A DNA stretch of 64,000 nucleotides from Halolamina rubra (GTDB taxonomy: Archaea; Halobacteriota; Halobacteria; Halobacteriales; Haloferacaceae), in the NCBI RefSeq assembly GCF_000739555.1, contig NZ_BBJN01000008.1:1-64000 (forward strand), read 5' to 3'. The first letter of the stretch is position 1, and every line of letters starts with the position of its first letter. Positions 1 through 64,000 of this stretch are shown one piece after another. The notes beneath the pieces were generated by a model, which did not search any database, had not been told where the DNA came from, and worked only from the letters and a program-made list of their open reading frames with translations. Position numbers and translations under genes: made by a program.

Positions 1-1
1 G

Positions 2-130
2 GCTCAGACGTACGTAGCTGTACATCGATCGATGCTCAGACGTACGTAGCTGTACATCGATCGATGCTCAGACGTACGTAGCTGTACATCCGATCGATGC
101 TCAGACGTACGTAGCTGTACATCGATCGAT
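2..130. repeat. Four tandem copies of a 32-bp repeat
   Basis: Copies lie at 2-33, 34-65, 66-98 and 99-130. The third copy has one extra C (33 bp); otherwise the copies are identical, and a 3-base start of a fifth follows. Each unit is built from small palindromes (ACGTACGT, TGTACA, ATCGATCGAT) and is far less GC-rich than the rest of the window. The array ends 16 bases before the Lrp-family start codon, so it occupies the promoter position. It begins at the window edge and may continue upstream. It could be a regulator binding array, a replication iteron array, or an artefact at a contig end. I cannot decide between these. Confidence 0.9.
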
Positions 131-146
131 GCTGAAATAGTGAGTC

Positions 147-635
147 ATGGACAAAAAAGATATCAAGATTCTACAAGCAATCGCAGAAGAGGGCATTAAC
201 AGTCCAGAAAAGATCGAAGAGTGTACAGACATCCCCAAGTCGACGGTTCACTATCGATTAAACCAACTCAGAGAGCAAGGAATCATTAAAAACGACATCT
301 GTGATATGGACCTCTCCGAGTTGGGTCTGTCTATCACGGTCATAAGCGAAGTGTATGCAGAATTTGGTGAAGGATATCATGAGACTGTCGGTGAGGAGCT
401 CGCCGAAGTCGAGGGCGTCAACCAAGTATACTTTACAATGGGTGACACCGATTTCATCGTTATCGCTAATGTTACCGATCGTGCGATGGCTGAATCACTG
501 GTGTCTGATTACGAATCAATCGACAAAATCGACCGTACTAGCTCACGTTTCGTAATCACACGGGTCAAGAACGAGTCCCACCCAATCAACGACTTCGGGG
601 CCGACACCCTTGCTGACGCACTCATCGAAGAGTAA
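147..635 (+). CDS. Lrp/AsnC-family transcriptional regulator
   Basis: A 162-residue protein with an N-terminal winged helix-turn-helix (about residues 3-50, including the recognition stretch SPEKIEECTDIPKSTVHYRL) and a C-terminal RAM/AsnC ligand-binding domain (about 65-140). The order and length are typical of haloarchaeal Lrp-type regulators that respond to amino acids or other small effectors. Codon use is AT-richer than in nearby genes, which suggests recent acquisition. The 32-bp repeat array ends just upstream, so autoregulation through the repeats is conceivable but unproven. A short hairpin at 666-683 follows the stop codon. The effector and targets are unknown. Confidence 0.88.
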   Translation: MDKKDIKILQAIAEEGINSPEKIEECTDIPKSTVHYRLNQLREQGIIKNDICDMDLSELGLSITVISEVYAEFGEGYHETVGEELAEVEGVNQVYFTMGDTDFIVIANVTDRAMAESLVSDYESIDKIDRTSSRFVITRVKNESHPINDFGADTLADALIEE

Positions 636-665
636 ATGAACGGAATTATACTCTTATAAACTGAC

Positions 666-683
666 TCGGGAGGCACCTCCCGA
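666..683 (+). terminator. Hairpin after the Lrp-family gene
   Basis: TCGGGAGG and CCTCCCGA form an 8-bp inverted repeat with almost no loop, 30 bases after the regulator's stop codon. There is no long T-tract, so terminator function is inferred from position only. Confidence 0.4.
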
Positions 684-969
684 AGCGTTGCCGGCGACGC
701 CAGTTGGGAGTCTGCGTGGGCGTCCGCCCCGGCTCCGTTGCCCGGCCGCGTGAGAAGGCTCACTTCCTCCAGGAGGTATCTCGCGGGCTCGCTTCGCTCT
801 CGATCCGCGTCGTCCAATCGGTTGACGTCGAGTTGATTGAGATTGCTGAGTACACGATACATCCGGTAGCCCTGTTTGAACTCATACTCCATCGGAAGCG
901 CCTCACCGCTCGTCGGCGCGGAAAGACCTACCATCGAGACTGGCGTCAGGCTTGCAGGAGCTCGCGGCC
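684..969. other. Non-coding stretch, no gene recognised
   Basis: Open frames exist on both strands, but none has a credible start, homology signal or haloarchaeal codon pattern. I considered the tail of a degraded insertion sequence but could not find a transposase motif or paired ends. An AT-rich TATA-like element (CTTATAAA) lies near 652-660. Confidence 0.5.
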
Positions 970-1010
970 TTAACCAACGAACCTCAACGGTACTCGCAGG
1001 TTGTTGGTTA
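970..1010. promoter_or_regulatory. TTAACCAAC inverted-repeat site A
   Basis: TTAACCAAC at 970-978 faces GTTGGTTA at 1003-1010, with an unrelated spacer. Two more sites with the same arms and almost the same overall length (39-41 bp between outer TA steps) occur at 10266-10308 and 60281-60321. This one begins 20 bases past the stop codon of the minus-strand zinc-ribbon gene. It could be a 3'-end RNA hairpin or a site for a dimeric DNA-binding protein or recombinase. Confidence 0.7.
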
Positions 1011-1030
1011 GTCGATGCCCAGCACTGGCC

Positions 1031-1909
1031 TTACTCGAGATTGGGGCCGTAGCGAGCCGAGCCACACACCCGGAATTCCCAGGTCGGTTGCCCCGTCCAC
1101 GCCGCATCCGGGACCGACTCGTGGGCCTTGAACCGATGGTCAGTCGCCCGTCCACAGGTTTGACAGTCGAGTTCATGAGCCATCGGTACAGACGAGGCCT
1201 GGCGATCAGCCCCAGCTGCGCCAGTAGATTCGGTCAGCGCCATCGCTGGAACCAGCCACATCGCGTCGTCGGCGTCGTCAAGGACCGCGTCGAAACGCGA
1301 CGCATCGCGGATGCCGTCCCCACGCTGGTCGTAGAGCCGCGTCGGGGCATGCTTCTGACGCTCCGACGCTCCCTGCCCGTGCCACCCAGTCCGGTCACGG
1401 GCGGTACTGAGAAGCCGCTCTCCCTCCGCTGACGACACCTGTACCGCGTCGGTGAGTGAGGGCCATTGCTTGGCCAGTTGGCGCGCCGGCGCCTCGTCGA
1501 GCTCGTAGATGAGCGCGTAGTCATCGACGGCCGGCTCTGTCTCGTTGGGGGAGCGGCGGTTCGCCGCGGCGCCGACCTTCGCGACGGCGCCGGAGAACGT
1601 GGTTGACTCGACGACCAGCTGGACGATGCCGAGGCACGTCCTCGCCGCTGCCTCGGTCGTGCTGGTGGCGTCACTTCCGAGATGGTTGCTGAGACAGAAC
1701 CGGCATTTCGTCTGGCCGTCTGGGACTGGCGCTCCACAGGACCGGCACTCGCCGTTGGTTACCGTCGGCGCATCGGGGTAGCCACCAGCGCTCGTCGCGA
1801 CGCGTTGCCGTCGGGAGGCACCTTCACAGTCGTCCAGCCTCGTGTCCGGAATGTGGGACGCCTCGCCGGTCGGCCGCAGTTCTGCAAAGTCAGTATATCG
1901 GTTGTGCAT
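1031..1909 (-). CDS. Haloarchaeal zinc-ribbon protein of unknown function
   Basis: A 292-residue soluble protein. A CxxC...CxxC zinc ribbon sits near residues 54-73 (ECRSCGAPVPDG then CRFC), and a second Cys pair near the C-terminus (CQTCGRATDH...VCG). The middle is acidic and has no catalytic motif I can name. Similar proteins are common on haloarchaeal plasmids and genomic islands, often labelled hypothetical or, without good support, biosurfactant protein. The two Cys pairs suggest metal-stabilised nucleic-acid or protein binding. Inverted-repeat site A lies directly downstream. The start is ATG at 1909. Function is not known. Confidence 0.7.
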   Translation of the reverse strand: MHNRYTDFAELRPTGEASHIPDTRLDDCEGASRRQRVATSAGGYPDAPTVTNGECRSCGAPVPDGQTKCRFCLSNHLGSDATSTTEAAARTCLGIVQLVVESTTFSGAVAKVGAAANRRSPNETEPAVDDYALIYELDEAPARQLAKQWPSLTDAVQVSSAEGERLLSTARDRTGWHGQGASERQKHAPTRLYDQRGDGIRDASRFDAVLDDADDAMWLVPAMALTESTGAAGADRQASSVPMAHELDCQTCGRATDHRFKAHESVPDAAWTGQPTWEFRVCGSARYGPNLE

Positions 1910-2056
1910 CGGTTAGGGTGGTTTGTCCCGGATTCGTATGTCAACGTCAGGGCCAGTGTCCGCTCCGTCTCCCGATTGAATATGGGCCATGAACAATCTC
2001 ATGCGAACATCTTATACTTCATGAGCAAGTAGATGGGAGTAGCAATTGGGGTCCCT

Positions 2057-2368
2057 ATGAGCAGTAACGACACCAAGCACGTGCAAACTGAACTGAACGA
2101 GGACGAATACGAACGCTTCCGGCAGTTCGCGAACGAGCACGGCCTCTCGGTCAAAGAAGCCAGCCACGAGGCGCTGGTCGAGTGGATCGAACGCCAACAG
2201 CAAGCCGATCCCAACGACCCGGCGTTCACCGTCCTCGACGACCTCGAGGACGAATCACTCCCAGCGTCGGTGGCGACGGACGCTCGCGAGGAAGCCGATC
2301 TCGTCGAGGAGTGGGACGGCAGCGACGAATCGTTCACGCTCGCCGATGACCCGTCTGCGCAATCCTGA
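2057..2368 (+). CDS. VapB-like antitoxin
   Basis: A 103-residue acidic protein. The N-terminal 50 residues (VQTELNEDEYERFRQFANEHGLSV) look like a short DNA-binding antitoxin of the ribbon-helix-helix/AbrB-like kind. The acidic tail would be the toxin-binding part. It lies 6 bases before a PIN-domain gene, the usual antitoxin-then-toxin order. A TATA-like CTTATAC at about 2009-2015 would start transcription near 2037, favouring the ATG at 2057 over the in-frame ATG at 2033. The pair would form a complex that represses its own promoter. The family assignment rests on context and size. Confidence 0.72.
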   Translation: MSSNDTKHVQTELNEDEYERFRQFANEHGLSVKEASHEALVEWIERQQQADPNDPAFTVLDDLEDESLPASVATDAREEADLVEEWDGSDESFTLADDPSAQS

Positions 2369-2374
2369 GTTCGG

Positions 2375-2872
2375 ATGGCTGAACCAGTCGAAACCCCGAT
2401 CGGGACGGTCACACCCGAGCATTTCCGTCCGGGCCACGTCCGCCATCAGGTCGTCGTCGGGCCGAAGTTCCTGTACGCATTATTCAACCCACAAGATCAG
2501 ATGCACGCAGTCTCGCGGGCGTTCATGACGTTCGTTCGCGACGGCGATCTCCCGTATCGTCGCCTCATCGTCAACGACCACATCGTCGACGAGGCCGCAA
2601 CCCGGCTGAAAAAGCAAGGGTCGATGCGGAACGCAGCCTCGTTCCTGACGACGCTCGAAGAGAGCACGCTGTATCAGTGCGAATCCGTCTCTGAGGATGT
2701 GTTCGATGACGCCAAAGCAACGTTCGTTGAGTGGACGGATCTGGATGCGTCACTCACCGATTTCGTTGTCGCTGCACACATGGACGACCTAGCCGTCGAT
2801 CACATCCTCACGTACGACCGGCACTACGATGCGTTCGACGTGACAACGCTTCCGTATCGTAATCAGGACTAG
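2375..2872 (+). CDS. PIN-domain VapC-like toxin ribonuclease
   Basis: A 165-residue protein with the PIN fold. The second acidic motif is at VDEAATRL, the third at DASLTDFVVAAHM and the fourth at TYDRHYDAF. VapC toxins are Mg-dependent endoribonucleases, often cleaving tRNA or rRNA, and are held inactive by VapB. The position normally filled by the first catalytic Asp reads VVVGPKFLYALF, so Gly replaces Asp. Activity may therefore be reduced or lost, unless this clade uses another residue. The gene follows the antitoxin with a 6-base gap and ends just before a frameshifted winged-helix gene. Confidence 0.82.
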   Translation: MAEPVETPIGTVTPEHFRPGHVRHQVVVGPKFLYALFNPQDQMHAVSRAFMTFVRDGDLPYRRLIVNDHIVDEAATRLKKQGSMRNAASFLTTLEESTLYQCESVSEDVFDDAKATFVEWTDLDASLTDFVVAAHMDDLAVDHILTYDRHYDAFDVTTLPYRNQD

Positions 2873-2883
2873 CGGTGCCAAAG

Positions 2884-3392
2884 ATGCCCGAATCCCCGCG
2901 AGATGGGGTCCAGTCGTGGACTGAGTCGATGAGTGCCCGCGACCCCATTCGGGCGGTCGCCGAGACGCTTCGCGAACCGCGGACGGTCAACTGGATCAGC
3001 GAACAGGCTGACGCCGCCTGGAGTACGACCAACAAGGAACTTCAGGATCTCGTCGACCAGGGTCAGCTGCGCCGCGTCGAAGCGGGCGAGACCAGCCGGA
3101 CTACACGCGCCTGCTCTTCGAGGAGATCCGCACGCTCATCGAGGAGACCACCCGCGAGGAGCTGCGGAACGAACTAGCCGCGATCACCGAAGAGATCGAG
3201 GAGTGGCAGGCGACCGACGACGTCGAGACGTGGGAGGAGCTCGAACAGTCGCTCGCCGACGGCGACCTCGCAAGTGCTGAGCTCCGAGACCCCCGCGACG
3301 TGATCACGCGCTGGGAGGAGAATCTGGAAGACCGTCGCTTCATCAAGCACGCGTTGGCGCTCTACTCGGATGTCGAAGCCGCCCGCGAGTAG
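2884..3392 (+). pseudogene. Winged-helix regulator (DUF7342-like), frameshifted
   Basis: The first 70 residues (from MPESPRDG through WISEQADAAWSTTNKELQDLVDQGQL) are a winged-helix domain. After about base 3098 the frame is lost. The rest continues in the next frame from PDYTRLLFEEIRTLIEE to the stop at 3390-3392, as a coiled coil-rich tail. The total span is one base short of a whole number of codons; one missing C in the ACC-AG context at about 3098-3100 would restore it. Such proteins sit beside toxin-like genes in haloarchaea and probably act as DNA-binding partners. It is either a decayed gene or a sequence error. Confidence 0.72.
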
Positions 3393-3432
3393 CGGATCGA
3401 CGTGGGCGACCGCGTCATCTGCGAATCTCGTC

Positions 3433-3880
3433 TCACGGCGAGTTTGAGGCGCTATTCAGCTGCTCTCTATCGTCGTCCTCGTACGCTGCTCGCCACATCG
3501 CATGGACGACACGCGTCACGAGTGAGACCTCGGTCACGTCGATACATTTCGGCATCCGTCGTCGCGGCCTCGTGCGGTGGGTGGAAATGGATCTCGGGAG
3601 AGTGTGTGTTCGGGTGGCGATCGAAGCGCCAGTTGACGCCGTCGTTATCGACGTAGTGAAACGAATACATCCCCAGTTCGCTCCACTGGATATCGAGCCG
3701 AGCGTTCCCGGCGTCGCCCAACCCATCGCTGAGGCTGATCTGTAGTTCCGTGGGGCCGACGATGTCGTCGTACCCTGTATCGTCGACGAGTGGTTCGAGG
3801 TCGAGCCAGCGGTCACGAATCCGCTGGAGGGCCGGGAGATAGATCGGCCCGAACTCGCCGGCGCGGTCGGTACCGTTCAT
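3433..3880 (-). pseudogene. TumE/DUF6516-like toxin candidate, frameshifted
   Basis: Reading from ATG at 3880, the protein starts MNGTDRAGEFGPIYLP and carries GPTELQISLSDGLGDAG and YSFHYVDNDGVNWRFDRHPN, which resemble the TumE (DUF6516) toxin core. Near base 3550 the frame changes, and the conserved tail CIDVTEVSLVTRVVHAMWRAAYE continues to a stop at 3433. The span is one base too long, or two too short, for one frame. The start overlaps the stop of the upstream winged-helix gene by ATGA, so the two form a translationally coupled antitoxin-toxin-type pair. The TumE assignment is by motif appearance only. Confidence 0.6.
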
Positions 3881-4388
3881 ACCGCGAGCTGGTGGCTGGC
3901 CTCGTCGTAGGCGAGCGCGGCTTGGGCGACGGCGAGATTCTGTCGCGTTGTCCGCCACGCGGTGAGGTCGTCCCAGCCGTCCGTCTCGTCGGCGTCGAGT
4001 TGCTGGGCGAGTTCCTCCACAGACACCACGTCGTAGCGGTCCTCGTAGCGCCGGATCTCGGCCTTCATCTCCTGGATGCTGTCGAGCAACTCCGGCCGAT
4101 CGACTTCCTCTCGGAGCTCACGGATCCGGGACATCAACACCCGGTCGCTGTTGCGCTTGTACAGGGTTGTTTGGCCGTCCGGTTCCGTCTCGGCGAATCC
4201 GGTGTTGACGAGCGTCTTGCAGTATCGACGTGCCGTCGGCTCGCTCACGAGAGCACGATCGGCGATCTCGGCTGCCGACTGCCCATCATGGGTCTGTTCG
4301 ATGATTTCGTACAACGTTCAAACGGTGTCGTGTCGTCTTTCCAGTCCGCTTTGACTTGCTCGTTGACATCGTCCCACGTCTCGGGCAT
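3877..4388 (-). pseudogene. Winged-helix antitoxin-like protein (DUF7342-like), frameshifted
   Basis: The N-terminus MPETWDDVNEQVKADWKDDTTPF reads from ATG at 4388. At about 4315-4318 one base is missing, and the protein continues in the next frame as YEIIEQTHDGQSAAEIADRA, then a winged helix (VSEPTARRYCKTLVNTGF) and a helical tail to 3877. An added T in the CGTTG run would restore one frame of 170 residues. The gene overlaps the TumE-like gene by four bases and is probably its antitoxin or autorepressor. An AT-rich promoter region lies upstream at 4390-4450. The break may be real or a sequencing error. Confidence 0.7.
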
Positions 4389-4560
4389 ACTGGATGCTCC
4401 GTATTGTGACCGCGAATAGTTTTCTGAGGAAATTATCCTTTCTTCCTAATGGTTGTGGCTGCGCGCGCAGCGACGGAAGGAGCGAGCACGGAGCGGAGGG
4501 TGGGGCGGCGGGGTCTGGGTCGGTCCGGCATCCAGCAAAAAAGAGGGTTGCCTCGACCGG
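4389..4560. other. AT-rich promoter region and spacer
   Basis: This spacer lies upstream of the minus-strand winged-helix gene and downstream of the RPA-like gene. Bases 4415-4450 are AT-rich, with an imperfect AGGAAA...TTTCTTCCT symmetry that could be an operator. The rest is GC-rich spacer with no gene. Confidence 0.4.
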
Positions 4561-5460
4561 CTAGGCGTCCCACCAGCGATCGCGCTCCGGGAAGTGGATG
4601 GTGCTCCACCCGGTCACGGCCAGGGAGACACGGCCCTCGTACCAGTTCCTGGCGGCCTCGTGAATGCGCACGCGTTCGCCTTCTGCGATCCACGGGGCGT
4701 CCGACGCCTTCCAGATCGTCAGCTTCGTCTGCCCGCTCTCGTCCGCGATCAGCCCGACCTGTTGGATCGCCGGCGAGGAACTCTCCCAGAGCGTCTCCAC
4801 ACGCCCCGCGATGGTCACCTCGGTGCGATCCACCTCGTCCAGGGCGTCGATGGGCACGGTGCCCCCCGAAGCCGTCCGCAACTCCTCGAAGACACGCACA
4901 ACCGCACTCGTCATGTCCGTGCCGTCGACGATCGCTTCGGCCAGCCGGCGACTGATCGCCGCTCGCGACCAGCCGTCCAGCCGCGTCGCGAGTCGGTCCG
5001 CCTCCGTGTTCACCGTCGCCAGTTCGTCTTTCGAAAGTTCCACCCGGGGATCAGCCCGTTCGGGGTCGGCGCTGGCGTCGACGCCCGCCGCACGCGCCTG
5101 AAACGCCCGCCGGCGCTGCGTGCTTCGCGCCGCCGCGATCTCGCGGGTTCGGGCTTCCCGACCGGCCTGCGTCCCCAGTTCGGCCCGGGCACTGATTCGC
5201 TCCAGTTCGGCCTCCCGCGCCCTGATGCGCTCCTCCTGTTCGAGGGTCACCCCGTGAATTCGTTCATCGCTCGCGTCCGTGATCCCCTCAGGGTGGTTCG
5301 CGTCCACTTTCGCCTGGGTCTCCTGCTCGACCGCCGGCTCCAGCTGGGGCGTGTCGTCGACGACCGAGGAATCGTCGCCCGCGACCGACTCCGGATTTGC
5401 CTGTTCGAACGCCTGTTCATCGACCGTAACGCGTTTTCGACTCGATTTCTTACTAGACAT
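4561..5460 (-). CDS. RPA-like OB-fold single-stranded DNA-binding protein
   Basis: A 299-residue protein. The first 120 residues are charged and Glu/Arg-rich, with a likely coiled coil (EQEERIRAREAELERI). A helical region follows at about 130-190. The C-terminal 100 residues form an OB-fold like haloarchaeal replication protein A (VTIAGRVETLWES, VGLIADESGQTKLTIWKAS, VRIHEAARNWYEGRVSLAV). It probably binds single-stranded DNA during replication or transfer of the element. Versions with this layout are common on haloarchaeal plasmids. It starts at ATG 5460, and an 18-bp hairpin lies 90 bases upstream. Confidence 0.78.
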   Translation of the reverse strand: MSSKKSSRKRVTVDEQAFEQANPESVAGDDSSVVDDTPQLEPAVEQETQAKVDANHPEGITDASDERIHGVTLEQEERIRAREAELERISARAELGTQAGREARTREIAAARSTQRRRAFQARAAGVDASADPERADPRVELSKDELATVNTEADRLATRLDGWSRAAISRRLAEAIVDGTDMTSAVVRVFEELRTASGGTVPIDALDEVDRTEVTIAGRVETLWESSSPAIQQVGLIADESGQTKLTIWKASDAPWIAEGERVRIHEAARNWYEGRVSLAVTGWSTIHFPERDRWWDA

Positions 5461-5549
5461 TGGATCTCACTGATCCGAAGGCGCTCACGCGCCGACTCCC
5501 GCGATGCTTCCTCGTCGCGGGGTTTCGACATCGACCGACAGCACCAGCT

Positions 5550-5604
5550 GCGCGCTCTCGCTCGCGCCTTCGCGAGCGCCCCCTGGGCGCGAGCGAGAGC
5601 GCGC
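5550..5604. terminator. Perfect 18-bp inverted repeat (strong hairpin)
   Basis: GCGCGCTCTCGCTCGCGC at 5550-5567 is matched exactly by its reverse complement at 5587-5604, with a 19-base loop. It lies between the ABC permease stop (6065, minus) and the RPA-like start (5460, minus). It could end the exporter transcript or be a structural element of the mobile region. Confidence 0.6.
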
Positions 5605-6064
5605 CTGCATGCGGTGGCCCCAACCAGCACCGCGCGGCGAGACCGCCCGGAGCGAGCGGCCAGCGGAGAAAGCGTGGGGGGTGAGCAGCCACGCCGCGCA
5701 ACCCCTCGCGCTTTCCCGCTGGCGCCGAGGGCACATGCACTTTAGCCCGGAACGGCGACCGAGCGCACGCGAGGGAGCCGCACGCCCGGAATGGTCGGTC
5801 GCGAGCGACGCGCGGCTCGGAGCGAACGCAGTGAGCGAGAACCGCGCTAGCGAACGGCGAACGCAGTGAGCCGTGAGCAAGCGGAGGGCGGCAGCGGCGC
5901 GCGGGGCGGGCCGGTACGGACACACCTTCCCAGCCGCCCACGTCGCTCAGTGACCTCGGTTACAGGCCTGCCGCCCGCAGCACGGAGGCCATCACGATCG
6001 AGGAGTCTCCAGCAGTGGCCCAACTGCAGGCCGTGGAACTGACGGCATCGACGCCCGTGGGCCG
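5605..6064. other. GC-rich intergenic DNA with short GAGCGAAC-type repeats
   Basis: No gene is recognisable. The sequence is full of the GAACGCAGTGAGCGAG-type words (5820-5875) that recur between haloarchaeal genes. Long open frames on both strands follow from the base composition and lack any protein signature. Confidence 0.5.
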
Positions 6065-6922
6065 TCAGTAATCGCCGAGCACACCCAGCCGGCGAGCCCG
6101 TCGCGTAGTCAGCCCGAAGATGGCGTAGCCCAGCGCCAGATAGCCGACGGACGTGCCAACGAGGACGGCGATCGTGACTGGGTCGAACTCCCAGAGGCGG
6201 ACGCCATCGCGCATCGCTCGCTGGAGCATCGCACTCCCCTGGGCCAGCGGCAGGAACCGGGCCCACGGGATGTCGAAGACGGGCGCCGAGATGAGGCCGA
6301 TGAACGCGAACTGGAGGAGGTTGGCAACGTTCGAGATGCGCTTGTAGAGGACGCTCAGCCCGCCCATCACGAGCCCGAGGCCGAGCGCGCTCGCGATGGT
6401 CAGCGTCGCCACCGGGAGCACCGTGACGAAGTTGAGGTCGAGCGCCGTCCCGGTGATGAGCAACATGACGACGAGGACCACCGCGGAGGTCATGAACGTC
6501 CGGAAGACGATGGCGATGGACTTCGCGAACACGACGGGGCCGAAACCGAACGGAGTCATGAAGTGTCGCTCCAGGGTGCCCCAGCTCGCCTCGGACTGGA
6601 TGTCGTTCATGATCCCCGAATAAGCGCCGATGGCGAGCGTCCACAGGAAGTAGCCGACGATCAGCCCCTCGATGGAGTCCGAGAACGCCTGGCCCGCGAC
6701 CATCGTCCCACCGTAGAACATCAGCGCGAAGAAGAACACCCCCATGAAGATCCCGAGCGCGGCGTTCAGCGGGTAGCGAACCCAGATCAGCAGATCGCGG
6801 TAGACGACGGCTTTCAGGAGGTGGTAATAGCCCCCGGTCCGCTCGGGTTCGCTGAATCGTGGCGATTCGTCCGCGGTACTGCGCTCTCGCTCGCTTCGGT
6901 CTCCACCCTCGGCGGCCGTCAT
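6065..6922 (-). CDS. ABC-2 type transporter permease
   Basis: A 285-residue membrane protein with about six transmembrane segments after a short cytosolic N-terminus (YRDLLIWVRYPLNAALGIFMGVFFFALMFYGG...). It has the ABC-2 exporter layout, with long hydrophobic helices near residues 50-70, 85-105, 130-150, 165-190, 205-225 and 250-270. It would form the channel of an exporter driven by the ATPase encoded immediately upstream. The two genes overlap by ATGA (6919-6922), showing tight coupling. The substrate is unknown; relatives export drugs, lipids or polysaccharides. Confidence 0.88.
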   Translation of the reverse strand: MTAAEGGDRSERERSTADESPRFSEPERTGGYYHLLKAVVYRDLLIWVRYPLNAALGIFMGVFFFALMFYGGTMVAGQAFSDSIEGLIVGYFLWTLAIGAYSGIMNDIQSEASWGTLERHFMTPFGFGPVVFAKSIAIVFRTFMTSAVVLVVMLLITGTALDLNFVTVLPVATLTIASALGLGLVMGGLSVLYKRISNVANLLQFAFIGLISAPVFDIPWARFLPLAQGSAMLQRAMRDGVRLWEFDPVTIAVLVGTSVGYLALGYAIFGLTTRRARRLGVLGDY

Positions 6923-8043
6923 CGTCGGTCACCTCCGTCACTGGCGGGCGAGCGATTCGTCGACGCCTCCCGGGTCGTCGACGTTTCGGCCTCGTTCGCG
7001 TGACCGGATTCGGTGGTGCCGTTCGTCATCTCGACGAACACCTCGGCCAGATCCGGTTGGACCGTCTCGACGCTCGCGACGTCGAGCCCGTGTGCCTCCA
7101 TCGCGTCGGTCAGGCGGTAGAACGTCGCTGTATCGGCGGCCACCTCGAAGCGCAGTCGGTCGCCGGTCCGCTGGACATCGGTCAGGTCGAAGCGCTCCTG
7201 CAGATCCGTGAGCACCGCATCCGTCCCACCGCGAGCGGTGATTCGGTAGCCTCTCGTCTCGAAGCCCGCGAGGAGGTCCTCGACCGTGTCGTCGACGACG
7301 ACTCGGCCCTCGTTCATGATGACGACCCGGTCGCAGACGTCCTCGATAACGTCCATATCGTGACTCGAGATGACGAGCGTCAGGCCGCGCTCCTCAGCAA
7401 GCCTGCGGAGTTCGGTCCGGAGCTTCAGCGAGCTCTCGATATCCAGGCCGAGTGTGGGTTCGTCGAGGAACGCGACGGAGATATCGCCGGCGAGGACGCT
7501 CGCCAGTGATACCTTCTGCTTCATCCCGCGGGAGAGGTCGCGGACTGCCGTGTCGGCTTTCTCGGCGAGGTCGAGGTGGTCCAGCAACTCGTCGTGCCGA
7601 TCGGTAACGGCGTCGGGATTCTGGCCCCTGATCGCGGCGAAGTACCGCAGGTTCTCTCGGACGGTGAGTCGCCAGTAGTCGTTGCGTGCGCCCTCGAGCA
7701 TGGCGTCGACGTACTCGTAGGCTGCTCGCGGGTTGGCGTGGACGTCGATGCCGTGAACGCGGACTGTGCCCTCGTCGGGGAGGATGAGCCCGAGAATCGA
7801 CTTGATCGTCGTCGTCTTGCCTGCCCCGTTCGGCCCGAGCAAGCCCACTACTTCGCCGGGGGCGACGGCGAGGGAGACGTCCTCGACGGCGGTCACCGCG
7901 CTCTCGCCGCTCCCGAACGTCTTCGCCAGGCCGTCGACGTAGATGGCGGCCTCGTCGGGATCGAGCGAGGGTGACCCATCGCTGGCGCTCACAGCCAGTT
8001 CGTCGTCGGGAGCCTGCCCGTTGGTGGAGGGCTCGCGTGCCAT
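6919..8043 (-). CDS. ABC transporter ATP-binding protein
   Basis: A 374-residue ATPase. Walker A is GLLGPNGAGKTTTIKS, the signature is LSRGMKQKVSLASVLAG, and Walker B is VAFLDEPTLGLD followed by the H-loop SSHDMDVIEDVCDRV. The final 100 residues form the small regulatory domain usual in ABC-2 exporters, then a Ser/Thr-rich tail. ATG at 8043 is preferred, since upstream in-frame codons encode no conserved sequence. It energises the permease that overlaps its 3' end. Confidence 0.93.
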   Translation of the reverse strand: MAREPSTNGQAPDDELAVSASDGSPSLDPDEAAIYVDGLAKTFGSGESAVTAVEDVSLAVAPGEVVGLLGPNGAGKTTTIKSILGLILPDEGTVRVHGIDVHANPRAAYEYVDAMLEGARNDYWRLTVRENLRYFAAIRGQNPDAVTDRHDELLDHLDLAEKADTAVRDLSRGMKQKVSLASVLAGDISVAFLDEPTLGLDIESSLKLRTELRRLAEERGLTLVISSHDMDVIEDVCDRVVIMNEGRVVVDDTVEDLLAGFETRGYRITARGGTDAVLTDLQERFDLTDVQRTGDRLRFEVAADTATFYRLTDAMEAHGLDVASVETVQPDLAEVFVEMTNGTTESGHANEAETSTTREASTNRSPASDGGDRR

Positions 8044-8169
8044 CGGATGCCATCCGCTTCGGCGCTTCGGCAGATAAGGGTATTGTCTGTCTGATAGGTG
8101 TCGGGAGTCCCGTCCGAGATAGTGCAACAATTGGGACTGTTCCGCCGAATCCTGTTGCTACCGAGCAAG

Positions 8170-8344
8170 CGGCCATACTGCCCCTGCGTTTAGGGGATAC
8201 ATCCCGCAGAGAGCGGGGAGTCTCAGGAGCGATAGTTGCGCCGACGACGTTTTAGGACCCCTCCTCGGACCCACTGTTGGCCCCCAAGTAACGAGGGCCT
8301 TACCTGTAACCCGGCAGTTCGGAGGGAGTCGCCGTACTCCCTCC
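8170..8344. repeat. Cluster of short perfect hairpins
   Basis: Three stem-loops lie close together: CCCCT/AGGGG near 8179-8194, a TCCCGC/GCGGGGA hairpin near 8201-8219, and GGAGGGAGT (8321-8329) facing ACTCCCTCC (8336-8344) with a 6-base loop. No gene overlaps them. They lie between the divergent ABC ATPase and pilin genes and could be an RNA leader or protein sites. Confidence 0.5.
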
Positions 8345-8498
8345 ACGCTGTCTGTCACCAGGTAGCAGTTCCATACTGTCTTTCGGCGCTGATAATTTGG
8401 TCACGGCTTTTATGTACCAGTCCTGAGTTTGAGCAGATAGACGCGGTAGCCCAGGGGCGCGCCCACACGCGTTACGATGCCCCTACTGCCGGGTTACA
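8305..8498. repeat. 13-bp inverted repeat flanking the pilin promoter
   Basis: TGTAACCCGGCAG at 8305-8317 recurs as its exact reverse complement at 8486-8498. The 168 bases between hold a TATA-like CTTTTATG (8405-8412). The second arm lies 10 bases before the first pilin start codon. The layout would also suit a long-range RNA stem or an invertible segment. Confidence 0.6.
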
Positions 8499-8508
8499 AG
8501 GCAAAACC

Positions 8509-8913
8509 ATGATTTCGAAACTCAAAGCAGCACTCGACGACGATCGAGGTGTGTCACCGGTTATCGGTGTCATCCTCATGGTTGCGATTACGGTCATTCT
8601 CGCAGCCGTTATCGGCACGTTCGTGCTTGGACTGGGCGACAGTCTCGAGCAGGCACCGCAGGCGCAGCTGGATGCGGAGGGTGGTACTGGTGAGATTACG
8701 CTCTCGCACAACGGTGGGGACGCTCTCCCGTCGGCTGACATTACAATCAACGTCGAGGACGCAAGCGGCACGACCAACCCGTTCAGCATTACTGGCGACT
8801 TCTCAGTTGGTGACACAGCTACCGCAAGTGTGTCGGCAAACACTTACACTGTAACCGTCCTTCACGACCCGTCCCAGTCGATCCTGCTCGAAACTCAAGT
8901 CGAGGTCCAGTAA
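8509..8913 (+). CDS. Archaeal type IV pilin
   Basis: A 134-residue pilin precursor. A short charged leader ends in DDDRG, followed by the archaeal pilin core [28 protein letters not shown] (DUF1628-type). The PibD-type peptidase should cut between G and V. The hydrophobic helix then packs into the filament core. The rest is a small beta-rich domain with [14 protein letters not shown] and [11 protein letters not shown], shared with the next gene. ATG at 8509 fits the pilin N-terminus; longer upstream starts would add an unrelated sequence. The function is a surface filament for adhesion or biofilm formation. Confidence 0.92.
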
Positions 8914-8939
8914 CGACCTAACCAACATCCTTTGCACCC

Positions 8940-9374
8940 ATGACTCAAAACGACTATACCGACGATAATCGGGCCGTGAGTCCCGTCATAGGCGTGATAC
9001 TGATGGTTGCAATAACCGTCATTCTCGCCGCTGTGATCGGCGGGTTCGTCCTTGGCCTCGGTGGCGATCTGCAGTCTGCGCCGCAGGCACAGCTTGAGGC
9101 AACTGGCGTCGGCAACGACAACGTGGAGCTATCCCACAACGGCGGTGACGCCATCCCAGCCGGTGATCTCGACGTGAAGTTCGGGAGTAATACCGCTGAG
9201 GGGTTCGAGACGGTATCTCCTGCCAGTAGCAACTACAACGCCGACACGGAGTTCCAAGTCGGCGACTCCGCTGAGTTCGGAAGCGTATTCGGCGGGAATT
9301 CCGAGATTCGAGTTCAGGTGATCCACACTCCATCTGAGTCGATTATCTTGGACACGACAGTTCAAGCACCGTAA
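8940..9374 (+). CDS. Archaeal type IV pilin, paralogue of the preceding gene
   Basis: A 144-residue pilin precursor with leader [12 protein letters not shown], predicted cleavage before VSPVIGVIL, then a hydrophobic helix nearly identical to its neighbour's. The C-terminal domain shares [14 protein letters not shown] and [13 protein letters not shown] with it but is otherwise diverged. The pair looks like a tandem duplication, probably transcribed together (26-base gap). The two products may be mixed in one filament or used alternatively. Confidence 0.92.
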
Positions 9375-9479
9375 TATCGGTACTCCACAACCAGATTTTC
9401 TTTCGAGAGCCCAAACCCCTACTACCCAGTACACCCCTTGTTGACGCCGATGCCCTCGCCCGGACGTACGATCAACCAC

Positions 9480-10130
9480 CAAAGACCCCGTAACGGCAGT
9501 AGAAGTCTATCGCGAAACGGCGAAACCGGATAACTGGGGCAGCCAGCGCGTCGCGAGTGCGATCAACAGCAACCAGAGGAACGAGTTCGAGGGGATTTCG
9601 CAAGCGGAAGTGCGGGCGTGGGTCGAAGGTGACAGCAAGCCCGACGCCGCCCCGAGTCGTCGACGTGGCCCAGGATCGCGGTTGGCTGGCCGACGGGTGG
9701 ACCGACACCGTCCGGGCGCTCGCCCAGCTGGTGATCGGCGTCAATGCGTTCGGCTCGAATATCGAGGAGAACTACACCCCTCTTGAGCCACGCCGATCCA
9801 GGGACCGAAGCCGTGATCTGGACCGCACTCGATGCCGTCGACGTCGACGCCCACCACTCAATCGCGACGACGCGCAAGCAGATGAACTCAAGCCGGCAAC
9901 CCACGCGCCCCCTCAGCCGGGCACTCGTCGTCGACGACGCACCATCGGCGCCAAACACGCGGAGTCCATTCCCGGGTACCCGAATAGGCCGCCGACACCC
10001 CTCAAGTCATCCAGAAGGATCCTGCTCTGGTGTTCGCGGATGCAGGCGTCGACGACGGGACAACGCGACGCCGCAGAGCCAACCGATCGGCTGCGAGGTA
10101 CTTCGCCGATCTGACGCAGTCACACGAGTC
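9480..10130 (+). pseudogene. Decayed gene, possibly homing-endonuclease-like
   Basis: Protein-like sequence continues across all three frames. It starts around VEVYRETAKPDNWGSQRVASAI and SQAEVRAWVEG, shifts to VVDVAQDRGWLADGWTDTVRALAQLVIGVNAFGS, then shifts again to TEAVIWTALDAVDVDAHHSIATT and later fragments up to about 10130. The order and the words resemble a haloarchaeal protein family that I loosely associate with LAGLIDADG-type enzymes, but no catalytic motif survives. At least three shifts mean it is dead. It separates the pilins from the TFB gene. Confidence 0.55.
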
Positions 10131-10265
10131 GGTAACGAGGGGCCAACCACCATCGACGCCAGCGTGACGACGCAGTTCGCGAGCGCCGACTGGCTCCAAG
10201 CGGTGCCAATCGCTTTCGGAATCACTCGTCGGAGGTAGGTGGTCCCCGATCGACGTGAGGCGGTC

Positions 10266-10308
10266 TTAACCAACAAATGTCCGTCCTACCCCGCCAACTG
10301 TTGGTTAA
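10266..10308. promoter_or_regulatory. TTAACCAACA inverted-repeat site B
   Basis: TTAACCAACA (10266-10275) is perfectly matched by TGTTGGTTAA (10299-10308). The spacer is 23 bases and unlike the spacers of sites A and C. The site lies 40 bases past the TFB stop codon. Arm identity with different spacers points to protein recognition or a conserved RNA stem. Confidence 0.78.
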
Positions 10309-10348
10309 ACCTTCGAACAGCAACGGAGTGTCCCGCCCGGTCGAAACG

Positions 10349-11272
10349 TCACCCAGTAACCGTAAGTAGCGAATCACGGTGTTTCCGGACCGTTTCGACC
10401 GTCACCTCAGCGGCCGCCGCCGCATCGGCCTGCGTCAACGGTTCGTCCTGCGAACACGCCGCCATGTACAGACAGGCGGCGGCGAACCCCGCTGGATGCA
10501 CGCCGGTCGTGACGCCGGCGTCGACGGCCTGCGTGGCCAACTGCGCAGCCTGCCGCCGCACCGCGTCGGTACACCCCAACTCGGCCGCCAGCCGCGGGAC
10601 GAACTGGCTCGGCCGCACCGGCGGCGTCGGCAGCCCCAGTTCCGTGTTCAGCACGCGATACGCGCCCTCGACGCGGGCCTGGCTGACCCGGGCCAGCGGC
10701 GCCACGTCGGTCATGAGCCACGACTGCCCGGTACATCGACAGACCCCAAACACGCTCGCGGCCGCCATCGCCTCGATCGACCGGCCGGGGAGCAGGCCCG
10801 CATCCTGCGCGGTCCGGAACAGCTGACACGCCTGCTCGCGCACCGACGCCGCCAGCCCCAGCGCGCTCGCGATCCGCTGGACCTCCGTGAGCCCGTGGCC
10901 GAGATTGCGCTCCCGTTTCGACTGCCAGCGGGCTCGGGACTGCTGCCGGCGCATGCGGGCCAGTCGGCGTCGTTTTTCGTTCTCCAGCTCGTTCCCCTGC
11001 GCATCCCGCTGGCTGCCGATCCGGGTCGACAGGCCGCGATCGTGCCGCGTCGCCGTGAGCGGTGCCCCGGCCCGCTTCGCCGACTCGGGATCGTCGGCGC
11101 GCCACGTCGGCCCCCGATCGACGTGCTGGTCGTCCATGACCAGGCCACAGTCCGTACACGCCGTCTCGACGGCCGTCGTCCGCACGTCGCCGCCACACTC
11201 CGGACACGGCTTGGTTGTACCCCACTGGACGTCCTCGTCGAACACCCGTTCGTAGCTGTCTCTCGTCGGCAT
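10349..11272 (-). CDS. tfb: Transcription initiation factor TFB, element type
   Basis: A 307-residue TFIIB homologue. The zinc ribbon uses C23, C26, C39 and C42 (CPECGG...CTDCG). The B-reader region (RGPTWRADDPESAKRAG) follows, then two cyclin-like repeats from about residues 110 to 300, with a final helix-turn-helix (ADAAAAAEVTVETVRKHRDSLL). TFB recruits RNA polymerase to TATA/BRE promoters. Haloarchaea carry several TFBs with different targets. This copy lies on the accessory region, divergent from the large ATPase, so it may serve the element's own promoters. ATG at 11272 is preferred over a GTG nine bases upstream. Confidence 0.9.
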   Translation of the reverse strand: MPTRDSYERVFDEDVQWGTTKPCPECGGDVRTTAVETACTDCGLVMDDQHVDRGPTWRADDPESAKRAGAPLTATRHDRGLSTRIGSQRDAQGNELENEKRRRLARMRRQQSRARWQSKRERNLGHGLTEVQRIASALGLAASVREQACQLFRTAQDAGLLPGRSIEAMAAASVFGVCRCTGQSWLMTDVAPLARVSQARVEGAYRVLNTELGLPTPPVRPSQFVPRLAAELGCTDAVRRQAAQLATQAVDAGVTTGVHPAGFAAACLYMAACSQDEPLTQADAAAAAEVTVETVRKHRDSLLTVTG

Positions 11273-11453
11273 CGGTCTCACCTACTGGAGCCCCCGCCAC
11301 GCCGGCGAGCCCTCCACCCCTCTCGGGGTCGACAAACTCGGCGCGACGCTCACCCAGTCGAACGGTCTACCTACAACCGGAACCCGGGAAAGAATATACA
11401 ACGCATCGCTCGCAATTTGTGCCAACACCGGTCCTCGACAGCCGCACGAACCC

Positions 11454-14400
11454 ATGTTCCCCGATGGCTTCACGACCGAGCGGTCCTACCTCCGCGTCCA
11501 CCCGAGCGACGAGCCGCTCCAGCCCGACCGGATCGCCCAGTCGCTGACCCGGCTGCACCGCACGGACGCCGCCACCGAGCCACCCACCCACGAGTGGCTG
11601 TTCGCCGCCACCGGCGAGCCCGGCCCGGACGGCGACCGCCGGATCGAGTGGTACGTCGGCACCGACGGCCAGCTCGGCCCGGTCCGCCGCACCCTCCGCC
11701 AAGTCCTCCCTGACTCGGTCGACCTCGTCGAAACCGACTGTACGTATCGGGAGCTGCTCGATCTGCCGGCCGACCCCGACGTGGCGACGGCGCCCAGCGC
11801 TGCCGATCCTGGCGACACAGTGGCCGACGGGGCCGGCACCGACGCCGTCGACGCGACGGCCGGGGCTTCCGACACCGAGACTGCCGACACCCCCCACTGG
11901 GACGTCGCCGCCGTCGAGTGGGAGGGCGTCGGCGACCGCCCGGCCGACTGGCAGTGCCCGCTCCCGTCGCTCGCCGAGTTCGCCGTCGATGACGACCCGA
12001 ACGCTAACACCGACACGGCGGGCAACTGGCCGCTCGCGGACCTGCTGGACGGGCTCGCGACCAGCGATGCCCCGACACTCGTCCAGTTCCTGCTCACGCC
12101 GCGAGCCGACTGGACCGCCAGGAAGGCGGACCGCATCCTCGACCTCGAACTCCACAGCGATCTCCGTCGCAACGCCGTCCTCCAGTCGCTCCTCGGCTCG
12201 CCGGAGCGACCCGCGGAACCAGACCCACCGGACGCGACCGACGACCCCGACAGCCCTGATGAGTCGGTCAACCCCGCGAACCGCCAGCGCATCGAGGGCC
12301 TCCGCACCGTCGACGCCCGGCAGTCGTTCACCCTCAACGCTCGCGCGATCACGGTCGACACCGACGCCGACCGGGCGACCCGCACCAGCGAGGCCGTCGC
12401 CGCTGGCCTCCAGGCGATCCGGGGGGATCACTACCGGGTCACCCCGACCGTGGCCGACTACGGCACGGACGCCGCCCACGACCGCCTCGCCGACCTCTGC
12501 ACCCGCACAACCACCCAGTCGCCGACGCGCTGGCGCCACCAGCTCCCCGGAACAACCAACGCCAGCCCGGCCATCGTCGCCGATCCGGGCGCCGTCGCGG
12601 CCTGCTGTCTCGTGAACGGGCCGGCGCTCGGCCCCGCAGCCAGCCGGGCCGTCGAGCCGACGCCGGCCGACCGAACGGGGATCGAGCTCCCGCCTCGAAC
12701 GGTGCTCGATCGCTATCTTGACCAGGCGGGGATGACCGTCGGCCACCCGAAAACCGGCGACCGGGAGCGCCTCGACGCGACGCTGTCGCTGCCGCCGTCG
12801 ATCCAGCCGCTCCACACCACGCTGTTCGGCGCCACCGGCAGCGGGAAAACCGCGGTCGGGCAGACGATGCAGCTCACCAACCACGCCGCGACCGACGGCG
12901 CCACCGTCTACCTCGACGCCAAGGGCGACAACGCGCCCGCCGAGTACGCCCGCATGCAGTTCGCCCGCCACGGCGATCTGGACAACCTCCACTACTTCGA
13001 CTGCACCGAATACCTCCCCGCCCTCCCGTTCCTCACGATCGAGCCGCTCCTCGAGGCCGGCCTGGATCGCGAGTGGGCGGTCAACACCGTCGCCGAACAC
13101 TACGTCGACCTGCTCGCCGCCGCCATGGGCCCCGAGCAGTTCTACAGCGCGGAGGCGGCCGTCGAGGTGCTCGAACAGCTCGTCCGCGCGCTGTTCGACC
13201 CCGTCCACGGCGCCGCCAGCATCAGCCAGCAGGAGCTGCTCGCGGCCGCCGCGCAGTTCCACGAGACGGGCAACCCGCCGCCGGTCTCCGACGGCGCGCT
13301 CCACCAGAAGCTCGCCAACACCGCCGCGAACGCGCCAACGACGTTCGACAGCATCATGAGCGCCGTCACCCGCCGCATCGGGCTCGCGACCAACGACGCC
13401 CGGCTCGCCCCGCTGTTCGAGGCCCAGCCCGACGCCGCGACGTTTGACCTCCGCGCGGCGCTCGACGAGGACTGCGTCATCGTGTTCGACCTCCAGGGGT
13501 ACGGCGACCGCTCGCGCACCCTGCTGGCGGTCGCCATCCTCTCCCAGCTCTGGCGCGCGCTCCAGCGGCGCCACGCGCTCGCCCCCGACCGGGACCACCC
13601 GCTCGTCAACTGCTACATCGAGGAGGCCGCGGAGCTGGCGACGACGGGCGTGCTCGACACGCTCCTCGCCCAGGGGCGGTCGTTCAACCTGGCGCTGACG
13701 CTCGCGATGCAGTTCCCCGAACAGCTCCGGGAGTCCCACCCGCGTGTCTATGCCGAACTGCTCAACGACGTCGGCACCATCATCACGGGCCCCGTCGGCG
13801 TCGATCGCCGGCTGGCCGAACGGCTGGCCTCCAGCGACGCCGACGCCGAGGCGGTTGCCGACCGCCTGCGCGACCTCCAGCGTGGCGAGTGGCTCGTCCG
13901 CCCCGCCGCCCCCTTCGCCACCCGCCAGCCGCGGCCCTTTGCCGTCGCGTCACCATCGCTGCCTGAGGGCCACCCGGAGAGCGACCGGTCGCTCACCGGC
14001 GCTCGCGACCAGGCGTTCGACGACGCGTTCGCGGCGGCGAAGACGCGGACGCGAGAGCAGCGTGGCGTCGCGGTCGGCCGCACGGCCAGTGGGAGCACGG
14101 ACCCCGCGGCCCTCGACGGCCCGGTCACGGGCTCGGTGGCGGGGTTGACGGCCGCCACCGCGACCATCCCCCACTCCGAGCGGTTCCCGGACGGCCTCAC
14201 GTACCTCGATGAACCGCCGTACCCGCTCGTCTGCGAGACGTGTGAAACCCGCTATGCGGCGACGCCCGAGGGGATGCGCCGCGCGATCGCGTGTCACGGC
14301 TCGCTCGACGCCGTCGACCGGGCGAACATCCCCATCTGCTCGCTCGATCTCCAGCTCACCAGCGGGGAGCGCGCCGCGAGTCCGTACAGCGACGCCCAGC

Positions 14401-15131
14401 TCCGCCTGCTCGCCGCCGTGTACATGGCCCACCAGCAGCGCTTCGACCCGACGCTGGAGTACGACCTCGTCTGGGACTCCATGACCCAGCTGGAGGCGTA
14501 CGTCGGCATCGACACCGACGGCGCCCAGGAGTTACTCGACGACGGCCTCCTCCGCATCGACTGTCGCCGCCCCCACAAGCTGTACACGGTGACGCCCGAC
14601 GGCCGGGACGCCATCGGCGTCGGCCACCGGGAGGGGATCGCCTACGGCGACGGCACGGGCGATCTCTCGGAGTCGAGTCTCCACGTCGCGATGGTTGCGG
14701 TAGGGGCACGGCTACTGGACCAGGAGTTCGTCGCCCCCGCCGACCAGCCCGGGACGCGCGTCGAGCGCTACTACGGCGTCGACGATGGCCGGTTGGACGC
14801 GGCGGTGCTCGACGCCGATGGTGACGTCGTGGCGGCGCTCGAGGCCGAGCGCATCAACAACGACCGCGGGGAGGCGATCCCCAGCGATTTCGACAAGATG
14901 GCGGCCTGCGACCCCGAGGCGGCGTGGTGGCTGGTGAAGACGCGGGGCGATGGCCACCAGGTGTTGCGGGCGCTGCATGACCCGCCCGATGGGGACAGCC
15001 GGGTGCCCCGGTCGTACAGCGAGAACATGGCGCCGCGTGAGTACCGCCTCGACACGCCGGGGTTGACGGACGTGCTCACCCTCGAGTACGCCCGGGACAC
15101 GCTGCTCGACGGTGACGGGCCGCTGGCGTGA
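11454..15131 (+). CDS. HerA/VirB4-like conjugation-type ATPase with C-terminal nuclease-like module
   Basis: A 1225-residue protein. The N-terminal 300 residues resemble the non-catalytic region of haloarchaeal VirB4/TraC-like ATPases (YLRVHPSDEPLQPDRIAQSL, IEWYVGTDGQLGPV). The motor has Walker A GATGSGKT near residue 460 and Walker B CVIVFDLQG near 675, then the sensor-like IEEAAEL and MQFPEQLRES. A Cys/His cluster near 925-950 (CETC...ACH) may bind zinc. A winged helix follows (about 980-1055). The final part has a PD-(D/E)XK-like or replication-relaxation-like core (RLDAAVLDADGDVVAALEAERINND). The role is probably DNA translocation during transfer. It is divergent from tfb. Confidence 0.8.
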   Translation: MFPDGFTTERSYLRVHPSDEPLQPDRIAQSLTRLHRTDAATEPPTHEWLFAATGEPGPDGDRRIEWYVGTDGQLGPVRRTLRQVLPDSVDLVETDCTYRELLDLPADPDVATAPSAADPGDTVADGAGTDAVDATAGASDTETADTPHWDVAAVEWEGVGDRPADWQCPLPSLAEFAVDDDPNANTDTAGNWPLADLLDGLATSDAPTLVQFLLTPRADWTARKADRILDLELHSDLRRNAVLQSLLGSPERPAEPDPPDATDDPDSPDESVNPANRQRIEGLRTVDARQSFTLNARAITVDTDADRATRTSEAVAAGLQAIRGDHYRVTPTVADYGTDAAHDRLADLCTRTTTQSPTRWRHQLPGTTNASPAIVADPGAVAACCLVNGPALGPAASRAVEPTPADRTGIELPPRTVLDRYLDQAGMTVGHPKTGDRERLDATLSLPPSIQPLHTTLFGATGSGKTAVGQTMQLTNHAATDGATVYLDAKGDNAPAEYARMQFARHGDLDNLHYFDCTEYLPALPFLTIEPLLEAGLDREWAVNTVAEHYVDLLAAAMGPEQFYSAEAAVEVLEQLVRALFDPVHGAASISQQELLAAAAQFHETGNPPPVSDGALHQKLANTAANAPTTFDSIMSAVTRRIGLATNDARLAPLFEAQPDAATFDLRAALDEDCVIVFDLQGYGDRSRTLLAVAILSQLWRALQRRHALAPDRDHPLVNCYIEEAAELATTGVLDTLLAQGRSFNLALTLAMQFPEQLRESHPRVYAELLNDVGTIITGPVGVDRRLAERLASSDADAEAVADRLRDLQRGEWLVRPAAPFATRQPRPFAVASPSLPEGHPESDRSLTGARDQAFDDAFAAAKTRTREQRGVAVGRTASGSTDPAALDGPVTGSVAGLTAATATIPHSERFPDGLTYLDEPPYPLVCETCETRYAATPEGMRRAIACHGSLDAVDRANIPICSLDLQLTSGERAASPYSDAQLRLLAAVYMAHQQRFDPTLEYDLVWDSMTQLEAYVGIDTDGAQELLDDGLLRIDCRRPHKLYTVTPDGRDAIGVGHREGIAYGDGTGDLSESSLHVAMVAVGARLLDQEFVAPADQPGTRVERYYGVDDGRLDAAVLDADGDVVAALEAERINNDRGEAIPSDFDKMAACDPEAAWWLVKTRGDGHQVLRALHDPPDGDSRVPRSYSENMAPREYRLDTPGLTDVLTLEYARDTLLDGDGPLA

Positions 15132-15189
15132 CGGCCGCAGCCACTACAGAGGGGGTACCGTCCGCAAGAACACACGTAACGGGCCGCTG
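15132..15189. other. Short spacer after the ATPase gene
   Basis: This is GC-rich spacer with no feature seen before the minisatellite begins. Confidence 0.4.
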
Positions 15190-15560
15190 AGGGCGTCGAC
15201 GATGCGGAGGGACAGGTCGGGCGGCGACAGTGGGGGAGGAGCAGGGCGGGCGTCAATGATGGGGACGTCGGTCTGCGCTCCGACTATGGAGCGGCAGGGG
15301 ATGGCGTCGACGGTGGGGAACGAGCAGGGCGGGCGTTGATGATGGAGACGTGGAGATCGGGCATCTACGATGGGGAACCGGCTGGGCGTCGACGATGGGG
15401 AGCCGGTCAGGCGTCGATGGTGAGGGAGCTGGTCAAGCATCGGTGATAGAGTGGAGCAGGTTGGGCATCGACGTTGGTGTAGTGCAAACCGGGCGTCGAC
15501 GATGCGAGAAGCCGGTCGGACATCGACGATGAGTGTGGAGCCGGCCGGTGTGCCGCTGCC
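15190..15560. repeat. GTCGAC-rich minisatellite, about 12 degenerate units
   Basis: A 25-30-bp unit recurs about a dozen times. Its core is GGGCGTCGACGATGGGGAG followed by CCGGTC. The best copies are at about 15377-15430 and 15494-15540; outer copies are more diverged. On the minus strand the repeats give an open frame rich in IVDARP-like words, which I regard as a by-product. Variants of the core word (ATCGTCGACGCC in reverse) occur in another array at 35984-36034. Confidence 0.8.
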
Positions 15561-16323
15561 GAGGATACTGAAGCGGCCGTGTCCGCGGGTGGCCGCTGGG
15601 GCAGTGCGGGACCGATGGGTCGCCGTGATGCCCGCGCAGCACGGATCTGGAGAAACGCAGGCAAGCGTGGGTGTGTAGTCCCGTCCGTGTGGCTCTTCGG
15701 GTGGTGTCCACAGATCGTGGTGGCGTCGGCGGCGTCGACGCCCGGGCTGGCGCGCTCGGTGTTGCGAGGCAGTGCGTGGGACCGGACGGACGGCATCGCG
15801 CCGGCGTCCTCGTCCGGTCACAGCCATCTGTGAAGTGCCCGTGGGGCGTCGACGCCACCCGGGTGTTCGGGGGCGTCGGGTGGCGCTCGAGCCGTCGACG
15901 CCGTCGTCACCCTGGTTGGTCGCGCTGGTGCCGCCCGGCTCGCTGTCGGGGGGTGCTCTCTCGCTCTATCGATGGTGGGTACGCGCCACGTCTGTGACTG
16001 CCTACACGTTCCGTCTCTCGGGCCGTTTCCGGACGGTACCAGCTCTGTAGTTGTTGGCGATGTCGACAACATTGACCCACGCCGGCTGTCGTGCGACAGG
16101 CTATTTCGGTGTGTTTCGTCCCGCCAGGCAGTCGAGGAGCGTCAAGTTCTGTGAGTAAGACGCTCACCACGCGGCAGGGAGCCGACAACCCGAGCGGCGA
16201 TGCACCGACGCGCCAGGCTGCGACGCACTCAGACGAGCCGACATAGTGGTTACGCCCCCACCACCCCGACGTCGACGCGCTCCCCCACAGCGGATGGGCA
16301 ACGGCACAAACGCGTCGCTGCGG
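15561..16323. other. Long GC-rich non-coding stretch
   Basis: I see no gene, tRNA or insertion sequence here. Several open frames exist on both strands but lack start signals and family motifs. More GTCGACGCC words appear at 15735-15745 and 15845-15900. This stretch ends the accessory region before the first clear core gene. Confidence 0.5.
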
Positions 16324-17346
16324 TCACCTGTGGCGGGTTCCGCTCTGTTCCTCGACGATCCGTTCCTGTTCGTCCCCGATCTTGATGAAGTGACAGAGCG
16401 GGTTCCCGGGGTAGACGACCGGGTTCTCGAGGACGCCGGCGAGCAGGCCGGTGAACGGCGCCTCGACGACCGTCTCGTCGGTTTTGAACGGGTTCGTGAT
16501 CCGGCAGATGGTCTCGCCCTCGTGGACGAGGTCGCCGCGCTCGAACTGCATCTCGACGATACCGCCGGCGTCGGCCCGGAGCCACGTCTTCTCCCCCGAG
16601 CTCTCGATCACGGTTCGCCAGCCGGGCCAGCGGACGGTCTCCTGTGGGTAGATGCCGTACTCGGCGAACACGCTCCGGACGCCCTCGAGCGCGTGATCGA
16701 TCAGCTCCCGTTCGAAGCGGTGGGCCTCGCCCATCTCGAGGGTGATGGTCGGGATCCCGTCCGCTGTCGCCTCCGTGCGGAGCATCCCCTCCGAGCCCTC
16801 GCCGGACATGATGAGGCTCGTCCCGAACGCGCGGGCGAGCCTGGCGGCGCCGTCGTCGTCCATGTCGGCGCGGACGTGGAACATGTTGGACCGGCCGCGC
16901 GTCGACGTGTGGAAGTCGAGCCCGAAGTCAGCCGGCTTGACGAAGTTGCTGTAGATCCGGTAGGCGATCCGGTTCGAACTCGTGCTGTCCTGCTTCCCCG
17001 GGAACGCCCGGTTGAGGTCGCGTTCGTAGATCGGGAGGTAGCGCTGCTGCGTGGTGAACCCCTGGACGTTGAGCACGGGGAGACAGATTATCGTCCCGGC
17101 GACCTCGTCGTGGTCCCACTCCTGGGCGACCTCACGCACGACCTCGATCCCGTTGAGCTCGTCGCCGTGGCTCGCCGCCGAGAGGAACGCGGTGGGCCCG
17201 GGGTCGGGGCCGTTGATGATCGTCACGGGGATCCTGACGGGATCACCGAGGTACGACTCACTTACCGGGAACCGGAACCGCTTGGTCTCACCCGGGAGGA
17301 CCCGCCCGCCGTCGTACGTGAACGCGTCGGCGCCGTCGGTGCTCAT
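16324..17346 (-). CDS. Succinylglutamate desuccinylase/aspartoacylase family zinc hydrolase
   Basis: A 340-residue zinc-dependent carboxypeptidase-like enzyme. Metal ligands are H60 and E63 (SHGDELNG) and H146 (LDFHTSTRGR). E204 in TLEMGE is the likely catalytic base. The C-terminal 90 residues form the small beta domain common in this family (GGIVEMQFERGDLVHEGETICRI). Family members hydrolyse N-acyl amino acids or related amides; the substrate here is unknown. The length matches haloarchaeal members. It is divergent from the flavoprotein gene at 17639, with about 290 bases of promoter DNA between them. Confidence 0.88.
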   Translation of the reverse strand: MSTDGADAFTYDGGRVLPGETKRFRFPVSESYLGDPVRIPVTIINGPDPGPTAFLSAASHGDELNGIEVVREVAQEWDHDEVAGTIICLPVLNVQGFTTQQRYLPIYERDLNRAFPGKQDSTSSNRIAYRIYSNFVKPADFGLDFHTSTRGRSNMFHVRADMDDDGAARLARAFGTSLIMSGEGSEGMLRTEATADGIPTITLEMGEAHRFERELIDHALEGVRSVFAEYGIYPQETVRWPGWRTVIESSGEKTWLRADAGGIVEMQFERGDLVHEGETICRITNPFKTDETVVEAPFTGLLAGVLENPVVYPGNPLCHFIKIGDEQERIVEEQSGTRHR

Positions 17347-17603
17347 ACCCGATACGCGCGTTCACGTCAGTTAAAACGAAAGTACGGCTGTCCCCATCTT
17401 GTCCGTTCCTGGGAGGTTCTCAATCGCGTTTTTCAACGGTGTCAGGGATCCAGCCTCTGGATGGCGGCCACCCCGAGATGCGGGCTGAGCGTCGCCAAAC
17501 CCTTCGTGGCGGACCGTGCGTACCTCCTCGTTGACTGTCGCTACTGGGAACTGGTCGGGTGATCGCCAACTGCCAGCACCGACGCTCAGTTTACACAGCG
17601 ACT

Positions 17604-17612
17604 CTATACTTA
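17604..17612 (+). promoter_or_regulatory. TATA box of the flavoprotein gene
   Basis: CTATACTTA ends 27 bases before the ATG at 17639, the spacing expected for a leaderless haloarchaeal transcript. It also supports that ATG over earlier in-frame starts. Bases 17347-17600 hold no gene. Confidence 0.6.
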
Positions 17613-17638
17613 ACCCGTCGCCAGTTCACCCTCTCGGT

Positions 17639-18658
17639 ATGTCGGACGAACTACCGACCGAGGAGTACGAGGTTGTCGTGGTCGGCGGCGGGCCGGCCGG
17701 CCAGACGGCAGCGCTGTACAGCACGCGTCTCGGCCACCGGACGGCGCTCGTCGACCGTGGCGGCGGGCGGGGCGCGATGCAGGAGGTCCACAACCTCATC
17801 GGCGTCCGTGAGGAGACGAGCGGCAACGAGTTCCTCGGGGTGGGCAAGGAGCAACTCGAGGAGTACGGCTGTGCCCTGCACCGGGACGTGATCGCCTCCT
17901 GCTCCCGGACCGACGACGAGCGCTTCGAACTCTGTGGCAACGACGCGACTTACCGGACCGAACACGTCGTCCTCGCGACGGGGTTCAACGACGTTCGTCC
18001 CGAGCCACCGCTGCCGCGGACCGGTCGCGGCCTCCACTACTGCCTTCACTGTGACGCCCACATGTTCGTCGACGAGTCGGTGTACGTGATGGGCTACTCC
18101 GAGAGCGCCGCCCACGTCGCGGCGATCATGCTGAACTTCACCGACGAGGTGGACCTGCTCACCCGTGGCGACGACCCCGCATGGAGCGACGAGACGGCGA
18201 CGATGCTCGACGACCACCCGATCGACGTGATCCACGCGGATGTGACAGGGGTCCAGAACGGCGAGGACGGCTGGCTGAAGGCGATGGAGTTCGAGGACGG
18301 GACCGTCCGCGAGTACAGAGGCGGGTTCGCGATGTACGGCGCGGAGTACAACAACGGCCTCGCGCGGGAGCTCGGCTGCGAGATCAACGACGACGGCACC
18401 GTCGCCGTCGACGATCACGGGGGCACCGCCGTCGACGGGGTGTACGCGGTTGGCGATCTCACGCCGGGGCACAACCAGGTGCCGATCGCGCTCGCCGACG
18501 GGGCGAAAGCCGGGATCTCGATCCACTTCGAGCTCCGGGACTTCCCGCGGGACCCAGAGGCGATCGACGAGGCTGGGCCGGTCCGGTCCGAGGAAGTGCC
18601 GGGCATCCCGGACGAACTGCTCGAACAGGCCGTCGACTTCCACACGTACGACGACTGA
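17639..18658 (+). CDS. Thioredoxin-reductase-like NAD(P)/FAD-dependent oxidoreductase
   Basis: A 339-residue flavoprotein. The FAD-binding motif is VVVVGGGPAGQTAALYSTRLG. A CxxC redox pair occurs in HYCLHCDAHMF, followed by a second dinucleotide-binding stretch with a weak glycine motif (VYVMGYSESAAHVA). The terminal FAD motif is GVYAVGDLTPGHNQVPIALADG. This layout is that of thioredoxin reductase, although the NAD(P) motif is poor, so the electron donor is uncertain and ferredoxin or F420-type donors are possible. The enzyme probably reduces a thioredoxin-like partner in the cytoplasm. No partner gene is adjacent; a thioredoxin lies at 48335. Confidence 0.88.
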   Translation: MSDELPTEEYEVVVVGGGPAGQTAALYSTRLGHRTALVDRGGGRGAMQEVHNLIGVREETSGNEFLGVGKEQLEEYGCALHRDVIASCSRTDDERFELCGNDATYRTEHVVLATGFNDVRPEPPLPRTGRGLHYCLHCDAHMFVDESVYVMGYSESAAHVAAIMLNFTDEVDLLTRGDDPAWSDETATMLDDHPIDVIHADVTGVQNGEDGWLKAMEFEDGTVREYRGGFAMYGAEYNNGLARELGCEINDDGTVAVDDHGGTAVDGVYAVGDLTPGHNQVPIALADGAKAGISIHFELRDFPRDPEAIDEAGPVRSEEVPGIPDELLEQAVDFHTYDD

Positions 18659-19118
18659 GCGAGTCGAGTGTGGACGTTATCGCTTGCGGATCAGGGATGG
18701 ATTGGTGCTGACAACTACCCTCGTCCGCGCGGTTCGGGCAGTCAAGGGGTATCGAGTATCTCGACGTCGACTACCTCTATGACGACCATGGCGAAACCGT
18801 CGCGTCTGCAACGCGGCGATCGTACTCCACAGAACCCGTACATCGGTGTGGTAGAGGCAGAAGGTGGGGAGCGGAAAGCCGCTGCGACGGTGAATCGGTC
18901 TGACCCCTCGGCAGCGACTTTCCAAAGGTGGTTTTCGGGGCGGGCCTCTGCGTCAGCGGGAACCCGCTGACACCTAGTAGCGAGGCCTCCGGATAGTTGA
19001 CAGTTACGGTGGGTGTGACGGCGATTTGACCCTTGGGTGATTTCCCAGAGAGTACCGTGGACAGCTGCGTAGTGGAAGGTCTCAAAGAGAATCAGCAACT
19101 CGTCGTAAAACGGGGACG
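18659..19118. other. Intergenic stretch without a recognised gene
   Basis: Minus-strand open frames read through this region (for example DELLILFETFHYAAVHGTLWE near 19110-19045) and look weakly protein-like, possibly a decayed transposase tail. No conserved catalytic motif or ends are visible. I make no gene call. Confidence 0.4.
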
Positions 19119-20540
19119 TTACTCGTCTCGCAGAACGGCACCCACGGCATCGACGCCGACCTTCCAGACCTGGCGAATAACCAACTTCATGTCGAACGTG
19201 AACGACTGCTGTTTCACGTACTGGAGGTCGTACCGGAGTTTCTTCGCCGGTTCGGCACCGGTCACATCGTTCACTTGCGCTAATCCAGTCAGTCCGGGTT
19301 TTACGAACCACCGCTTCTGCCAGTCCACCACACCGGCCTCGATATCCGAATCGAGTTCGGGGCGCTCCGGCCGAGGCCCAACGGCACTCATATCGCCTTT
19401 CAGGACGGCCCAGAGCTGCGGGATCTCGTCGAGGTGGGTCTGCCGGAGTAGCCGCCCAACACGTGTCACCCGGGGGTCGACACCACCTTCGTCTTCGTCG
19501 CTGATCGTCGCTCCTGTCCCGTCCTCCGCGTTCTCGATCATCGAGCGGAACTTGTACACGTCGAACGTCTCGCCGAACACGGCCGTCCGCTCCTGTTTAT
19601 ACAGCACCGACCCGCCATCGTCCAGCTTGATGGCCAGTGCGATCGCAGCGATCGCCGGACTCAGCGCGAGCAGGCCGACCGTCGAGAACGCCAGGTCGAA
19701 GCCACGTTTCAGCACGTAGTCCTGTACGTCCCACGGCTCGATGTCGACGTCGACGAGCGTTCCGACATCGTCCCCCGAGGTCAGTACTTGGTCAGCATGG
19801 TCCCGGTGTACCTTCGCGTCAACCCCCTGCTCGTAGCAGGCGTCGAGCGCGCCGAAGAACTCCGCGCGGTCGGTGTGTTCGAACGCGAGCACTACCGTGT
19901 CCACGTCGTACTCGACGAGCACGTCCTCGATGCGCGAGAGGCCACCCAGTCGCGTGAGCCCGCCGACGCCGCCGTCAGCGACGACCGGCTGCGGAGCCGA
20001 GCGGCTGGGTCGGTCGAACGCGATCGTCGGGCAGAGATACCCTAAGAGCGGCACGTCCACATCGGCGGCGAGGCGCTCGATCTCTGCGGGGTCGTCGCCG
20101 ACGATGATCCCCCGCTCGGGATCAGTCGTCGGTCGGCGCCGGATCCACACGAACCACGCCGGGAGCGTGATCAGGAGGACGGGTGCAATCACTAGCAGCG
20201 TCGCTCGGGGCAGCCGGTACGTGTAGTCGAAGTAGCCGATAGCCGACAGCGCGAGCAGGGCGACGACGACCCGTTTCTGAGCGAGGACGACGGCGTCGAG
20301 GATACGCCGTGGGCGCGGCTTGTACAGCGGGACAAATGCCCCGGTGACGACCACGACCGTCGTCGCGACCTCGAGGAACCCCTCAGCTGCTGTTGGCGGG
20401 TCGATCGAGAGCGAACCGACGACTGGCAGCGACGCGAAAATCGTCTGGGCGGTGGGGCTGTTCGCGACGCCGACCGCCAACGCGGTCAGCACCGCCACCC
20501 CGAGCACGCTCGTCGCTCGATAGCGCCAGCCGCCGTTCAT
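19119..20540 (-). CDS. Polyprenyl-phosphate glycosylphosphotransferase (sugar transferase)
   Basis: A 473-residue membrane enzyme. Four or five N-terminal transmembrane helices precede a Rossmann-like central domain with a CoA-binding-like look (RGIIVGDDPAEIERLAADVDVPLLGYL). The C-terminal bacterial sugar transferase domain runs KRGFDLAFSTVGLLALSPAIAA, VYKFRSMIENAEDG, FLRQTHLDEIPQLWAVLKGDMS-like (RLLRQTHLDEIPQL), VGPRPERPE and FVKPGLTGLAQVNDVTG. It transfers a sugar-1-phosphate from a nucleotide sugar to dolichyl or polyprenyl phosphate, starting a surface glycan. It lies just downstream of the STT3-like gene on the same strand, consistent with a glycosylation pathway. Confidence 0.92.
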   Translation of the reverse strand: MNGGWRYRATSVLGVAVLTALAVGVANSPTAQTIFASLPVVGSLSIDPPTAAEGFLEVATTVVVVTGAFVPLYKPRPRRILDAVVLAQKRVVVALLALSAIGYFDYTYRLPRATLLVIAPVLLITLPAWFVWIRRRPTTDPERGIIVGDDPAEIERLAADVDVPLLGYLCPTIAFDRPSRSAPQPVVADGGVGGLTRLGGLSRIEDVLVEYDVDTVVLAFEHTDRAEFFGALDACYEQGVDAKVHRDHADQVLTSGDDVGTLVDVDIEPWDVQDYVLKRGFDLAFSTVGLLALSPAIAAIALAIKLDDGGSVLYKQERTAVFGETFDVYKFRSMIENAEDGTGATISDEDEGGVDPRVTRVGRLLRQTHLDEIPQLWAVLKGDMSAVGPRPERPELDSDIEAGVVDWQKRWFVKPGLTGLAQVNDVTGAEPAKKLRYDLQYVKQQSFTFDMKLVIRQVWKVGVDAVGAVLRDE

Positions 20541-20591
20541 CACGTTTCCTTGCGACGCTGGGAAGGTTAAACACTCCGACTCAGTTAATCG

Positions 20592-22961
20592 CTAACTACC
20601 CGTCCCGGATTCGGCGCTAGGGCGGACGGGACGACCGTTCTCGACCGCCTCCTCGGACACGGTCACTGATCCATCGGCGATCTCGTACGTTCCGGGATAG
20701 GGAACCCGCACCGAGTAGTTCCCGGACGCATCCGCTGTCACCGTCCGACTGTACGTCACTTCCTCCCCACCGACCTCAACGGTCGTCGTCGCCGTCACCG
20801 TCGCGTTCGGGTCGGCCGAGCCGGTCACCGTCGCCCCCGGAACCAGCGTGAACACCTTCATCGACCCGTCGTCGCTGGCCCACACCGCCCGATAATGACC
20901 GGTTTCGTTCCCCCACGCATGCAGTCGGTTATACATCAGTTCGTCATCCGTACTCGACAGTCCGTTGTGGCGGTCGACGACGACGAATCCAGTTCGGCCG
21001 TTTAGCCGCTGGTACCACGTCGACGCGTTCGCGGAAGTGAGGAAATCACCGTAGTTCGACTGGGCATACCCGTAGCTGCGGGATTCGCCGTTTACGATCG
21101 CGTTGTACATCCGGCTGTCGCCCCATTCGCTGAACACGTAGTTCTGCGGGTACTCCCAGCTTTCCTCGGTAGCGTGGTCGTCCATGAACGTCGCCGCCTC
21201 GTAGCTCTCGTCGCTCACCATCAGGCTCGTCGTCCGGGCGGGACTGATCACCGCGCCGAGGCCGCCGACCAGCAGGACGATCATTCCGACCGCGAGGACT
21301 GTATCACGGTTCGGCATTGAGAACGCCGGGAGCCTGGGCGCCCGCTCGCTCCAGGTGTCCAGTCCGTCTTCGGCGACCATCGCCGGCCGCACGGTCGCAC
21401 CAGTGACAGCGCTCAGGTGGACGACAGCGACGCCGGCGAACACCGATGAGAACAGCGCCAACTGACCTGCGAACCGGACCTGAAGCAGTGCGAGCAGCAA
21501 GAACACAGTGCTGTAACTCCCGGCGAGCTGCCAGACTGGACGATTCTGGGACCAGCCGGCGGCCAGACTCCACGCCATGTATGGGAGCGCGAAGAAGAGC
21601 GTCAGTCCGAAGAAGAAGAACGGGCCGACGATGGTCCCGTACTGCGTCCCGAACAGCGAGGCCGTCTCCGCAATCCCTTCGACGGAGCCGCCTCCGACCA
21701 GCCGATCAAGTTCCTGCGTGAACTCCGCACCGAACTCCGGAACCACGGTGTACGCGACGACGAAAACGACGGCACCAGCCGCGGCGACCAGCCCCATCGT
21801 CATCCGGGCTGAGAGACCGTATCGACGCGCTCCTTCCCCGACCAAGAGGACTGCGCCCAGCCCGGCAGCGAGCAGGAGTGGCGTCGCGACGATGTAGAGC
21901 TCCTGCCAGTCGAGCGTCGTGTGGACGACGACCGCAAGTACCCCCCCAAGACCGATAGCACCGACCAGCGGTAGGTCCGCGAGCGGTGACGTGCCGGTGT
22001 CGACGGCGGCCGTCGCCCGCACCACGCCGTACAGCGCTATCGGGAGGAGGAGAAGCGGGCCGGCGTTCCACGCGAGTACCTGCCCGGCGACGCCAACGGC
22101 AACAACGCCACCTAGCGCGAGCGTCCACAGGGTCACGACCTTGCGATCGTCCTCTTCCCCCATCGATGTACGCTGGAGGAGCGCCACGGCGGCGACGGCG
22201 GTGATCGCGAGCCAGACGTAGTCGAACGCGTGGTGGTCGGCGAACCCGATCGCCGTCCGGTAGGCGTGGACCGGCGTCACGGCGAGCATGACGACGCTCG
22301 CGACGCCGACACGGCGGTCGTCGGTCACCTGCACGGCGAGGACGTAGACGAGCGCGGCGGTCACCAGCCCGGCGACGACCGGGTACCACGCGAGCACGAG
22401 GTCGGCGGTCTCGACGGTCCCGCCCAGCAACTTCGTCACGGCAAGTAGTGCTGCGAGCATGAGTGGCTCGCCGAGCAGCACCGAATCAGGAAGCGAGGTA
22501 ACACCCGCCCCCTGTTCGAGGGACTCGAGCAGCAGGTAGCGGTAGGCGTACGGGTCGTTCCCCAGGAATACGATGTGCTCGCTGCGGAACACCGACGGGT
22601 AGGCGACCAGCCGGACGGCGACGACGAAGGCGAGTGCGGCGACGATCGCGCCCCCGACACGCCGGGGCGGCAGATCGAGATCGAACTCCAGCGACGGCGA
22701 CGAGTCCTCGGCCGTCGCCTCGAGTTCCTCGCCGTCGAGGGCTGCCTGTACCGCTTCTCGATCTGCGACGCGGTACTCGCCGTCGACCTTCTCGACGATC
22801 CCGCGGGAGACGAGTTCGCCGAACGTCCCCGAGTCGATCGGGATATCGTCGAACGTCCAGGTCTCCTTGCTAGCGTCGACCTCGAGGACGGCCCGGAGGT
22901 CGTCGTCGACGGCAGGGCGGTCCGAACGGAGGGTCGCTGTCGCCTCCCGCACGTCGCTCAT
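20592..22961 (-). CDS. STT3/AglB-like membrane protein with N-terminal winged-helix-like domain
   Basis: A 789-residue protein. Residues 1-95 form a soluble domain that looks like a winged helix ([34 protein letters not shown]). About 13 transmembrane helices follow. The first external loop keeps an acidic motif (NDPYAYR), and a DHH motif is present ([11 protein letters not shown]). The soluble C-terminal part has [10 protein letters not shown] where oligosaccharyltransferases have WWDYG, then a beta sandwich near the end. It belongs to the STT3 superfamily but may not be a classical AglB. It probably moves glycans onto proteins or lipids, together with the sugar transferase 51 bases downstream. 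Confidence 0.75.
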
Positions 22962-23071
22962 TGGGGGAAGGAATTCAGCGGCGGCGTATAAACCTCCCTT
23001 TCACGTGCTCGGTGGGTCGAAACGATCCCGTAGTCGGGAGATTTTTCCAGGGCGGGCGAGGGGTTCGGCCC

Positions 23072-23479
23072 ATGCGGCAGTTCCGTTTCCCGTTACTCCC
23101 CCGGATCGTCCGCGCCGCGGGTGTCGTCGCCGTCGTCGCGGTGATCTTCTACTTCTCGCTGCTGGACACCGTCGCCGCTCCGCCCACGCCAAGCCCGTGG
23201 TGGGACAAACAGCTCCACCTCGCGGCGTACGCGGCGCTCGCGGCGACGGCGGTGTACGCGACGGCGAAGTGGCGACGCGGCGACCTCGCGCGTGGCGTGG
23301 CGGTACTGGTCGCCGTCTTGCTCTACGGGGTCGGCATCGAACTGGCTCAGGGCCAACTCGCGGGGCGGTACTTCAGCTTCGGCGACCTGTTCGCGAACGT
23401 GCTCGGGACGGCGCTGGGCGGCCTCTGGCTCGCGGTGGAGCGGTACCTCACCTACCGACGGATTCCGAAGCCGGCGTAA
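23072..23479 (+). CDS. VanZ-family membrane protein
   Basis: A 135-residue protein with four transmembrane helices and the VanZ pattern: [19 protein letters not shown], then [27 protein letters not shown]. VanZ proteins are small membrane proteins of unclear biochemical role, linked in bacteria to teicoplanin resistance. The start is ATG at 23072, preceded by TTTTTCC near 23041 as a weak TATA. It is divergent from the STT3-like gene. Confidence 0.88.
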
Positions 23480-23490
23480 CTCGAATCGGC

Positions 23491-23841
23491 TCAGTCCCGG
23501 AACTCCTCGGCGAGGTAGACGCCGAGGACGCCACCCACGGTGGAGAGCGCGATCGTGTAGACGGCGACGAACAGCACCCCGATCAGCAGGATCACGAACC
23601 CGCCGGCGAACGGCTCACCGAACCCAAGGAAGGCGAAGAGGAAGCCGCCGAACAGCAGGACGGCGGCGGCCATCGGGAGCGAGGCGAACAAGCCAGCGAG
23701 CGCGCCGACCTGGGCGCCGTCGCGGCGTTCGAGGAAGCCCGCGGTCGCGCCGCCCAACACCGGCGAGACGCCGGCGAAGGAGAAGACGACCGTGACGGCC
23801 GCGCCGAGGAGGGCGTTGATGTACGTGTTCTCGGTGTCCAT
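23491..23841 (-). CDS. DUF5518-family four-helix membrane protein
   Basis: A 116-residue protein made almost entirely of four hydrophobic segments with Gly-rich turns ([35 protein letters not shown], then [14 protein letters not shown]). This pattern matches the haloarchaeal DUF5518 family. ATG at 23841 is chosen over an upstream in-frame start that adds a non-conserved leader. It converges with the VanZ gene. Function unknown. Confidence 0.75.
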
Positions 23842-23946
23842 ACCGGTCGTTGGGCCGAGGGGAAGCAAAAGCTGTCGGCCACTGTCGAGACGCCCCTGCT
23901 GGACTGGCCGCCCCGTTTATGTGGTCTCCCTGTGAAGTATCACGTG

Positions 23947-24147
23947 ATGGTTCACAAGAAGATCACTCTGATCGGATCGAGCAGCGAGAGCTTCGACGCC
24001 GCGGCCGACGACGCGATCGACCGCGCGGAGGACACGCTGAACAACGTGAAGTGGGTCGAAGTGAAGGAGTTCGGCGTCGAGCTCGCGAGCGTCGACGACC
24101 GGGAGTACCAGGCGGAAGTCGAAGTCGCGTTCGAACTGCAGGACTAA
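23947..24147 (+). CDS. Dodecin (flavin-binding protein)
   Basis: A 66-residue protein ([21 protein letters not shown]...[14 protein letters not shown]...[12 protein letters not shown]) matching archaeal dodecin along its whole length. W36, in the VKWVEV strand, is the residue that stacks against bound flavin. Dodecins form hollow dodecamers that store riboflavin or lumichrome and protect cells from flavin phototoxicity. A TATA-like TTTAT near 23916-23920 lies 27-31 bases before the ATG. It stands alone between DUF5518 and a phosphoesterase. Confidence 0.95.
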
Positions 24148-24216
24148 CTCCAAGCCGGGAGCGCGGTCCGCTCCCGACGGCTTCTTGCCCGCTGGCCGAC
24201 TCCTCTCGAACACTGA

Positions 24217-25611
24217 ATGGTTCGCCTCCTCCACTACTCCGATATTGAGAACCTCTTCGACGACGCCGAGCGGGCGGGGCGCTTTGCGGGCCGACTGCGG
24301 GAACGCGACGGCGAGGACGCGCTCGTCGTCGGCACCGGCGACAACACGGCGCCGGGCGTCGTCTCGCTCGCGGCCAGCGGGCGGCAGATCCTCGACTTCG
24401 CCGACGCCGTCGACACCGTCGCCGACACGTTCGGCAACCACGACTTCGACTACGGTCCCGACGCCACGCGGGAGATCGTCGCCGACAGCGACCTCACGTG
24501 GGTGAACGCGAACACGCGCGACGAGGACGGCGACCCCTTCGGCGCCGACGCGGGCGTCGTCCCGTGGACGATCGCCGAAGCCGACGGCGAGCGCGTCGGT
24601 TTGTTCGGCCTCACGGACCCGACGACCGACTCGATCAACCCCCAGGCCGCGCCGCTCACCTTCACCGACCCCTACGAGGCGGCCGCGGACGCGGTCGACG
24701 AGCTCCGTGCCGAGGGCGTCGACTACGTCGTTGCGCTCTCGCACCTCGGCGGCGGCGACGACGAGCTCGCTCGTCGGGTCGACGTGGACGCCATCCTCGG
24801 CGGGCACGTCCACAGCGTCCGGACCGAGTACGTCGACGGCACGCTCTGCACGCGGCCGGGCGTGAACGGCCACGAGTTCGTCGAGGTCGAACTCGGCGCG
24901 GACGACGCGGCCGCGGCCCGGGGCGACGGCGGCGTCGCCGCGAGCGCCCGCGTGATCGACCCCAGCGAGGGGCCGGTCCACGAGACGCTGACCGACGCGC
25001 TCGAGCGCCGGCGGGAGTCGGCCGGCCTGACCGAGACGGTCGCGACCGTCGACGAGCCGCTCCATCGGACCGACGAGACCACGTTCGGCGGCGAATCCCG
25101 GATCGGCAACTTCGTCGCCGACGCCTACCGCGCTGCCGCGGACGCCGACGTTGGCCTCCAGAACGGCGGCGGAATCCGCGAGGGCCCCCCGCTGTCGGGC
25201 GAGGTGACGCTCGCGGATCTCGTGAGCGTGCTCCCCTTCGAGGAGCCCGTAGTCGTCGTCGAACTCAGCGGGCGGGAACTCCTGGAGGTGTTCAGCGAGG
25301 CCGACGGCGCGGAACTCGACTTCGGCGAGCCCCACTGGTGGCACGCCCACCTCAGCGGCGCCAGCCTGCGCTGGGACCACGAGGCGGGCGAACTGCTCGA
25401 CGCGCGCGTCGACGGCGACCCGATCGACCCCGATCGGCGCTACACGGTCGCGACCGCGGAGTACCTGCTCCACTCCGACCACGAGTTCCCGACGATCGAG
25501 CAGCGCCACCGCGCCGGCGAGGTCGGTATCCAGCACGACGTGCTGGCGGAACACGCCCGACGCGGCGGGCTCGACGTCGACGTGGAGGGGCGAATGGTCT
25601 TCGAGCGCTGA
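24217..25611 (+). CDS. 5'-nucleotidase/UshA-type metallophosphoesterase
   Basis: A 464-residue enzyme. Metal-binding motifs of the calcineurin-like domain are visible: HYSDIEN at the N-terminus, GTGDNTAPG, FGNHDFDYG, LSHLGGGDDE and GGHVHS. The C-terminal 5'-nucleotidase domain has IGNFVADAYRAAADADVGLQNGGGIREG and VVVELSGRELLEV. It should dephosphorylate nucleotides or related phosphoesters. There is no signal peptide, so unlike bacterial UshA it probably works in the cytoplasm. The UspA gene follows after about 50 bases. Confidence 0.92.
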   Translation: MVRLLHYSDIENLFDDAERAGRFAGRLRERDGEDALVVGTGDNTAPGVVSLAASGRQILDFADAVDTVADTFGNHDFDYGPDATREIVADSDLTWVNANTRDEDGDPFGADAGVVPWTIAEADGERVGLFGLTDPTTDSINPQAAPLTFTDPYEAAADAVDELRAEGVDYVVALSHLGGGDDELARRVDVDAILGGHVHSVRTEYVDGTLCTRPGVNGHEFVEVELGADDAAAARGDGGVAASARVIDPSEGPVHETLTDALERRRESAGLTETVATVDEPLHRTDETTFGGESRIGNFVADAYRAAADADVGLQNGGGIREGPPLSGEVTLADLVSVLPFEEPVVVVELSGRELLEVFSEADGAELDFGEPHWWHAHLSGASLRWDHEAGELLDARVDGDPIDPDRRYTVATAEYLLHSDHEFPTIEQRHRAGEVGIQHDVLAEHARRGGLDVDVEGRMVFER

Positions 25612-25659
25612 GCCGCCGGAAGGGGTACGCATTTGTCGGCCCGCCGCAGACGTGTCAGT

Positions 25660-26079
25660 ATGACGCTGGTCGTCGTCCCGGTTCGCTACCCGCTCTCGAA
25701 ACACTCCGCGGCGACCCTCCGGGAGGCCGTCCGCATCGCGGAGGAGCGCGACGCCGACCTGTCGGTGCTGCACGTCGACCTGTTCCAGAACAACCACAAC
25801 GTGAGCCGGGTCGACCTCAAGCGCGCCGTCGAGGCCGAGGTTGGCCGGATCGACCGCGCGCGGTACGTCGTCCGTCAGGGGTTCCTGGTCGAGGAGACGA
25901 TCATGGAGGAGGTCGCCGACGAGGCCGCCGACGTGGTCGTGATCGGCTCGAAGCAGGCCGGCCGCTTCCGGAAGATGCTCAACAAACTGTTCGAGTCGCC
26001 CGACGTGGGCCGGTATCTGGAGGAACAGCTCGACTGTACGGTGATCACGGTCTCCGCGGACGGGCAGACCCAGAGTTGA
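25660..26079 (+). CDS. Universal stress protein (UspA family)
   Basis: A 139-residue single-domain protein: a first beta strand MTLVVVPVRYPLSKHS, helix TLREAVRIAEERDADLSVLHVD and the nucleotide-loop region DVVVIGSKQAGRFRKMLNKLF. It is somewhat unusual in lacking the full G-2x-G-9x-GS/T ATP motif, so ATP binding is uncertain. The start is ATG at 25660. It probably helps stress survival. Confidence 0.85.
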   Translation: MTLVVVPVRYPLSKHSAATLREAVRIAEERDADLSVLHVDLFQNNHNVSRVDLKRAVEAEVGRIDRARYVVRQGFLVEETIMEEVADEAADVVVIGSKQAGRFRKMLNKLFESPDVGRYLEEQLDCTVITVSADGQTQS

Positions 26080-26108
26080 AGTAGGAGACCGGGACCACTC
26101 CGCCCCGG

Positions 26109-27422
26109 ATGTGGCCCGCGCCCGCGCCGGTCGTCGACGCGCTCACCCTCGGAGCGACGGCCGTCGGCAGCACCGTGGGCAGCGTCGCGGGCGTCCCGCT
26201 CGGCCCGCGGACCGACCCTGCACTCCTCCTCCCGGTCGTCGTCGCCACCGTCGCGGGTTGTCTGCTCGGCACCTGCTCGGGGCTAGTGCCCGGGCTGCAC
26301 GCCAACAACTTCGCGCTGCTGCTCGCGGGCGTGGCGCCGCACGTGCCCGTCGACCCGCTCGCCCTCGGTGCCGCGATGCTGGCCGCGGGCGTGGTCCATA
26401 CGTTCCTCGACATCGTCCCCTCGCTCGCGCTGGGCGTACCCGACGGCGCGATGGCGGCGGCCGCGCTCCCGGGCCACCGACTCGTCCTCCGCGGGCGGGG
26501 CCGCGAGGCGCTCAGGCTCTCCGCGCTGGGTTCGGGCGCCGCGGTCGCCGTCGCCACCCTGCTCGCCTTTCCCGTGACGTGGGCGATGCTCCGTCTCGCG
26601 CCGCTGCTCACACGGTGGTTCCCCGTCGTCGCCGCCGCGGTGCTCGCGCTCATGCTCGCGACCGAACCCTCCCACACGGCCCGGCTCGCCGGCCTACTCG
26701 CGTTCGGGCTCTCGACGGCGCTCGGCGCGATGGTTCTGGGACTCTCGCTCTCGGGCCCCGTCGCGGGTGGCGTGCTCGCCCCGCTGTTCGGCGGGCTGTT
26801 CGGCGCGCCCGTCCTGCTCGACGCGCTCCACGGCGGTGGGGTGCCCGAACAGGACGACGCGCAACTCGCGATGCCGCCCCTGGACCTCGGAATCTCCGCA
26901 GCCGCGGGCGGGCTCTCGGGGGCGGCTGTCGGCTACCTCCCGGGTGTCTCGGCGGGCGTCGCGGCGACCGTCTCGCTGCCCGCGGTGCCCGCGCGGAGCG
27001 ACCTCCGGGGGTTCGTCGTCGCCACCAGCGGCGCGAACAGCTCGACCGCGGTGTTCTCGCTGTTCGCACTCGTCGCCCTCGGCGCGCCGCGGTCGGGCGT
27101 GCTCGTGGCCGTCGACGACGCCGGGGTGCCGCTCTCGCTGTCGGTGCTCCTGCCGGTCGTCGTCGTCGCGGCCGCGACGGGGTTCGTGCTCGTCGGCTTG
27201 CTGGGCGACGCGGCGTTCCGGGTCGTCTCGCAACTCGATCAGCGACGACTGGCGCTCGTCGTTCTCGGACTGCTGGTCGTGCTCGCGGCGCTTTTCGCGG
27301 GAGTGGCGGGGATCGCGGTGTTCGCGCTCGCGACGCTCGTCGGGCTCATTGCGGTCCGGATCGGCGCGCGCCGGGTGTACCTCATGGGGGTGTTACTGGG
27401 CCCGTTGGCGCTCGGCCTCTAG
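26109..27422 (+). CDS. TctA/DUF112-like multi-pass permease
   Basis: A 437-residue, very hydrophobic protein with about 10-12 transmembrane helices. GLVPGLHANNFALLLAG near the N-terminus and GYLPGVSAGVAATVSLP in the middle are the paired P-G-(L/V) motifs of the tripartite tricarboxylate transporter large subunit (TctA, DUF112). No TctB or TctC partner lies nearby, as is usual for archaeal members. The substrate, perhaps an organic acid, is unknown. GC content is very high. Confidence 0.8.
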   Translation: MWPAPAPVVDALTLGATAVGSTVGSVAGVPLGPRTDPALLLPVVVATVAGCLLGTCSGLVPGLHANNFALLLAGVAPHVPVDPLALGAAMLAAGVVHTFLDIVPSLALGVPDGAMAAAALPGHRLVLRGRGREALRLSALGSGAAVAVATLLAFPVTWAMLRLAPLLTRWFPVVAAAVLALMLATEPSHTARLAGLLAFGLSTALGAMVLGLSLSGPVAGGVLAPLFGGLFGAPVLLDALHGGGVPEQDDAQLAMPPLDLGISAAAGGLSGAAVGYLPGVSAGVAATVSLPAVPARSDLRGFVVATSGANSSTAVFSLFALVALGAPRSGVLVAVDDAGVPLSLSVLLPVVVVAAATGFVLVGLLGDAAFRVVSQLDQRRLALVVLGLLVVLAALFAGVAGIAVFALATLVGLIAVRIGARRVYLMGVLLGPLALGL

Positions 27423-27435
27423 AGGGACGCGGAGG

Positions 27436-28380
27436 TCAGACCAGAATGTACGCGACCGCATAGGCCATACCGGCCAGCGTCACCGCGGCCAGCCCGGTCA
27501 GCGCGGCGCTGATCGCGTCTGGACGCTCGACGGCGACGTTCGGGAACTGAACCCGGGGGACGGCGCCGATCATCCCCACCGAGAGCACCGAGAACACGAA
27601 GTGGTAGGAGAAGTCGAGCGTCGGCGCCGGGATCGCCAGCGCGGCCAGCGCGTAGCCGACGCCGACGACGGCGCGGAAGTCGATCGCCTCGCGGACCGGG
27701 CGCTCCAGCAGCCACATCGCCACCAGCAGGCCGGCCCAGATCGCGGCGAGTTCGACGCCGAAGGCGCCCAGCAGGTGCAGCGTCGCGTCGTCGGCGAGCG
27801 CGACGCGCTCGGTCACCAGCGGCGCGTTCAGCGGGTAGAGGAAGGCGGGCGGCTCGCCGGTCGCGAGGTCGCCGAAGGGGTGAGAGAACAGGCCGACGAG
27901 GGCGGCCGCGAACGCCGCCCGCGGGCCGAACTCGGTGTACTGGCCCACGCCCTCCGCGACGGCGACGGCGGCGACGACGAACACGGCCATCACGGCGCCG
28001 CCCAGGGCGCCGCTGACCAGCGCCGCGACGGTTCCGAGGCCCGCGCCGAGGAGGACGGCGACGCCGAGCCACGCGGGCGCCTCGCGGCGGCGGCCGTGGA
28101 GCCACGCGCCGGCCATCGCGGCCGCGACGGGCGCGACCAGCAGCGAGTGGGTGATCGTGCGGTGGACGGCGGTGCTGGCGGCCCAGAACGAGCTCACGGT
28201 GCCCATCACGCCACCTTCGGCGCCGACGAGCCCCACGAGCGCGTACACCATGTCCACGTCGGGGACGGTGGCGAACGCGGCGGCGACGATGCCGAGCCGG
28301 AGGGCGACGCGGCGGTCGGCCAGCAGCGCCGCTGTCCCGCCGACGAGTGCGAACGCCAGCAGCGCGTGACCGACGAACAT
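27436..28380 (-). CDS. YdjM/DUF457-family membrane-bound metal-dependent hydrolase
   Basis: A 314-residue membrane protein with about eight helices. Family motifs are the N-terminal GHALLAFALVGG, PDVDMVY, HRTITHSLLVAPVAAA and FSHPFGDL, whose His and Asp residues probably bind a metal. The family is annotated as inner-membrane metal-dependent hydrolase; the substrate is unknown. It converges with the TctA-like gene, 13 bases apart. Confidence 0.88.
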   Translation of the reverse strand: MFVGHALLAFALVGGTAALLADRRVALRLGIVAAAFATVPDVDMVYALVGLVGAEGGVMGTVSSFWAASTAVHRTITHSLLVAPVAAAMAGAWLHGRRREAPAWLGVAVLLGAGLGTVAALVSGALGGAVMAVFVVAAVAVAEGVGQYTEFGPRAAFAAALVGLFSHPFGDLATGEPPAFLYPLNAPLVTERVALADDATLHLLGAFGVELAAIWAGLLVAMWLLERPVREAIDFRAVVGVGYALAALAIPAPTLDFSYHFVFSVLSVGMIGAVPRVQFPNVAVERPDAISAALTGLAAVTLAGMAYAVAYILV

Positions 28381-28436
28381 TGACGGAATTTCGGGGCTCG
28401 TGGTGATAAGCCTCTCGCCCAGCCCGATACGCCCTG

Positions 28437-29114
28437 CTACACCGTGGCACTACTCGATTCGTCCGTGCCGTCGTCGTCGGCGTCCTCTACCTCGTCGGCG
28501 GTCTCCGTTCCCTCGGCGTCATCGGTCTCGTCGATTTCCTCTGTCCCGTCGGCGTCGTCGACTGCCTCGGCGTCGGCGTCCTCGAGCTTCGTCCACTTCT
28601 TCTCGATCTCGGCGTTGCCCCGGACCACCGTGTCGTCGTTCTCGTCGAGGAAGCGCGTCTTCCGGAGTTCGATCGAGGTGACGGTGCCCGACACGTCGCC
28701 GACTTTCACCTCGTCGCCGGGCATGAAGTCCGGATCCCGGATGAGGTAGACGCCGGCGACGGCGTCGGCGATCATGTTCGACAGCGAGTAGGAGATTCCC
28801 AGCGCGAGGAAGCCGGCGGCGGTCCCCATCGACGCGGCGATCTGGTCCAGCCCGACGATCGAGAGGAAGGAGAGCGCGATCGCGAACCAGAGGAAGGCGG
28901 CGACGACGGTGCTCACGAAGCGTCGGTACACGTCCGACTCACTGGGCAGCGCGCGGTCGAGCGCCTCCCGGACGACGATCATCACGAGCTTCGCCAGCAC
29001 CGCCGCGATCAGCAGGAAGACGACCCCCGAGAGCACCCGCGGGATGGCGCCCGCGATCCCCTCGACGAACCGGTTGATCCCCTCCTCGATCAGCCCGAAC
29101 TGGAGCGCCAGCAT
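28437..29114 (-). CDS. Small MscS-type mechanosensitive channel
   Basis: A 225-residue protein with three transmembrane helices, the pore-lining TM3 Gly/Ala helix (GTAAGFLALGISYSLSNMIADAVAGVYLI) and the MscS beta domain (PGDEVKVGDVSGTVTSIELRKTRFLDENDDTVVRGNAEI). The last 60 residues are a highly acidic, low-complexity tail. It should open under membrane tension and release solutes on hypo-osmotic shock. Confidence 0.9.
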   Translation of the reverse strand: MLALQFGLIEEGINRFVEGIAGAIPRVLSGVVFLLIAAVLAKLVMIVVREALDRALPSESDVYRRFVSTVVAAFLWFAIALSFLSIVGLDQIAASMGTAAGFLALGISYSLSNMIADAVAGVYLIRDPDFMPGDEVKVGDVSGTVTSIELRKTRFLDENDDTVVRGNAEIEKKWTKLEDADAEAVDDADGTEEIDETDDAEGTETADEVEDADDDGTDESSSATV

Positions 29115-29244
29115 GGGCTAGCTCTCTCGGGTCGCGCGTAAAAAGGTGGGAGCCGATCGGTTGTCGTGCCGCTCGGACACGACCACGGCGTCGCGCGCTG
29201 AGGCCGGCGGACGGCGGCGCCGGCAGGTCACGAGCCGTGGTCGG

Positions 29245-29556
29245 TCAGGCGGCGCGGTGGACTTCGTACTCCCCGTCGTCGTCGACGCCGATGATCGCCC
29301 ACTCGCCCTCCGGCGCCTGTTCGTTCAGTCGTTCGTCGAGTTCGTCGACGCAGTCGGTCCACGTCACGAGGCATTCGAGGCCATACTCCCCGTCGAGGGT
29401 TCCCGGCTTCGTGGCGTCCTCCGCGCAGAGTGTCCGTACCCGGACGGATCGCCACTTCCGCTCCGCGACGAACTCCGGTCCGTCGCCGGAGACGGCGTAG
29501 CCGAGGCGTTCGAAGACGCTCCGTGCTTCCTCGTTCGGTGGAACCGTACGCACCAT
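29245..29556 (-). CDS. Small haloarchaeal protein (DUF7116-like)
   Basis: A 103-residue acidic protein. The beginning EEARSVFERLGYAVSGDGPEFVAERKWRSVRV and the end EWAIIGVDDDGEYEVHRAA match a conserved haloarchaeal small-protein family that I recall as DUF7116. There is no membrane segment or catalytic motif. It is single, between MscS and the toxin-antitoxin pair. Function unknown. Confidence 0.65.
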   Translation of the reverse strand: MVRTVPPNEEARSVFERLGYAVSGDGPEFVAERKWRSVRVRTLCAEDATKPGTLDGEYGLECLVTWTDCVDELDERLNEQAPEGEWAIIGVDDDGEYEVHRAA

Positions 29557-29744
29557 GCACGCGGCAGTTCGTCGGGAACTGTGTTAAGCGTGTGGGTGGT
29601 TACCACAGGCTGGTCCTGACGGCCGAAAGTGCGCGGGGTGGTCCCTCAGTATCTATCTTTCCGACTCACCAATTTACCGTGTTGTCGAACTCGGTCACTG
29701 GGTACACTTTACTAACAAATCGAAGAACGGCCTGAAGGCATTGC

Positions 29745-30230
29745 TCAGCAGAGACATTCGTGCCGTACTTGGCTTCCGTTGATCAAGTTTTGGTGGACTT
29801 TCGAGGCAAGTTCGTGCATCGCCTTCGCCTGCGCCTCGGTGGCCATTCCAAGTCTGTAGTACGTCTTTGTGCGATTCTGGTTCCACAGCTCAGCGAGCCG
29901 CGTACCGAACTGTTCGTCGTAGAGGCCGACCTCGGCGCCTCGCTGGTACAGTCGGCGGTGACTACTAATCACTTCAGAGGGCTCCATCGCGCCGTCGTGG
30001 ATCAGTCGGAACTGGATTGACCGCTCTACTGCGACAAACGACGACTCGATGACGACAGTGTAGTAGCCGTCGTTGAGCAAGCGAGACGCAGCCGCCAACA
30101 GCCGACACGCTCGCCGGAGTTGGACCAATTCAGCTTCTTCGACATCCAGCCCCGTTTCGATGTTCTTCGGTGACCGCTCGAAGCTGCGTTCGGCTGCATC
30201 CAACGCTTCCACAACGTCACTGTTCTCCAT
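29745..30230 (-). CDS. HEPN-domain protein, toxin partner of MNT
   Basis: A 161-residue all-helical HEPN protein encoded right after a nucleotidyltransferase gene, with a 14-base overlap, the hallmark of HEPN-MNT modules. HEPN toxins are RNases using an Rx4-6H motif. Here the expected site reads R120-TKTYY (NRTKTYYRLG), with Tyr where the His would be, so classical catalysis may be altered. The order (MNT first, HEPN second) and the translational coupling suggest MNT neutralises HEPN, as in MntA/HepT, where the toxin is AMPylated on Tyr. Composition is AT-richer than in the flanking genes, which suggests transfer. Confidence 0.85.
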   Translation of the reverse strand: MENSDVVEALDAAERSFERSPKNIETGLDVEEAELVQLRRACRLLAAASRLLNDGYYTVVIESSFVAVERSIQFRLIHDGAMEPSEVISSHRRLYQRGAEVGLYDEQFGTRLAELWNQNRTKTYYRLGMATEAQAKAMHELASKVHQNLINGSQVRHECLC

Positions 30231-30888
30231 TAGTCAACACCTCCGCACGAACCTCGGATAGTTCGTCCGATCCCACAATAGTGATACTGTCTTCGAACTG
30301 TTCGCGGAGTCGGTTACCGATCCGTTTCGCGCTATCCGTTGATTCGACCAGTGTCTCGAATTCGAATCGGTTGCCGTCGAATTTCGTCGCTTCCAGATCG
30401 CTCACGATCCCTTGGACGGTGCGTCGTGCCTGCGTCCGGTCGGCATCAACGAAGACCAGTAAATCGATGTCACTCGTCCGGTCAGCCTCACCACGGGCAA
30501 CGCTCCCGAAGAGAACGATCCCGACTAACTCAGCGATTTCTTCTTCGGTTCGTTCGACGAATGCACGAACCGGCTTCTGGAACTCCGGCTGCGGGATCGA
30601 AAGCACCGGATCTGGTTTCGTCAGTCGGTCCCGGTTGATACTCACGTACTGTTTTCGTCCGTCCCTCCGAGTCTGAATCGGACCGAGTTCCTTCAGGAGC
30701 GAAACGGCTTTCGAAACAGATGCTTGGTTCGCATCGATCATCTCTGCGAGTTGGTTCACGGTGAACTCGTTGTAGGGTTCCTCAACGAGGAGGGCGAGAA
30801 CGTCCTGCATCGCCTGATATCTGAAGACACGCTCCTCCGGAAATGGGTACTCCAGAGCAACTGTAGTTCTCTCTTTCCTATTAGGCAT
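30217..30888 (-). CDS. Winged-helix-nucleotidyltransferase (MNT) antitoxin
   Basis: A 223-residue fusion. Residues about 22-88 are a winged helix (NEFTVNQLAEMIDANQASVSKAVSLLKELGPIQ). Residues about 115-215 form a minimal nucleotidyltransferase with GSVARG at 128-133 and D140/D142 in SDIDLLVF, all needed residues present. It should bind its own promoter through the N-terminal domain and modify the HEPN toxin. ATG at 30888 is chosen because it lies 27 bases after a TTTATC box and next to a palindromic operator; a longer frame upstream would cover that promoter. Confidence 0.88.
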   Translation of the reverse strand: MPNRKERTTVALEYPFPEERVFRYQAMQDVLALLVEEPYNEFTVNQLAEMIDANQASVSKAVSLLKELGPIQTRRDGRKQYVSINRDRLTKPDPVLSIPQPEFQKPVRAFVERTEEEIAELVGIVLFGSVARGEADRTSDIDLLVFVDADRTQARRTVQGIVSDLEATKFDGNRFEFETLVESTDSAKRIGNRLREQFEDSITIVGSDELSEVRAEVLTNGEQ

Positions 30889-30907
30889 ACTATTCCTATT
30901 AGGAATA
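30875..30907 (-). promoter_or_regulatory. Double palindromic operator over the MNT start
   Basis: TATTCCTA-T-TAGGAATA (30891-30907) is a near-perfect palindrome. Its core TTCCTATTAGG repeats at 30875-30885, 18 bases away, inside codons 2-5 of the MNT gene. A TATA-like TTTATC lies at 30914-30919. A repressor bound to both copies would block start-site access. The MNT's own winged helix is the obvious candidate. Confidence 0.78.
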
Positions 30908-31032
30908 TATCGTGATAAACCCAGGGGTCTGTTGAAACCCCAATCGGAGATCGTGACCGAAGGGCAGGTCATCCGGTAGCCACAATCCCTGCAACGCTAT
31001 CTCACCGTCCTCGAAAAAGTAAAACGAAACCG

Positions 31033-34000
31033 TCAGTCGTCGGTCACCGCCGAGGCCGTCGACCCGGTCGCGGGCGCGTCGTTGACGGCCGCGGGCGGGC
31101 TGTCGCGCACGTCCTCGCGACCCTCCTCCTCGATCACGCGGCTGTACGCGTCGGGCATCACCTTCGTGAACGCCGAGCACGTTGCCGGCCAGTCCGCGAG
31201 CAGGTCGCTCGCGCGCTCGCTGTCGGTCCGGGCGACGTGGTTCTCGAGCAGCCGGCGGAGCACCCGCTCGTCCTTCTCAGCCAACTCCGAGAGCGTCACC
31301 ATCCCCGTGTTGGCGCGGGCCGCGAGCTCGCCGTCGGGGTCGTGGACGTACGCGACGCCGCCGGACATTCCCGCAGCGAAGTTCGTCCCCGTCTCGCCCA
31401 GCACGGCGACGATGCCGCCGGTCATGTACTCACAGCCGTGGTCGCCGACGCCCTCGACGACCGCGGTCGCGCCGGAGTTGCGCACCGCGAACCGCTCGCC
31501 GGCGCGGCCGTTGACGTACAGCTCGCCGTCGGTCGCGCCGTAGAGCGCGACGTTGCCGACGACGACGTTCTCGGCCGGGTCGAACGCCGCGCGGTCGGGC
31601 GGGCGGACCGTGAGCCGGCCGCCGGCGAGCCCCTTGCCGACGTAGTCGTTGGCCGCGCCCGTCAGGTCGAGCGAGACGCCCTGCTTGCAGAACGCGCCGA
31701 AGGACTGGCCCGCAGTCCCGGTCAGGCCCAACTGGATCGTCCCGTCTAGGAGGCCGTCGAGGCCGACGCGATCGGCGATCTCGCCGGAGAGCAGCGTCCC
31801 CACTGCGCGGTCGGCGTTGCTCACCTCGCGGTCGAGGCGGACCGACTCCCCGTGCTCGATCGCCGGCTCGACCGCGTCGAGCAGATCGCGGTCGAAGTGG
31901 TCGTCGACGCCCGGGTGATCCTGCTCGCGGACTTTGTGCCGCGGCTCGGGGCCGGGATCGGCGAGGATCGGCGAGAGGTCGAGCTGGTCGGCCCGCGGGT
32001 GGCCGGTCTCGCGCTGGCTCAGCAGCGCCGGGCGGCCGATCAGGTCGTCGAGTTCGGTGACGCCCAGTTCGGCCATGATCTCGCGGAGCTCGCGGGCGAC
32101 GAACGTCATGTAGTTCACCACGTGGTCGGGCTCGCCGGGGAAGCGGTCGCGCAGGTCGGGGTCCTGCGTGGCGACACCTACCGGGCAGGTGTTCTCGTGA
32201 CACTGGCGCGCCATCACGCAGCCTGAGCTGACCAGCGACCCCGTGCCGAACACGTACTCCTCGGCGCCCAGCGCGGCGGCGACGGCCACGTCGCGGCCGG
32301 TTTTGAAGCCGCCGTCGACGCTCAGCCGGACGCGGTCGCGCATGCCGGTCATCCGGAGGAACTGGTTGGCCTCGGCCAGCCCCAGCTCCCAGGGGAGCCC
32401 CGCGTTCTTGATCGAGGTCTTCGGCGACGCGCCCGTGCCGCCGGAGTGGCCCGAGACGTGCAGCACGTCGGCGTTCGCTTTGGCGACGCCGGCGGCGATA
32501 GTGCCGATCCCGTCCTCCGAGACCAGCTTCACGTTCACGTCGGCGTCGGGGTTGGCCGACTTCAGGTCGAAGATCAGCTGTTTCAGGTCCTCGATCGAGT
32601 AGATGTCGTGCAGCGGCGGCGGCGAGATGAGGCCGACGCCGGGCGTCGCGTAGCGCACGTGGGCGATCATCTCGTTCACCTTCTCGCCGGGGAGGTGGCC
32701 GCCCTCACCGGGCTTCGACCCCTGGGCCATCTTGATCTGGATCTCCTCGGCGTCGGCGAGTAGTCGGTGGTGACGCCGAAGCGCCCCGAGGCGACCTGCT
32801 TGACCTCGCAGCCGCGCTCGGTGTCGAAGCGCTCGGGCGGCTCGCCGCCCTCGCCGGTGTTGGCCTTCCCCCCGGTCCGGCTCATCGCGACGGCGTTGTT
32901 CTCGTGGGCCTCGGGCGAGAGGCTGCCCAGGCTCATCGCGGCAGTCGAGAACCGCTCGACGATGGACTCGATCGGTTCCACGTCGTCGACGGCGACGGGC
33001 TCGCGGTCGCTCTCGAACGCGAGCAGGCCCCGGAGCGTTTCGGGGCTGCCGCCGTCGCCCTCGACGAGGTCGACGAACTCCTCGTAGATCTCGTAGTCGT
33101 TCCCCCGCACGGCCTGCTGGATCGTCCCCGTCGTCTTCCGGTTCCAGCCGTGGCTGATCCCGTCGGTGCGGCTCTCGTACTCGCCCTGGCGTTCGAGCTC
33201 CGGCTCGTCGCCGTCGCTGTCGGCGGCGCCCTGTCGGCCGTCACCGAACCCCACGCCGTGGCACCCGCGCAATTCGGCCTCGAGCTGGTCGAGCGTGATC
33301 CCGCCCGTCCGGATGCGGGTGCCCTCGAAGTACTCTGCGACGAGCTCGTCGTCGAGCCCGACGGCCTCGAACACCTGCGCGCCCTGGTAGCTCTCGACCG
33401 TCGAGATCCCCATCTTGGCCATGGTCTTCAGCAGGCCGTCCTCGAGCGCGTCGACGTAGGCCGCGATCGCCGCCTCGCGGTCGGCGCCGTCGGGGCCGGC
33501 GACGCGGTCCTCGATGGTCTCGTAGGCGAGGTAGGGGTTCACCGCGCCCGCGCCGTAGCCCACCAGCGTCGCGAGGTGGTGGACCTCGCGCGGGTCGCCG
33601 GACTCGACGACGAGGCCGGCGTGGTTCCGGAGCCCGTTCCGGACCAGCGAGTGGTGGACCGCGCCCGTCGCGAGCAGGCTCGGGATCGCCAGTCGGTCCG
33701 GGCCGACCCGACGGTCCGAGAGCACGACGATGTCGGCGCCGTGCTCGATCGCCGCGGCGGCGTCGGCGCGCAGCTTCTCGACGGCGGTTTCGAGGTCGGT
33801 GTCGGGGTCGAACGTCGTGTCGACGACGGTCGTCGAGAGCGCGTCGTCGTCGCCGTCGAGCTCCTTGATGCGCTCGGTGGTGGCGTCGGTGAGCACGGGC
33901 GAGTCGAGCACGAGCTGGCGCGCGTGGGCGGCTGACTCGTCCAGCAGGTTGCGCTGGTGGCCGAGTCGCGTCTCGAGGGAGGTGACCAGCTCCTCGCGGA

Positions 34001-35579
34001 TGTAGTCGATCGGCGGGTTGGACACCTGCGCGAACAGCTGCTTGAAGTAGCTGAACAGGGGGCGCTCGTGGTCGGCCAGCACCGAGAGCGGCGTGTCGTC
34101 GCCCATCGAGCCGACAGGGTCTTTCCCGTCGCGGGCCATCGGTTCGAGCAGGTGCTCCAGCTGGTCGTGCGTGTAGCCGAAGGCGGCCTGCCGGGGGCGG
34201 AGCGCGTCGTCGTCGCCGCGCGGCGCGAACGAGTCGCGCTCGGGAACGCGGCGCTGTTCCGCCTCGACCCACTCGGCGTACCGCTCGTCGGCGAGGTCGT
34301 CGAACACCTCGTCGTCGGGGACGATCCGGCCCGCTTCGGGGTCGGCGACCAGCAGCTGGCCGGGCGAGAGCCGCTCGCGCTGCTCGATGGTCTCGGGGTC
34401 GGTGTCGAGCGCGCCGACCTCCGAGGACATGATCAGGCGGCCCTCCGTCGTCACATCGTAGCGACAGGGCCGGAGGCCGTTGCGGTCCAGCGCGGCGGCG
34501 ACTTTCTGCCCGTCGGTGGCGACGACCAGCGCGGGGCCGTCCCACGGCTCGATCAGGCTGGCGTGGTAGTCGTAGAACGCGGTGCGCTCGGGCGACATCG
34601 CGTCGTCGCCGCGGTACGCCTCGGGGATCAGCATCCGGAGCGCGTGCTCGACGCTGCGGCCGGTGCTCGTGAGCAGTTCGAGCGTGTTGTCGACGCTGGC
34701 GGTGTCTGACTGCTCCGGGTCGTCGACGATCGGCTTGAGCGTCTCCAGGTCGTCGCCGAACGCGTCGGCCGCGAGGTCGGTCTCGCGGGCGCGCATCCAG
34801 TTGACGTTCCCCCGGATCGTGTTGAACTCGCCGTTGTGGACGATCCCGCGGTACGGGTGGGCGAGATGCCAGGCCCCGAGCGTGTTGGTCGAGAACCGCG
34901 CGTGGACGAGTGCGATCTCGGACTCGACGCGCTCGTCGCGCAGGTCCGGGTAGTAGTCGGCGAGCTGGTCGCTGGTGAGCAGCCCCTTGTACACGAGGCG
35001 CTCCCGGTCGAGCGAGCAGACGTAGAACCGTTCGGCGCCCGGGGGCTCCGCGTCGGCGACGGCGTGTTCCAGCTCCTTGCGCGCGACGTAGAGCGCGCGG
35101 TCGAACGCCGCGTCGTCGATCCCGTCGGGCGCGACGAACACCTGCCACACGTCGGGCTCGGAGTCGACGGCGGTCTCGCCCAGCGGATCGTTGTTCGTGG
35201 GCACGTCGCGCCAGGCGACGGTCGACACGTCGTGGGCGGCGAGGGTGGTTTCGAAGCGGTCCTGCAACCCGGCCCGGGCGTCGGCGTCGTCGGGCATGAA
35301 CACGCTCCCGACCGCGTACGTCTCCGGGAGGTCGGCGTCGACGACGGCTTCGAAGAAGCGATCGGGGCGCTGGAGCATGATGCCCGCGCCGTCGCCGGTG
35401 TCGGGGTCGGCGCCGGTCGCGCCGCGGTGTTCCAGGTTACTCAGCAGTTCGAGCGCGTCGGCCACCGTGCGGTGGGACGGCCCGCCGTCGAGGTCGACGA
35501 CGGCGCCGACGCCGCAGTTCGACCGCGCCTCGGTCGGGTCCGCGAGGCGCGTGGCTCTGTTCGTGGTAACGTTTGACAC
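31033..35579 (-). CDS. gltB: Glutamate synthase large subunit, with a one-base frameshift
   Basis: Makes glutamate from glutamine and 2-oxoglutarate. Domains in order: class II amidotransferase (nucleophile in SNCGVGAVVDL after a short propeptide), central domain, FMN-binding synthase domain, 3Fe-4S cysteines (CVMARQCHENTCPVG) and the C-terminal Gly-rich helix domain. At about 32760 the frame changes: GVTTDY is followed by SPTPRR instead of LADAEEIQIKMAQG. One added C in the TACTC run (minus strand) restores a 1515-residue protein. The start is GTG at 35579, about 28 bases after a TTTAT box. No small subunit is adjacent, as in ferredoxin-type archaeal enzymes. The shift is probably a sequence error. 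Confidence 0.9.
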
Positions 35580-35716
35580 GGTTGTGTAGTGGGAGAACAC
35601 CGCATGGTTTATGAGCCTGTCCCTAGTAACACTCCTAACTTTCGTGAAGGATCGACGTAGCGGCTCGCACACCCCCGAAACGTTGATAACTGTGTGTCGT
35701 GTTACCACGGGTGTAG

Positions 35717-35896
35717 ATGCCCGACACGAAAACCGGTCGCGAACGGAAAGGGCGGAACAAACGCCGGCAGTTGGAGTCCCGGCTCGCCTCCCGGGACGCG
35801 GAGACGGAGTTCGACGCCGAGGAGCTCCCCGAGCCCGACGCGGCCGACGCCGAGTACCTGGTGGATCCGGACGGGGGTGAGCTCTCCGAGAACTGA
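35717..35896 (+). CDS. Small conserved basic/acidic haloarchaeal protein
   Basis: A 59-residue protein, MPDTKTGRERKGRNKRRQLE at the start, then an acidic half ending GGELSEN. The basic first third and acidic remainder are seen in a small family in haloarchaea. It is divergent from gltB. The basic segment could contact nucleic acid. No function is known. Confidence 0.62.
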   Translation: MPDTKTGRERKGRNKRRQLESRLASRDAETEFDAEELPEPDAADAEYLVDPDGGELSEN

Positions 35897-35983
35897 TCGC
35901 CCACCTGCCGCCGACCAGTTCCTCTCCTCACCGCCTGCCGCACTGCCGTTTTCCGACTCGTACTCACGTCGTCGCCGAGTCGC

Positions 35984-36034
35984 GCCGACCAGTCGTCGAC
36001 GCCGACCAATCGTCGACGCCGGGTCGCCGTCGAC
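35984..36034. repeat. Three tandem 17-bp repeats
   Basis: Units at 35984-36000, 36001-36017 and 36018-36034 share GCCGACCA-TCGTCGAC, the last being more diverged. They lie in the 360-base gap between the small protein and the thermosome gene. The core matches the minisatellite at 15.2-15.6 kb in reverse orientation. The rest of the gap (35897-36222) shows nothing else. Confidence 0.7.
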
Positions 36035-36222
36035 GCCTGTTGCTGTCTCACCGAGCAGCCGCTCGCTCTCGCTGCCGACGGAGTACATAAAGACGCCAAA
36101 ACGCGTTCGCTTGTGGCATGGTAAACTGGCGCACGATTCCGCCCGGTCGGACCGCTTGCATCCGGTTTCCAGCGGTGAGTCGCTCTCGACCGACGCCGGC
36201 TCACCCCACACGCTACGACAGA

Positions 36223-36230
36223 TTTATATA
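36223..36230 (+). promoter_or_regulatory. Thermosome TATA box
   Basis: TTTATATA lies 27-34 bases before the ATG at 36257, implying a near-leaderless transcript. It is one of the strongest TATA matches in the window, fitting a highly expressed, heat-inducible gene. Confidence 0.7.
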
Positions 36231-36256
36231 GAACCACGGACAATCCATCGTTGACC

Positions 36257-37915
36257 ATGAGCCAACGACAGCGAGGCGGAGGCCAGCCCATGATTATCAT
36301 GGGTGAGGACTCCCAGCGAGTGAAGGACAAGGACGCGCAGGAGTACAACATTTCTGCGGCCCGTGCGGTCGCCGAGGCGGTACGCTCCACCCTCGGCCCG
36401 AAGGGGATGGACAAGATGCTCGTCGACTCGATGGGCGACGTGACCATCACCAACGACGGCGTCACCATCCTCGAGGAGATGGACATCGACAACCCGACGG
36501 CCGAGATGATCGTCGAGGTCGCCGAGACCCAGGAGGAGGAGGCCGGCGACGGGACGACGACGGCCGTCGCGATCGCGGGCGAGCTCCTGAAGAACGCCGA
36601 GGAGCTGCTCGAGCAGGACATCCACCCCACCGCGGTGATCAAGGGGTTCCACCTCGCGTCCGAGCAGGCTCGTGAGGAGGTCGAGGACATCTCGCGCGAC
36701 GTCGACCCGACCGACACCGAGCTGCTCGCGAAGGTCGCCGAGACGTCGATGACCGGCAAGGGCGCCGAGCTCGACAAGGAGCACCTCGCCCAGCTGATCG
36801 TCGAGGCCGTCGAGGCCGTCACCGTCGAGGCCGAGGACGGCAGCCACGTCGTCGACCTCGCGAACCTGAAAGTCGAGACCCAGAAGGGGCGTGCAGTCTC
36901 CGAGAGCGACCTGCTCAACGGCGCGGTCGTCTCGAAGGACCCCGTCCACGACAACATGCCGAGCGAGGTCGCGGACGCCGACACGCTGCTGCTCGACGCC
37001 GCGATCGAGGTCGACGAGGCCGACGTCGACACCAACGTCTCCATCGACTCGCCGGACCAGCTCCAGTCCTTCCTCGACCAGGAGGAGCAGGAGCTCCGCG
37101 AGAAGGTCGACGCCATCGCCGCGACCGGCGCGGATGTGGTGTTCTGCCAGAAGGGCATCGACGACCTCGCCCAGCACTACCTCGCGAAGGAGGGGATCCT
37201 CGCGGCCCGCCGCGTGAAGTCCTCGGACATCAGCTTCCTGAAGAACGTGCTCGGCGGCAACGTCGCCTCCAACTTCGACGACCTCAGCGCCGCCGACCTC
37301 GGCCACGGCTCCGTGCGCCGTGACGCCGAGGACGAGATGTTCTACGTCGAGGGCGACGACTCCCACGGCGTCACGCTGCTGCTCCGCGGCTCGACCGACC
37401 ACGTCGTCGACGAGCTCGAGCGCGGCGTCTCCGACGCCCTGGACGTCGTCGGCACCACCGTCTCGGACGGTCGCGTCGTCGCCGGCGGCGGCGCGATCGA
37501 GGTCGAGCTCGCCAGCCGCCTGCGCGAGTTCGCCGACAGCGTCACCGGCCGCGAGCAGCTCGCGGTCGAGGCGTTCGCCGACTCGCTGGAGCTCGTCCCG
37601 CGCGTGCTCGCCGAGAACGCCGGGCTCGACTCCATCGACACGCTGGTCGACCTGCGCGCGGCCCACGAGGCCGGCGACCAGACCGCGGGCCTGAACGTCT
37701 ACAGCGGCGAGGTCGAGGACACCTACGAGGCCGGCGTCGTCGAGCCGGCCCACTCGAAGGAGCAGGCCGTCTCCAGCGCCACCGAGGCCGCGAACCTCGT
37801 GCTCAAAATCGACGACATCATCGCGGCCGGCGACCTCTCGACCTCGGGCGACGAGGACGAGGGCGGTCCCGGCGGCGGCATGGGCGGTATGGGCGGCATG
37901 GGCGGCGCGATGTGA
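36257..37915 (+). CDS. cct: Thermosome subunit (group II chaperonin)
   Basis: A 552-residue chaperonin subunit. Key motifs are the N-terminal [40 protein letters not shown], the ATP-binding/catalytic [15 protein letters not shown] and ITNDGVTIL, the apical domain with helical lid, and [15 protein letters not shown]. The tail is Gly/Met-rich ([11 protein letters not shown]), typical of haloarchaeal Cct. It folds proteins in the cytoplasm in eight- or nine-membered double rings. ATG at 36257 is used; a TTG two codons upstream is unlikely. Confidence 0.97.
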
Positions 37916-38109
37916 GCTTAGGCGACTAGCCAACTCCCACCCTGCCCGACCGACCGCCGCATCGTTCGTCGATCACTCGTTCTCCCGTTTTCTCGCCCAG
38001 TAGCCGTCCGCTCGCGGATGCTGCTCAAGCGAGTTCTCACCGCGAACGAGCGAAGCGAGAGAGCGGGCCAAGAGCCGACCACAGGGAGGCTCGCAGGCTT
38101 TTGGTCGAG

Positions 38110-38144
38110 CTTTTGCCAGGGCCCTCCGGGGCCCGCAGCAAAAG
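38110..38144. repeat. Bipartite hairpin in the thermosome-lipoprotein gap
   Basis: CTTTTGC (38110-38116) pairs with GCAAAAG (38138-38144), and an inner GGGCCC pairs with a second GGGCCC around a 4-base loop. This CTTTTGC...GCAAAAG layout, after GAGCGAAGCGAGAG words, is a common haloarchaeal intergenic element. It may act as a terminator or RNA structure. Confidence 0.5.
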
Positions 38145-38192
38145 GTCGGTTCGCAGAAAGCACTTACCCCGAACGACCGAAACACCGCGACG

Positions 38193-39014
38193 ATGCCCTC
38201 CAGACGCGCGTATCTCGCGACACTCGCAGCCGCGGGGCTCGCCGGCTGCGTCGACGACACCCCGGGCACCGACAGCGAGTCCCCGACGGCCACCACGGCG
38301 CCCGGGACCCCCTCGGCGTCGGGCGTGACCGTCGAGGCCGCCGCCGTCCAGTACTCGTACCGCCACATCGAGAACGTGGACTGGAACGGGATCCAGCCAG
38401 CCGACGGCCAGTTCGTGTTCGTCACGATCGACGCGGGGCCGGCCGACACGCCCCCCTTGCCCGACGCGTTCTCGCTGGTCGCCGACGGCGAGCAGTACCA
38501 GCCCGTGGAACTGGCCCACGACATGCCCGTCGACCTCGACGTGCCCGGGGAGCGGTACTCGGACACCGACCACCGCGGCTGGCTCGTCTTCGAGACGCCG
38601 GCCGAACTCGACGCAGCACCGACGCTCCGCCTCGACGGCGAGGCCGGGTCGTGGGAGTGGGACCTCCCCACCGAGAGGGCGACCGCAGCCCCGCCTGAGT
38701 GGGAGTTCAGCGTCGACGTCCCGGCGACGGTCGCCCCCGAGAGCACGTTCGACATCACGATCACCGCCGAGAACGTCGGCGACGGCCCGGGCACGTTCCG
38801 CGGCGCCGTCAACTTCTCGTACCCCATGTACATGCCGCGGGGGTTCGCGATACCGCTCGAAGGCGGCGCGTCCGGCGCCGATTTCGTCGAAGCGGAGGTC
38901 GGCGACGCCGATTCCGGGAAAGAGATCGACTACGGCGTCCGGACGCCCGTCGAGACGCGGACCGTGACCGTCACCGTCGAGGGCCAGACGGCGACGGCCA
39001 CCGACGCCGACTGA
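38193..39014 (+). CDS. Haloarchaeal lipoprotein of unknown function
   Basis: A 273-residue secreted protein. The signal begins MPSRRAYLATLAAAGLAGC, with two Arg followed by a lipobox (LAGC), so it is likely a Tat-exported lipoprotein anchored at the Cys. After a Thr/Ser/Pro-rich linker come two beta-sandwich-like parts; the second (PATVAPESTFDITITAENVGDGPGTFRG) resembles a CARDB/DUF4352-type adhesion or binding fold. The function is unknown. Confidence 0.75.
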   Translation: MPSRRAYLATLAAAGLAGCVDDTPGTDSESPTATTAPGTPSASGVTVEAAAVQYSYRHIENVDWNGIQPADGQFVFVTIDAGPADTPPLPDAFSLVADGEQYQPVELAHDMPVDLDVPGERYSDTDHRGWLVFETPAELDAAPTLRLDGEAGSWEWDLPTERATAAPPEWEFSVDVPATVAPESTFDITITAENVGDGPGTFRGAVNFSYPMYMPRGFAIPLEGGASGADFVEAEVGDADSGKEIDYGVRTPVETRTVTVTVEGQTATATDAD

Positions 39015-39071
39015 CGCATCCGGCTCCACGGACCCGCGTACTTTTGCCGACGCCCGCCGCAGTCACGGGCG

Positions 39072-39560
39072 ATGGAGGAGGCCACCCACGACGAACTCGC
39101 GGGCGTCGTCGACCTGTTCGACGCGCTGACCCGCCCGGAGCTGGAGCAGGCGCTGGTCGAAGTCGCCTACCGCCGCGGCGCCGACGTGCGCGACGACGCG
39201 GTCGCCGCCGCCGTCGCCGAAGCCGTCCGGGAGTACTACCTGGTCGAACTCCCCGCCGACGCCGTGGCGGGCGAGGTGGACGCAGAGGCCGCGCTGGTCG
39301 TCGGCCCCGTCGCGTTCCCGATGCTCCCCGCGGAGGGGGAGGACCTGCCCCACATCCTCGACGTGCCCGAGCGCTCGATCGACCGTGCGGCCGCGGCCGA
39401 GCACGTCGCCGAGCGCCTGCGGGAGGAGACTGAGACGGTCGTCGACGACGGCGACGCCGAGCGCGCCGCGACGCTGATCGACGTGACGTACGACGCCGAG
39501 GCGTGGGGCTCGGTCGAACTGGAAGCGACCCGGGATCGCCTGCTCGCCCTCACGGACTGA
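39072..39560 (+). CDS. DUF7109-like haloarchaeal protein
   Basis: A 162-residue acidic soluble protein (DELAGVVDLFDALTRPELEQALVEVAYRRGADVRDDAVAAAVAEAVREYYLVEL...). The first 70 residues look like a helical, DNA-binding-like domain; the rest is uncharacterised. The pattern matches a haloarchaeal family that I recall as DUF7109. It lies 43 bases upstream of the Nudix gene and is probably co-transcribed. Confidence 0.65.
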   Translation: MEEATHDELAGVVDLFDALTRPELEQALVEVAYRRGADVRDDAVAAAVAEAVREYYLVELPADAVAGEVDAEAALVVGPVAFPMLPAEGEDLPHILDVPERSIDRAAAAEHVAERLREETETVVDDGDAERAATLIDVTYDAEAWGSVELEATRDRLLALTD

Positions 39561-39603
39561 GACCGACGAAGCGTTTTTGACCGACTGGCGCCGACAATCG
39601 CGT

Positions 39604-40203
39604 ATGGAACTCTCGGGGGTCGGCGGCTACGAGCCCGCGACGGTCGCCGACGCGGAGCGCTGGGCCAGCGTGCTCGCCCCGGTCGTCGACGGGGGCGACG
39701 AGCCCGCGCTGCTGTTCATCAAGCGCTCCGACGATCTCGGCTCCCACGCCGGCCAGATGGCGTTCCCGGGCGGCGGCCACGAGCCGTTCGACCCGGACCT
39801 CGTCGACACCGCCCGACGGGAGGCGTGGGAGGAGATCGGGCTCCGCGAGACCGAGCCCTCGATCGTCGGCCGGCTCGACGACACGACGACGACATCGGGC
39901 TACGCGATCCGCCCGTACGTCGCGCAGGTGCCCGACCGCACGTACGAGCCCGACGGCGTCGAGGCGGTCGAGGTCGCCAAGCTCCCCGTCTCGGCGCTGA
40001 CCGACCCCGCGAACTACGAGTCCGAGCGCCGCAAGCGCCCGGAGGTCGGCGACGTGCGCCTCCACTACTTCCACGTCGGCGACTACACCGTCTGGGGCGC
40101 CACCGGCCGGATACTGGTCCAGCTGCTCGAACTCACGACCGACTGGCGCGCGCCGGAGACCGTCGACCGTGTGGTGGAGCCTGAAGCCGAGTTCCCGGTG
40201 TAG
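39604..40203 (+). CDS. Nudix hydrolase, CoA-pyrophosphatase type
   Basis: A 199-residue Nudix enzyme. The Nudix box is GGGHEPFDPDLVDTARREAWEEIGL, with the extended spacing typical of the CoA-diphosphatase subgroup. LLFIKRSDDLGSHAGQMAFPGG just before it is the UPF0035-like CoA signature. It should hydrolyse CoA or its oxidised derivatives, or a similar nucleotide substrate. ATG at 39604 is chosen over a TTG farther upstream. Confidence 0.88.
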   Translation: MELSGVGGYEPATVADAERWASVLAPVVDGGDEPALLFIKRSDDLGSHAGQMAFPGGGHEPFDPDLVDTARREAWEEIGLRETEPSIVGRLDDTTTTSGYAIRPYVAQVPDRTYEPDGVEAVEVAKLPVSALTDPANYESERRKRPEVGDVRLHYFHVGDYTVWGATGRILVQLLELTTDWRAPETVDRVVEPEAEFPV

Positions 40204-40268
40204 GGCGTGACACAAGCCGGGGGTTGTTGCTACGCGGTGTTCAAGCCCGCAGAGCGCCACTACTGGGT

Positions 40269-40910
40269 ATGCCGACTCGACGATCCGTCCTCCGCGGTAG
40301 CTCCCTGCTGACGCTCTCCGCTCTCGCCGGCTGTGTCGCCGCACCCGTGGCCGACGGCGCGGGCTCGGATCTCCCGTCCGATAATTCCCCGGACGGCACC
40401 GACGACGACACCCGGCCGCGTGGGACGGGCGGGCCGGGCGTCACCCTCGCGAGCGTCGACGACGACCCGGAGGTCGCGCTCTCGATCGACGTGACGGTGA
40501 CCGAGGCGGTCGCGACCGACGACCACCCGCCCGGGCTCCGCGTCACTGTCACCAACACCGGCGACGCGCCGGCCGCGCTCGGCGAGGCCCGCGCGGCGGT
40601 GTTCGCCTACCAGTCCTCCGTGGACGAGTTCCTCGTCCTGCTCCCGGCCGGGGGCGACTACCCGGCCGACCCGGGCTGCTGGCGGCTGACCGAAGGCGTG
40701 GGGACGACCGAGGAGTACCGGACCGTCACGCTCGAGCCGGGGGAGCGCCACGCCGCCGACCTCGGACTGTACGCCGCAGGCGTCGAGGCGGACGCCTGCC
40801 TCCCCGTCGGCGAGCACCGGTTCGAGACGACGATGACGCGCTTCGACGACCCCGAGCGCCTCGACGGCGGCGAGTCGATCGACTGGGGGTTCTCGGTGCT
40901 GCTCGAGTGA
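40269..40910 (+). CDS. Putative Tat lipoprotein
   Basis: A 213-residue protein with the signal MPTRRSVLRGSSLLTLSALAGC: twin Arg, hydrophobic stretch and lipobox Cys. An Asp/Pro-rich linker follows, then an Ig-like beta domain (VALSIDVTVTEAVATDDHPPGLRVTVTNTGDAPAAL). It is probably anchored to the outer face of the membrane. Its function is unknown. It resembles the lipoprotein at 38193 only in general plan. Confidence 0.72.
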   Translation: MPTRRSVLRGSSLLTLSALAGCVAAPVADGAGSDLPSDNSPDGTDDDTRPRGTGGPGVTLASVDDDPEVALSIDVTVTEAVATDDHPPGLRVTVTNTGDAPAALGEARAAVFAYQSSVDEFLVLLPAGGDYPADPGCWRLTEGVGTTEEYRTVTLEPGERHAADLGLYAAGVEADACLPVGEHRFETTMTRFDDPERLDGGESIDWGFSVLLE

Positions 40911-41046
40911 GTCCCGACGACGACACGCTTATCCCGATGTGCGGGGTACGGGGGAGTGCATGGCCGCACAGGCGATGGATCGCGTTCCGCGATTCTAGAT
41001 CCGCGCAGTTCTCGTACAGCCACCGCAGTACCCAGGAGCTCTCGCT

Positions 41047-41880
41047 ATGAACACGCCCGACACCACCACGCCCGACAGCGCCAGCCAGCGAACCACGAGC
41101 GACGACAGTGTCGGGCCGTTCCCACGTGTCGGCATCGACGCCGTCGCGCTCAAGCCCGCGGAGGTCGACCTCGCCCGCGCGGCGGACCTCCCGGCGTCGA
41201 CGCTCGTCGTCGACTACGAGGGTCGCGAGACGTTCCCGGACACCGACACGCTCCGGGCGCTCGCCGAGACCGCGACGGTCCGGGTCACGACGCCCGTACG
41301 CGCCGACGGGCTCGACCCGCTGGGCGACGACTCGCTGTCGGCGTCGATCCCCGAGGGCGTCGGGCGGGTGCTCGTCGCCGGCCACGGCGCCTACCTCTCC
41401 GAGGAGGAGAGCCAGCGCGCCATCGCGCCGCGACTGGGCGAGGGGCGCGAGCAGCACCCAGACGCCTGGGTCGGCACCGAGGGCGTCGAGCGGATCGCGC
41501 TCGCGACCGGCGCGACCCAGTTCGAACTGCTCTCGCGCTCGACCGAGCGCGACGCCCGCGCGCTGCGGGCGGCCGGCTTCGACGGCGAGCTCGCGGTGTA
41601 CGCCCCCACCGTGCTGACCGACGCCGAGGACGAGATCCTCGACGCCGTCGGCGCGTACGTCTCCCGACGCGGCCCCGTTCGCCGCGCGCTCCCGGACGAC
41701 TGCGAGACCGACTCGTCGGCGACCGGCCGCGCCCGCGAGGTGCTGCTCGCCGCCAGCAAGGACTTCGCGATCGTCGGCGACGAGGCGACGGTCCGGGGCC
41801 GGGTCGAGGGGCTCCACGGCGCCGGCGTCGATGAGGTCGTCGGCTACCCCGCCCGCGGGCTGGACGAGCTGCTGGACTGA
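41047..41880 (+). CDS. Haloarchaeal protein of unknown function (DUF7388-like)
   Basis: A 277-residue soluble protein. The body (VGIDAVALKPAEVDLARAADLPASTLVVDYEGRETFPD...) has alternating strands and helices like a TIM barrel. The end, VGDEATVRGRVEGLHGAGVDEVVGYPARGL, resembles the C-terminus of luciferase-like or F420-dependent oxidoreductases. I recall this family as DUF7388. A cofactor role is possible but inferred. Confidence 0.6.
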   Translation: MNTPDTTTPDSASQRTTSDDSVGPFPRVGIDAVALKPAEVDLARAADLPASTLVVDYEGRETFPDTDTLRALAETATVRVTTPVRADGLDPLGDDSLSASIPEGVGRVLVAGHGAYLSEEESQRAIAPRLGEGREQHPDAWVGTEGVERIALATGATQFELLSRSTERDARALRAAGFDGELAVYAPTVLTDAEDEILDAVGAYVSRRGPVRRALPDDCETDSSATGRAREVLLAASKDFAIVGDEATVRGRVEGLHGAGVDEVVGYPARGLDELLD

Positions 41881-41900
41881 GCCCGCTTCCTTGCCGCCTT

Positions 41901-42668
41901 TTAGACGATACCCAGCTCCGCGAACAGCAGCGTGAGCACGGCCGCGTTGTAGAGCCCGTGGACCAGCACCGGCACCAGCAGCGCGCCCGTCCGCTCGTAC
42001 AGCCAGCCGAGCACGACGCCGATCGTCAGCCAGACCGGGATCGAGACGACCCCCGCCTCGGGGGCCGAGACGAGGTTCGGCAGGTGGACGAGCGCGAACA
42101 GCAGCGCGCTCCAGCCGACGGCACCCCAGGCGGAGAACGACCGACGGAGGTACCCCTGGACGACGCCGCGGAACAGGTACTCCTCGGCTGGCCCGACCAC
42201 GAGCAGCATCGCCGGCAGCAGCACCGCCAGCACCGCGACCGAGAGCTCCTCGGGCGCCGAGACGGCGGTCACGGGATCGACGCCGAGCAGTTCGCCCACC
42301 GCGAACGCCGTGCGGTTGAACGCGACCAGCCCCACGGTCGCGCCGACGACAAGCGCGGCGTCCCGGAGCTTCGACCGGTGGCGACCGATCCAGTCGACGA
42401 CGATCTCCGCGCCGTCGTCGGTCTGCCGGAACGCGTAGCCGACGACGACGAACCCCGCCTCCGCGGTCACGAGCAGCACGCCGACCAGCGCGGGGACCGC
42501 GGCGTCGGGGTTCGTGCCCGCGCCGACCAGCGCGCCGAGCAGGGTGCCGACCAGCCCGGTGACGGTGCTGACGACGAGCCCGCCGACGGCGAGGGTCAGC
42601 GCGATCACGAGCGCGATCGGACGGCCGGGTGCCTCGGACACGGCCGAGTACTCGTTCGGCGCCGACAT
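41901..42668 (-). CDS. CPBP-family intramembrane metalloprotease
   Basis: A 255-residue membrane protein with about eight helices. The CAAX-protease/bacteriocin-processing (Abi) motifs are GPAEEYLFRGVVQGYL, FALVHLPN and LVHGLYNAAV, giving the paired Glu, Arg and His residues of the active site. The substrate is not known; relatives process prenylated proteins or peptides. ATG at 42668 starts just before the first helix. It converges with the DUF7388-like gene. Confidence 0.9.
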   Translation of the reverse strand: MSAPNEYSAVSEAPGRPIALVIALTLAVGGLVVSTVTGLVGTLLGALVGAGTNPDAAVPALVGVLLVTAEAGFVVVGYAFRQTDDGAEIVVDWIGRHRSKLRDAALVVGATVGLVAFNRTAFAVGELLGVDPVTAVSAPEELSVAVLAVLLPAMLLVVGPAEEYLFRGVVQGYLRRSFSAWGAVGWSALLFALVHLPNLVSAPEAGVVSIPVWLTIGVVLGWLYERTGALLVPVLVHGLYNAAVLTLLFAELGIV

Positions 42669-42728
42669 GAATCTCGCGACCGTCTCGCCCCCGGCGTTTA
42701 AGCCCGCGCGGACGGAACGGACGACCGA

Positions 42729-43181
42729 ATGGAGGTCCGCGACGCCGTCGAGCGCGACGCGCCGGCGATGGCTGCCCTGACCGACGCCCCGGAGCCGGTG
42801 CTCCGGAACGTCGTCCACGAGCGGAGCGTCCGGGTGCTGGTCGGCGACAGCGAGAGCGCGGACGGCGGCGAGGCGACCGGCGCCGACGGCAAGCCTGCGG
42901 CGACCGATGACGAGCCCGATCTGCGCGGGTTTGTGAGCTTCGACGCCCGCGAGGACGCCGTGTTCGTCACCCAATTCGGCGGCGACAGCGACGCCTGCGA
43001 GCGCCTGCTCGCGGAGCCGATCGCGTTCGCTCGCGGGGCGGGGCTGCCGGTCGAGGTAGTGCTCCGCGAGGGCGACGACGCGATGCGGCTGGCCGTCGAG
43101 GCTGTGGGGTTCGACGCCGCGGGGTCCGGGCCGCGGTTCCGCGGCGACCCCACCCGACGCTACCGCTACGACCCGACGTAG
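42729..43181 (+). CDS. GNAT-like acetyltransferase
   Basis: A 150-residue protein with weak GNAT features: an N-terminal VRDAVERDAPAMAALTDAPEPVL, a central strand GFVSFDAREDAVFVTQFGG and helix ACERLLAEPIAFARGAGLPVEVV, then LAVEAVGFDAAG. The acetyl-CoA loop is poorly conserved, and a Gly/Asp-rich insertion (about 40-63) breaks the domain. An acyltransferase role is likely but not certain. Confidence 0.6.
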   Translation: MEVRDAVERDAPAMAALTDAPEPVLRNVVHERSVRVLVGDSESADGGEATGADGKPAATDDEPDLRGFVSFDAREDAVFVTQFGGDSDACERLLAEPIAFARGAGLPVEVVLREGDDAMRLAVEAVGFDAAGSGPRFRGDPTRRYRYDPT

Positions 43182-43246
43182 CGGGGTAGGGGGGAGAACG
43201 GCCGGAACGACGGCGTTCAAGTACGTCGGCGTCGGGAGTGAGACCA

Positions 43247-44425
43247 GTGAGTCACTCGACCGACGAGGAGCGCCTGTTCCGTGGCTACTCGGGGCGGCTG
43301 CTGCTCGTCATCTCGTTAGGGTGGGCGCTGCTGCAGGCCGGCCGACTGAGCATCTCCCCGCTGCTGACCGCGATCGCGGGCGACCTGCAGATCTCCAGCG
43401 GCGCCGCCGGCTTCGCGATCACGGTCGTCTGGGGGACGTACGCGATCCTCCAGTACCCCAGCGGCCGGCTCTCGGACCGGCTCTCCCGGACGACGCTGCT
43501 CGTCGCCGGCCTATCGCTGGCGGCGGTCGGCTTCCTCACCCTCTCGGCGGCGCCGACGTATCTCGCCTTCCTGTTCGGCGCGGTCGTCATCGGCGTCGGC
43601 GTCGGGCTCTATCCCACGCCGGCCCGGGGGATGGTGTCGGACCTCTTCGTGACCAAGCGCGGCCGCGCGTTCGGCCTCCACACGGGTTCGGGCGACGTTG
43701 GCGGGATCCTGGCCGCCGGGATCGGGACGGTCGTGCTCGCGGTGGCGACGTGGCGGGCGGCGTTCGCCCCGATCGCGATCGCGCTGCTGCTGATCGCGCT
43801 CCTGCTCCACGTCTGGAGTAACGAGGGGTACGAGCTCGCGAAGGTCGACCTCGCGGTCGGCGACACGTTCCGACGGATCCTCGGCGTCCCGCGGCTGCGC
43901 TGGCTGCTGTTCGCCTACGCGCTGTACGCGTTCACCTGGCAGTCGGCGACGGGCTTCCTCCCGACGTATCTCCGGGCGAAGGAGCTCTCGCCGGTCGTCG
44001 CGAACGCCTCCTTCGCACTGCTGTTCGTCGTCGGCGCCGTCGCGAAGCCGGTCGCCGGGGGGCTCGGCGACCGCGTCCCGCGGGGGCTGCTCGCCCCGGG
44101 CGTGTTGGTCGTCGCAGCGGTCGCACTGGTCGGCCTCGTGCTGGCGTCGACGCCCGCGGCGACGCTGCTCGCGGTCGGCGTGTTCGCCGCGGGGCTGCTG
44201 GCGTACCCGCCGGTGATGCAGGCGTACCTGATGGACTCGTTCCCGGGCGACAGCATGGGCGGCGACCTGGGCGCGATGCGCAGCGTCTACATCGGAATCG
44301 GCTCGCTGGGCGCGACCTACGTCGGCGTCGTCGCGCAGTACGTCGACTACGACACCGCGTTCACGGGGCTGGTGGGCTGCCTGCTTCTCAGTAGCGCGGT
44401 GATCGTGCTGCGCGGGCGGGAGTAA
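43247..44425 (+). CDS. Major facilitator superfamily transporter
   Basis: A 392-residue, 12-helix transporter. The MFS loop motif appears as YPSGRLSDRLSRTTLL and, in the second half, PVAGGLGDRVPRGLL. The first half has GVGVGLYPTPARGMVSDLF. The substrate is unknown. GTG at 43247 (SHSTDEERLFRGYSG) is preferred to a GTG nine bases earlier because the promoter-like TTCAAGTAC at about 43217 fits it better. Confidence 0.9.
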   Translation: MSHSTDEERLFRGYSGRLLLVISLGWALLQAGRLSISPLLTAIAGDLQISSGAAGFAITVVWGTYAILQYPSGRLSDRLSRTTLLVAGLSLAAVGFLTLSAAPTYLAFLFGAVVIGVGVGLYPTPARGMVSDLFVTKRGRAFGLHTGSGDVGGILAAGIGTVVLAVATWRAAFAPIAIALLLIALLLHVWSNEGYELAKVDLAVGDTFRRILGVPRLRWLLFAYALYAFTWQSATGFLPTYLRAKELSPVVANASFALLFVVGAVAKPVAGGLGDRVPRGLLAPGVLVVAAVALVGLVLASTPAATLLAVGVFAAGLLAYPPVMQAYLMDSFPGDSMGGDLGAMRSVYIGIGSLGATYVGVVAQYVDYDTAFTGLVGCLLLSSAVIVLRGRE

Positions 44426-44466
44426 CGGGGAGAAGTCGCGGTCGTAAGGTCGTTACAGCGTCTGCG

Positions 44467-45618
44467 TCAGCGGTCGTCGACCGGCGTCCACTCCGCCTCC
44501 TTCGCGCCGGTGTACTTCGCCCGCGGTCGGAAGATGCGGTTGTCCTCGAGCTGCTCGATCACGTGGGCGACCCAGCCGCCGACGCGGCTCATCGCGAAGA
44601 TGGGCGTGAACATGTCGACGGGGATGCCGAGCTGGTAGTACACGGTCCCGGAGTAGAAGTCGACGTTGGGCGCGAGCCCCTTCTCCGCGAAGCCGGCCTC
44701 CTCGACGAGGTACTGCTCGATGTCGTTGGCGTGGTCGTACCACTTGCGCTCGCCGGAGGCGTCGCCGAGCTCCCGGGACTTCTCCTCGAGGATCACCGCC
44801 CGCGGGTCCTTCACGTTGTAGACGCGGTGGCCGAAGCCGGGGATCTTCCGGCCGGCGTCGATGGCGTCTTTGACCCACTGAACCGGGTCCTTCGAGGAGT
44901 CCTCGACCTCCAGCAGCGTCTCCATCACGTCCTGGTTCGCGCCGCCGTGGAGCGGACCCGAGAGCGCGCCGACGCCGCCGGTGACCGCGGCGTACGTGTC
45001 CGCGAGCGTGGAGGCGATCACCATGGACGCGAACGTCGAGGCGTTGAGCCCGTGGTCGGCGTGGAGGATCAGCGCCATGTCCAGCGTCTCCTCGGCGACG
45101 GCGTCGGGCTCCTCGCCGGTGAGCATGTAGAGGAAGTTCCCGGCGTGGCTCAGCTCCTCCTTCGGCGCCAGGGGCTCCTCGCCGTCGCGCAGGCGCTGGT
45201 AGGCGGCGAGGATCGTCGGGATCTTCGCGGTGATGCGCCGGCCCTGTCGGAGGGTCGCGGCCTGGTCGTCGGGGTCGGCGTCGGGCTCGGGGTCGCTGGC
45301 CGACAGCATCGACGTCGCGGTCCGGAGCGCGGCCATCGGCTCCTCGTCGGCGGCGGCGAGATCCGCGAGCGTCGCCAGCACCTCGTCGTCGACGGCGCGC
45401 TCTTCGGCCATCGTCGTCGTGAACGAGTCGAGCTCGGACTCTGTCGGGAGCGAGCCGTGCCAGAGCAGGTAGAGCACCTCCTCGTAGGTCGCCTCTGCCG
45501 CCAGCGTCTCGATGTCGTGGCCGCGATAGATCAGCCGCCCCTCGTCCCCGTTGATGTAGCTGAGCTGTGACTCGGCGACGACGACACCTTCCAGGCCTTT
45601 CTGAACCTCTCCTGACAT
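44467..45618 (-). CDS. citZ: Citrate synthase
   Basis: A 383-residue type II citrate synthase of the archaeal/Gram-positive kind. Active-site His regions are visible: HADHGLNASTFASMVIAST, GPLHGGANQDVMETL and IPGFGHRVYNVKDPRA, with the Asp-containing FYSGTVYYQLGIP following. It condenses oxaloacetate and acetyl-CoA to open the TCA cycle. It is single, with a 260-base non-coding gap (45619-45879) upstream in which I see no gene. Confidence 0.96.
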   Translation of the reverse strand: MSGEVQKGLEGVVVAESQLSYINGDEGRLIYRGHDIETLAAEATYEEVLYLLWHGSLPTESELDSFTTTMAEERAVDDEVLATLADLAAADEEPMAALRTATSMLSASDPEPDADPDDQAATLRQGRRITAKIPTILAAYQRLRDGEEPLAPKEELSHAGNFLYMLTGEEPDAVAEETLDMALILHADHGLNASTFASMVIASTLADTYAAVTGGVGALSGPLHGGANQDVMETLLEVEDSSKDPVQWVKDAIDAGRKIPGFGHRVYNVKDPRAVILEEKSRELGDASGERKWYDHANDIEQYLVEEAGFAEKGLAPNVDFYSGTVYYQLGIPVDMFTPIFAMSRVGGWVAHVIEQLEDNRIFRPRAKYTGAKEAEWTPVDDR

Positions 45619-45879
45619 AGGCTAAGGGTTGGACGGGTCGACGAAAAAGCGTTGCCGTTCCGGGCGATGAGGTTGGGGATCTCCCGTCGGACGCCCCCGT
45701 CGGCCGATAACTCTCGCCTCACGACCGGCTGCGTCGTGACGTTTCGGCGTCCGGCGTGGCGTCCGACCCACCCAGCAGCGGGGGCTGCAGTCCGGGACGG
45801 AAGCCACTACGGAGCTCCTCGTCGACCGCCTCGCTGTCTGTCGTCGACACCGCAGTCGACCGCCGCGAGAGCCGGGTCG

Positions 45880-46170
45880 CTACGCCTCCTCGTGGACGAG
45901 TCGCACCAGCGAGACCAGCGTCAGCAGCGTCGTCACTAGCAGCGCCGCGGCGCTGGCGAGCACGACGGAGAGCAGCAGAAACCAGCCCGTCTCCCCGAGG
46001 ATCGGGAACTCGCGCGTACCCGCGAACGGGCCCGCAGCGCGGCCGAGGCGGAACACGTACGCCAGCACGGCCAGCGCCACGCCCGTCGCGGCGCCGACGG
46101 CGGCGTTGCGCCGCACCGACAGCGCCTCCAAAAGCGGCGCGACCGACGGCTCGGACGGTTCCTCGCTCAT
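45880..46170 (-). CDS. Small two-helix membrane protein (DUF7536-like)
   Basis: A 96-residue protein with two hydrophobic segments (AAVGAATGVALAVLAYVFRLG and GWFLLLSVVLASAAALLVTTLLTLVSL). I recall a similar haloarchaeal family as DUF7536, with moderate certainty. ATG at 46170 is chosen over a farther in-frame start. It lies 56 bases downstream of the DUF99 gene. Confidence 0.6.
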   Translation of the reverse strand: MSEEPSEPSVAPLLEALSVRRNAAVGAATGVALAVLAYVFRLGRAAGPFAGTREFPILGETGWFLLLSVVLASAAALLVTTLLTLVSLVRLVHEEA

Positions 46171-46226
46171 TAGCGGCGGTTGGTCGCGCCGGGGTTTATC
46201 GGCGTCGCTCCGGCTCGCCGACGCTG

Positions 46227-46856
46227 TCACTCGGTCAGGCGCGCACCGAGTTCACGACCGGCCCGCGCAGCGATCCGGGCCACCCGGAGCGGTTTGGGTC
46301 GGCCGCCTTCGGGCGTGAACCCGCGGACGAGCTGGGCCGCCTCGCAGTTCGGCGCCAGTGGCGGGGCGGCACCGGAATCCGCGGGATCCGTGTCGGCAGC
46401 GTCGGCGACGGGTGCGTCGACGCCGAGGGCGCGCAAGAACAGCCGTTCGTCGTTGACCGAGAGCGACCGCCGCGGTGGCAGCGACTCGTAGGTGTCGAGG
46501 CGCCACGCCCGGTCGGCGCCGTCGAACTGCGCCCGGATCGCGGGGGCGAGCCCGGGGCTGGCTTCGAAGGAGACGGCGAGCGTAGGGAGCCCCGTCTCCT
46601 CGTGGATTCGGGGCAGGTCGAGAACGTTGAACCACGCGGGGGCGACCCCCGCGAGCAGGAGGGCGGAGACGTCTGGTCTGTCGATACGTTCGACGAGTGC
46701 GACGACCGCGTCGGTCGCGTCGTCGCCGCCGACGGTACAGCGCTCGTAGGCGAGCCCGTCGACGACCCGGTCGGCGCGCACGACGGCGCCGGCACAGGTG
46801 GCGACGGACTCGGCGTCGGAGAACGCCACCCCGAGCGCGCGCTGGCCCGCCTTAAT
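46227..46856 (-). CDS. DUF99 / endonuclease dU-family protein
   Basis: A protein of 209 or 200 residues. The DUF99 pattern is clear: KAGQRALGVAFSDAESVATCAGAVVRADRVVDGLAYERCTVGGDD, VSALLLAGVAPAWFNVLDLPRIHEETGLPTLAVSFE. DUF99 proteins are linked to deoxyuridine-specific endonuclease activity in Pyrococcus. The conserved first nine residues (KAGQRALG) have no ATG or GTG in front. They are preceded by ATT at 46856, which overlaps the TAA of the upstream gene. If ATT is not used, GTG at 46829 gives a shortened protein. Confidence 0.82.
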   Translation of the reverse strand: MKAGQRALGVAFSDAESVATCAGAVVRADRVVDGLAYERCTVGGDDATDAVVALVERIDRPDVSALLLAGVAPAWFNVLDLPRIHEETGLPTLAVSFEASPGLAPAIRAQFDGADRAWRLDTYESLPPRRSLSVNDERLFLRALGVDAPVADAADTDPADSGAAPPLAPNCEAAQLVRGFTPEGGRPKPLRVARIAARAGRELGARLTE

Positions 46857-47025
46857 CGTCCTTGATCTCCTCCAAGCGATCCAGGAGCTCGTCGTTGGAG
46901 GCTCCGTTGTCGAACTCGACGGAGCCCTCGTGGGCCCCGCCGTCGGCGTCGACCGCGTCGTCGCCGTCGTTCATGTCGAGCTGCTGATTCTCCTGCTCGG
47001 ATTCATCGTAGCTCCCGAAGCCCAT
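46852..47025 (-). CDS. DUF5786-family small acidic protein
   Basis: A 57-residue protein, MGFGSYDESEQENQQLDMNDGDD at the start and ELLDRLEEIKDD at the end, the exact signature of the haloarchaeal DUF5786 family. It is very acidic, with no cysteine. A TATA-like GTTTAACC lies about 27 bases upstream (47052). The stop overlaps the putative ATT start of the DUF99 gene, so the two may be coupled. Function unknown. Confidence 0.88.
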   Translation of the reverse strand: MGFGSYDESEQENQQLDMNDGDDAVDADGGAHEGSVEFDNGASNDELLDRLEEIKDD

Positions 47026-47236
47026 TACACGTCAATCTTGTGGCTCCCACGGGTTAAACGCTTGGGCGGTAGGTGTTGGTACCATACCGCACGGGTGTCG
47101 CGGATCGCCGGTTTCCGCATCCCTCGCCGGCGTCTGTCGATTGCCGCCGCCTACTGGCGGGATCTCGGGCGGCCGATCGCCCCCGTTCGCAGACACAGCC
47201 ATAGGGCGATGGTAACCCCGCGGCGCTCCTGTAGGT

Positions 47237-47380
47237 GCCGGCTGATCGGTACTGGTGGCGACCGTCGACGCTGCCGGTTGCTCGGTATCGGCGTCCGCTG
47301 CCGCCGATGCCGGTTGATCGGTTCCGGCATCCGCCGTCGCCGACGCCGGCTGTCCGTTGCCGGCGTCCGCTGCCGCCGCC
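47237..47380. repeat. Four tandem 36-bp repeats between divergent promoters
   Basis: Units at 47237-47272, 47273-47308, 47309-47344 and 47345-47380 are each exactly 36 bp and start GCCGG(T/C)TG; the later part GCGTCCGCTGCCGCC is best kept in units 2 and 4. The minus strand is open throughout, giving 12-residue repeats (ADAGTDQPASA-like). The array ends at the MBL gene's TATA box. The rest of the gap (47026-47236) shows no feature besides the DUF5786 TATA. Confidence 0.82.
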
Positions 47381-47387
47381 GTTTTAC
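47381..47387 (+). promoter_or_regulatory. TATA box of the MBL-fold gene
   Basis: GTTTTAC lies 24-30 bases before the ATG at 47411, immediately after the 36-bp repeat array. Confidence 0.5.
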
Positions 47388-47410
47388 CCATCTCCCGCGA
47401 ACGCACACCC

Positions 47411-48034
47411 ATGAGCCCCGTCAACGTCACCGCCGACGCCGAGCGGTTCACCTGCAACGCCTACCTCGTCGACGGCGAGGTCACGACGCTTGTCGACGCC
47501 GGCGCGATGCCGGGCGTCGTCGACGAGATCCGAGAGCACGTCGACGAGGTCGACCGCGTCGTCCTCACCCACCAGCACGGCGACCACGTCGAGCAGCTCG
47601 ACGCGGTGCTCGACGCGTTCGACGCCGAGCTGTTCGCCTACGACGACCACCCGCGGCGGACCCGCGCGATCGACGACGGCGACGCGGTCCAGATCGGCGA
47701 CGAGACCACCGAAGTCGTGTACACGCCGGGCCACGCCTCGGACCACGTCGCGTTCGTCGGCGAGACGGCGCTGTTCAGCGGCGACGTGGTGGTGTACAAC
47801 GACGGGGCGTTCGACGACGGCAGCTTCGGCCGGACCGACCACGCCACCGGCGACCGCGAGCGCCTGATCGAGAGCCTGCGGGCGATCCTCGACCGCCTAC
47901 CGGAGTCGGTGACGGGGCTGTACGCCGGCCACGGCGACCCGTTCGAGGCGTCAGCGACGGAGTCAGTCCGGGACGTGATCGAGCGCGCGCTCGAACGGGC
48001 CGAGCGCCGGGAGCCGAAGTACCCCGAGGAGTAG
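47411..48034 (+). CDS. MBL-fold metallo-hydrolase
   Basis: A 207-residue metallo-beta-lactamase fold protein with motif THQHGDHVEQLD, then YTPGHASDHVAFV, LFSGDVVVYN and AGHGDPF: a full set of two-metal ligands. It resembles the small glyoxalase II-like hydrolases. The substrate is unknown. ATG at 47411 gives the conserved N-terminus NVTADAERFTCNAYLVDG. Confidence 0.92.
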   Translation: MSPVNVTADAERFTCNAYLVDGEVTTLVDAGAMPGVVDEIREHVDEVDRVVLTHQHGDHVEQLDAVLDAFDAELFAYDDHPRRTRAIDDGDAVQIGDETTEVVYTPGHASDHVAFVGETALFSGDVVVYNDGAFDDGSFGRTDHATGDRERLIESLRAILDRLPESVTGLYAGHGDPFEASATESVRDVIERALERAERREPKYPEE

Positions 48035-48084
48035 GCCGGCGGCGCCGCTTTCGGAGTGGAGTGTGCGAAAAGGGCGAGCCGAGA

Positions 48085-48234
48085 TCAGGCCGAGCGCGGT
48101 TCCTTCGCCTTCGGGCGGAGCTTCCCGTAGCCGCACTTCCGGCAGTGCTTGGCGCGCTGGGGGTTCCGAGCGTTACAGCGCATGCAGATCTGTTTGTTCA
48201 GGATGCGCTCCTCCGCTTCTTCGAACTTAGCCAT
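48085..48234 (-). CDS. rpl40e: 50S ribosomal protein L40e
   Basis: A 49-residue protein ([20 protein letters not shown]...[20 protein letters not shown]) with the four Cys zinc knuckle CxxC-x(10)-CxxC-like (CMRC...CRKC). It matches archaeal L40e along its length. It is a structural part of the large ribosomal subunit. The gene is single and short. Confidence 0.95.
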
Positions 48235-48334
48235 ACCTCCCGGTTCTCTCGGCGGGCGTTTAACCCTTACTTTCGGGCCGAACGACGGCGCCGCCGCTCA
48301 CTGGCGGGGAAAACGGAGAGAAATCGCGGGTGGG

Positions 48335-48616
48335 TCAGGCGGCCTGCTGGCCCTGCTGGGCCCGGTTGATCGCCTCCTCGAGGTCGTCGCGCTGGGTGAC
48401 GCCGACGAAGCGCTCGACGACGCCGTCGTCGTTCTCGATCACCAGCGTCGGGAGCGAGCGGACGGAGTACTCGTTGGCCGTCTCCTGGTCGGAGTCGACG
48501 TCGATCTTCTCGAACTCGACGTCGGCGAACTCCTCCTCGAGCTCCTCGAGGATCGGATCCTGGGTCTTACACGGGCCACACCAGTCGGCGTAGAAATCCT
48601 TCAGTCGGACAGTCAT
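48335..48616 (-). CDS. Thioredoxin
   Basis: A 93-residue thioredoxin with the active site DWCGPCKTQDP and the cis-proline region VRSLPTLVIENDDG. It reduces protein disulfides in the cytoplasm. ATG at 48616 begins MTVRLKDFYADWCGPC; longer upstream frames are not conserved. It could partner the flavoprotein at 17639, though they are far apart. Bases 48617-48873 upstream show no gene. Confidence 0.94.
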   Translation of the reverse strand: MTVRLKDFYADWCGPCKTQDPILEELEEEFADVEFEKIDVDSDQETANEYSVRSLPTLVIENDDGVVERFVGVTQRDDLEEAINRAQQGQQAA

Positions 48617-48904
48617 AGCGTGCCCCGGAGTTGGCCGTGACAGCGCATAAGGGTTTCCCACCCGGTACTGGGGCATCGTTCGCGACCCCCTCGTTTCCGG
48701 TTTCGGCCGTTGCTCACGGCTCCGCCGTCGGCGTTTGCCGTTCGGTCGTTTCACTCCCTCACGTTTCCCGATCTCGCTGCTGCTCGCGGGTCGCGTTCGC
48801 TCCCCGCTCGCCTTCGAGGTGGTTTCCCGTCGCTCCCTGCGGTCGCGACGTTTTCCCACCTCGCTTCCGGAAGGTTTAGGCGCTTCACGTCACGAGGTGG
48901 GTGT

Positions 48905-49060
48905 ATGAGCGGAAGCGACAGCGGCGGACTGATGTCCAGCGCGGGGCTGGTCCGCTACTTCGACGCCGAGGACCGCAACGCCATCCGAATGGACCCGCGC
49001 ACCGTCGTCGCCGCGGGAATGCTGTTCGGCGTCGTCGTCCTCGTCCTGCGCGCGCTGTAG
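48905..49060 (+). CDS. secG: Preprotein translocase subunit SecG/Sec61beta
   Basis: A 51-residue tail-anchored membrane protein: [34 protein letters not shown], then one C-terminal helix [18 protein letters not shown]. This matches archaeal Sec61beta in full. It joins SecY and SecE in the translocon. A TATA-like GTTTAGG about 28 bases upstream fits a leaderless start. Confidence 0.95.
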
Positions 49061-49108
49061 CCCGGGTCGAACGCACCCTTTTTGCGCGCCGCCCACCCAC
49101 CTCCACCC

Positions 49109-49735
49109 ATGCAAGCAGGCGTCATCGCGGTCCAGGGCGACGTGAGCGAACACGCCGCCGCCATCCAGCGCGCCGCCGAGGCCCACGGCGAGACGGCCGA
49201 GGTGGTCGAGATCCGGCAGGCCGGCACCGTCCCGGACTGTGACGTGCTCCTCATGCCCGGCGGCGAGTCGACGGCTATCTCCCGGCTACTCGCCCGCGAG
49301 GGGATCGACGAGGAGATCCGCGACCACGTCGCCGCGGGCAAGCCCGTGCTCGCGACGTGTGCGGGCCTCATCGTCGCCTCGACCGACGCGAAGGACGAGC
49401 GCGTCGACACGCTCGACCTGATCGACGTGACCGTCGACCGCAACGCGTTCGGCCGACAGAAAGACTCCTTCGAGGCGCCGCTGGACGTCGAGGGGCTCGA
49501 CTCGCCGTTCCCGGCGGTGTTCATCCGCGCCCCCCTCATCGACGAGGTCGGCGACGGCTCGGGCGCGCCGATCAACGACGGCGACGCGGTCGAGGTGCTC
49601 GCGCGCTGGGACGGCGACCCCGTCGCGGTCCGACAGGGCCCCGTCGTCGGCACCTCGTTCCACCCCGAACTCACGTCTGACTCGCGGATCCACGATCTCG
49701 CGTTCTTCGAGACCGTCGAGGTGAGCGGCCAGTGA
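49109..49735 (+). CDS. pdxT: Pyridoxal 5'-phosphate synthase glutaminase subunit PdxT
   Basis: A 208-residue class I glutaminase. GVIAVQGDVSEHAAAI begins the protein, MPGGEST is the oxyanion region, LATCAGLIV carries the catalytic Cys, and GTSFHPELTSD carries the His and Glu of the triad. It supplies ammonia to PdxS for vitamin B6 synthesis. PdxS is not in the window. The stop overlaps the hisE start (GTGA), so the two are coupled. Confidence 0.96.
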   Translation: MQAGVIAVQGDVSEHAAAIQRAAEAHGETAEVVEIRQAGTVPDCDVLLMPGGESTAISRLLAREGIDEEIRDHVAAGKPVLATCAGLIVASTDAKDERVDTLDLIDVTVDRNAFGRQKDSFEAPLDVEGLDSPFPAVFIRAPLIDEVGDGSGAPINDGDAVEVLARWDGDPVAVRQGPVVGTSFHPELTSDSRIHDLAFFETVEVSGQ

Positions 49736-50061
49736 GCGATCCCAAGTCCGAGGGCGCCGACCCCGAGGCGGAACTCGATGCCGACACCATCGACGCCCTG
49801 TTCGAGACGATCGAGCAGCGCAAGCGCGACCTGCCGGAGGACAGCTACACCGCCTCGCTGTTCACCCACGAGAAGGGGGAGAACGCGGTGCTCGAGAAGC
49901 TGGGCGAGGAGTCGACGGAGCTGATCCTCGCCGCGAAGGACGACGACCGCGAGGAGCTGGCCGCCGAGAGCGCGGACTTCCTCTACCACCTGCTGGTGCT
50001 GCTCTCGATGAAGGAGATGGGCCCCGACGACCTGCGCGAAGAGCTCGAAGCGCGGTTCTAG
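49732..50061 (+). CDS. hisE: Phosphoribosyl-ATP diphosphatase
   Basis: A 109-residue HisE. The helical MazG-like core is LFETIEQRKRDLPEDSYTASLFTHEKGENAVLEKLGEESTELILAAKDDDREELAAESADFLYHLLVLL, with the metal-binding Glu and Asp residues. It catalyses the second step of histidine synthesis. It starts at GTG, overlapping pdxT by four bases, and its end overlaps the convergent esterase gene by four bases. Confidence 0.95.
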   Translation: MSDPKSEGADPEAELDADTIDALFETIEQRKRDLPEDSYTASLFTHEKGENAVLEKLGEESTELILAAKDDDREELAAESADFLYHLLVLLSMKEMGPDDLREELEARF

Positions 50062-51299
50062 TCCAGGTGGACCAGCGGCGTCGTCTCCCGCACGAAGAGG
50101 AGCCAGTCGAACTCGCCGCGGGAACAGTCGCTGTACCGAACCGGGTTGTCGCCCTCGGGGTGGCCGCCCCAGATGTTGTGTCGCCGTGGCTCGCTCCGTA
50201 GCCACTCCCGGATCGCCGGATCGTCCTGTCCGGCGTCGACGCGCAGCCAGAACACCGGATCGTCCACCTGTCCGAGCACGGCCGGAATCGACCCCGCCGG
50301 CGGGTCGGGGATGGGGTAGTCGACGACCTCGCCGGCCGAGAAATCTTTCGCGGCGACCGCCCCGGTCGCGGTCTCGAGCCCGATCGAACAGTACCCGTCG
50401 CCGTAGGACTCGGCGAGCCACTCGCCCATCGACGGCACGTCCACGTCCCACTCCTCGAGGACGTGTCTACCGCGGCCGAGGTGGCCGTTGGCGCCCCAGA
50501 CGATGATCGGGCCGTCCGTGCGCGCCTGGATCCACTCGGCGTTCTCGGCCATCGCCTCGTCTCTGAGTGCCATCCGACCCTCGCGGTCGCGCTCGTGGGC
50601 GTCGAGCTGCACGTCGACGAGGTGGAGCCGGTGGCTGGCGGCCTCGTACGCCCGGCGCGAGGTCGCGTCGACCCACGCCGCCTCGTGGTCCCGGAACAGC
50701 GGCGCGAGCCTCGAGTGCGCCCGGCGTGCGCTCTCGAGCATCGCCTGGCGCTCGTCCTCGCCGTCGTAGCCAGCCGTCATGGTGTCGAGATCCGCGAACA
50801 GGGACTCGTCGACGTCGGCGTCGACCCGTTCGAGGAACGACCGGAGCCCGTTGCTCGCGTACTCGACGACGGTCGTGTCGAACCCGTAGATCCGGACGCG
50901 GTCCTCGGGCGGCCGCGAGGCGTTGTACGACTGGAGCCACTCGAGGATTGCCAGCATCGGCTCGGTTCTGAACGGCCGATAGCCGAGTTCCTCGACGGCC
51001 GGGCGGATCTCGCCTTCGCCGGCGGCGACGAGTTCGCCGACCCGACACATCGGGTCGAACCCCGCCTCGAAGCCGATCGCGCGGACGCCGAACGACTGGA
51101 CGAGCAGCCGGACCAGCCGGAACCGCAGGTCGAAGAACTCCTGGGTGCCGTGTGAGGCTTCGCCCAGGCCGATAACCGACGCCTCGTCGAGCCGGGTGGC
51201 CAGCCCGGGAGGGAGATCCTCAGGACGCAACTCCGACTCCGGGAAGGCGTGGGCCTGTGCCGAGACCGCCGACACGAGATCGTCGTTGGGGTTCGACAT
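50058..51299 (-). CDS. Erythromycin-esterase-family protein
   Basis: A 413-residue protein. GLGEASHGTQEFFDLRFRLVRLLVQSFGVRAIGFEAGFD contains the conserved E/H/E active-site residues of the EreA/EreB-like family, and GANGHLGRGRHVLEEWDVDVPSMGEWLAESYG has the second His. Chromosomal members in haloarchaea probably hydrolyse some other ester rather than macrolides. It starts at ATG 51299. Confidence 0.9.
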   Translation of the reverse strand: MSNPNDDLVSAVSAQAHAFPESELRPEDLPPGLATRLDEASVIGLGEASHGTQEFFDLRFRLVRLLVQSFGVRAIGFEAGFDPMCRVGELVAAGEGEIRPAVEELGYRPFRTEPMLAILEWLQSYNASRPPEDRVRIYGFDTTVVEYASNGLRSFLERVDADVDESLFADLDTMTAGYDGEDERQAMLESARRAHSRLAPLFRDHEAAWVDATSRRAYEAASHRLHLVDVQLDAHERDREGRMALRDEAMAENAEWIQARTDGPIIVWGANGHLGRGRHVLEEWDVDVPSMGEWLAESYGDGYCSIGLETATGAVAAKDFSAGEVVDYPIPDPPAGSIPAVLGQVDDPVFWLRVDAGQDDPAIREWLRSEPRRHNIWGGHPEGDNPVRYSDCSRGEFDWLLFVRETTPLVHLD

Positions 51300-51396
51300 G
51301 GAACGCAGTCGCCGGATGGGGAGCCCATAAGCCTGCTGAAAACTCCGACGCGGGCTGCCCGAGTCCGTCGACTGGGCCCGGGGCGCGCTCGGCCGA

Positions 51397-52065
51397 CTAC
51401 TTCAGCTCCAGCCCGAGATCGTGCAGCCCGTCGTTGTTCGCGGCCACGTTGATGAGCAGCGGCGTGAGCGACTCCACCTCGGCGGCGTTGCCCAGCCCGC
51501 CGGCGTCGAGCACGCGCAGGTCCGCGATCCCCTCGGCGATGTCGGTCACGATCCCCTTCGCGTCATCGTCGTCGCCGACGACGAACGTGTCGACGCCGAG
51601 GTCGGCGTCGAGGTTCGCGAGCCGCCCCGCGGCGAGGTTGTGGAACGCGCCGACGAGTTCGACGCCGTCGGGCACCGCGCTCGCGGCGTGTTCGGTGACG
51701 CTGCCCGCGGGCGGCGGCGCGTAGTGGAACCCGTCGTCGTCGCGGTCCATCCCCGTCGCGGGCGTGACGACGATGTCGCCCGCGTCGAGGTCGGCGGCGA
51801 CGGCCTCGATCGTGTCGGTGACGTAGTACGGCGGCACGGCGACGATCACCACGTCCGCGAGCGTCGCCACGTCCGCGTTGGCCCCGCCGTCGATCGTCGT
51901 CTCGACGCCGCGGGAGTCGAGTTCGGTCTCGTACTCCCCGGCCTTGTTCTCGGCCTTCTCGGCGTCCCGCGAGCCGATCAGCACCGCGTGGTTCGTGTGG
52001 TACGCCAGCCGGAGGGCGAGCCCCTCGCCGATGTCGCCCGTGCCGCCGAGTATCGCGATATCCAT
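51397..52065 (-). CDS. npdG: NADPH-dependent F420 reductase
   Basis: A 222-residue enzyme. The NADP site is ILGGTGDIGEGLALRLAYHTNHAVLIGSRDAEKA. The rest (VVIVAVPPYYVTDTIEA, VVTPATGMDRDDDGFHYAPPPAGSVTEHAASAVPD, LVGAFHNLAAGRL) matches archaeal F420H2:NADP oxidoreductase. It moves hydride between coenzyme F420 and NADP. Monocistronic here. Confidence 0.94.
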   Translation of the reverse strand: MDIAILGGTGDIGEGLALRLAYHTNHAVLIGSRDAEKAENKAGEYETELDSRGVETTIDGGANADVATLADVVIVAVPPYYVTDTIEAVAADLDAGDIVVTPATGMDRDDDGFHYAPPPAGSVTEHAASAVPDGVELVGAFHNLAAGRLANLDADLGVDTFVVGDDDDAKGIVTDIAEGIADLRVLDAGGLGNAAEVESLTPLLINVAANNDGLHDLGLELK

Positions 52066-52135
52066 ACCGTGACTCCGGTCGGTCGCGACGTAAGGATTGC
52101 GCGAGCGGCAGGCGGCCGGGGCGTCGCCGCGAGGG

Positions 52136-53011
52136 TCAGTCCAGCAGGTCGGGCAGGTCGTTCACCGAGTCGATCACCGCCGCCGAGCCCGCGGCCTCGT
52201 ACTTCCGGCGGCCGGACTCGCCAGTCAGCCCGCCAGTCAGGACGCCGACGCCGTGGTACTTGCGTGACGGATCGTCCTCGGCGGCGTTCACGGCCGTCCG
52301 CACGTCGTCCAGCGTGTCACCGACGAAGACGACCGACTCGGCGTCGAAGCGCTCCGCGAGCGTCGTCAGCGCGCGGGGGTGGGGTTTCCCCTCCGCCCAG
52401 TCGTCCATCGTGAACCGGTGCGCCTCGGGCACGGAGAGGCCGGCGCGCTCCAGCGCGATCTCCGCCTCGGCTTCGGGGCGGCCGGTGAGCACGCCCACCG
52501 AGAACCGGGACTGCAGCGCCTCGACCGTCCGGGGTTCGAGGATCACCGGCTCGTCGTGGATGTAGCCGGGCGCCTCGAACGGCGGCTCGCCGCCCTCGAT
52601 CTCGCGGAACAGGTCGGCGCCGAGGTAGAGCGCCTGGAACGTCTCCCGGATCCCCTCGGGGTCCCACTCGGCCTCGACGGCGTCGGCGTCGAACCCGTCC
52701 CGGGCCGCGGCCTCGCGCAGGACCGCGCGGGCGGCCGCGACGCCGCCGTCCTCGCGGGCGGCGATGGTGTCGGTGAACTCGACCGCGTCGCCCGTGTAGC
52801 CCGCCGCGCGGGCGAGCACGAACAGCGTCGCGCCGTCGGTGAGCTCCCAGTCGTTGTTGAAGCCGCCGGCCTCCTTGAAGCGCTGGACGGTCCCGCGCTC
52901 GATCGTCGTGCCGTGGCGCCGTTCGATCGTCTCGATGATCGCCCGCCGGTAGGAGTCCGACTCGTCGACGAGCACGCCGTCGACGTCGAGGACGACCGCG
53001 TCCGCGTGCAT
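52136..53011 (-). CDS. HAD-superfamily hydrolase, TIGR01548 type
   Basis: A 291-residue HAD enzyme. Motif I is [20 protein letters not shown], motif II is [12 protein letters not shown], with the Lys and Asp motifs around GKPHPRAL and [14 protein letters not shown]. The long N-terminal cap fits the haloarchaeal TIGR01548 group. These phosphatases often occur with histidine genes; hisE lies 2 kb away. The substrate is unknown. Confidence 0.9.
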
Positions 53012-53060
53012 ACCCCCGCTCCGACCCGGGGGCGAAAGGCGTTTGCGACTCGCGGCGGCG

Positions 53061-53495
53061 TCAGCGACGGGCCTGGCGCTGGTCCCCGCGGGCCGTCGCG
53101 GTGTACAGCGTCACCCGCGGCGCGTCGCCGCCGCCCAGCTGCTCGCGTTCGACGGGGATCGACGGCTCGTCGTAGCCCAGCGTGGTGAACGCGAACGTCG
53201 CGCCGACGCGCTCGGCGAGGTCCGCGATCGGGCGGTGGAGTTCGGGCGGGCAGTTGAGCGCGTAGACGACGTCGACGCGGTGGAACGCGTCGGGCTCGTC
53301 GACGCCCGTCACGTCCTCGACGCGGAACCGGACGCCCTCGGGGACCGACACGGGATGCACGTCGGTGGCGCGCACGTCGGCGCCGGCGTCGACGAGACCG
53401 GCCGCGACGCCGGTCCGGTCGCCGATGCCGACCTCCAGCAGCCGGTCGGCGCCCCGAAGCCATCGGACGATTGAACGGTCAGTTTGGCTGTTCAT
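53061..53495 (-). CDS. UPF0146-family protein
   Basis: A 144-residue protein with a methyltransferase-like fold fragment: [46 protein letters not shown], then [38 protein letters not shown]. It matches the archaeal UPF0146 family. The SAM-binding motif is partial. It lies next to the HAD gene on the same strand. Confidence 0.88.
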
Positions 53496-53533
53496 GCCGA
53501 GGGTTTATGCTGATCGTCGGCGTGTGGTGGCAT

Positions 53534-54055
53534 ATGCACGTCGACATCGTTCCAGTCGGGTCGGTCCCGAGCCGCGCCAAGCGCGAGGCGTCAGAGGCGT
53601 TGCGGGCCGTCTACGACTGCGACGTCGGCGTTCGGAACGAGCAGCCGATCCCCGACGACGCGCTCGACCGCGGGCGGAACCAGTACCGTGCCGAGCGGTT
53701 CATCGAGGTCGCCAGCGACACCGGGAAGGGCGACAAGAACATCGCCATCACCACCGAGGACCTCTACTACCGCCAGCGGAACTACGTGTTCGGGCTCGCC
53801 TACCTCAACGGCCGCGGCTCCGTGATCTCGACGCACCGACTCAACACCTCCTCCGACGGCGGCATCTCCACCAAACCCACCTCGGAGGTGTTCGCCGACC
53901 GCATCCGGAAGGAGGTGGTCCACGAGATGGGCCACAACTTCGGGCTGGAACACTGCGACAACAGCAAATGCGTGATGTCGTTCTCCCCGACCGTGCGCGA
54001 GGTCGACGTGAAGGAGGAGAACCTCTGTGGCTCCTGTTCGCGGATGCTGCGGTAG
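53534..54055 (+). CDS. amzA: Archaemetzincin
   Basis: A 173-residue zinc protease. HEMGHNFGLEHC is the metzincin motif, followed by CVMSFSPTVREVD and CGSC, which form the structural zinc site typical of archaemetzincins. TTTAT near 53503 lies 28 bases before the ATG. ATG at 53534 gives the conserved start HVDIVPVGSVPS. Physiological substrates are not known. Confidence 0.95.
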   Translation: MHVDIVPVGSVPSRAKREASEALRAVYDCDVGVRNEQPIPDDALDRGRNQYRAERFIEVASDTGKGDKNIAITTEDLYYRQRNYVFGLAYLNGRGSVISTHRLNTSSDGGISTKPTSEVFADRIRKEVVHEMGHNFGLEHCDNSKCVMSFSPTVREVDVKEENLCGSCSRMLR

Positions 54056-54121
54056 TCGCTGCTCGTTCACTCCCTCGCCCCTTCCGTCCCGTTTATGCGT
54101 TCTCCGGTGGCTCGTTCGTCC

Positions 54122-55258
54122 ATGACCACCTGGACCAGCGACGAGATGGGCCCCCGACTCGGCGACCCCGTCGACGACCTCGAGACGCCGGTGCTGCTCG
54201 CCGACGTGGACGCGATGGAGCGCAACGTCCGCGAGTACGCCGCCGTCGCCGACGAGCACGACGTGGATCTGCGCTCGCACGTGAAGACACACAAGAACGC
54301 GGAGCTGGCCGCTCGCGAGGTCGAACTCACCGGCGACAGCGGGATCTGCTGTCAGACGCTCGGCGAGGTGGAGACGATGGCCCGCAACGGGATCGACGAT
54401 ATCTACCTCTCCTATCAGGTCGTCGGCGAGTCCAAACTCGACCGGCTCTGCTGGCTCGACGGCAAGGTCGACGCGCTGGCGACGACGGTCGACTCCGCGG
54501 CGACGATCGACGCGCTCGAAGACGCCGCCGAGCGCAACGACCGCACCCTCCACGCGGTGCTCGAGGTCGACATGGGGCTCAACCGCACCGGCGTCGCCCC
54601 CGAGGACGCCCCCGACCTCGCCCAGCGCATCGCCGACGCCGACGCCCTCACGTTCGACGGGCTCCTCGCCTACGACGCCCACGTGAAGAGCGAGGCGTCG
54701 ACTGAACGGGAGTTCGAGCAGGGCTGCTGGGAGGCGATGGAACTCGCGCAGTCGGTCGTCGACGACATCGAGGCCGCCGGGATCGAGGTGCCCGAAGTCA
54801 AGGTCGGCGGCACGGCGACCTCCCGCTACAGCGCGCGCCACCCCGTCGTCACCGAGATCAACCCCGGGATGTACCCGTTCAACGACGTGGGCGAGCTCGA
54901 ACTCCGGCCGTGGGAAGTGTCGAAGGCGGACTGTACGGCGACGGTGCTGACGACGGTGATCTCGGTGCCCGACGACGACCGCCTCGTCGTCGACGGCGGG
55001 AGCAAGACGTTCTCGTTGGACAAGCCCCAGATGCCGGTGCCGAAACACCGCGACGACGTCGAGTACGTCAACGCCAGCGAGGAGCACGGCTGGATCGACA
55101 CCAGCGAGTCGGACGAGTCGTTCGCGGTCGGCGACCGACTCGAGTTCGTCGTCCCGCACGTCTGTACGACGATCAACCTCCACGACCTGATCGTCGGCGT
55201 TCGCGACGGCGAAGTCGCGGACCTCTGGGAGGTGCAGGCCCGCGGGAAGGTGCGGTAA
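54122..55258 (+). CDS. PLP-dependent D-threonine aldolase/D-serine dehydratase-like enzyme
   Basis: A 378-residue alanine-racemase-fold enzyme. The PLP lysine lies in LRSHVKTHKN. AVLEVDMGLNRTGVAPED and TEINPGMYPFND are family motifs, and PHVCTTINLHD near the end provides the metal ligands seen in D-threonine aldolase and eukaryotic-type D-serine dehydratase. It should act on beta-hydroxy D-amino acids. TATA TTTATG lies 28 bases upstream. Confidence 0.88.
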   Translation: MTTWTSDEMGPRLGDPVDDLETPVLLADVDAMERNVREYAAVADEHDVDLRSHVKTHKNAELAAREVELTGDSGICCQTLGEVETMARNGIDDIYLSYQVVGESKLDRLCWLDGKVDALATTVDSAATIDALEDAAERNDRTLHAVLEVDMGLNRTGVAPEDAPDLAQRIADADALTFDGLLAYDAHVKSEASTEREFEQGCWEAMELAQSVVDDIEAAGIEVPEVKVGGTATSRYSARHPVVTEINPGMYPFNDVGELELRPWEVSKADCTATVLTTVISVPDDDRLVVDGGSKTFSLDKPQMPVPKHRDDVEYVNASEEHGWIDTSESDESFAVGDRLEFVVPHVCTTINLHDLIVGVRDGEVADLWEVQARGKVR

Positions 55259-55320
55259 CCTCACGCCTCCGACTTACCGGAACCCCCGCGATTAACCCAC
55301 TATCGCCCGAACTCAGAGCT

Positions 55321-56235
55321 ATGGGCGAACTCATCGTACTCAACAAGGACGCGGACACCGTCGACTACCTCGACGCCGACACGGGCGAGACGCTCGCGAC
55401 CGTCGAGACCGACTTCAACCCCCACGAGGTCGCGCTCTCCCCCGACGGCGACACGGCCTACGTCACCTGCTCCCTGGGGAACTCACTACTGTTCCTCGAC
55501 AACGAGGCCCGCGAGGTCCGGGACCGCTTCGAGCACGAGCTGTTCGAGTTCCCCCACGGGCTCGCGGTCCGGGAGTCCGCCGGCGAACTCTGGCTGGCGT
55601 CGACGTACAGCAGCCAGCTGTTCGTGTTCGATCTCGAGACGGAGGCGCTCCTCGAGACGTTCCCGACCCACCAGGAGTACTCCCACATGGTGACGTTCGA
55701 CCCCGAGGAGGAGACGGCGTACGTCGCCAACATCGGGAGCGACTCGGTGACCGTGATCGACGCCGACGAGCGCCGCGTCGTCGCCGACCCGCCCGTCGGC
55801 GAGGGGCCGGAGGGGTTCGGCGTCGACCCGGACACGGGCGAGCTGCTCGTCGCGAACCAGGACGACGACGAGCTCTCCGTGCTCGACGGCGAGACGTTCG
55901 AGGAGACGAGCACCGCGATGCTCGGGACGACGCCGGTCCGGCTGGTGTTCGACCCCGCGGGGCGCTACGCGCTGACGGCCAACCGCGAGGGCGACGACGT
56001 GTCGGTCGTCGACACGGAGTTCGTCCGCGACGGCGAGCGCCGCCCCTGGGAGGTGAAGCGCATCCCCGTCGGGATCTGGCCCGGCGGGATCGTCTTCGAG
56101 CCGTCGGGCGATCGCGCGTTCGTCGCGAACAATAAGACCAACGACGTGTCGGTGATCGACACGGGCTCGTTCGAGGAGGTCGAGCGCTTCGACGCCGGGA
56201 TCCATCCGGACGGGATCGCCTACCGGGAACACTGA
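55321..56235 (+). CDS. YncE-like beta-propeller protein
   Basis: A 304-residue protein of seven YVTN-type repeats (for example HEVALSPDGDTAYVTCSLGNSLLFLD and GGIVFEPSGDRAFVANNKTNDVSVID). It has no signal peptide, so it is probably cytoplasmic, unlike many secreted propellers. Such propellers bind ligands or partners; none can be named. It starts at ATG 55321. Confidence 0.88.
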   Translation: MGELIVLNKDADTVDYLDADTGETLATVETDFNPHEVALSPDGDTAYVTCSLGNSLLFLDNEAREVRDRFEHELFEFPHGLAVRESAGELWLASTYSSQLFVFDLETEALLETFPTHQEYSHMVTFDPEEETAYVANIGSDSVTVIDADERRVVADPPVGEGPEGFGVDPDTGELLVANQDDDELSVLDGETFEETSTAMLGTTPVRLVFDPAGRYALTANREGDDVSVVDTEFVRDGERRPWEVKRIPVGIWPGGIVFEPSGDRAFVANNKTNDVSVIDTGSFEEVERFDAGIHPDGIAYREH

Positions 56236-56300
56236 CGGGCATTCCCGCTCGCTCGGGCGCTTCGCCATGCTTTTGAGAACGCGGCACCGACGTACTGGAC

Positions 56301-57167
56301 ATGAGCGCAGACGAGGACAAGTATCCCGCCGAATCCGGGCGGCGGCGGTTCGTCAAGGGCGTCGTCGGCGGCGCCGGCCTGGCCGCCGTCGGGACGACCG
56401 GCGCGGTCGGTATCAACTCCGCGACCCAGTCCCCGGGGTCGGGCGGTGGGTCGACGACCGCGATGGCCATCGAGAACACCGCGGGCCCCGCGCCGCGCGG
56501 GATGCCCCAGATCCCGGTCGAACTCGACGACGAAGGGTACCTCAAGGGCGTCTGGCCCGAGGTCGAGGAGGTCGATCAGGGCGGCCGAACGGTCGAGGTC
56601 GCCGAGACAGAGATGGGCGGCCAGACCTACTCCTCGGAGTGGTTCCAGTACTGCGGCGTCGAGTCCTACCAGGGGATCGTCCCGAGCTACGAGTCCGAGA
56701 ACTACTTCCGCTCGGACTCCGGCCCCGCCTACGACTGGCAGAGCGAGGCCGTCGAGGGCGGCGACCGCCTGAACATCGACATGTTCGACGACTACGAGGA
56801 GTGGGGCAACGGGATCGGCCGGGCCGGCCTCGGCAAGCCCGCGACCGGTCGCTGGCGCTCGGAGGACACCGAGAACACCATCCCGATCCAGGTGCTCCGG
56901 AGCCCGGTCATCGAGGACATCGCCAACGGCAACACCGACGCCGACCAGTCGATCGTCGACTGGCTCAGCGCCAGCACGCAGGACGGGTTCATCGCGTGGC
57001 TCAACAAGTGTACCCACTTCTGCTGTGTGCCGGGGTACAAGCAGGCCGAGTCCTCCGCCTCCTTCGGCGGCGAGGACGGCGTCTACTGCGCCTGCCACCA
57101 GTCCGTGTACGACCCGTTCAGCATCGTCCAGACGCTGTTCGTCGCCCGACCGCGGCCCGACGACTGA
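56301..57167 (+). CDS. petA: Rieske iron-sulfur protein of the bc1-type complex
   Basis: A 288-residue protein. A Tat-type leader (ESGRRRFVKGVVGGAGLAAVG) acts as membrane anchor. The Rieske cluster ligands are CTHFCCVPGY and CACHQSVYDPF, two Cys and two His. The long middle section (WFQYCGVESYQGIVPSYESENYF) is typical of haloarchaeal PetA. It passes electrons from quinol to halocyanin or another carrier. No cytochrome b gene is adjacent, so partners must lie elsewhere. The next gene starts 5 bases after its stop. Confidence 0.92.
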   Translation: MSADEDKYPAESGRRRFVKGVVGGAGLAAVGTTGAVGINSATQSPGSGGGSTTAMAIENTAGPAPRGMPQIPVELDDEGYLKGVWPEVEEVDQGGRTVEVAETEMGGQTYSSEWFQYCGVESYQGIVPSYESENYFRSDSGPAYDWQSEAVEGGDRLNIDMFDDYEEWGNGIGRAGLGKPATGRWRSEDTENTIPIQVLRSPVIEDIANGNTDADQSIVDWLSASTQDGFIAWLNKCTHFCCVPGYKQAESSASFGGEDGVYCACHQSVYDPFSIVQTLFVARPRPDD

Positions 57168-57172
57168 TTCCC

Positions 57173-57583
57173 GTGGTCGACGACACTCGCGAGGACGGCG
57201 CGCCGGCCGACGCCGGCGACGACGACCTCGACGCCGATACCGACCACGCTGCCGCGGGCGACGACCACGACGCTAGCGGCGAGCACGCTGCCGGCGAAAA
57301 TGCCGGCAGCGGTGAAGACGCCGAGTTCGCCCGCCGCGTCTCGGAGGCCCGCGACCTGCTCTCCGAGGACGCCACCGCGCTCTACGTCGGTGTCGTCCGC
57401 GACGGCCGGGAGGTCGACTCCACGTTCGCCCAGCAGGCCAACGACGCCCAGCAGGAGGGGATGCAGGCGCTCTCGTTGCTGGCCTCGCACATCCGCCTGG
57501 TCTCCGACGAGGCCGGCGTCGACTACACCACCGTCGCCGCCGACGCGGTGACGCTGGCCGAGCAGTTGGACGAGTCCGAGTAG
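57173..57583 (+). CDS. Acidic protein co-transcribed with the Rieske gene
   Basis: A 136-residue protein. The first 45 residues are Asp/Ala/His-rich and low in complexity. The rest is helical (EFARRVSEARDLLSEDATALYVGVVRDGREVDSTFAQQANDAQQEGMQALSLLASHIRLVSDEAGVD) and looks like an independent fold. GTG start, 5 bases after petA. I do not recognise the family. Its position suggests a link to the electron-transfer complex, but that is inference. Confidence 0.65.
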   Translation: MVDDTREDGAPADAGDDDLDADTDHAAAGDDHDASGEHAAGENAGSGEDAEFARRVSEARDLLSEDATALYVGVVRDGREVDSTFAQQANDAQQEGMQALSLLASHIRLVSDEAGVDYTTVAADAVTLAEQLDESE

Positions 57584-57726
57584 CCCGGCCGTCGACGCCG
57601 CGCGACACGGACCGCCCGGCTGAAACCGTTCGCTCTCCGCCCGCGCGGTTTGACAGGACTTTTTGTTCACACGGGATAGAGAGTGCCCACGGACGACCCG
57701 CCGGCGTCGGGGGCGACTCCCAGATC

Positions 57727-58881
57727 ATGAGCGAGTTCGACATCATCCCACCCGAGGCGATCGAGTCAGGCGACGCGACGGACGCCTACTTCGACCGAAC
57801 GGCCGAGACCCTGCGGCACGCGGGGCGAAACCCCCACGTGGTCGCCGAGGTCACGGCCGACCAGTTCCCGACGGGCGAGTTCGAACTGCTCGCCGGGCTC
57901 CGCGACGCCGCCCACCTGCTCGAGGGGCTGCCGATCGACGCCGACGCGCTCCCGGAGGGGACGCTGTTCGACGGCGGCCCCGTGCTCCGGATCGAGGGGA
58001 CCTACCTCGAGTTCGCCCGGTACGAGACGGCGCTTTTGGGCTTTCTCTCCCACGCCTCCGCAGTCGCGACCCACGCGCTCCGGGCCCGCCGGGCGGCGCC
58101 GGAGTCGACGGTGCTGAGCTTCGGCACCCGCCACGTCCACCCCTCGATCGGCGCGATGGTCGAGCGGTCGGCGCTCGTCGGCGGGCTCGACGGCATCTCC
58201 AACGTCGCCGCGGGCGAAGTGCTCGACCGCGAGGCCGGCGGGACGATGCCCCACGCGCTGCTGATCGCGTTCGGCCGCGGGAACCAGGAGGACGCCTGGC
58301 AGGCCTTCGACGACGCCGTCGCCGCCGACGTTCCCCGGGTCGCGCTCTGTGACACGTACTCCGACGAGGTCGACGAGGTCCTGCGGGCCGTCGAGACGTT
58401 GGGCGACGACCTCGACAGCGTCCGGCTGGACACGACTGGCTCCCGACGGGGCGACTTCCGACACATCGTCCGGGAGGTGCAGTGGGAGCTCGACGCCCGC
58501 GGCCACGCCGACGTGGACGTGTTCGTCAGCGGCGGCATCGGCCCGGCGTCGATCCGCGAGCTGCGGGACGTTGCCGACGGCTTCGGCGTCGGCGGCTACG
58601 TCAGCAACGCCGAGCCCGTCGACTTCGCGCTCGACATCGTCGCGGTCGACGGCGAGCCGGCCGCCAAGCGCGGCAAGCTCTCGGGCGCGAAAGCCGTCTA
58701 CCGCACGGACGACGGCGGCCACCACGTCGGCCTGCGGTCCCGTGAGGCCCCCGACGACGCCGAGTCGCTCATGCAGCCGCTGCTCCGCGACGGCGAACTG
58801 GTCCGTGAGTTCGACATCGACGCCGCGGCCGAGCGCGCGCTCACGGACGCCGAGCGGACGGACTTCCCCCGCGAAAGTTAG
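57727..58881 (+). CDS. pncB: Nicotinate phosphoribosyltransferase
   Basis: A 384-residue enzyme of the archaeal NAPRTase type. TDAYFDRTAETLRHAGRNPHVVAEV begins the conserved part, FGTRHVHPSIG carries the catalytic His, and LDTTGSRRGDF and FVSGGIGPASIREL form the phosphate-binding region. It converts nicotinate and PRPP to nicotinate mononucleotide in NAD salvage. Its end overlaps the convergent small membrane protein by four bases. Confidence 0.93.
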   Translation: MSEFDIIPPEAIESGDATDAYFDRTAETLRHAGRNPHVVAEVTADQFPTGEFELLAGLRDAAHLLEGLPIDADALPEGTLFDGGPVLRIEGTYLEFARYETALLGFLSHASAVATHALRARRAAPESTVLSFGTRHVHPSIGAMVERSALVGGLDGISNVAAGEVLDREAGGTMPHALLIAFGRGNQEDAWQAFDDAVAADVPRVALCDTYSDEVDEVLRAVETLGDDLDSVRLDTTGSRRGDFRHIVREVQWELDARGHADVDVFVSGGIGPASIRELRDVADGFGVGGYVSNAEPVDFALDIVAVDGEPAAKRGKLSGAKAVYRTDDGGHHVGLRSREAPDDAESLMQPLLRDGELVREFDIDAAAERALTDAERTDFPRES

Positions 58882-59162
58882 GGCGGGAACGAGTCGACGA
58901 AGAAGTTCCCGTAGGCCGCCACCCCGAGCAGCAGGCAGCCGACGATCAGGAGCACGACCCCGCCGAACCGGAACGTCCACAGCCGGTGCTCCTCGGTCTC
59001 GTCGTAGAGCTCGGGGTGTTCGGAGGGCGGTGCTGAACTGATCCGCTCAGCGGCTCGTTCCTGGAGGGCGATCGCGGTCTCGGTTCGGAACGCGAAGGTA
59101 GCGCCGACGCCGAGCGTGCCGAGCGCGAGGAGCCAGATCGCGACCAATGTGGCTGTCGCCAT
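58878..59162 (-). CDS. Small two-helix membrane protein
   Basis: A 94-residue protein with helices ATLVAIWLLALGTLGVGATFAF and FGGVVLLIVGCLLLGVAAYG, joined by an acidic loop (SSAPPSEHPELYDETEEHRLW). This plan is common in haloarchaea and resembles DUF6199-type proteins, which I cannot confirm. Function unknown. Confidence 0.7.
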   Translation of the reverse strand: MATATLVAIWLLALGTLGVGATFAFRTETAIALQERAAERISSAPPSEHPELYDETEEHRLWTFRFGGVVLLIVGCLLLGVAAYGNFFVDSFPP

Positions 59163-59229
59163 CTCGGGCGCCCCGTCGTCGGGCGCCGTGTTGAAACCCC
59201 GGCCTCCCGAGCGCGGCGCCGCAGCCGGG

Positions 59230-59493
59230 CTACCCGCCGCTGACCGGCGGGAACAGCGCGAGTTCGTCGCCGTCCTCGACGCGCGCCGTCGCGTCGACGC
59301 TCTCGCCGTTCTTGAGCAGGTTCACGTCGCCCCGGAGCTCGCCGTCCTCGTCCAGCGCCCGGTCGCGGAGCGCCGGCTTCGCGGCCAGTAGCGCCTCGAG
59401 CGCGTCGCCGACACTCGCGTCGTCGTCGACGTCGACCGCGACGGTGCGGTCGCCGGCGGCCTCGGCGAGATCGGCGAAGAGCTTCCACTGCAT
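59230..59493 (-). CDS. samp1: Small archaeal modifier protein SAMP1 (MoaD/ThiS-like)
   Basis: An 87-residue beta-grasp protein (MQWKLFADLAEAAGDRTVAVDVDDDASVGDALEALLAAKP) ending in GDELALFPPVSGG. Length and C-terminal Gly-Gly match SAMP1 of Haloferax, a ubiquitin-like modifier and molybdopterin synthase small subunit. After activation by an E1-like enzyme (not in the window), it would be conjugated to lysines or give sulfur to molybdopterin. Confidence 0.92.
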   Translation of the reverse strand: MQWKLFADLAEAAGDRTVAVDVDDDASVGDALEALLAAKPALRDRALDEDGELRGDVNLLKNGESVDATARVEDGDELALFPPVSGG

Positions 59494-59539
59494 ACCCGCG
59501 GGTCGGCGGCGGGCGGAAAAGAGGGTTGCGGGTCGACCG

Positions 59540-59950
59540 CTACAGCGTGGATACTGAACGCTCCTTCGCGCGTTCAACGCCGCGGGCCTGCGGGTCGCTG
59601 AGCCGTCGCCGCGCCACGCCGGGGGTTGTCCACTCCGCTGTCGTGTGCTCAGCACTGAGGGTGACGTCCCGGTCCGTCGTGGCACAGCAGTAGTACACGC
59701 CGAACCGGTTCCGGCCGGCGTCGTTGCGCCATGCGACCGTGTGGACCGGCTCGTCGACCGCGACGTCGAGGCCAGTCTCCTCGTCGATCTCGCGTCGAAG
59801 TCCGGGCACGGGGTCCTCGCCGGGTTCGAGTCGACCCCCAGGGAGTTCCCACCCGCTGTCGCTCGCTCGGCGGACGAGGAGGAGCTCGTCATCAGGGTTG
59901 AGGATGACCCCACGAAGGCTAATGGTGGCGCGGAGGGGCGTGTTGGTCAT
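59540..59950 (-). CDS. Nudix hydrolase
   Basis: A 136-residue Nudix protein with the canonical box GGRLEPGEDPVPGLRREIDEETGL. TISLRGVILNPDDELLLVRRASDSGWELPGG precedes it. The substrate cannot be predicted; close relatives act on nucleotide diphosphate derivatives. It is the last core-like gene before the AT-rich junction. Confidence 0.88.
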   Translation of the reverse strand: MTNTPLRATISLRGVILNPDDELLLVRRASDSGWELPGGRLEPGEDPVPGLRREIDEETGLDVAVDEPVHTVAWRNDAGRNRFGVYYCCATTDRDVTLSAEHTTAEWTTPGVARRRLSDPQARGVERAKERSVSTL

Positions 59951-60110
59951 GGGTCGACTGACGTAACGGTTCAGAGTTCATTCCTTTTACAGTTACTGCT
60001 GTGGTTTGCTCCCGATCTTGTTGGCCAACTCGTCAGCGTCGAGTCGGGGTTGCATTGTCACTTCCACGGTGCTGGCTGCTGTTGATACCGCGATTGAAGA
60101 ATTGGTGGAG

Positions 60111-60263
60111 ATGAACGAAGGCTTGGAAACACAACATGAGTACCTCTACGAAGCGTCAGAGGCAAAGAAGAAGGAGCGACCGCAGCTTGAGGATCGTGCC
60201 ACCGAACTGGGAGAGTTGATCGCTACTAATCGTCGTTCATTACTTGATCGCTTGATTGGATAG
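60111..60263 (+). CDS. Possible small coiled-coil protein
   Basis: A 50-residue reading starting MNEGLETQHEYLYEASEAKKKERPQLEDRATELGELI; a longer in-frame version starts at 60006. It is charged and helical, with AT-rich codons unlike its neighbours. Site C starts 17 bases after its stop. It could be a remnant of a larger gene. Weak evidence. Confidence 0.35.
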   Translation: MNEGLETQHEYLYEASEAKKKERPQLEDRATELGELIATNRRSLLDRLIG

Positions 60264-60280
60264 TGGTTTCGCGAGAAGTA

Positions 60281-60321
60281 TTAACCAACAATTGCCGTCA
60301 ATAGGTTACATTGTTGGTTAA
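60281..60321. promoter_or_regulatory. TTAACCAACA inverted-repeat site C
   Basis: TTAACCAACAAT (60281-60292) faces ATTGTTGGTTAA (60310-60321), 12-bp perfect arms with a 17-base spacer. Outer length is close to sites A and B. It lies just after the stop at 60263, on AT-rich DNA at the border of the rfb cluster. Confidence 0.78.
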
Positions 60322-60620
60322 ATTTCGCGCCGGTATTGACGACTTCACTTCGTTCCCGCCTTCTCCCAGTTACACTTGGAACAACAATTGGTTTCAGTCA
60401 AATCTGCTAAGAAATATATTACTGTTGCAAGTGAATCTAATGAGTTACTTGCAGCCGATGGTACGCTGTGGTAGGTCTTGATCTGCTGATAGAGGTGAGA
60501 CGCTCACTATCCGGTCCTATTAACGAAAAGCATTGGGGAGTCGTCGGTTGAGCAGAAAGCAGATCTCTGCACCGTAATGTGAGGGTTTGATCTCTAGATA
60601 AACAAGTCATTTTGGATACT
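60322..60620. other. AT-rich junction DNA without genes
   Basis: This stretch is markedly lower in GC than the rest of the window. No convincing coding sequence, tRNA or insertion sequence is seen. It separates the core genes from the dTDP-sugar cluster. Confidence 0.55.
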
Positions 60621-61550
60621 TCACCTATCCTGGTAATACTCAACCGTTCTTTCCAGCGCCTCCTCAAACGTGTACTCTGGTTCCCAATCGAGCGATTCGA
60701 TCTTCTCAGTGTCAAGAGCGTACCGCTGATCGTGACCAGCTCGATCGTCGACGAATTCGATGAGGTCGTCATCAGCGCCGATCGCGTCGAGAATCGCCCG
60801 AGTGACTTCCAGGTTCGTTTTCTCTGTGTCACCGCCGATGTTGTAGATTTCCCCGGCATCCCCATCGCGGAGAACTAGGTCAAGTGCACGGCAGTTGTCT
60901 TCGACGTATATCCATTCTCGAACGTTTGAGCCGTCCCCGTAGACGGGGAGTGTCTCTCCGGCAGCAGCGTTTTGGATGAATTTGGGTATGAGTTTCTCCG
61001 GATGTTGGCGGGGGCCGAAGTTGTTACACGTTCGCGTGATGACGACGGGGAGATCGTGAGTCGTCTGGTAGCTCTGTGCGAGAAGGTCTGCGCCCGCTTT
61101 CGTGGCAGCGTAGGGGTTACGTGGGTTCAGCGGATCGCTCTCCGAGAACGTGCCGTCGAGAATCTGCCCGTAAACTTCGTCGGTCGAGATCTGGAGGAAC
61201 CGATCGATCCCGGCGTCTTTCGCGGCGTCGAGAAGGGTCTGGGTCCCCTCAACGTTGGTCGTGACGAACGGTTTCGCCCCCTCGATAGATCGATCAACGT
61301 GCGACTCGGCCGCGAAGTTGACGACCGCATCGACGTCGCCGATTAGCTCCGTCACGATTTCGCGGTTCCGGATGTCGCCCTCAACGAATTCGTGTCGGGG
61401 GTGATCCAGAACACCTTCGAGGTTCTCTTTTGAGCCCGCGTAGGTCAGTGCGTCGAGAGTGACGACTTCGTCCTCGTCGTGTTCGTCGAGGACGTAGTGG
61501 ACGAAGTTCGAACCGATGAACCCAGCGCCACCAGTGACGAGAATACGCAT
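60621..61550 (-). CDS. rfbB: dTDP-glucose 4,6-dehydratase
   Basis: A 309-residue extended SDR enzyme. The NAD site is VTGGAGFIGSNFVHYVL. STDEVYG carries the catalytic Thr, Asp and Glu, and YAATKAGADLL has the Tyr and Lys. NNFGPRQHPEKLIPKFI is the sugar-nucleotide loop. It makes dTDP-4-keto-6-deoxyglucose. It is slightly shorter than bacterial RmlB, as in other haloarchaea. It is divergent from rfbD, with 54 bases between them holding both promoters. Confidence 0.94.
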   Translation of the reverse strand: MRILVTGGAGFIGSNFVHYVLDEHDEDEVVTLDALTYAGSKENLEGVLDHPRHEFVEGDIRNREIVTELIGDVDAVVNFAAESHVDRSIEGAKPFVTTNVEGTQTLLDAAKDAGIDRFLQISTDEVYGQILDGTFSESDPLNPRNPYAATKAGADLLAQSYQTTHDLPVVITRTCNNFGPRQHPEKLIPKFIQNAAAGETLPVYGDGSNVREWIYVEDNCRALDLVLRDGDAGEIYNIGGDTEKTNLEVTRAILDAIGADDDLIEFVDDRAGHDQRYALDTEKIESLDWEPEYTFEEALERTVEYYQDR

Positions 61551-61604
61551 ACGGTAGCGTTGATAGACGGCACCTATTTACTTTCCTGTCGGAACGTTCC
61601 CGGT

Positions 61605-62495
61605 ATGCGGGTACTCGTCGTTGGCGCGAACGGGCTACTCGGCAGCAACGTCGTTCACACAGGTCTCCGTCGAGAGTGGGACGTGTGTGGGACGTTTCAT
61701 TCCTCGAAACCGTCGTTCGAGATCCCCCTCACACAGTTCTCATTGGAGGATACCGACGATTTCGGCGATATACTCACTGACTACGAGCCCGATCTCGTCG
61801 TCAACTGTGCTGCGATGACCGACGTCGACGCGTGTGAACACCATCCTGCGAAAGCACAGCTGGTAAACGGGGAAGCACCAGGGGAACTCGCCGCCCACTG
61901 TGAAGCAGAAGACGTGGGGTTGGTTCACGTCTCCACTGATTACGTCTTCGACGGAACGACGCGCAGCCCGTACGCCGAGTCTGCAGATACGAATCCAGTA
62001 CAGGTATACGGAGAGACGAAGCTGACCGGAGAACGAACCGTCGTCGACGCCGATTCGTCAGCGTTGATCCCGCGCCTCTCTTTCGTCTGGGGGATCCACA
62101 GGGGGACTGACGATCTCGAGGGGTTCCCTGCGTGGGCCCTTGATCAACTTCGATCGGGCGAAACGATCCCGCTGTTCACGGATCAATGGGTCACACCGAC
62201 GCGAGCGGGGCAGGCCGCCGAGACCATTCTCGATCTCGTCGAAGCAGATGCAAGCGGCCGGTACCACGTCGCGTGCACCTCCTGTGTCACCCCCTACGAG
62301 TTCGGGGAGCGGCTCGCAAAACGGAGCCAGGCCTCCGAGAGTTTACTCTCCAAAGGATCGATGGACGATGTCGACCGTGACGCAGCTCGACCGAAGTATA
62401 GCTGTCTCGATGTTACCAGGGTGGGGGACGAACTCGGACGCTCTCAACCCACGTTGTCGGAGGACATCGACGCGGTCTGGAACGCCGTCGACTAG
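61605..62495 (+). CDS. rfbD: dTDP-4-dehydrorhamnose reductase
   Basis: A 296-residue SDR enzyme. The cofactor motif is VLVVGANGLLGSNVVHTGL. VNCAAMTDVDACEHHP, VSTDYVFDGTTRSPYAESADTNPVQVYGETKLTGE contain the catalytic Tyr and Lys. It would reduce the 4-keto group to finish dTDP-rhamnose or a related sugar. ATG at 61605 is used, since the longer in-frame reading crosses the promoter. It converges with the zinc-ribbon gene, overlapping by four bases. Confidence 0.92.
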   Translation: MRVLVVGANGLLGSNVVHTGLRREWDVCGTFHSSKPSFEIPLTQFSLEDTDDFGDILTDYEPDLVVNCAAMTDVDACEHHPAKAQLVNGEAPGELAAHCEAEDVGLVHVSTDYVFDGTTRSPYAESADTNPVQVYGETKLTGERTVVDADSSALIPRLSFVWGIHRGTDDLEGFPAWALDQLRSGETIPLFTDQWVTPTRAGQAAETILDLVEADASGRYHVACTSCVTPYEFGERLAKRSQASESLLSKGSMDDVDRDAARPKYSCLDVTRVGDELGRSQPTLSEDIDAVWNAVD

Positions 62496-62671
62496 ATCTG
62501 GTACTGATCCCTGTGTTCGAGGAAGTGTTCACGCGCTTCCTCGGGGAGGTCCTCGAAGCGCAGGACCTCCTGACAGTCGAGCCCCGGACACTTCATCACG
62601 CGGTTGTCTTCGAGTTCGTTCGCCGCGACGACGGTCCCACAGGCCGGGCAGCTGTGTGTGATGATCCGCAT
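62492..62671 (-). CDS. Small zinc-ribbon protein (DUF7129-like)
   Basis: A 59-residue protein: MRIITHSCPACGTVVAANELEDNRVMKCPGLDCQEVLRF then an acidic helix EEAREHFLEHRDQY. CPAC and CPGLDC should bind one zinc. It starts two bases after the corrected rfbA stop, so it is probably in the rfbC-rfbA operon. Haloarchaeal relatives are known to me as DUF7129, with moderate certainty. Role unknown. Confidence 0.72.
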   Translation of the reverse strand: MRIITHSCPACGTVVAANELEDNRVMKCPGLDCQEVLRFEDLPEEAREHFLEHRDQYQI

Positions 62672-62673
62672 GG

Positions 62674-63746
62674 TTACAGTTTGAGTTGTGAGTTCTCGCC
62701 GACGACGAGTCGGCGGCCTCCGGGAGGAGTTCGTCAGCGCTCTCGACGTCCGCGTTCCGACCGAGCAGGCTATCGACGATACGGCCGGACGCGGTGAGCG
62801 TCGAATCACCGATGACGACGCTGTTCTCGACGTGGATATCTTCTAACGTGGAGTTCGCGCCGATCGAGGAATACGGGCCAATGTACGTTCCGCTTCCGAC
62901 GGTGACGTTCTCGGCGATCGACACGGGGCCCCGGACGACGGCACCGTTCTCAATGGTTGCCGATTCTGCGAGCTCGATTCGTCCGTCTGTCTCGGCTCCC
63001 TGCTCGACGACACCAGCGGTGTGTAGTTCCTTGTCTTCGAGGACGAGCCGGTTCGCCTCGAGAATGTCCTCAGGCTTTCCGGTGTCCTTCCACCACCCTG
63101 TAACGATTTGCGAGTCAATCTCGTAGCCGTCATCAAGGAGCGACTGAATCGCGTCGGTGATCTCGAGTTCGCCCCGCCACGACGGCTCGAGCTCGTCGAT
63201 GGCCTCGAACACCGCCGGGGAGAAGACGTACATCCCGATCAGTGCGAGGTTCGTTGGCGGATCGTCGGGTTTCTCGACGAGTCGGGTCACGTTCCCAGAC
63301 TCGTCGACGTCGGCGATCCCGAACGCCTGCGGTTCGTCGACTTCCTGAAGCGCGATTCCCGCCCCGTAATCACCACTCTCGAAGCTCTCGACGAGATCTG
63401 TGATCCCCGACTTGAGGATGTTGTCGCCGAGGTACATCACGAAGTCGTCGTCGCCGACGAAGTCCCGCGCGCACCCGGCAGCGTGTGCGAGTCCGAGCGG
63501 CTCTCCCTGAACGATGTACGTGATGTCGACCCCGTACTCGGACCCGTCGCCGAGGAGCTCCTGAATCTCGTCACGTCCTTTGTGTCCGAGGACGACGCCG
63601 ATCTCGGTGATGCCCGCCTCCTTGAGGTCCTCGACGGCGTACTCGAGGACGGGCTTATTCGCGACGGGAACGAGCTGCTTCGGTCCAGTGTGCGTGATCG
63701 GACGGAGCCGGGATCCAGTTCCACCTGAGAGGAGGACGCCCTTCAT
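62674..63746 (-). CDS. rfbA: Glucose-1-phosphate thymidylyltransferase, with a one-base frameshift near the end
   Basis: A 357-residue long-form RfbA. The nucleotide site is MKGVLLSGGTGSRLRPITHTGPKQLVPVANKP, followed by the catalytic region (VMYLGDNIL, GWWKDTGKPEDIL) and a left-handed beta-helix C-terminal domain (ATIENGAVVRGPVSIAENVTVGSG). After LLPE the frame is lost. One added G near 62723 gives GRRLVVGENSQLKL and a stop at 62674. It makes dTDP-glucose from glucose-1-phosphate and dTTP. It follows rfbC by two bases. Confidence 0.92.
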
Positions 63747-63748
63747 TA

Positions 63749-64000
63749 TCAGTAGGGTTGCTCGTCCCAGCCCATGGGTATTTCGTCCGTGTCCGGGGGG
63801 AGGCGTTCCTCGTCGGGGTCCTCGTAGTCGTAGAGGTTCGTCGGGAAGTTGAGCAATATCGCCTGCTCGTTCCCGATGACTTTGAACCCGTGCCAGCACT
63901 CGCCGGGGATGCGGATCGCCTGTTGGTTGTGTTCGCCGATGACGAACTCGTTCACTTCACCCTGCGTCGGGGAATCGTTGCGGTCATCGTAGATACCGAC
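63749..64000 (-). CDS. rfbC: dTDP-4-dehydrorhamnose 3,5-epimerase-like protein, C-terminal part
   Basis: The 83 visible residues run to the window edge; the N-terminus lies outside. VIGEHNQQAIRIPGECWHGFKVIGNEQAILLNFPTNLYDYEDPDEERLPPDTDEIPMGWDEQPY matches the cupin-fold epimerase C-terminal half, including the conserved PTNLYDYEDPDE. It should epimerise the dTDP-4-keto sugar at C3 and C5. It is first in an operon with rfbA. Confidence 0.88.
   Translation of the reverse strand, partial: VGIYDDRNDSPTQGEVNEFVIGEHNQQAIRIPGECWHGFKVIGNEQAILLNFPTNLYDYEDPDEERLPPDTDEIPMGWDEQPY

Follow-up and report, generated by a model that had tools for sequence, protein, structure and literature searches.

The stretch of DNA analysed here (the window, 64,000 nucleotides of Halolamina rubra contig NZ_BBJN01000008.1) carries at 11454..15131 on the forward strand a coding sequence for a coupling-type ATPase with a C-terminal PD-(D/E)XK-like domain, and ORF analysis of the window found this gene to be full length, running from ATG through stop over 1225 codons. 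A 790-aa antisense ORF (11367-13739) was rejected as a gene and is regarded as a high-GC shadow ORF, because its tblastn matches fall antisense within the same gene. In the 1225-aa product an N-terminal region is followed by a motor of the VirD4/TrwB type, then by a zinc-like cluster and a winged helix, and the chain ends in a predicted PD-(D/E)XK fold; all four parts that the original prediction had placed in one chain, from the motor to the nuclease-like end, were found in it, and homologues at 34% to 91% identity keep the full-length architecture. The neighbours in the window are a divergent TFB (TFIIB) paralogue (10349..11281, reverse strand, PF00382 1.3e-30), whose cluster is present in 12 of 26 family loci, an OB-fold (SSB-like) DNA-binding protein (4561..5460, reverse strand, weak PF01336), a conserved partner with its cluster in 16 of the 26 loci and with a relative that matches PF21473 (Ssb-like_OB), and a CopG/RHH and PIN pair (2033..2872, forward strand), which is part of the same island and has a similar counterpart near the gene in loci L003 and L004. 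Upstream of the OB-fold gene, sequence comparison revealed conserved intergenic DNA with a 19-bp perfect inverted repeat (5462..5960, unstranded), for which Rfam returned chance-level matches only, and which we consider a candidate cis element, either an origin or regulatory.

The N-terminal region (residues 1-425, 11454..12728, forward strand) is alpha/beta in the AlphaFold model, and the Foldseek alignments with VirB4/TrwK extend through it. It is followed by a RecA-like motor of the VirD4/TrwB/HerA/VirB4 superfamily (residues 426-845, 12729..13988, forward strand), which scored 25.7 bits against the type IV coupling protein profile PF10412 (Pfam gathering score 20.5). When this AlphaFold model was searched with Foldseek, the best PDB matches were HerA, VirB4/TrwK and TrwB (E about 1e-10 and TM-score to target 0.60-0.66 for TrwB), with HerA-NurA and the DUF4297-HerA complex also among the matches. 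The motor had been called HerA/VirB4-like, which describes its fold well, since HerA and VirB4 are close by that measure, but the curated Pfam cut-off assigns it to the coupling proteins. Its nucleotide-binding motifs are intact, as predicted: the homologue alignment identified Walker A GATGSGKT (residues 459-466, 12828..12851, forward strand; G462, G464 and K465 invariant), Walker B VIVFDL with D679 (13476..13493, forward strand) and the acidic pair E723-E724, assigned as the catalytic acids of the motor (13620..13625, forward strand), and across homologues K465, D679 and E723 show little or no variation. An all-helical insertion is seen in the secondary structure of the model (residues 539-644, 13068..13385, forward strand), and it appears to sit at the position of the all-alpha domain of coupling proteins. 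Hydropathy analysis found no N-terminal transmembrane domain (maximum Kyte-Doolittle value over a 19-residue window, 1.46), which is not decisive against a coupling-protein identity because coupling proteins without a transmembrane domain are a recognised class (PMC7431656).

Behind the motor lies the zinc-like cluster CETC...CH (C927, C930, C947 and H948 in the homologue alignment, 14232..14297, forward strand), of which C927, C930 and C947 are identical in 53/53 sequences of the window's branch and in 3/3 short relatives, position 948 being C or H in the sequences read there; the VirB4-linked plasmid branch A is devoid of this cluster. Residues 895-1225 were modelled by AlphaFold with a mean pLDDT of 91.1 and a pTM of 0.90, and the model contains a winged helix (residues about 980-1055, 14391..14618, forward strand; Foldseek MarR/RovA, probability about 0.9) and a PD-(D/E)XK-like domain (residues 1058-1195, 14625..15038, forward strand), the latter assigned from the model, Foldseek and conservation. 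The core of this domain has the order alpha-beta-beta-beta-alpha-beta in the model secondary structure, as the PD-(D/E)XK superfamily requires. E1073 (14670..14672, forward strand), the acidic residue of helix A, and H1077 are modelled on the first helix or at its beginning, D1115 (14796..14798, forward strand) on strand 2, E1130-x-E1132 (14841..14849, forward strand) on strand 3 in the place of (D/E)-x-K, and D1145, D1147 and K1148 on the helix after strand 3. In an alignment of the tail built without the plasmid-record rows, E1073, H1077, D1115, E1130, E1132, D1145 and D1147 were identical in 48/48 sequences, down to 24% identity, and they are identical in the three groups of the sequence family; K1148 on helix B (14895..14897, forward strand), a candidate displaced lysine, is conserved in 92% of the window's branch and in all short-form and clade A members.

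The original prediction had compared the tail with both PD-(D/E)XK and replication-relaxation proteins, starting from the stretch RLDAAVLDADG...EAERINND, which turned out to be beta2-beta3 of the modelled fold and to contain D1115 and E1130-x-E1132. The PD-(D/E)XK half of this comparison stands on the fold (pLDDT 91) and its invariant acids, and an acidic, metal-type site, on which the nuclease-like reading had been made to depend, is present in the model (E1073, D1115, E1130-x-E1132). The Replic_Relax (PF13814) identity was rejected, as 51 C-termini gave no match and a search of 145 genomes from the class gave none above the cut-off. Foldseek repeatedly matched the tail to PD-(D/E)XK proteins (NucS/EndoMS, R.BspD6I, YaeQ, SfsA, Card1 and phage PD-(D/E)XK), all of these matches being weak and none having an E-value <0.001, and searches of the tail against Pfam, PHROGs and a PDB sequence profile matched no nuclease family, with weak winged-helix matches only. 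Catalysis by the tail is not certain, because strand 3 has E-x-E and its lysine may be displaced to helix B or absent altogether. We also found the winged helix and nuclease-like domain encoded alone, as proteins of 270 and 291 aa in other haloarchaeal loci, and therefore regard the two as a module of its own.

The family is widespread in haloarchaea and no peculiarity of the window's genome, in which the protein has no second match beyond itself. Family matches occurred in 128 of 197 related genomes. Among haloarchaeal plasmids, tblastn found relatives on 144 records (at least 80% covered in 28 of these), none turned up in phage records, and the nearest named relatives are from Halolamina (87% identity). 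Branch B, that of the window (53 sequences used), is located mostly on chromosomes or megaplasmids, and the plasmid branches, A with about 1270 aa and A2 with about 1320-1470 aa, directly follow VirB4. A shorter form (about 800 aa) has no counterpart of residues 1-425, and a roughly 450-aa membrane protein upstream of short forms, considered as the split-off N-terminal region, showed no significant similarity. In the VirB4-linked A2 subfamily no copy of the winged-helix/nuclease domain was detectable by profile, and its C-terminal part shows a different, unrelated-looking PDA...EVET...K stretch; if this stretch is also PD-(D/E)XK, nuclease tails were gained on two occasions, and this would speak for a need for the activity. 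An apparently split nuclease ORF beside VirB4 in one genome (G033) was rejected, as it represents fragmented (frameshifted) coupling genes and no natural split.

The linkage with VirB4 and VirB6 runs through the family. On pNRC200 of Halobacterium salinarum and on pSTJ002 the order is VirB6 (PF19590, TrbL_3, E 1.2e-136 for the plasmid protein), a further conserved gene, VirB4, the coupling gene and primase, and the VirB4 and coupling genes overlap on plasmids such as these. VirB4 was present within 100 kb on the same contig in at least 38 of 52 branch B genes (median distance 24 kb, 23 divergent), and on contigs numbered C1 it was near the branch B gene in at least 22 of 30 cases, with chance set at 10% giving a binomial p of about 3e-16 that is only indicative because the genomes are related. 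Some family members (e.g. in G165) had no VirB4 found nearby, and short relatives of about 800 aa occur in two genomes (G009, G079) in which no VirB4 was found, which indicates that the motor-nuclease can exist without a VirB4/VirB6 channel. The window's genome carries VirB4, VirB6 and two partner genes on a different contig (C54). In two sister genomes (G004, G005) pieces of C54 alternate with pieces from the left part of the window's contig within one locus of about 30 kb; from this interleaving we infer that the gene and the C54 VirB4/VirB6 operon are parts of one element split by assembly. A compact element in G107 comprises the coupling gene, the OB-fold protein, TFB, VirB4, an NrS-1-like primase and Orc1/Cdc6. 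Type IV secretion genes together with replication genes in a chromosomal island, as expected of an integrative conjugative element, are thus seen in G107 (VirB4, primase, Orc1/Cdc6), and the window's genome has VirB4/VirB6 on C54. When an empty site was sought in the sister genomes via the aglB flank, the flank itself proved variable and gave no clean border, and we call the element integrative by its context. The setting predicted for the gene, a haloarchaeal DNA-transfer element, agrees with the VirB4/VirB6 linkage on plasmids and in chromosomal islands, but the word self-contained was an overstatement, as the gene is accompanied by the VirB4/VirB6 operon, the OB-fold protein, the TFB paralogue and often a primase.

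Archaea have hardly any known relaxases, and relaxases were sought here at several levels. The 1225-aa protein itself had no Pfam match to the relaxase domains PF03432 and PF08751, and neither of these two profiled families matched in the window's genome. MOB-suite typed 144/144 plasmid records with a family member as non-mobilizable, i.e. no MOB relaxase was recognised on them. Among 118 related genomes PF03432 was present in five, none of which has a strong family member (for four no family match is listed, and that of the fifth is weak, E 3.9e-9), and four of the five show distant VirB4 matches only (1e-50 to 1e-92). Previous work noted that archaeal conjugative plasmids lack recognisable relaxases and suggested that HerA-NurA makes the strand (PMC9905601).

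From the VirB4/VirB6 linkage and the shared locus in the sister genomes, we conclude that the gene encodes the coupling ATPase of a conjugation-type element. The best explanation of the tail is that this ATPase brings a nuclease of its own and takes over the task of the relaxase in part or in full. We hold the full reading, in which an integrative haloarchaeal element of conjugation type has a type IV coupling protein whose nuclease tail stands in for a relaxase, with slightly better than even confidence. The winged helix and zinc cluster would dock the presumed hexameric motor on element DNA, the PD-(D/E)XK domain, presumably metal-binding, would cut or nick this DNA to give an end or strand for transfer, and the motor would drive the cut DNA to the VirB4/VirB6 channel; the OB-fold protein would coat single strands, and the primase, in elements having one, would rebuild the second strand. 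The motor-nuclease would thus replace the missing relaxase. More tentatively, we suggest as a possibility a relaxase-free haloarchaeal conjugation in which the coupling ATPase itself would find and cleave element DNA, possibly at the hairpin-bearing intergenic stretch near the OB-fold gene, and pumps the strand through VirB4/VirB6, with initiation and translocation combined in one chain.

Two other readings also keep the protein in DNA transfer. The protein could be an ordinary coupling protein with a catalytically dead PD-(D/E)XK-like tail that binds DNA or a separate nicking enzyme, as the replacement of (D/E)-x-K by E-x-E and the weak E-values of the tail fold would suggest. Variable C-terminal substrate-recognition domains are common in bacterial coupling proteins, which also fits such a tail, yet the seven residues from E1073 to D1147 that are identical in three groups down to 24% identity resemble an active site, the VirB4-linked A2 subfamily has its own PDA...EVET...K stretch, and a partner relaxase was not found with the PF03432/PF08751 profiles or MOB-suite; we regard this reading as rather unlikely, though with an appreciable chance of being right. 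Streptomyces/AICE TraB, an FtsK-family motor with a winged helix, transfers DNA without a relaxase and offers a model of double-stranded transfer, in which a repeated site is recognised by the winged helix, the nuclease doing no more than trimming or regulating ends. The combination of a winged helix with a motor free of transmembrane segments, and the relaxase not found, are compatible with this model, which we nevertheless consider improbable: the SSB-like OB-fold partner and the primase point to a single-stranded stage, and archaeal conjugative pili were judged too narrow for dsDNA (PMC9905601), although the channel of these elements may differ.

Readings outside transfer are weaker still. 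The original prediction had allowed for a defence engine. Such a motor-nuclease would move along invading DNA and degrade it, much as HerA-nuclease defence systems do, and this agrees with the PADLOC mad8 match (E 5.3e-10), with the DUF4297-HerA complex among the fold matches and with the short relatives in genomes without VirB4. However, the mad8 match is limited to the generic motor, PADLOC gave nothing beyond the motor apart from a sub-threshold HerA match, no known defence partner was recognised nearby, the plasmid relatives lie in VirB4/VirB6/primase operons and the window's branch clusters with VirB4, so that a defence role has little in its favour and appears very improbable. We give hardly any credence to a repair role, in which the protein would resect DNA ends for the host as HerA-NurA does, but in one chain: HerA and HerA-NurA are among the best fold matches, but the patchy distribution (128/197 genomes), the location on plasmids and islands and the VirB4 linkage speak against it, as does the tail, which is PD-(D/E)XK-like, NurA being an RNase H-fold nuclease (PMC9905601).

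Type IV coupling proteins and haloarchaeal VirB4/VirD4 elements are already known. Like TrwB/VirD4/TraG (PF10412, PF12696), the protein has a RecA-like motor with Walker A/B and a helical insertion apparently at the all-alpha-domain position, and its gene is beside VirB4 (in the plasmid branch here), but it has no transmembrane segment, has a large N-terminal region and adds the zinc cluster, winged helix and PD-(D/E)XK tail. It shares motor and winged helix with TraB, which has an FtsK motor and is not known to have a nuclease domain or VirB4/VirB6 partners. With archaeal HerA-NurA it shares a HerA-family motor paired with a nuclease, and it differs in being one chain, in its PD-(D/E)XK-like instead of RNase H-fold nuclease part and in its transfer-element setting. 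The integrated haloarchaeal elements that carry fusexin (Fsx1) seem to be large elements of the same kind, with VirB4 and TraG/TraD/VirD4 genes, and the accessible text of that report labels the ATPase VirD4 family and does not mention a nuclease tail (PMC9259645). The crenarchaeal Ced/Ted systems likewise combine T4SS-like transfer without a relaxase with a motor and nuclease proposed to make the substrate, but they would rely on HerA and NurA, two separate proteins of the host, unlike the single element-encoded chain here (PMC9905601). In H. volcanii, a protein called TraD rises under mating conditions (PMC7749143). In the openly accessible journal articles that were searched, no archaeal coupling protein was described as having a nuclease domain.

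It is an open question how archaeal conjugative elements, having no relaxase, make the DNA that they transfer (PMC9905601), and an element-encoded coupling ATPase with an invariant nuclease-like site is a concrete candidate for this step in genetically tractable archaea. The family spans haloarchaeal plasmids, including pNRC200, and chromosomal islands. If the proposal is true, it would provide a one-chain alternative to relaxase plus coupling protein, and this protein may be a tool that starts DNA transfer in archaea.

Directly upstream of the OB-fold (SSB-like) gene lies a conserved intergenic block of about 410 bp (window 5462-5960; 4001-4467 in L125-L129), and in BLAST searches it was recovered at 223 places in 156 records, with 87-88% identity across haloarchaeal plasmids of several genera. 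The block is more strongly conserved than the neighboring OB protein, which shares 54-68% identity with that of the window, and it contains a 19-bp perfect inverted repeat (window 5550-5568/5586-5604) that was retained in all six copies compared. The block matched no Rfam family, no copy was found in phages, and it was also present on plasmids without a recognised T4SS. It is a candidate origin, of transfer or replication, or a candidate regulatory element. Two short proteins encoded between the OB and TFB genes (window 8236-9374) have N-termini resembling those of archaeal pilins.

The winged-helix and PD-(D/E)XK-like parts of the motor-nuclease also occur as stand-alone proteins of 270 aa (L116:8516-9328, reverse strand) and 291 aa (L117:6936-7811, forward strand), which share the D...ExE...D pattern with the motor-nuclease tail and belong to no named family in Pfam or PHROGs. 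Short motor-nucleases of about 800 aa, without the N-terminal region, were observed in L059, L060, and L063, where a co-oriented frame of 430-458 residues with hydrophobic segments lies upstream of each, and in some of the genomes with the short form no VirB4 was found. Among the VirB4-linked A2 coupling proteins, those of L062, L066, L006, L080, and L081 carry PDA...EVETTT...K in their C-terminal parts, probably a second PD-(D/E)XK-like stretch, unrelated in sequence to that of the window protein. Genome G033 has two VirB4-linked coupling gene copies (L114, L115), each broken into three overlapping frames by decay or assembly errors.

Archaea are generally stated to be without relaxases. Matches to the relaxase domain PF03432 above the Pfam cut-off in five haloarchaeal genomes (G131, G137, G145, G149, and G155) run counter to this statement; none of the five has a strong motor-nuclease family member.

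Immediately 3' of the motor-nuclease gene, degenerate direct repeats (GGGCGTCGACGATGGGGA-like, window 15154-15531) apparently sit at the edge of the island. In several genera, the aglB oligosaccharyltransferase/sugar-transferase locus adjoins the element or lies within tens of kb of it (window 19119-22961; L095 1107-3548; L038; L048; genomes G002, G003, and G006). Because haloarchaeal mating is linked to N-glycosylation, the placement of the element near aglB may be more than a hotspot.
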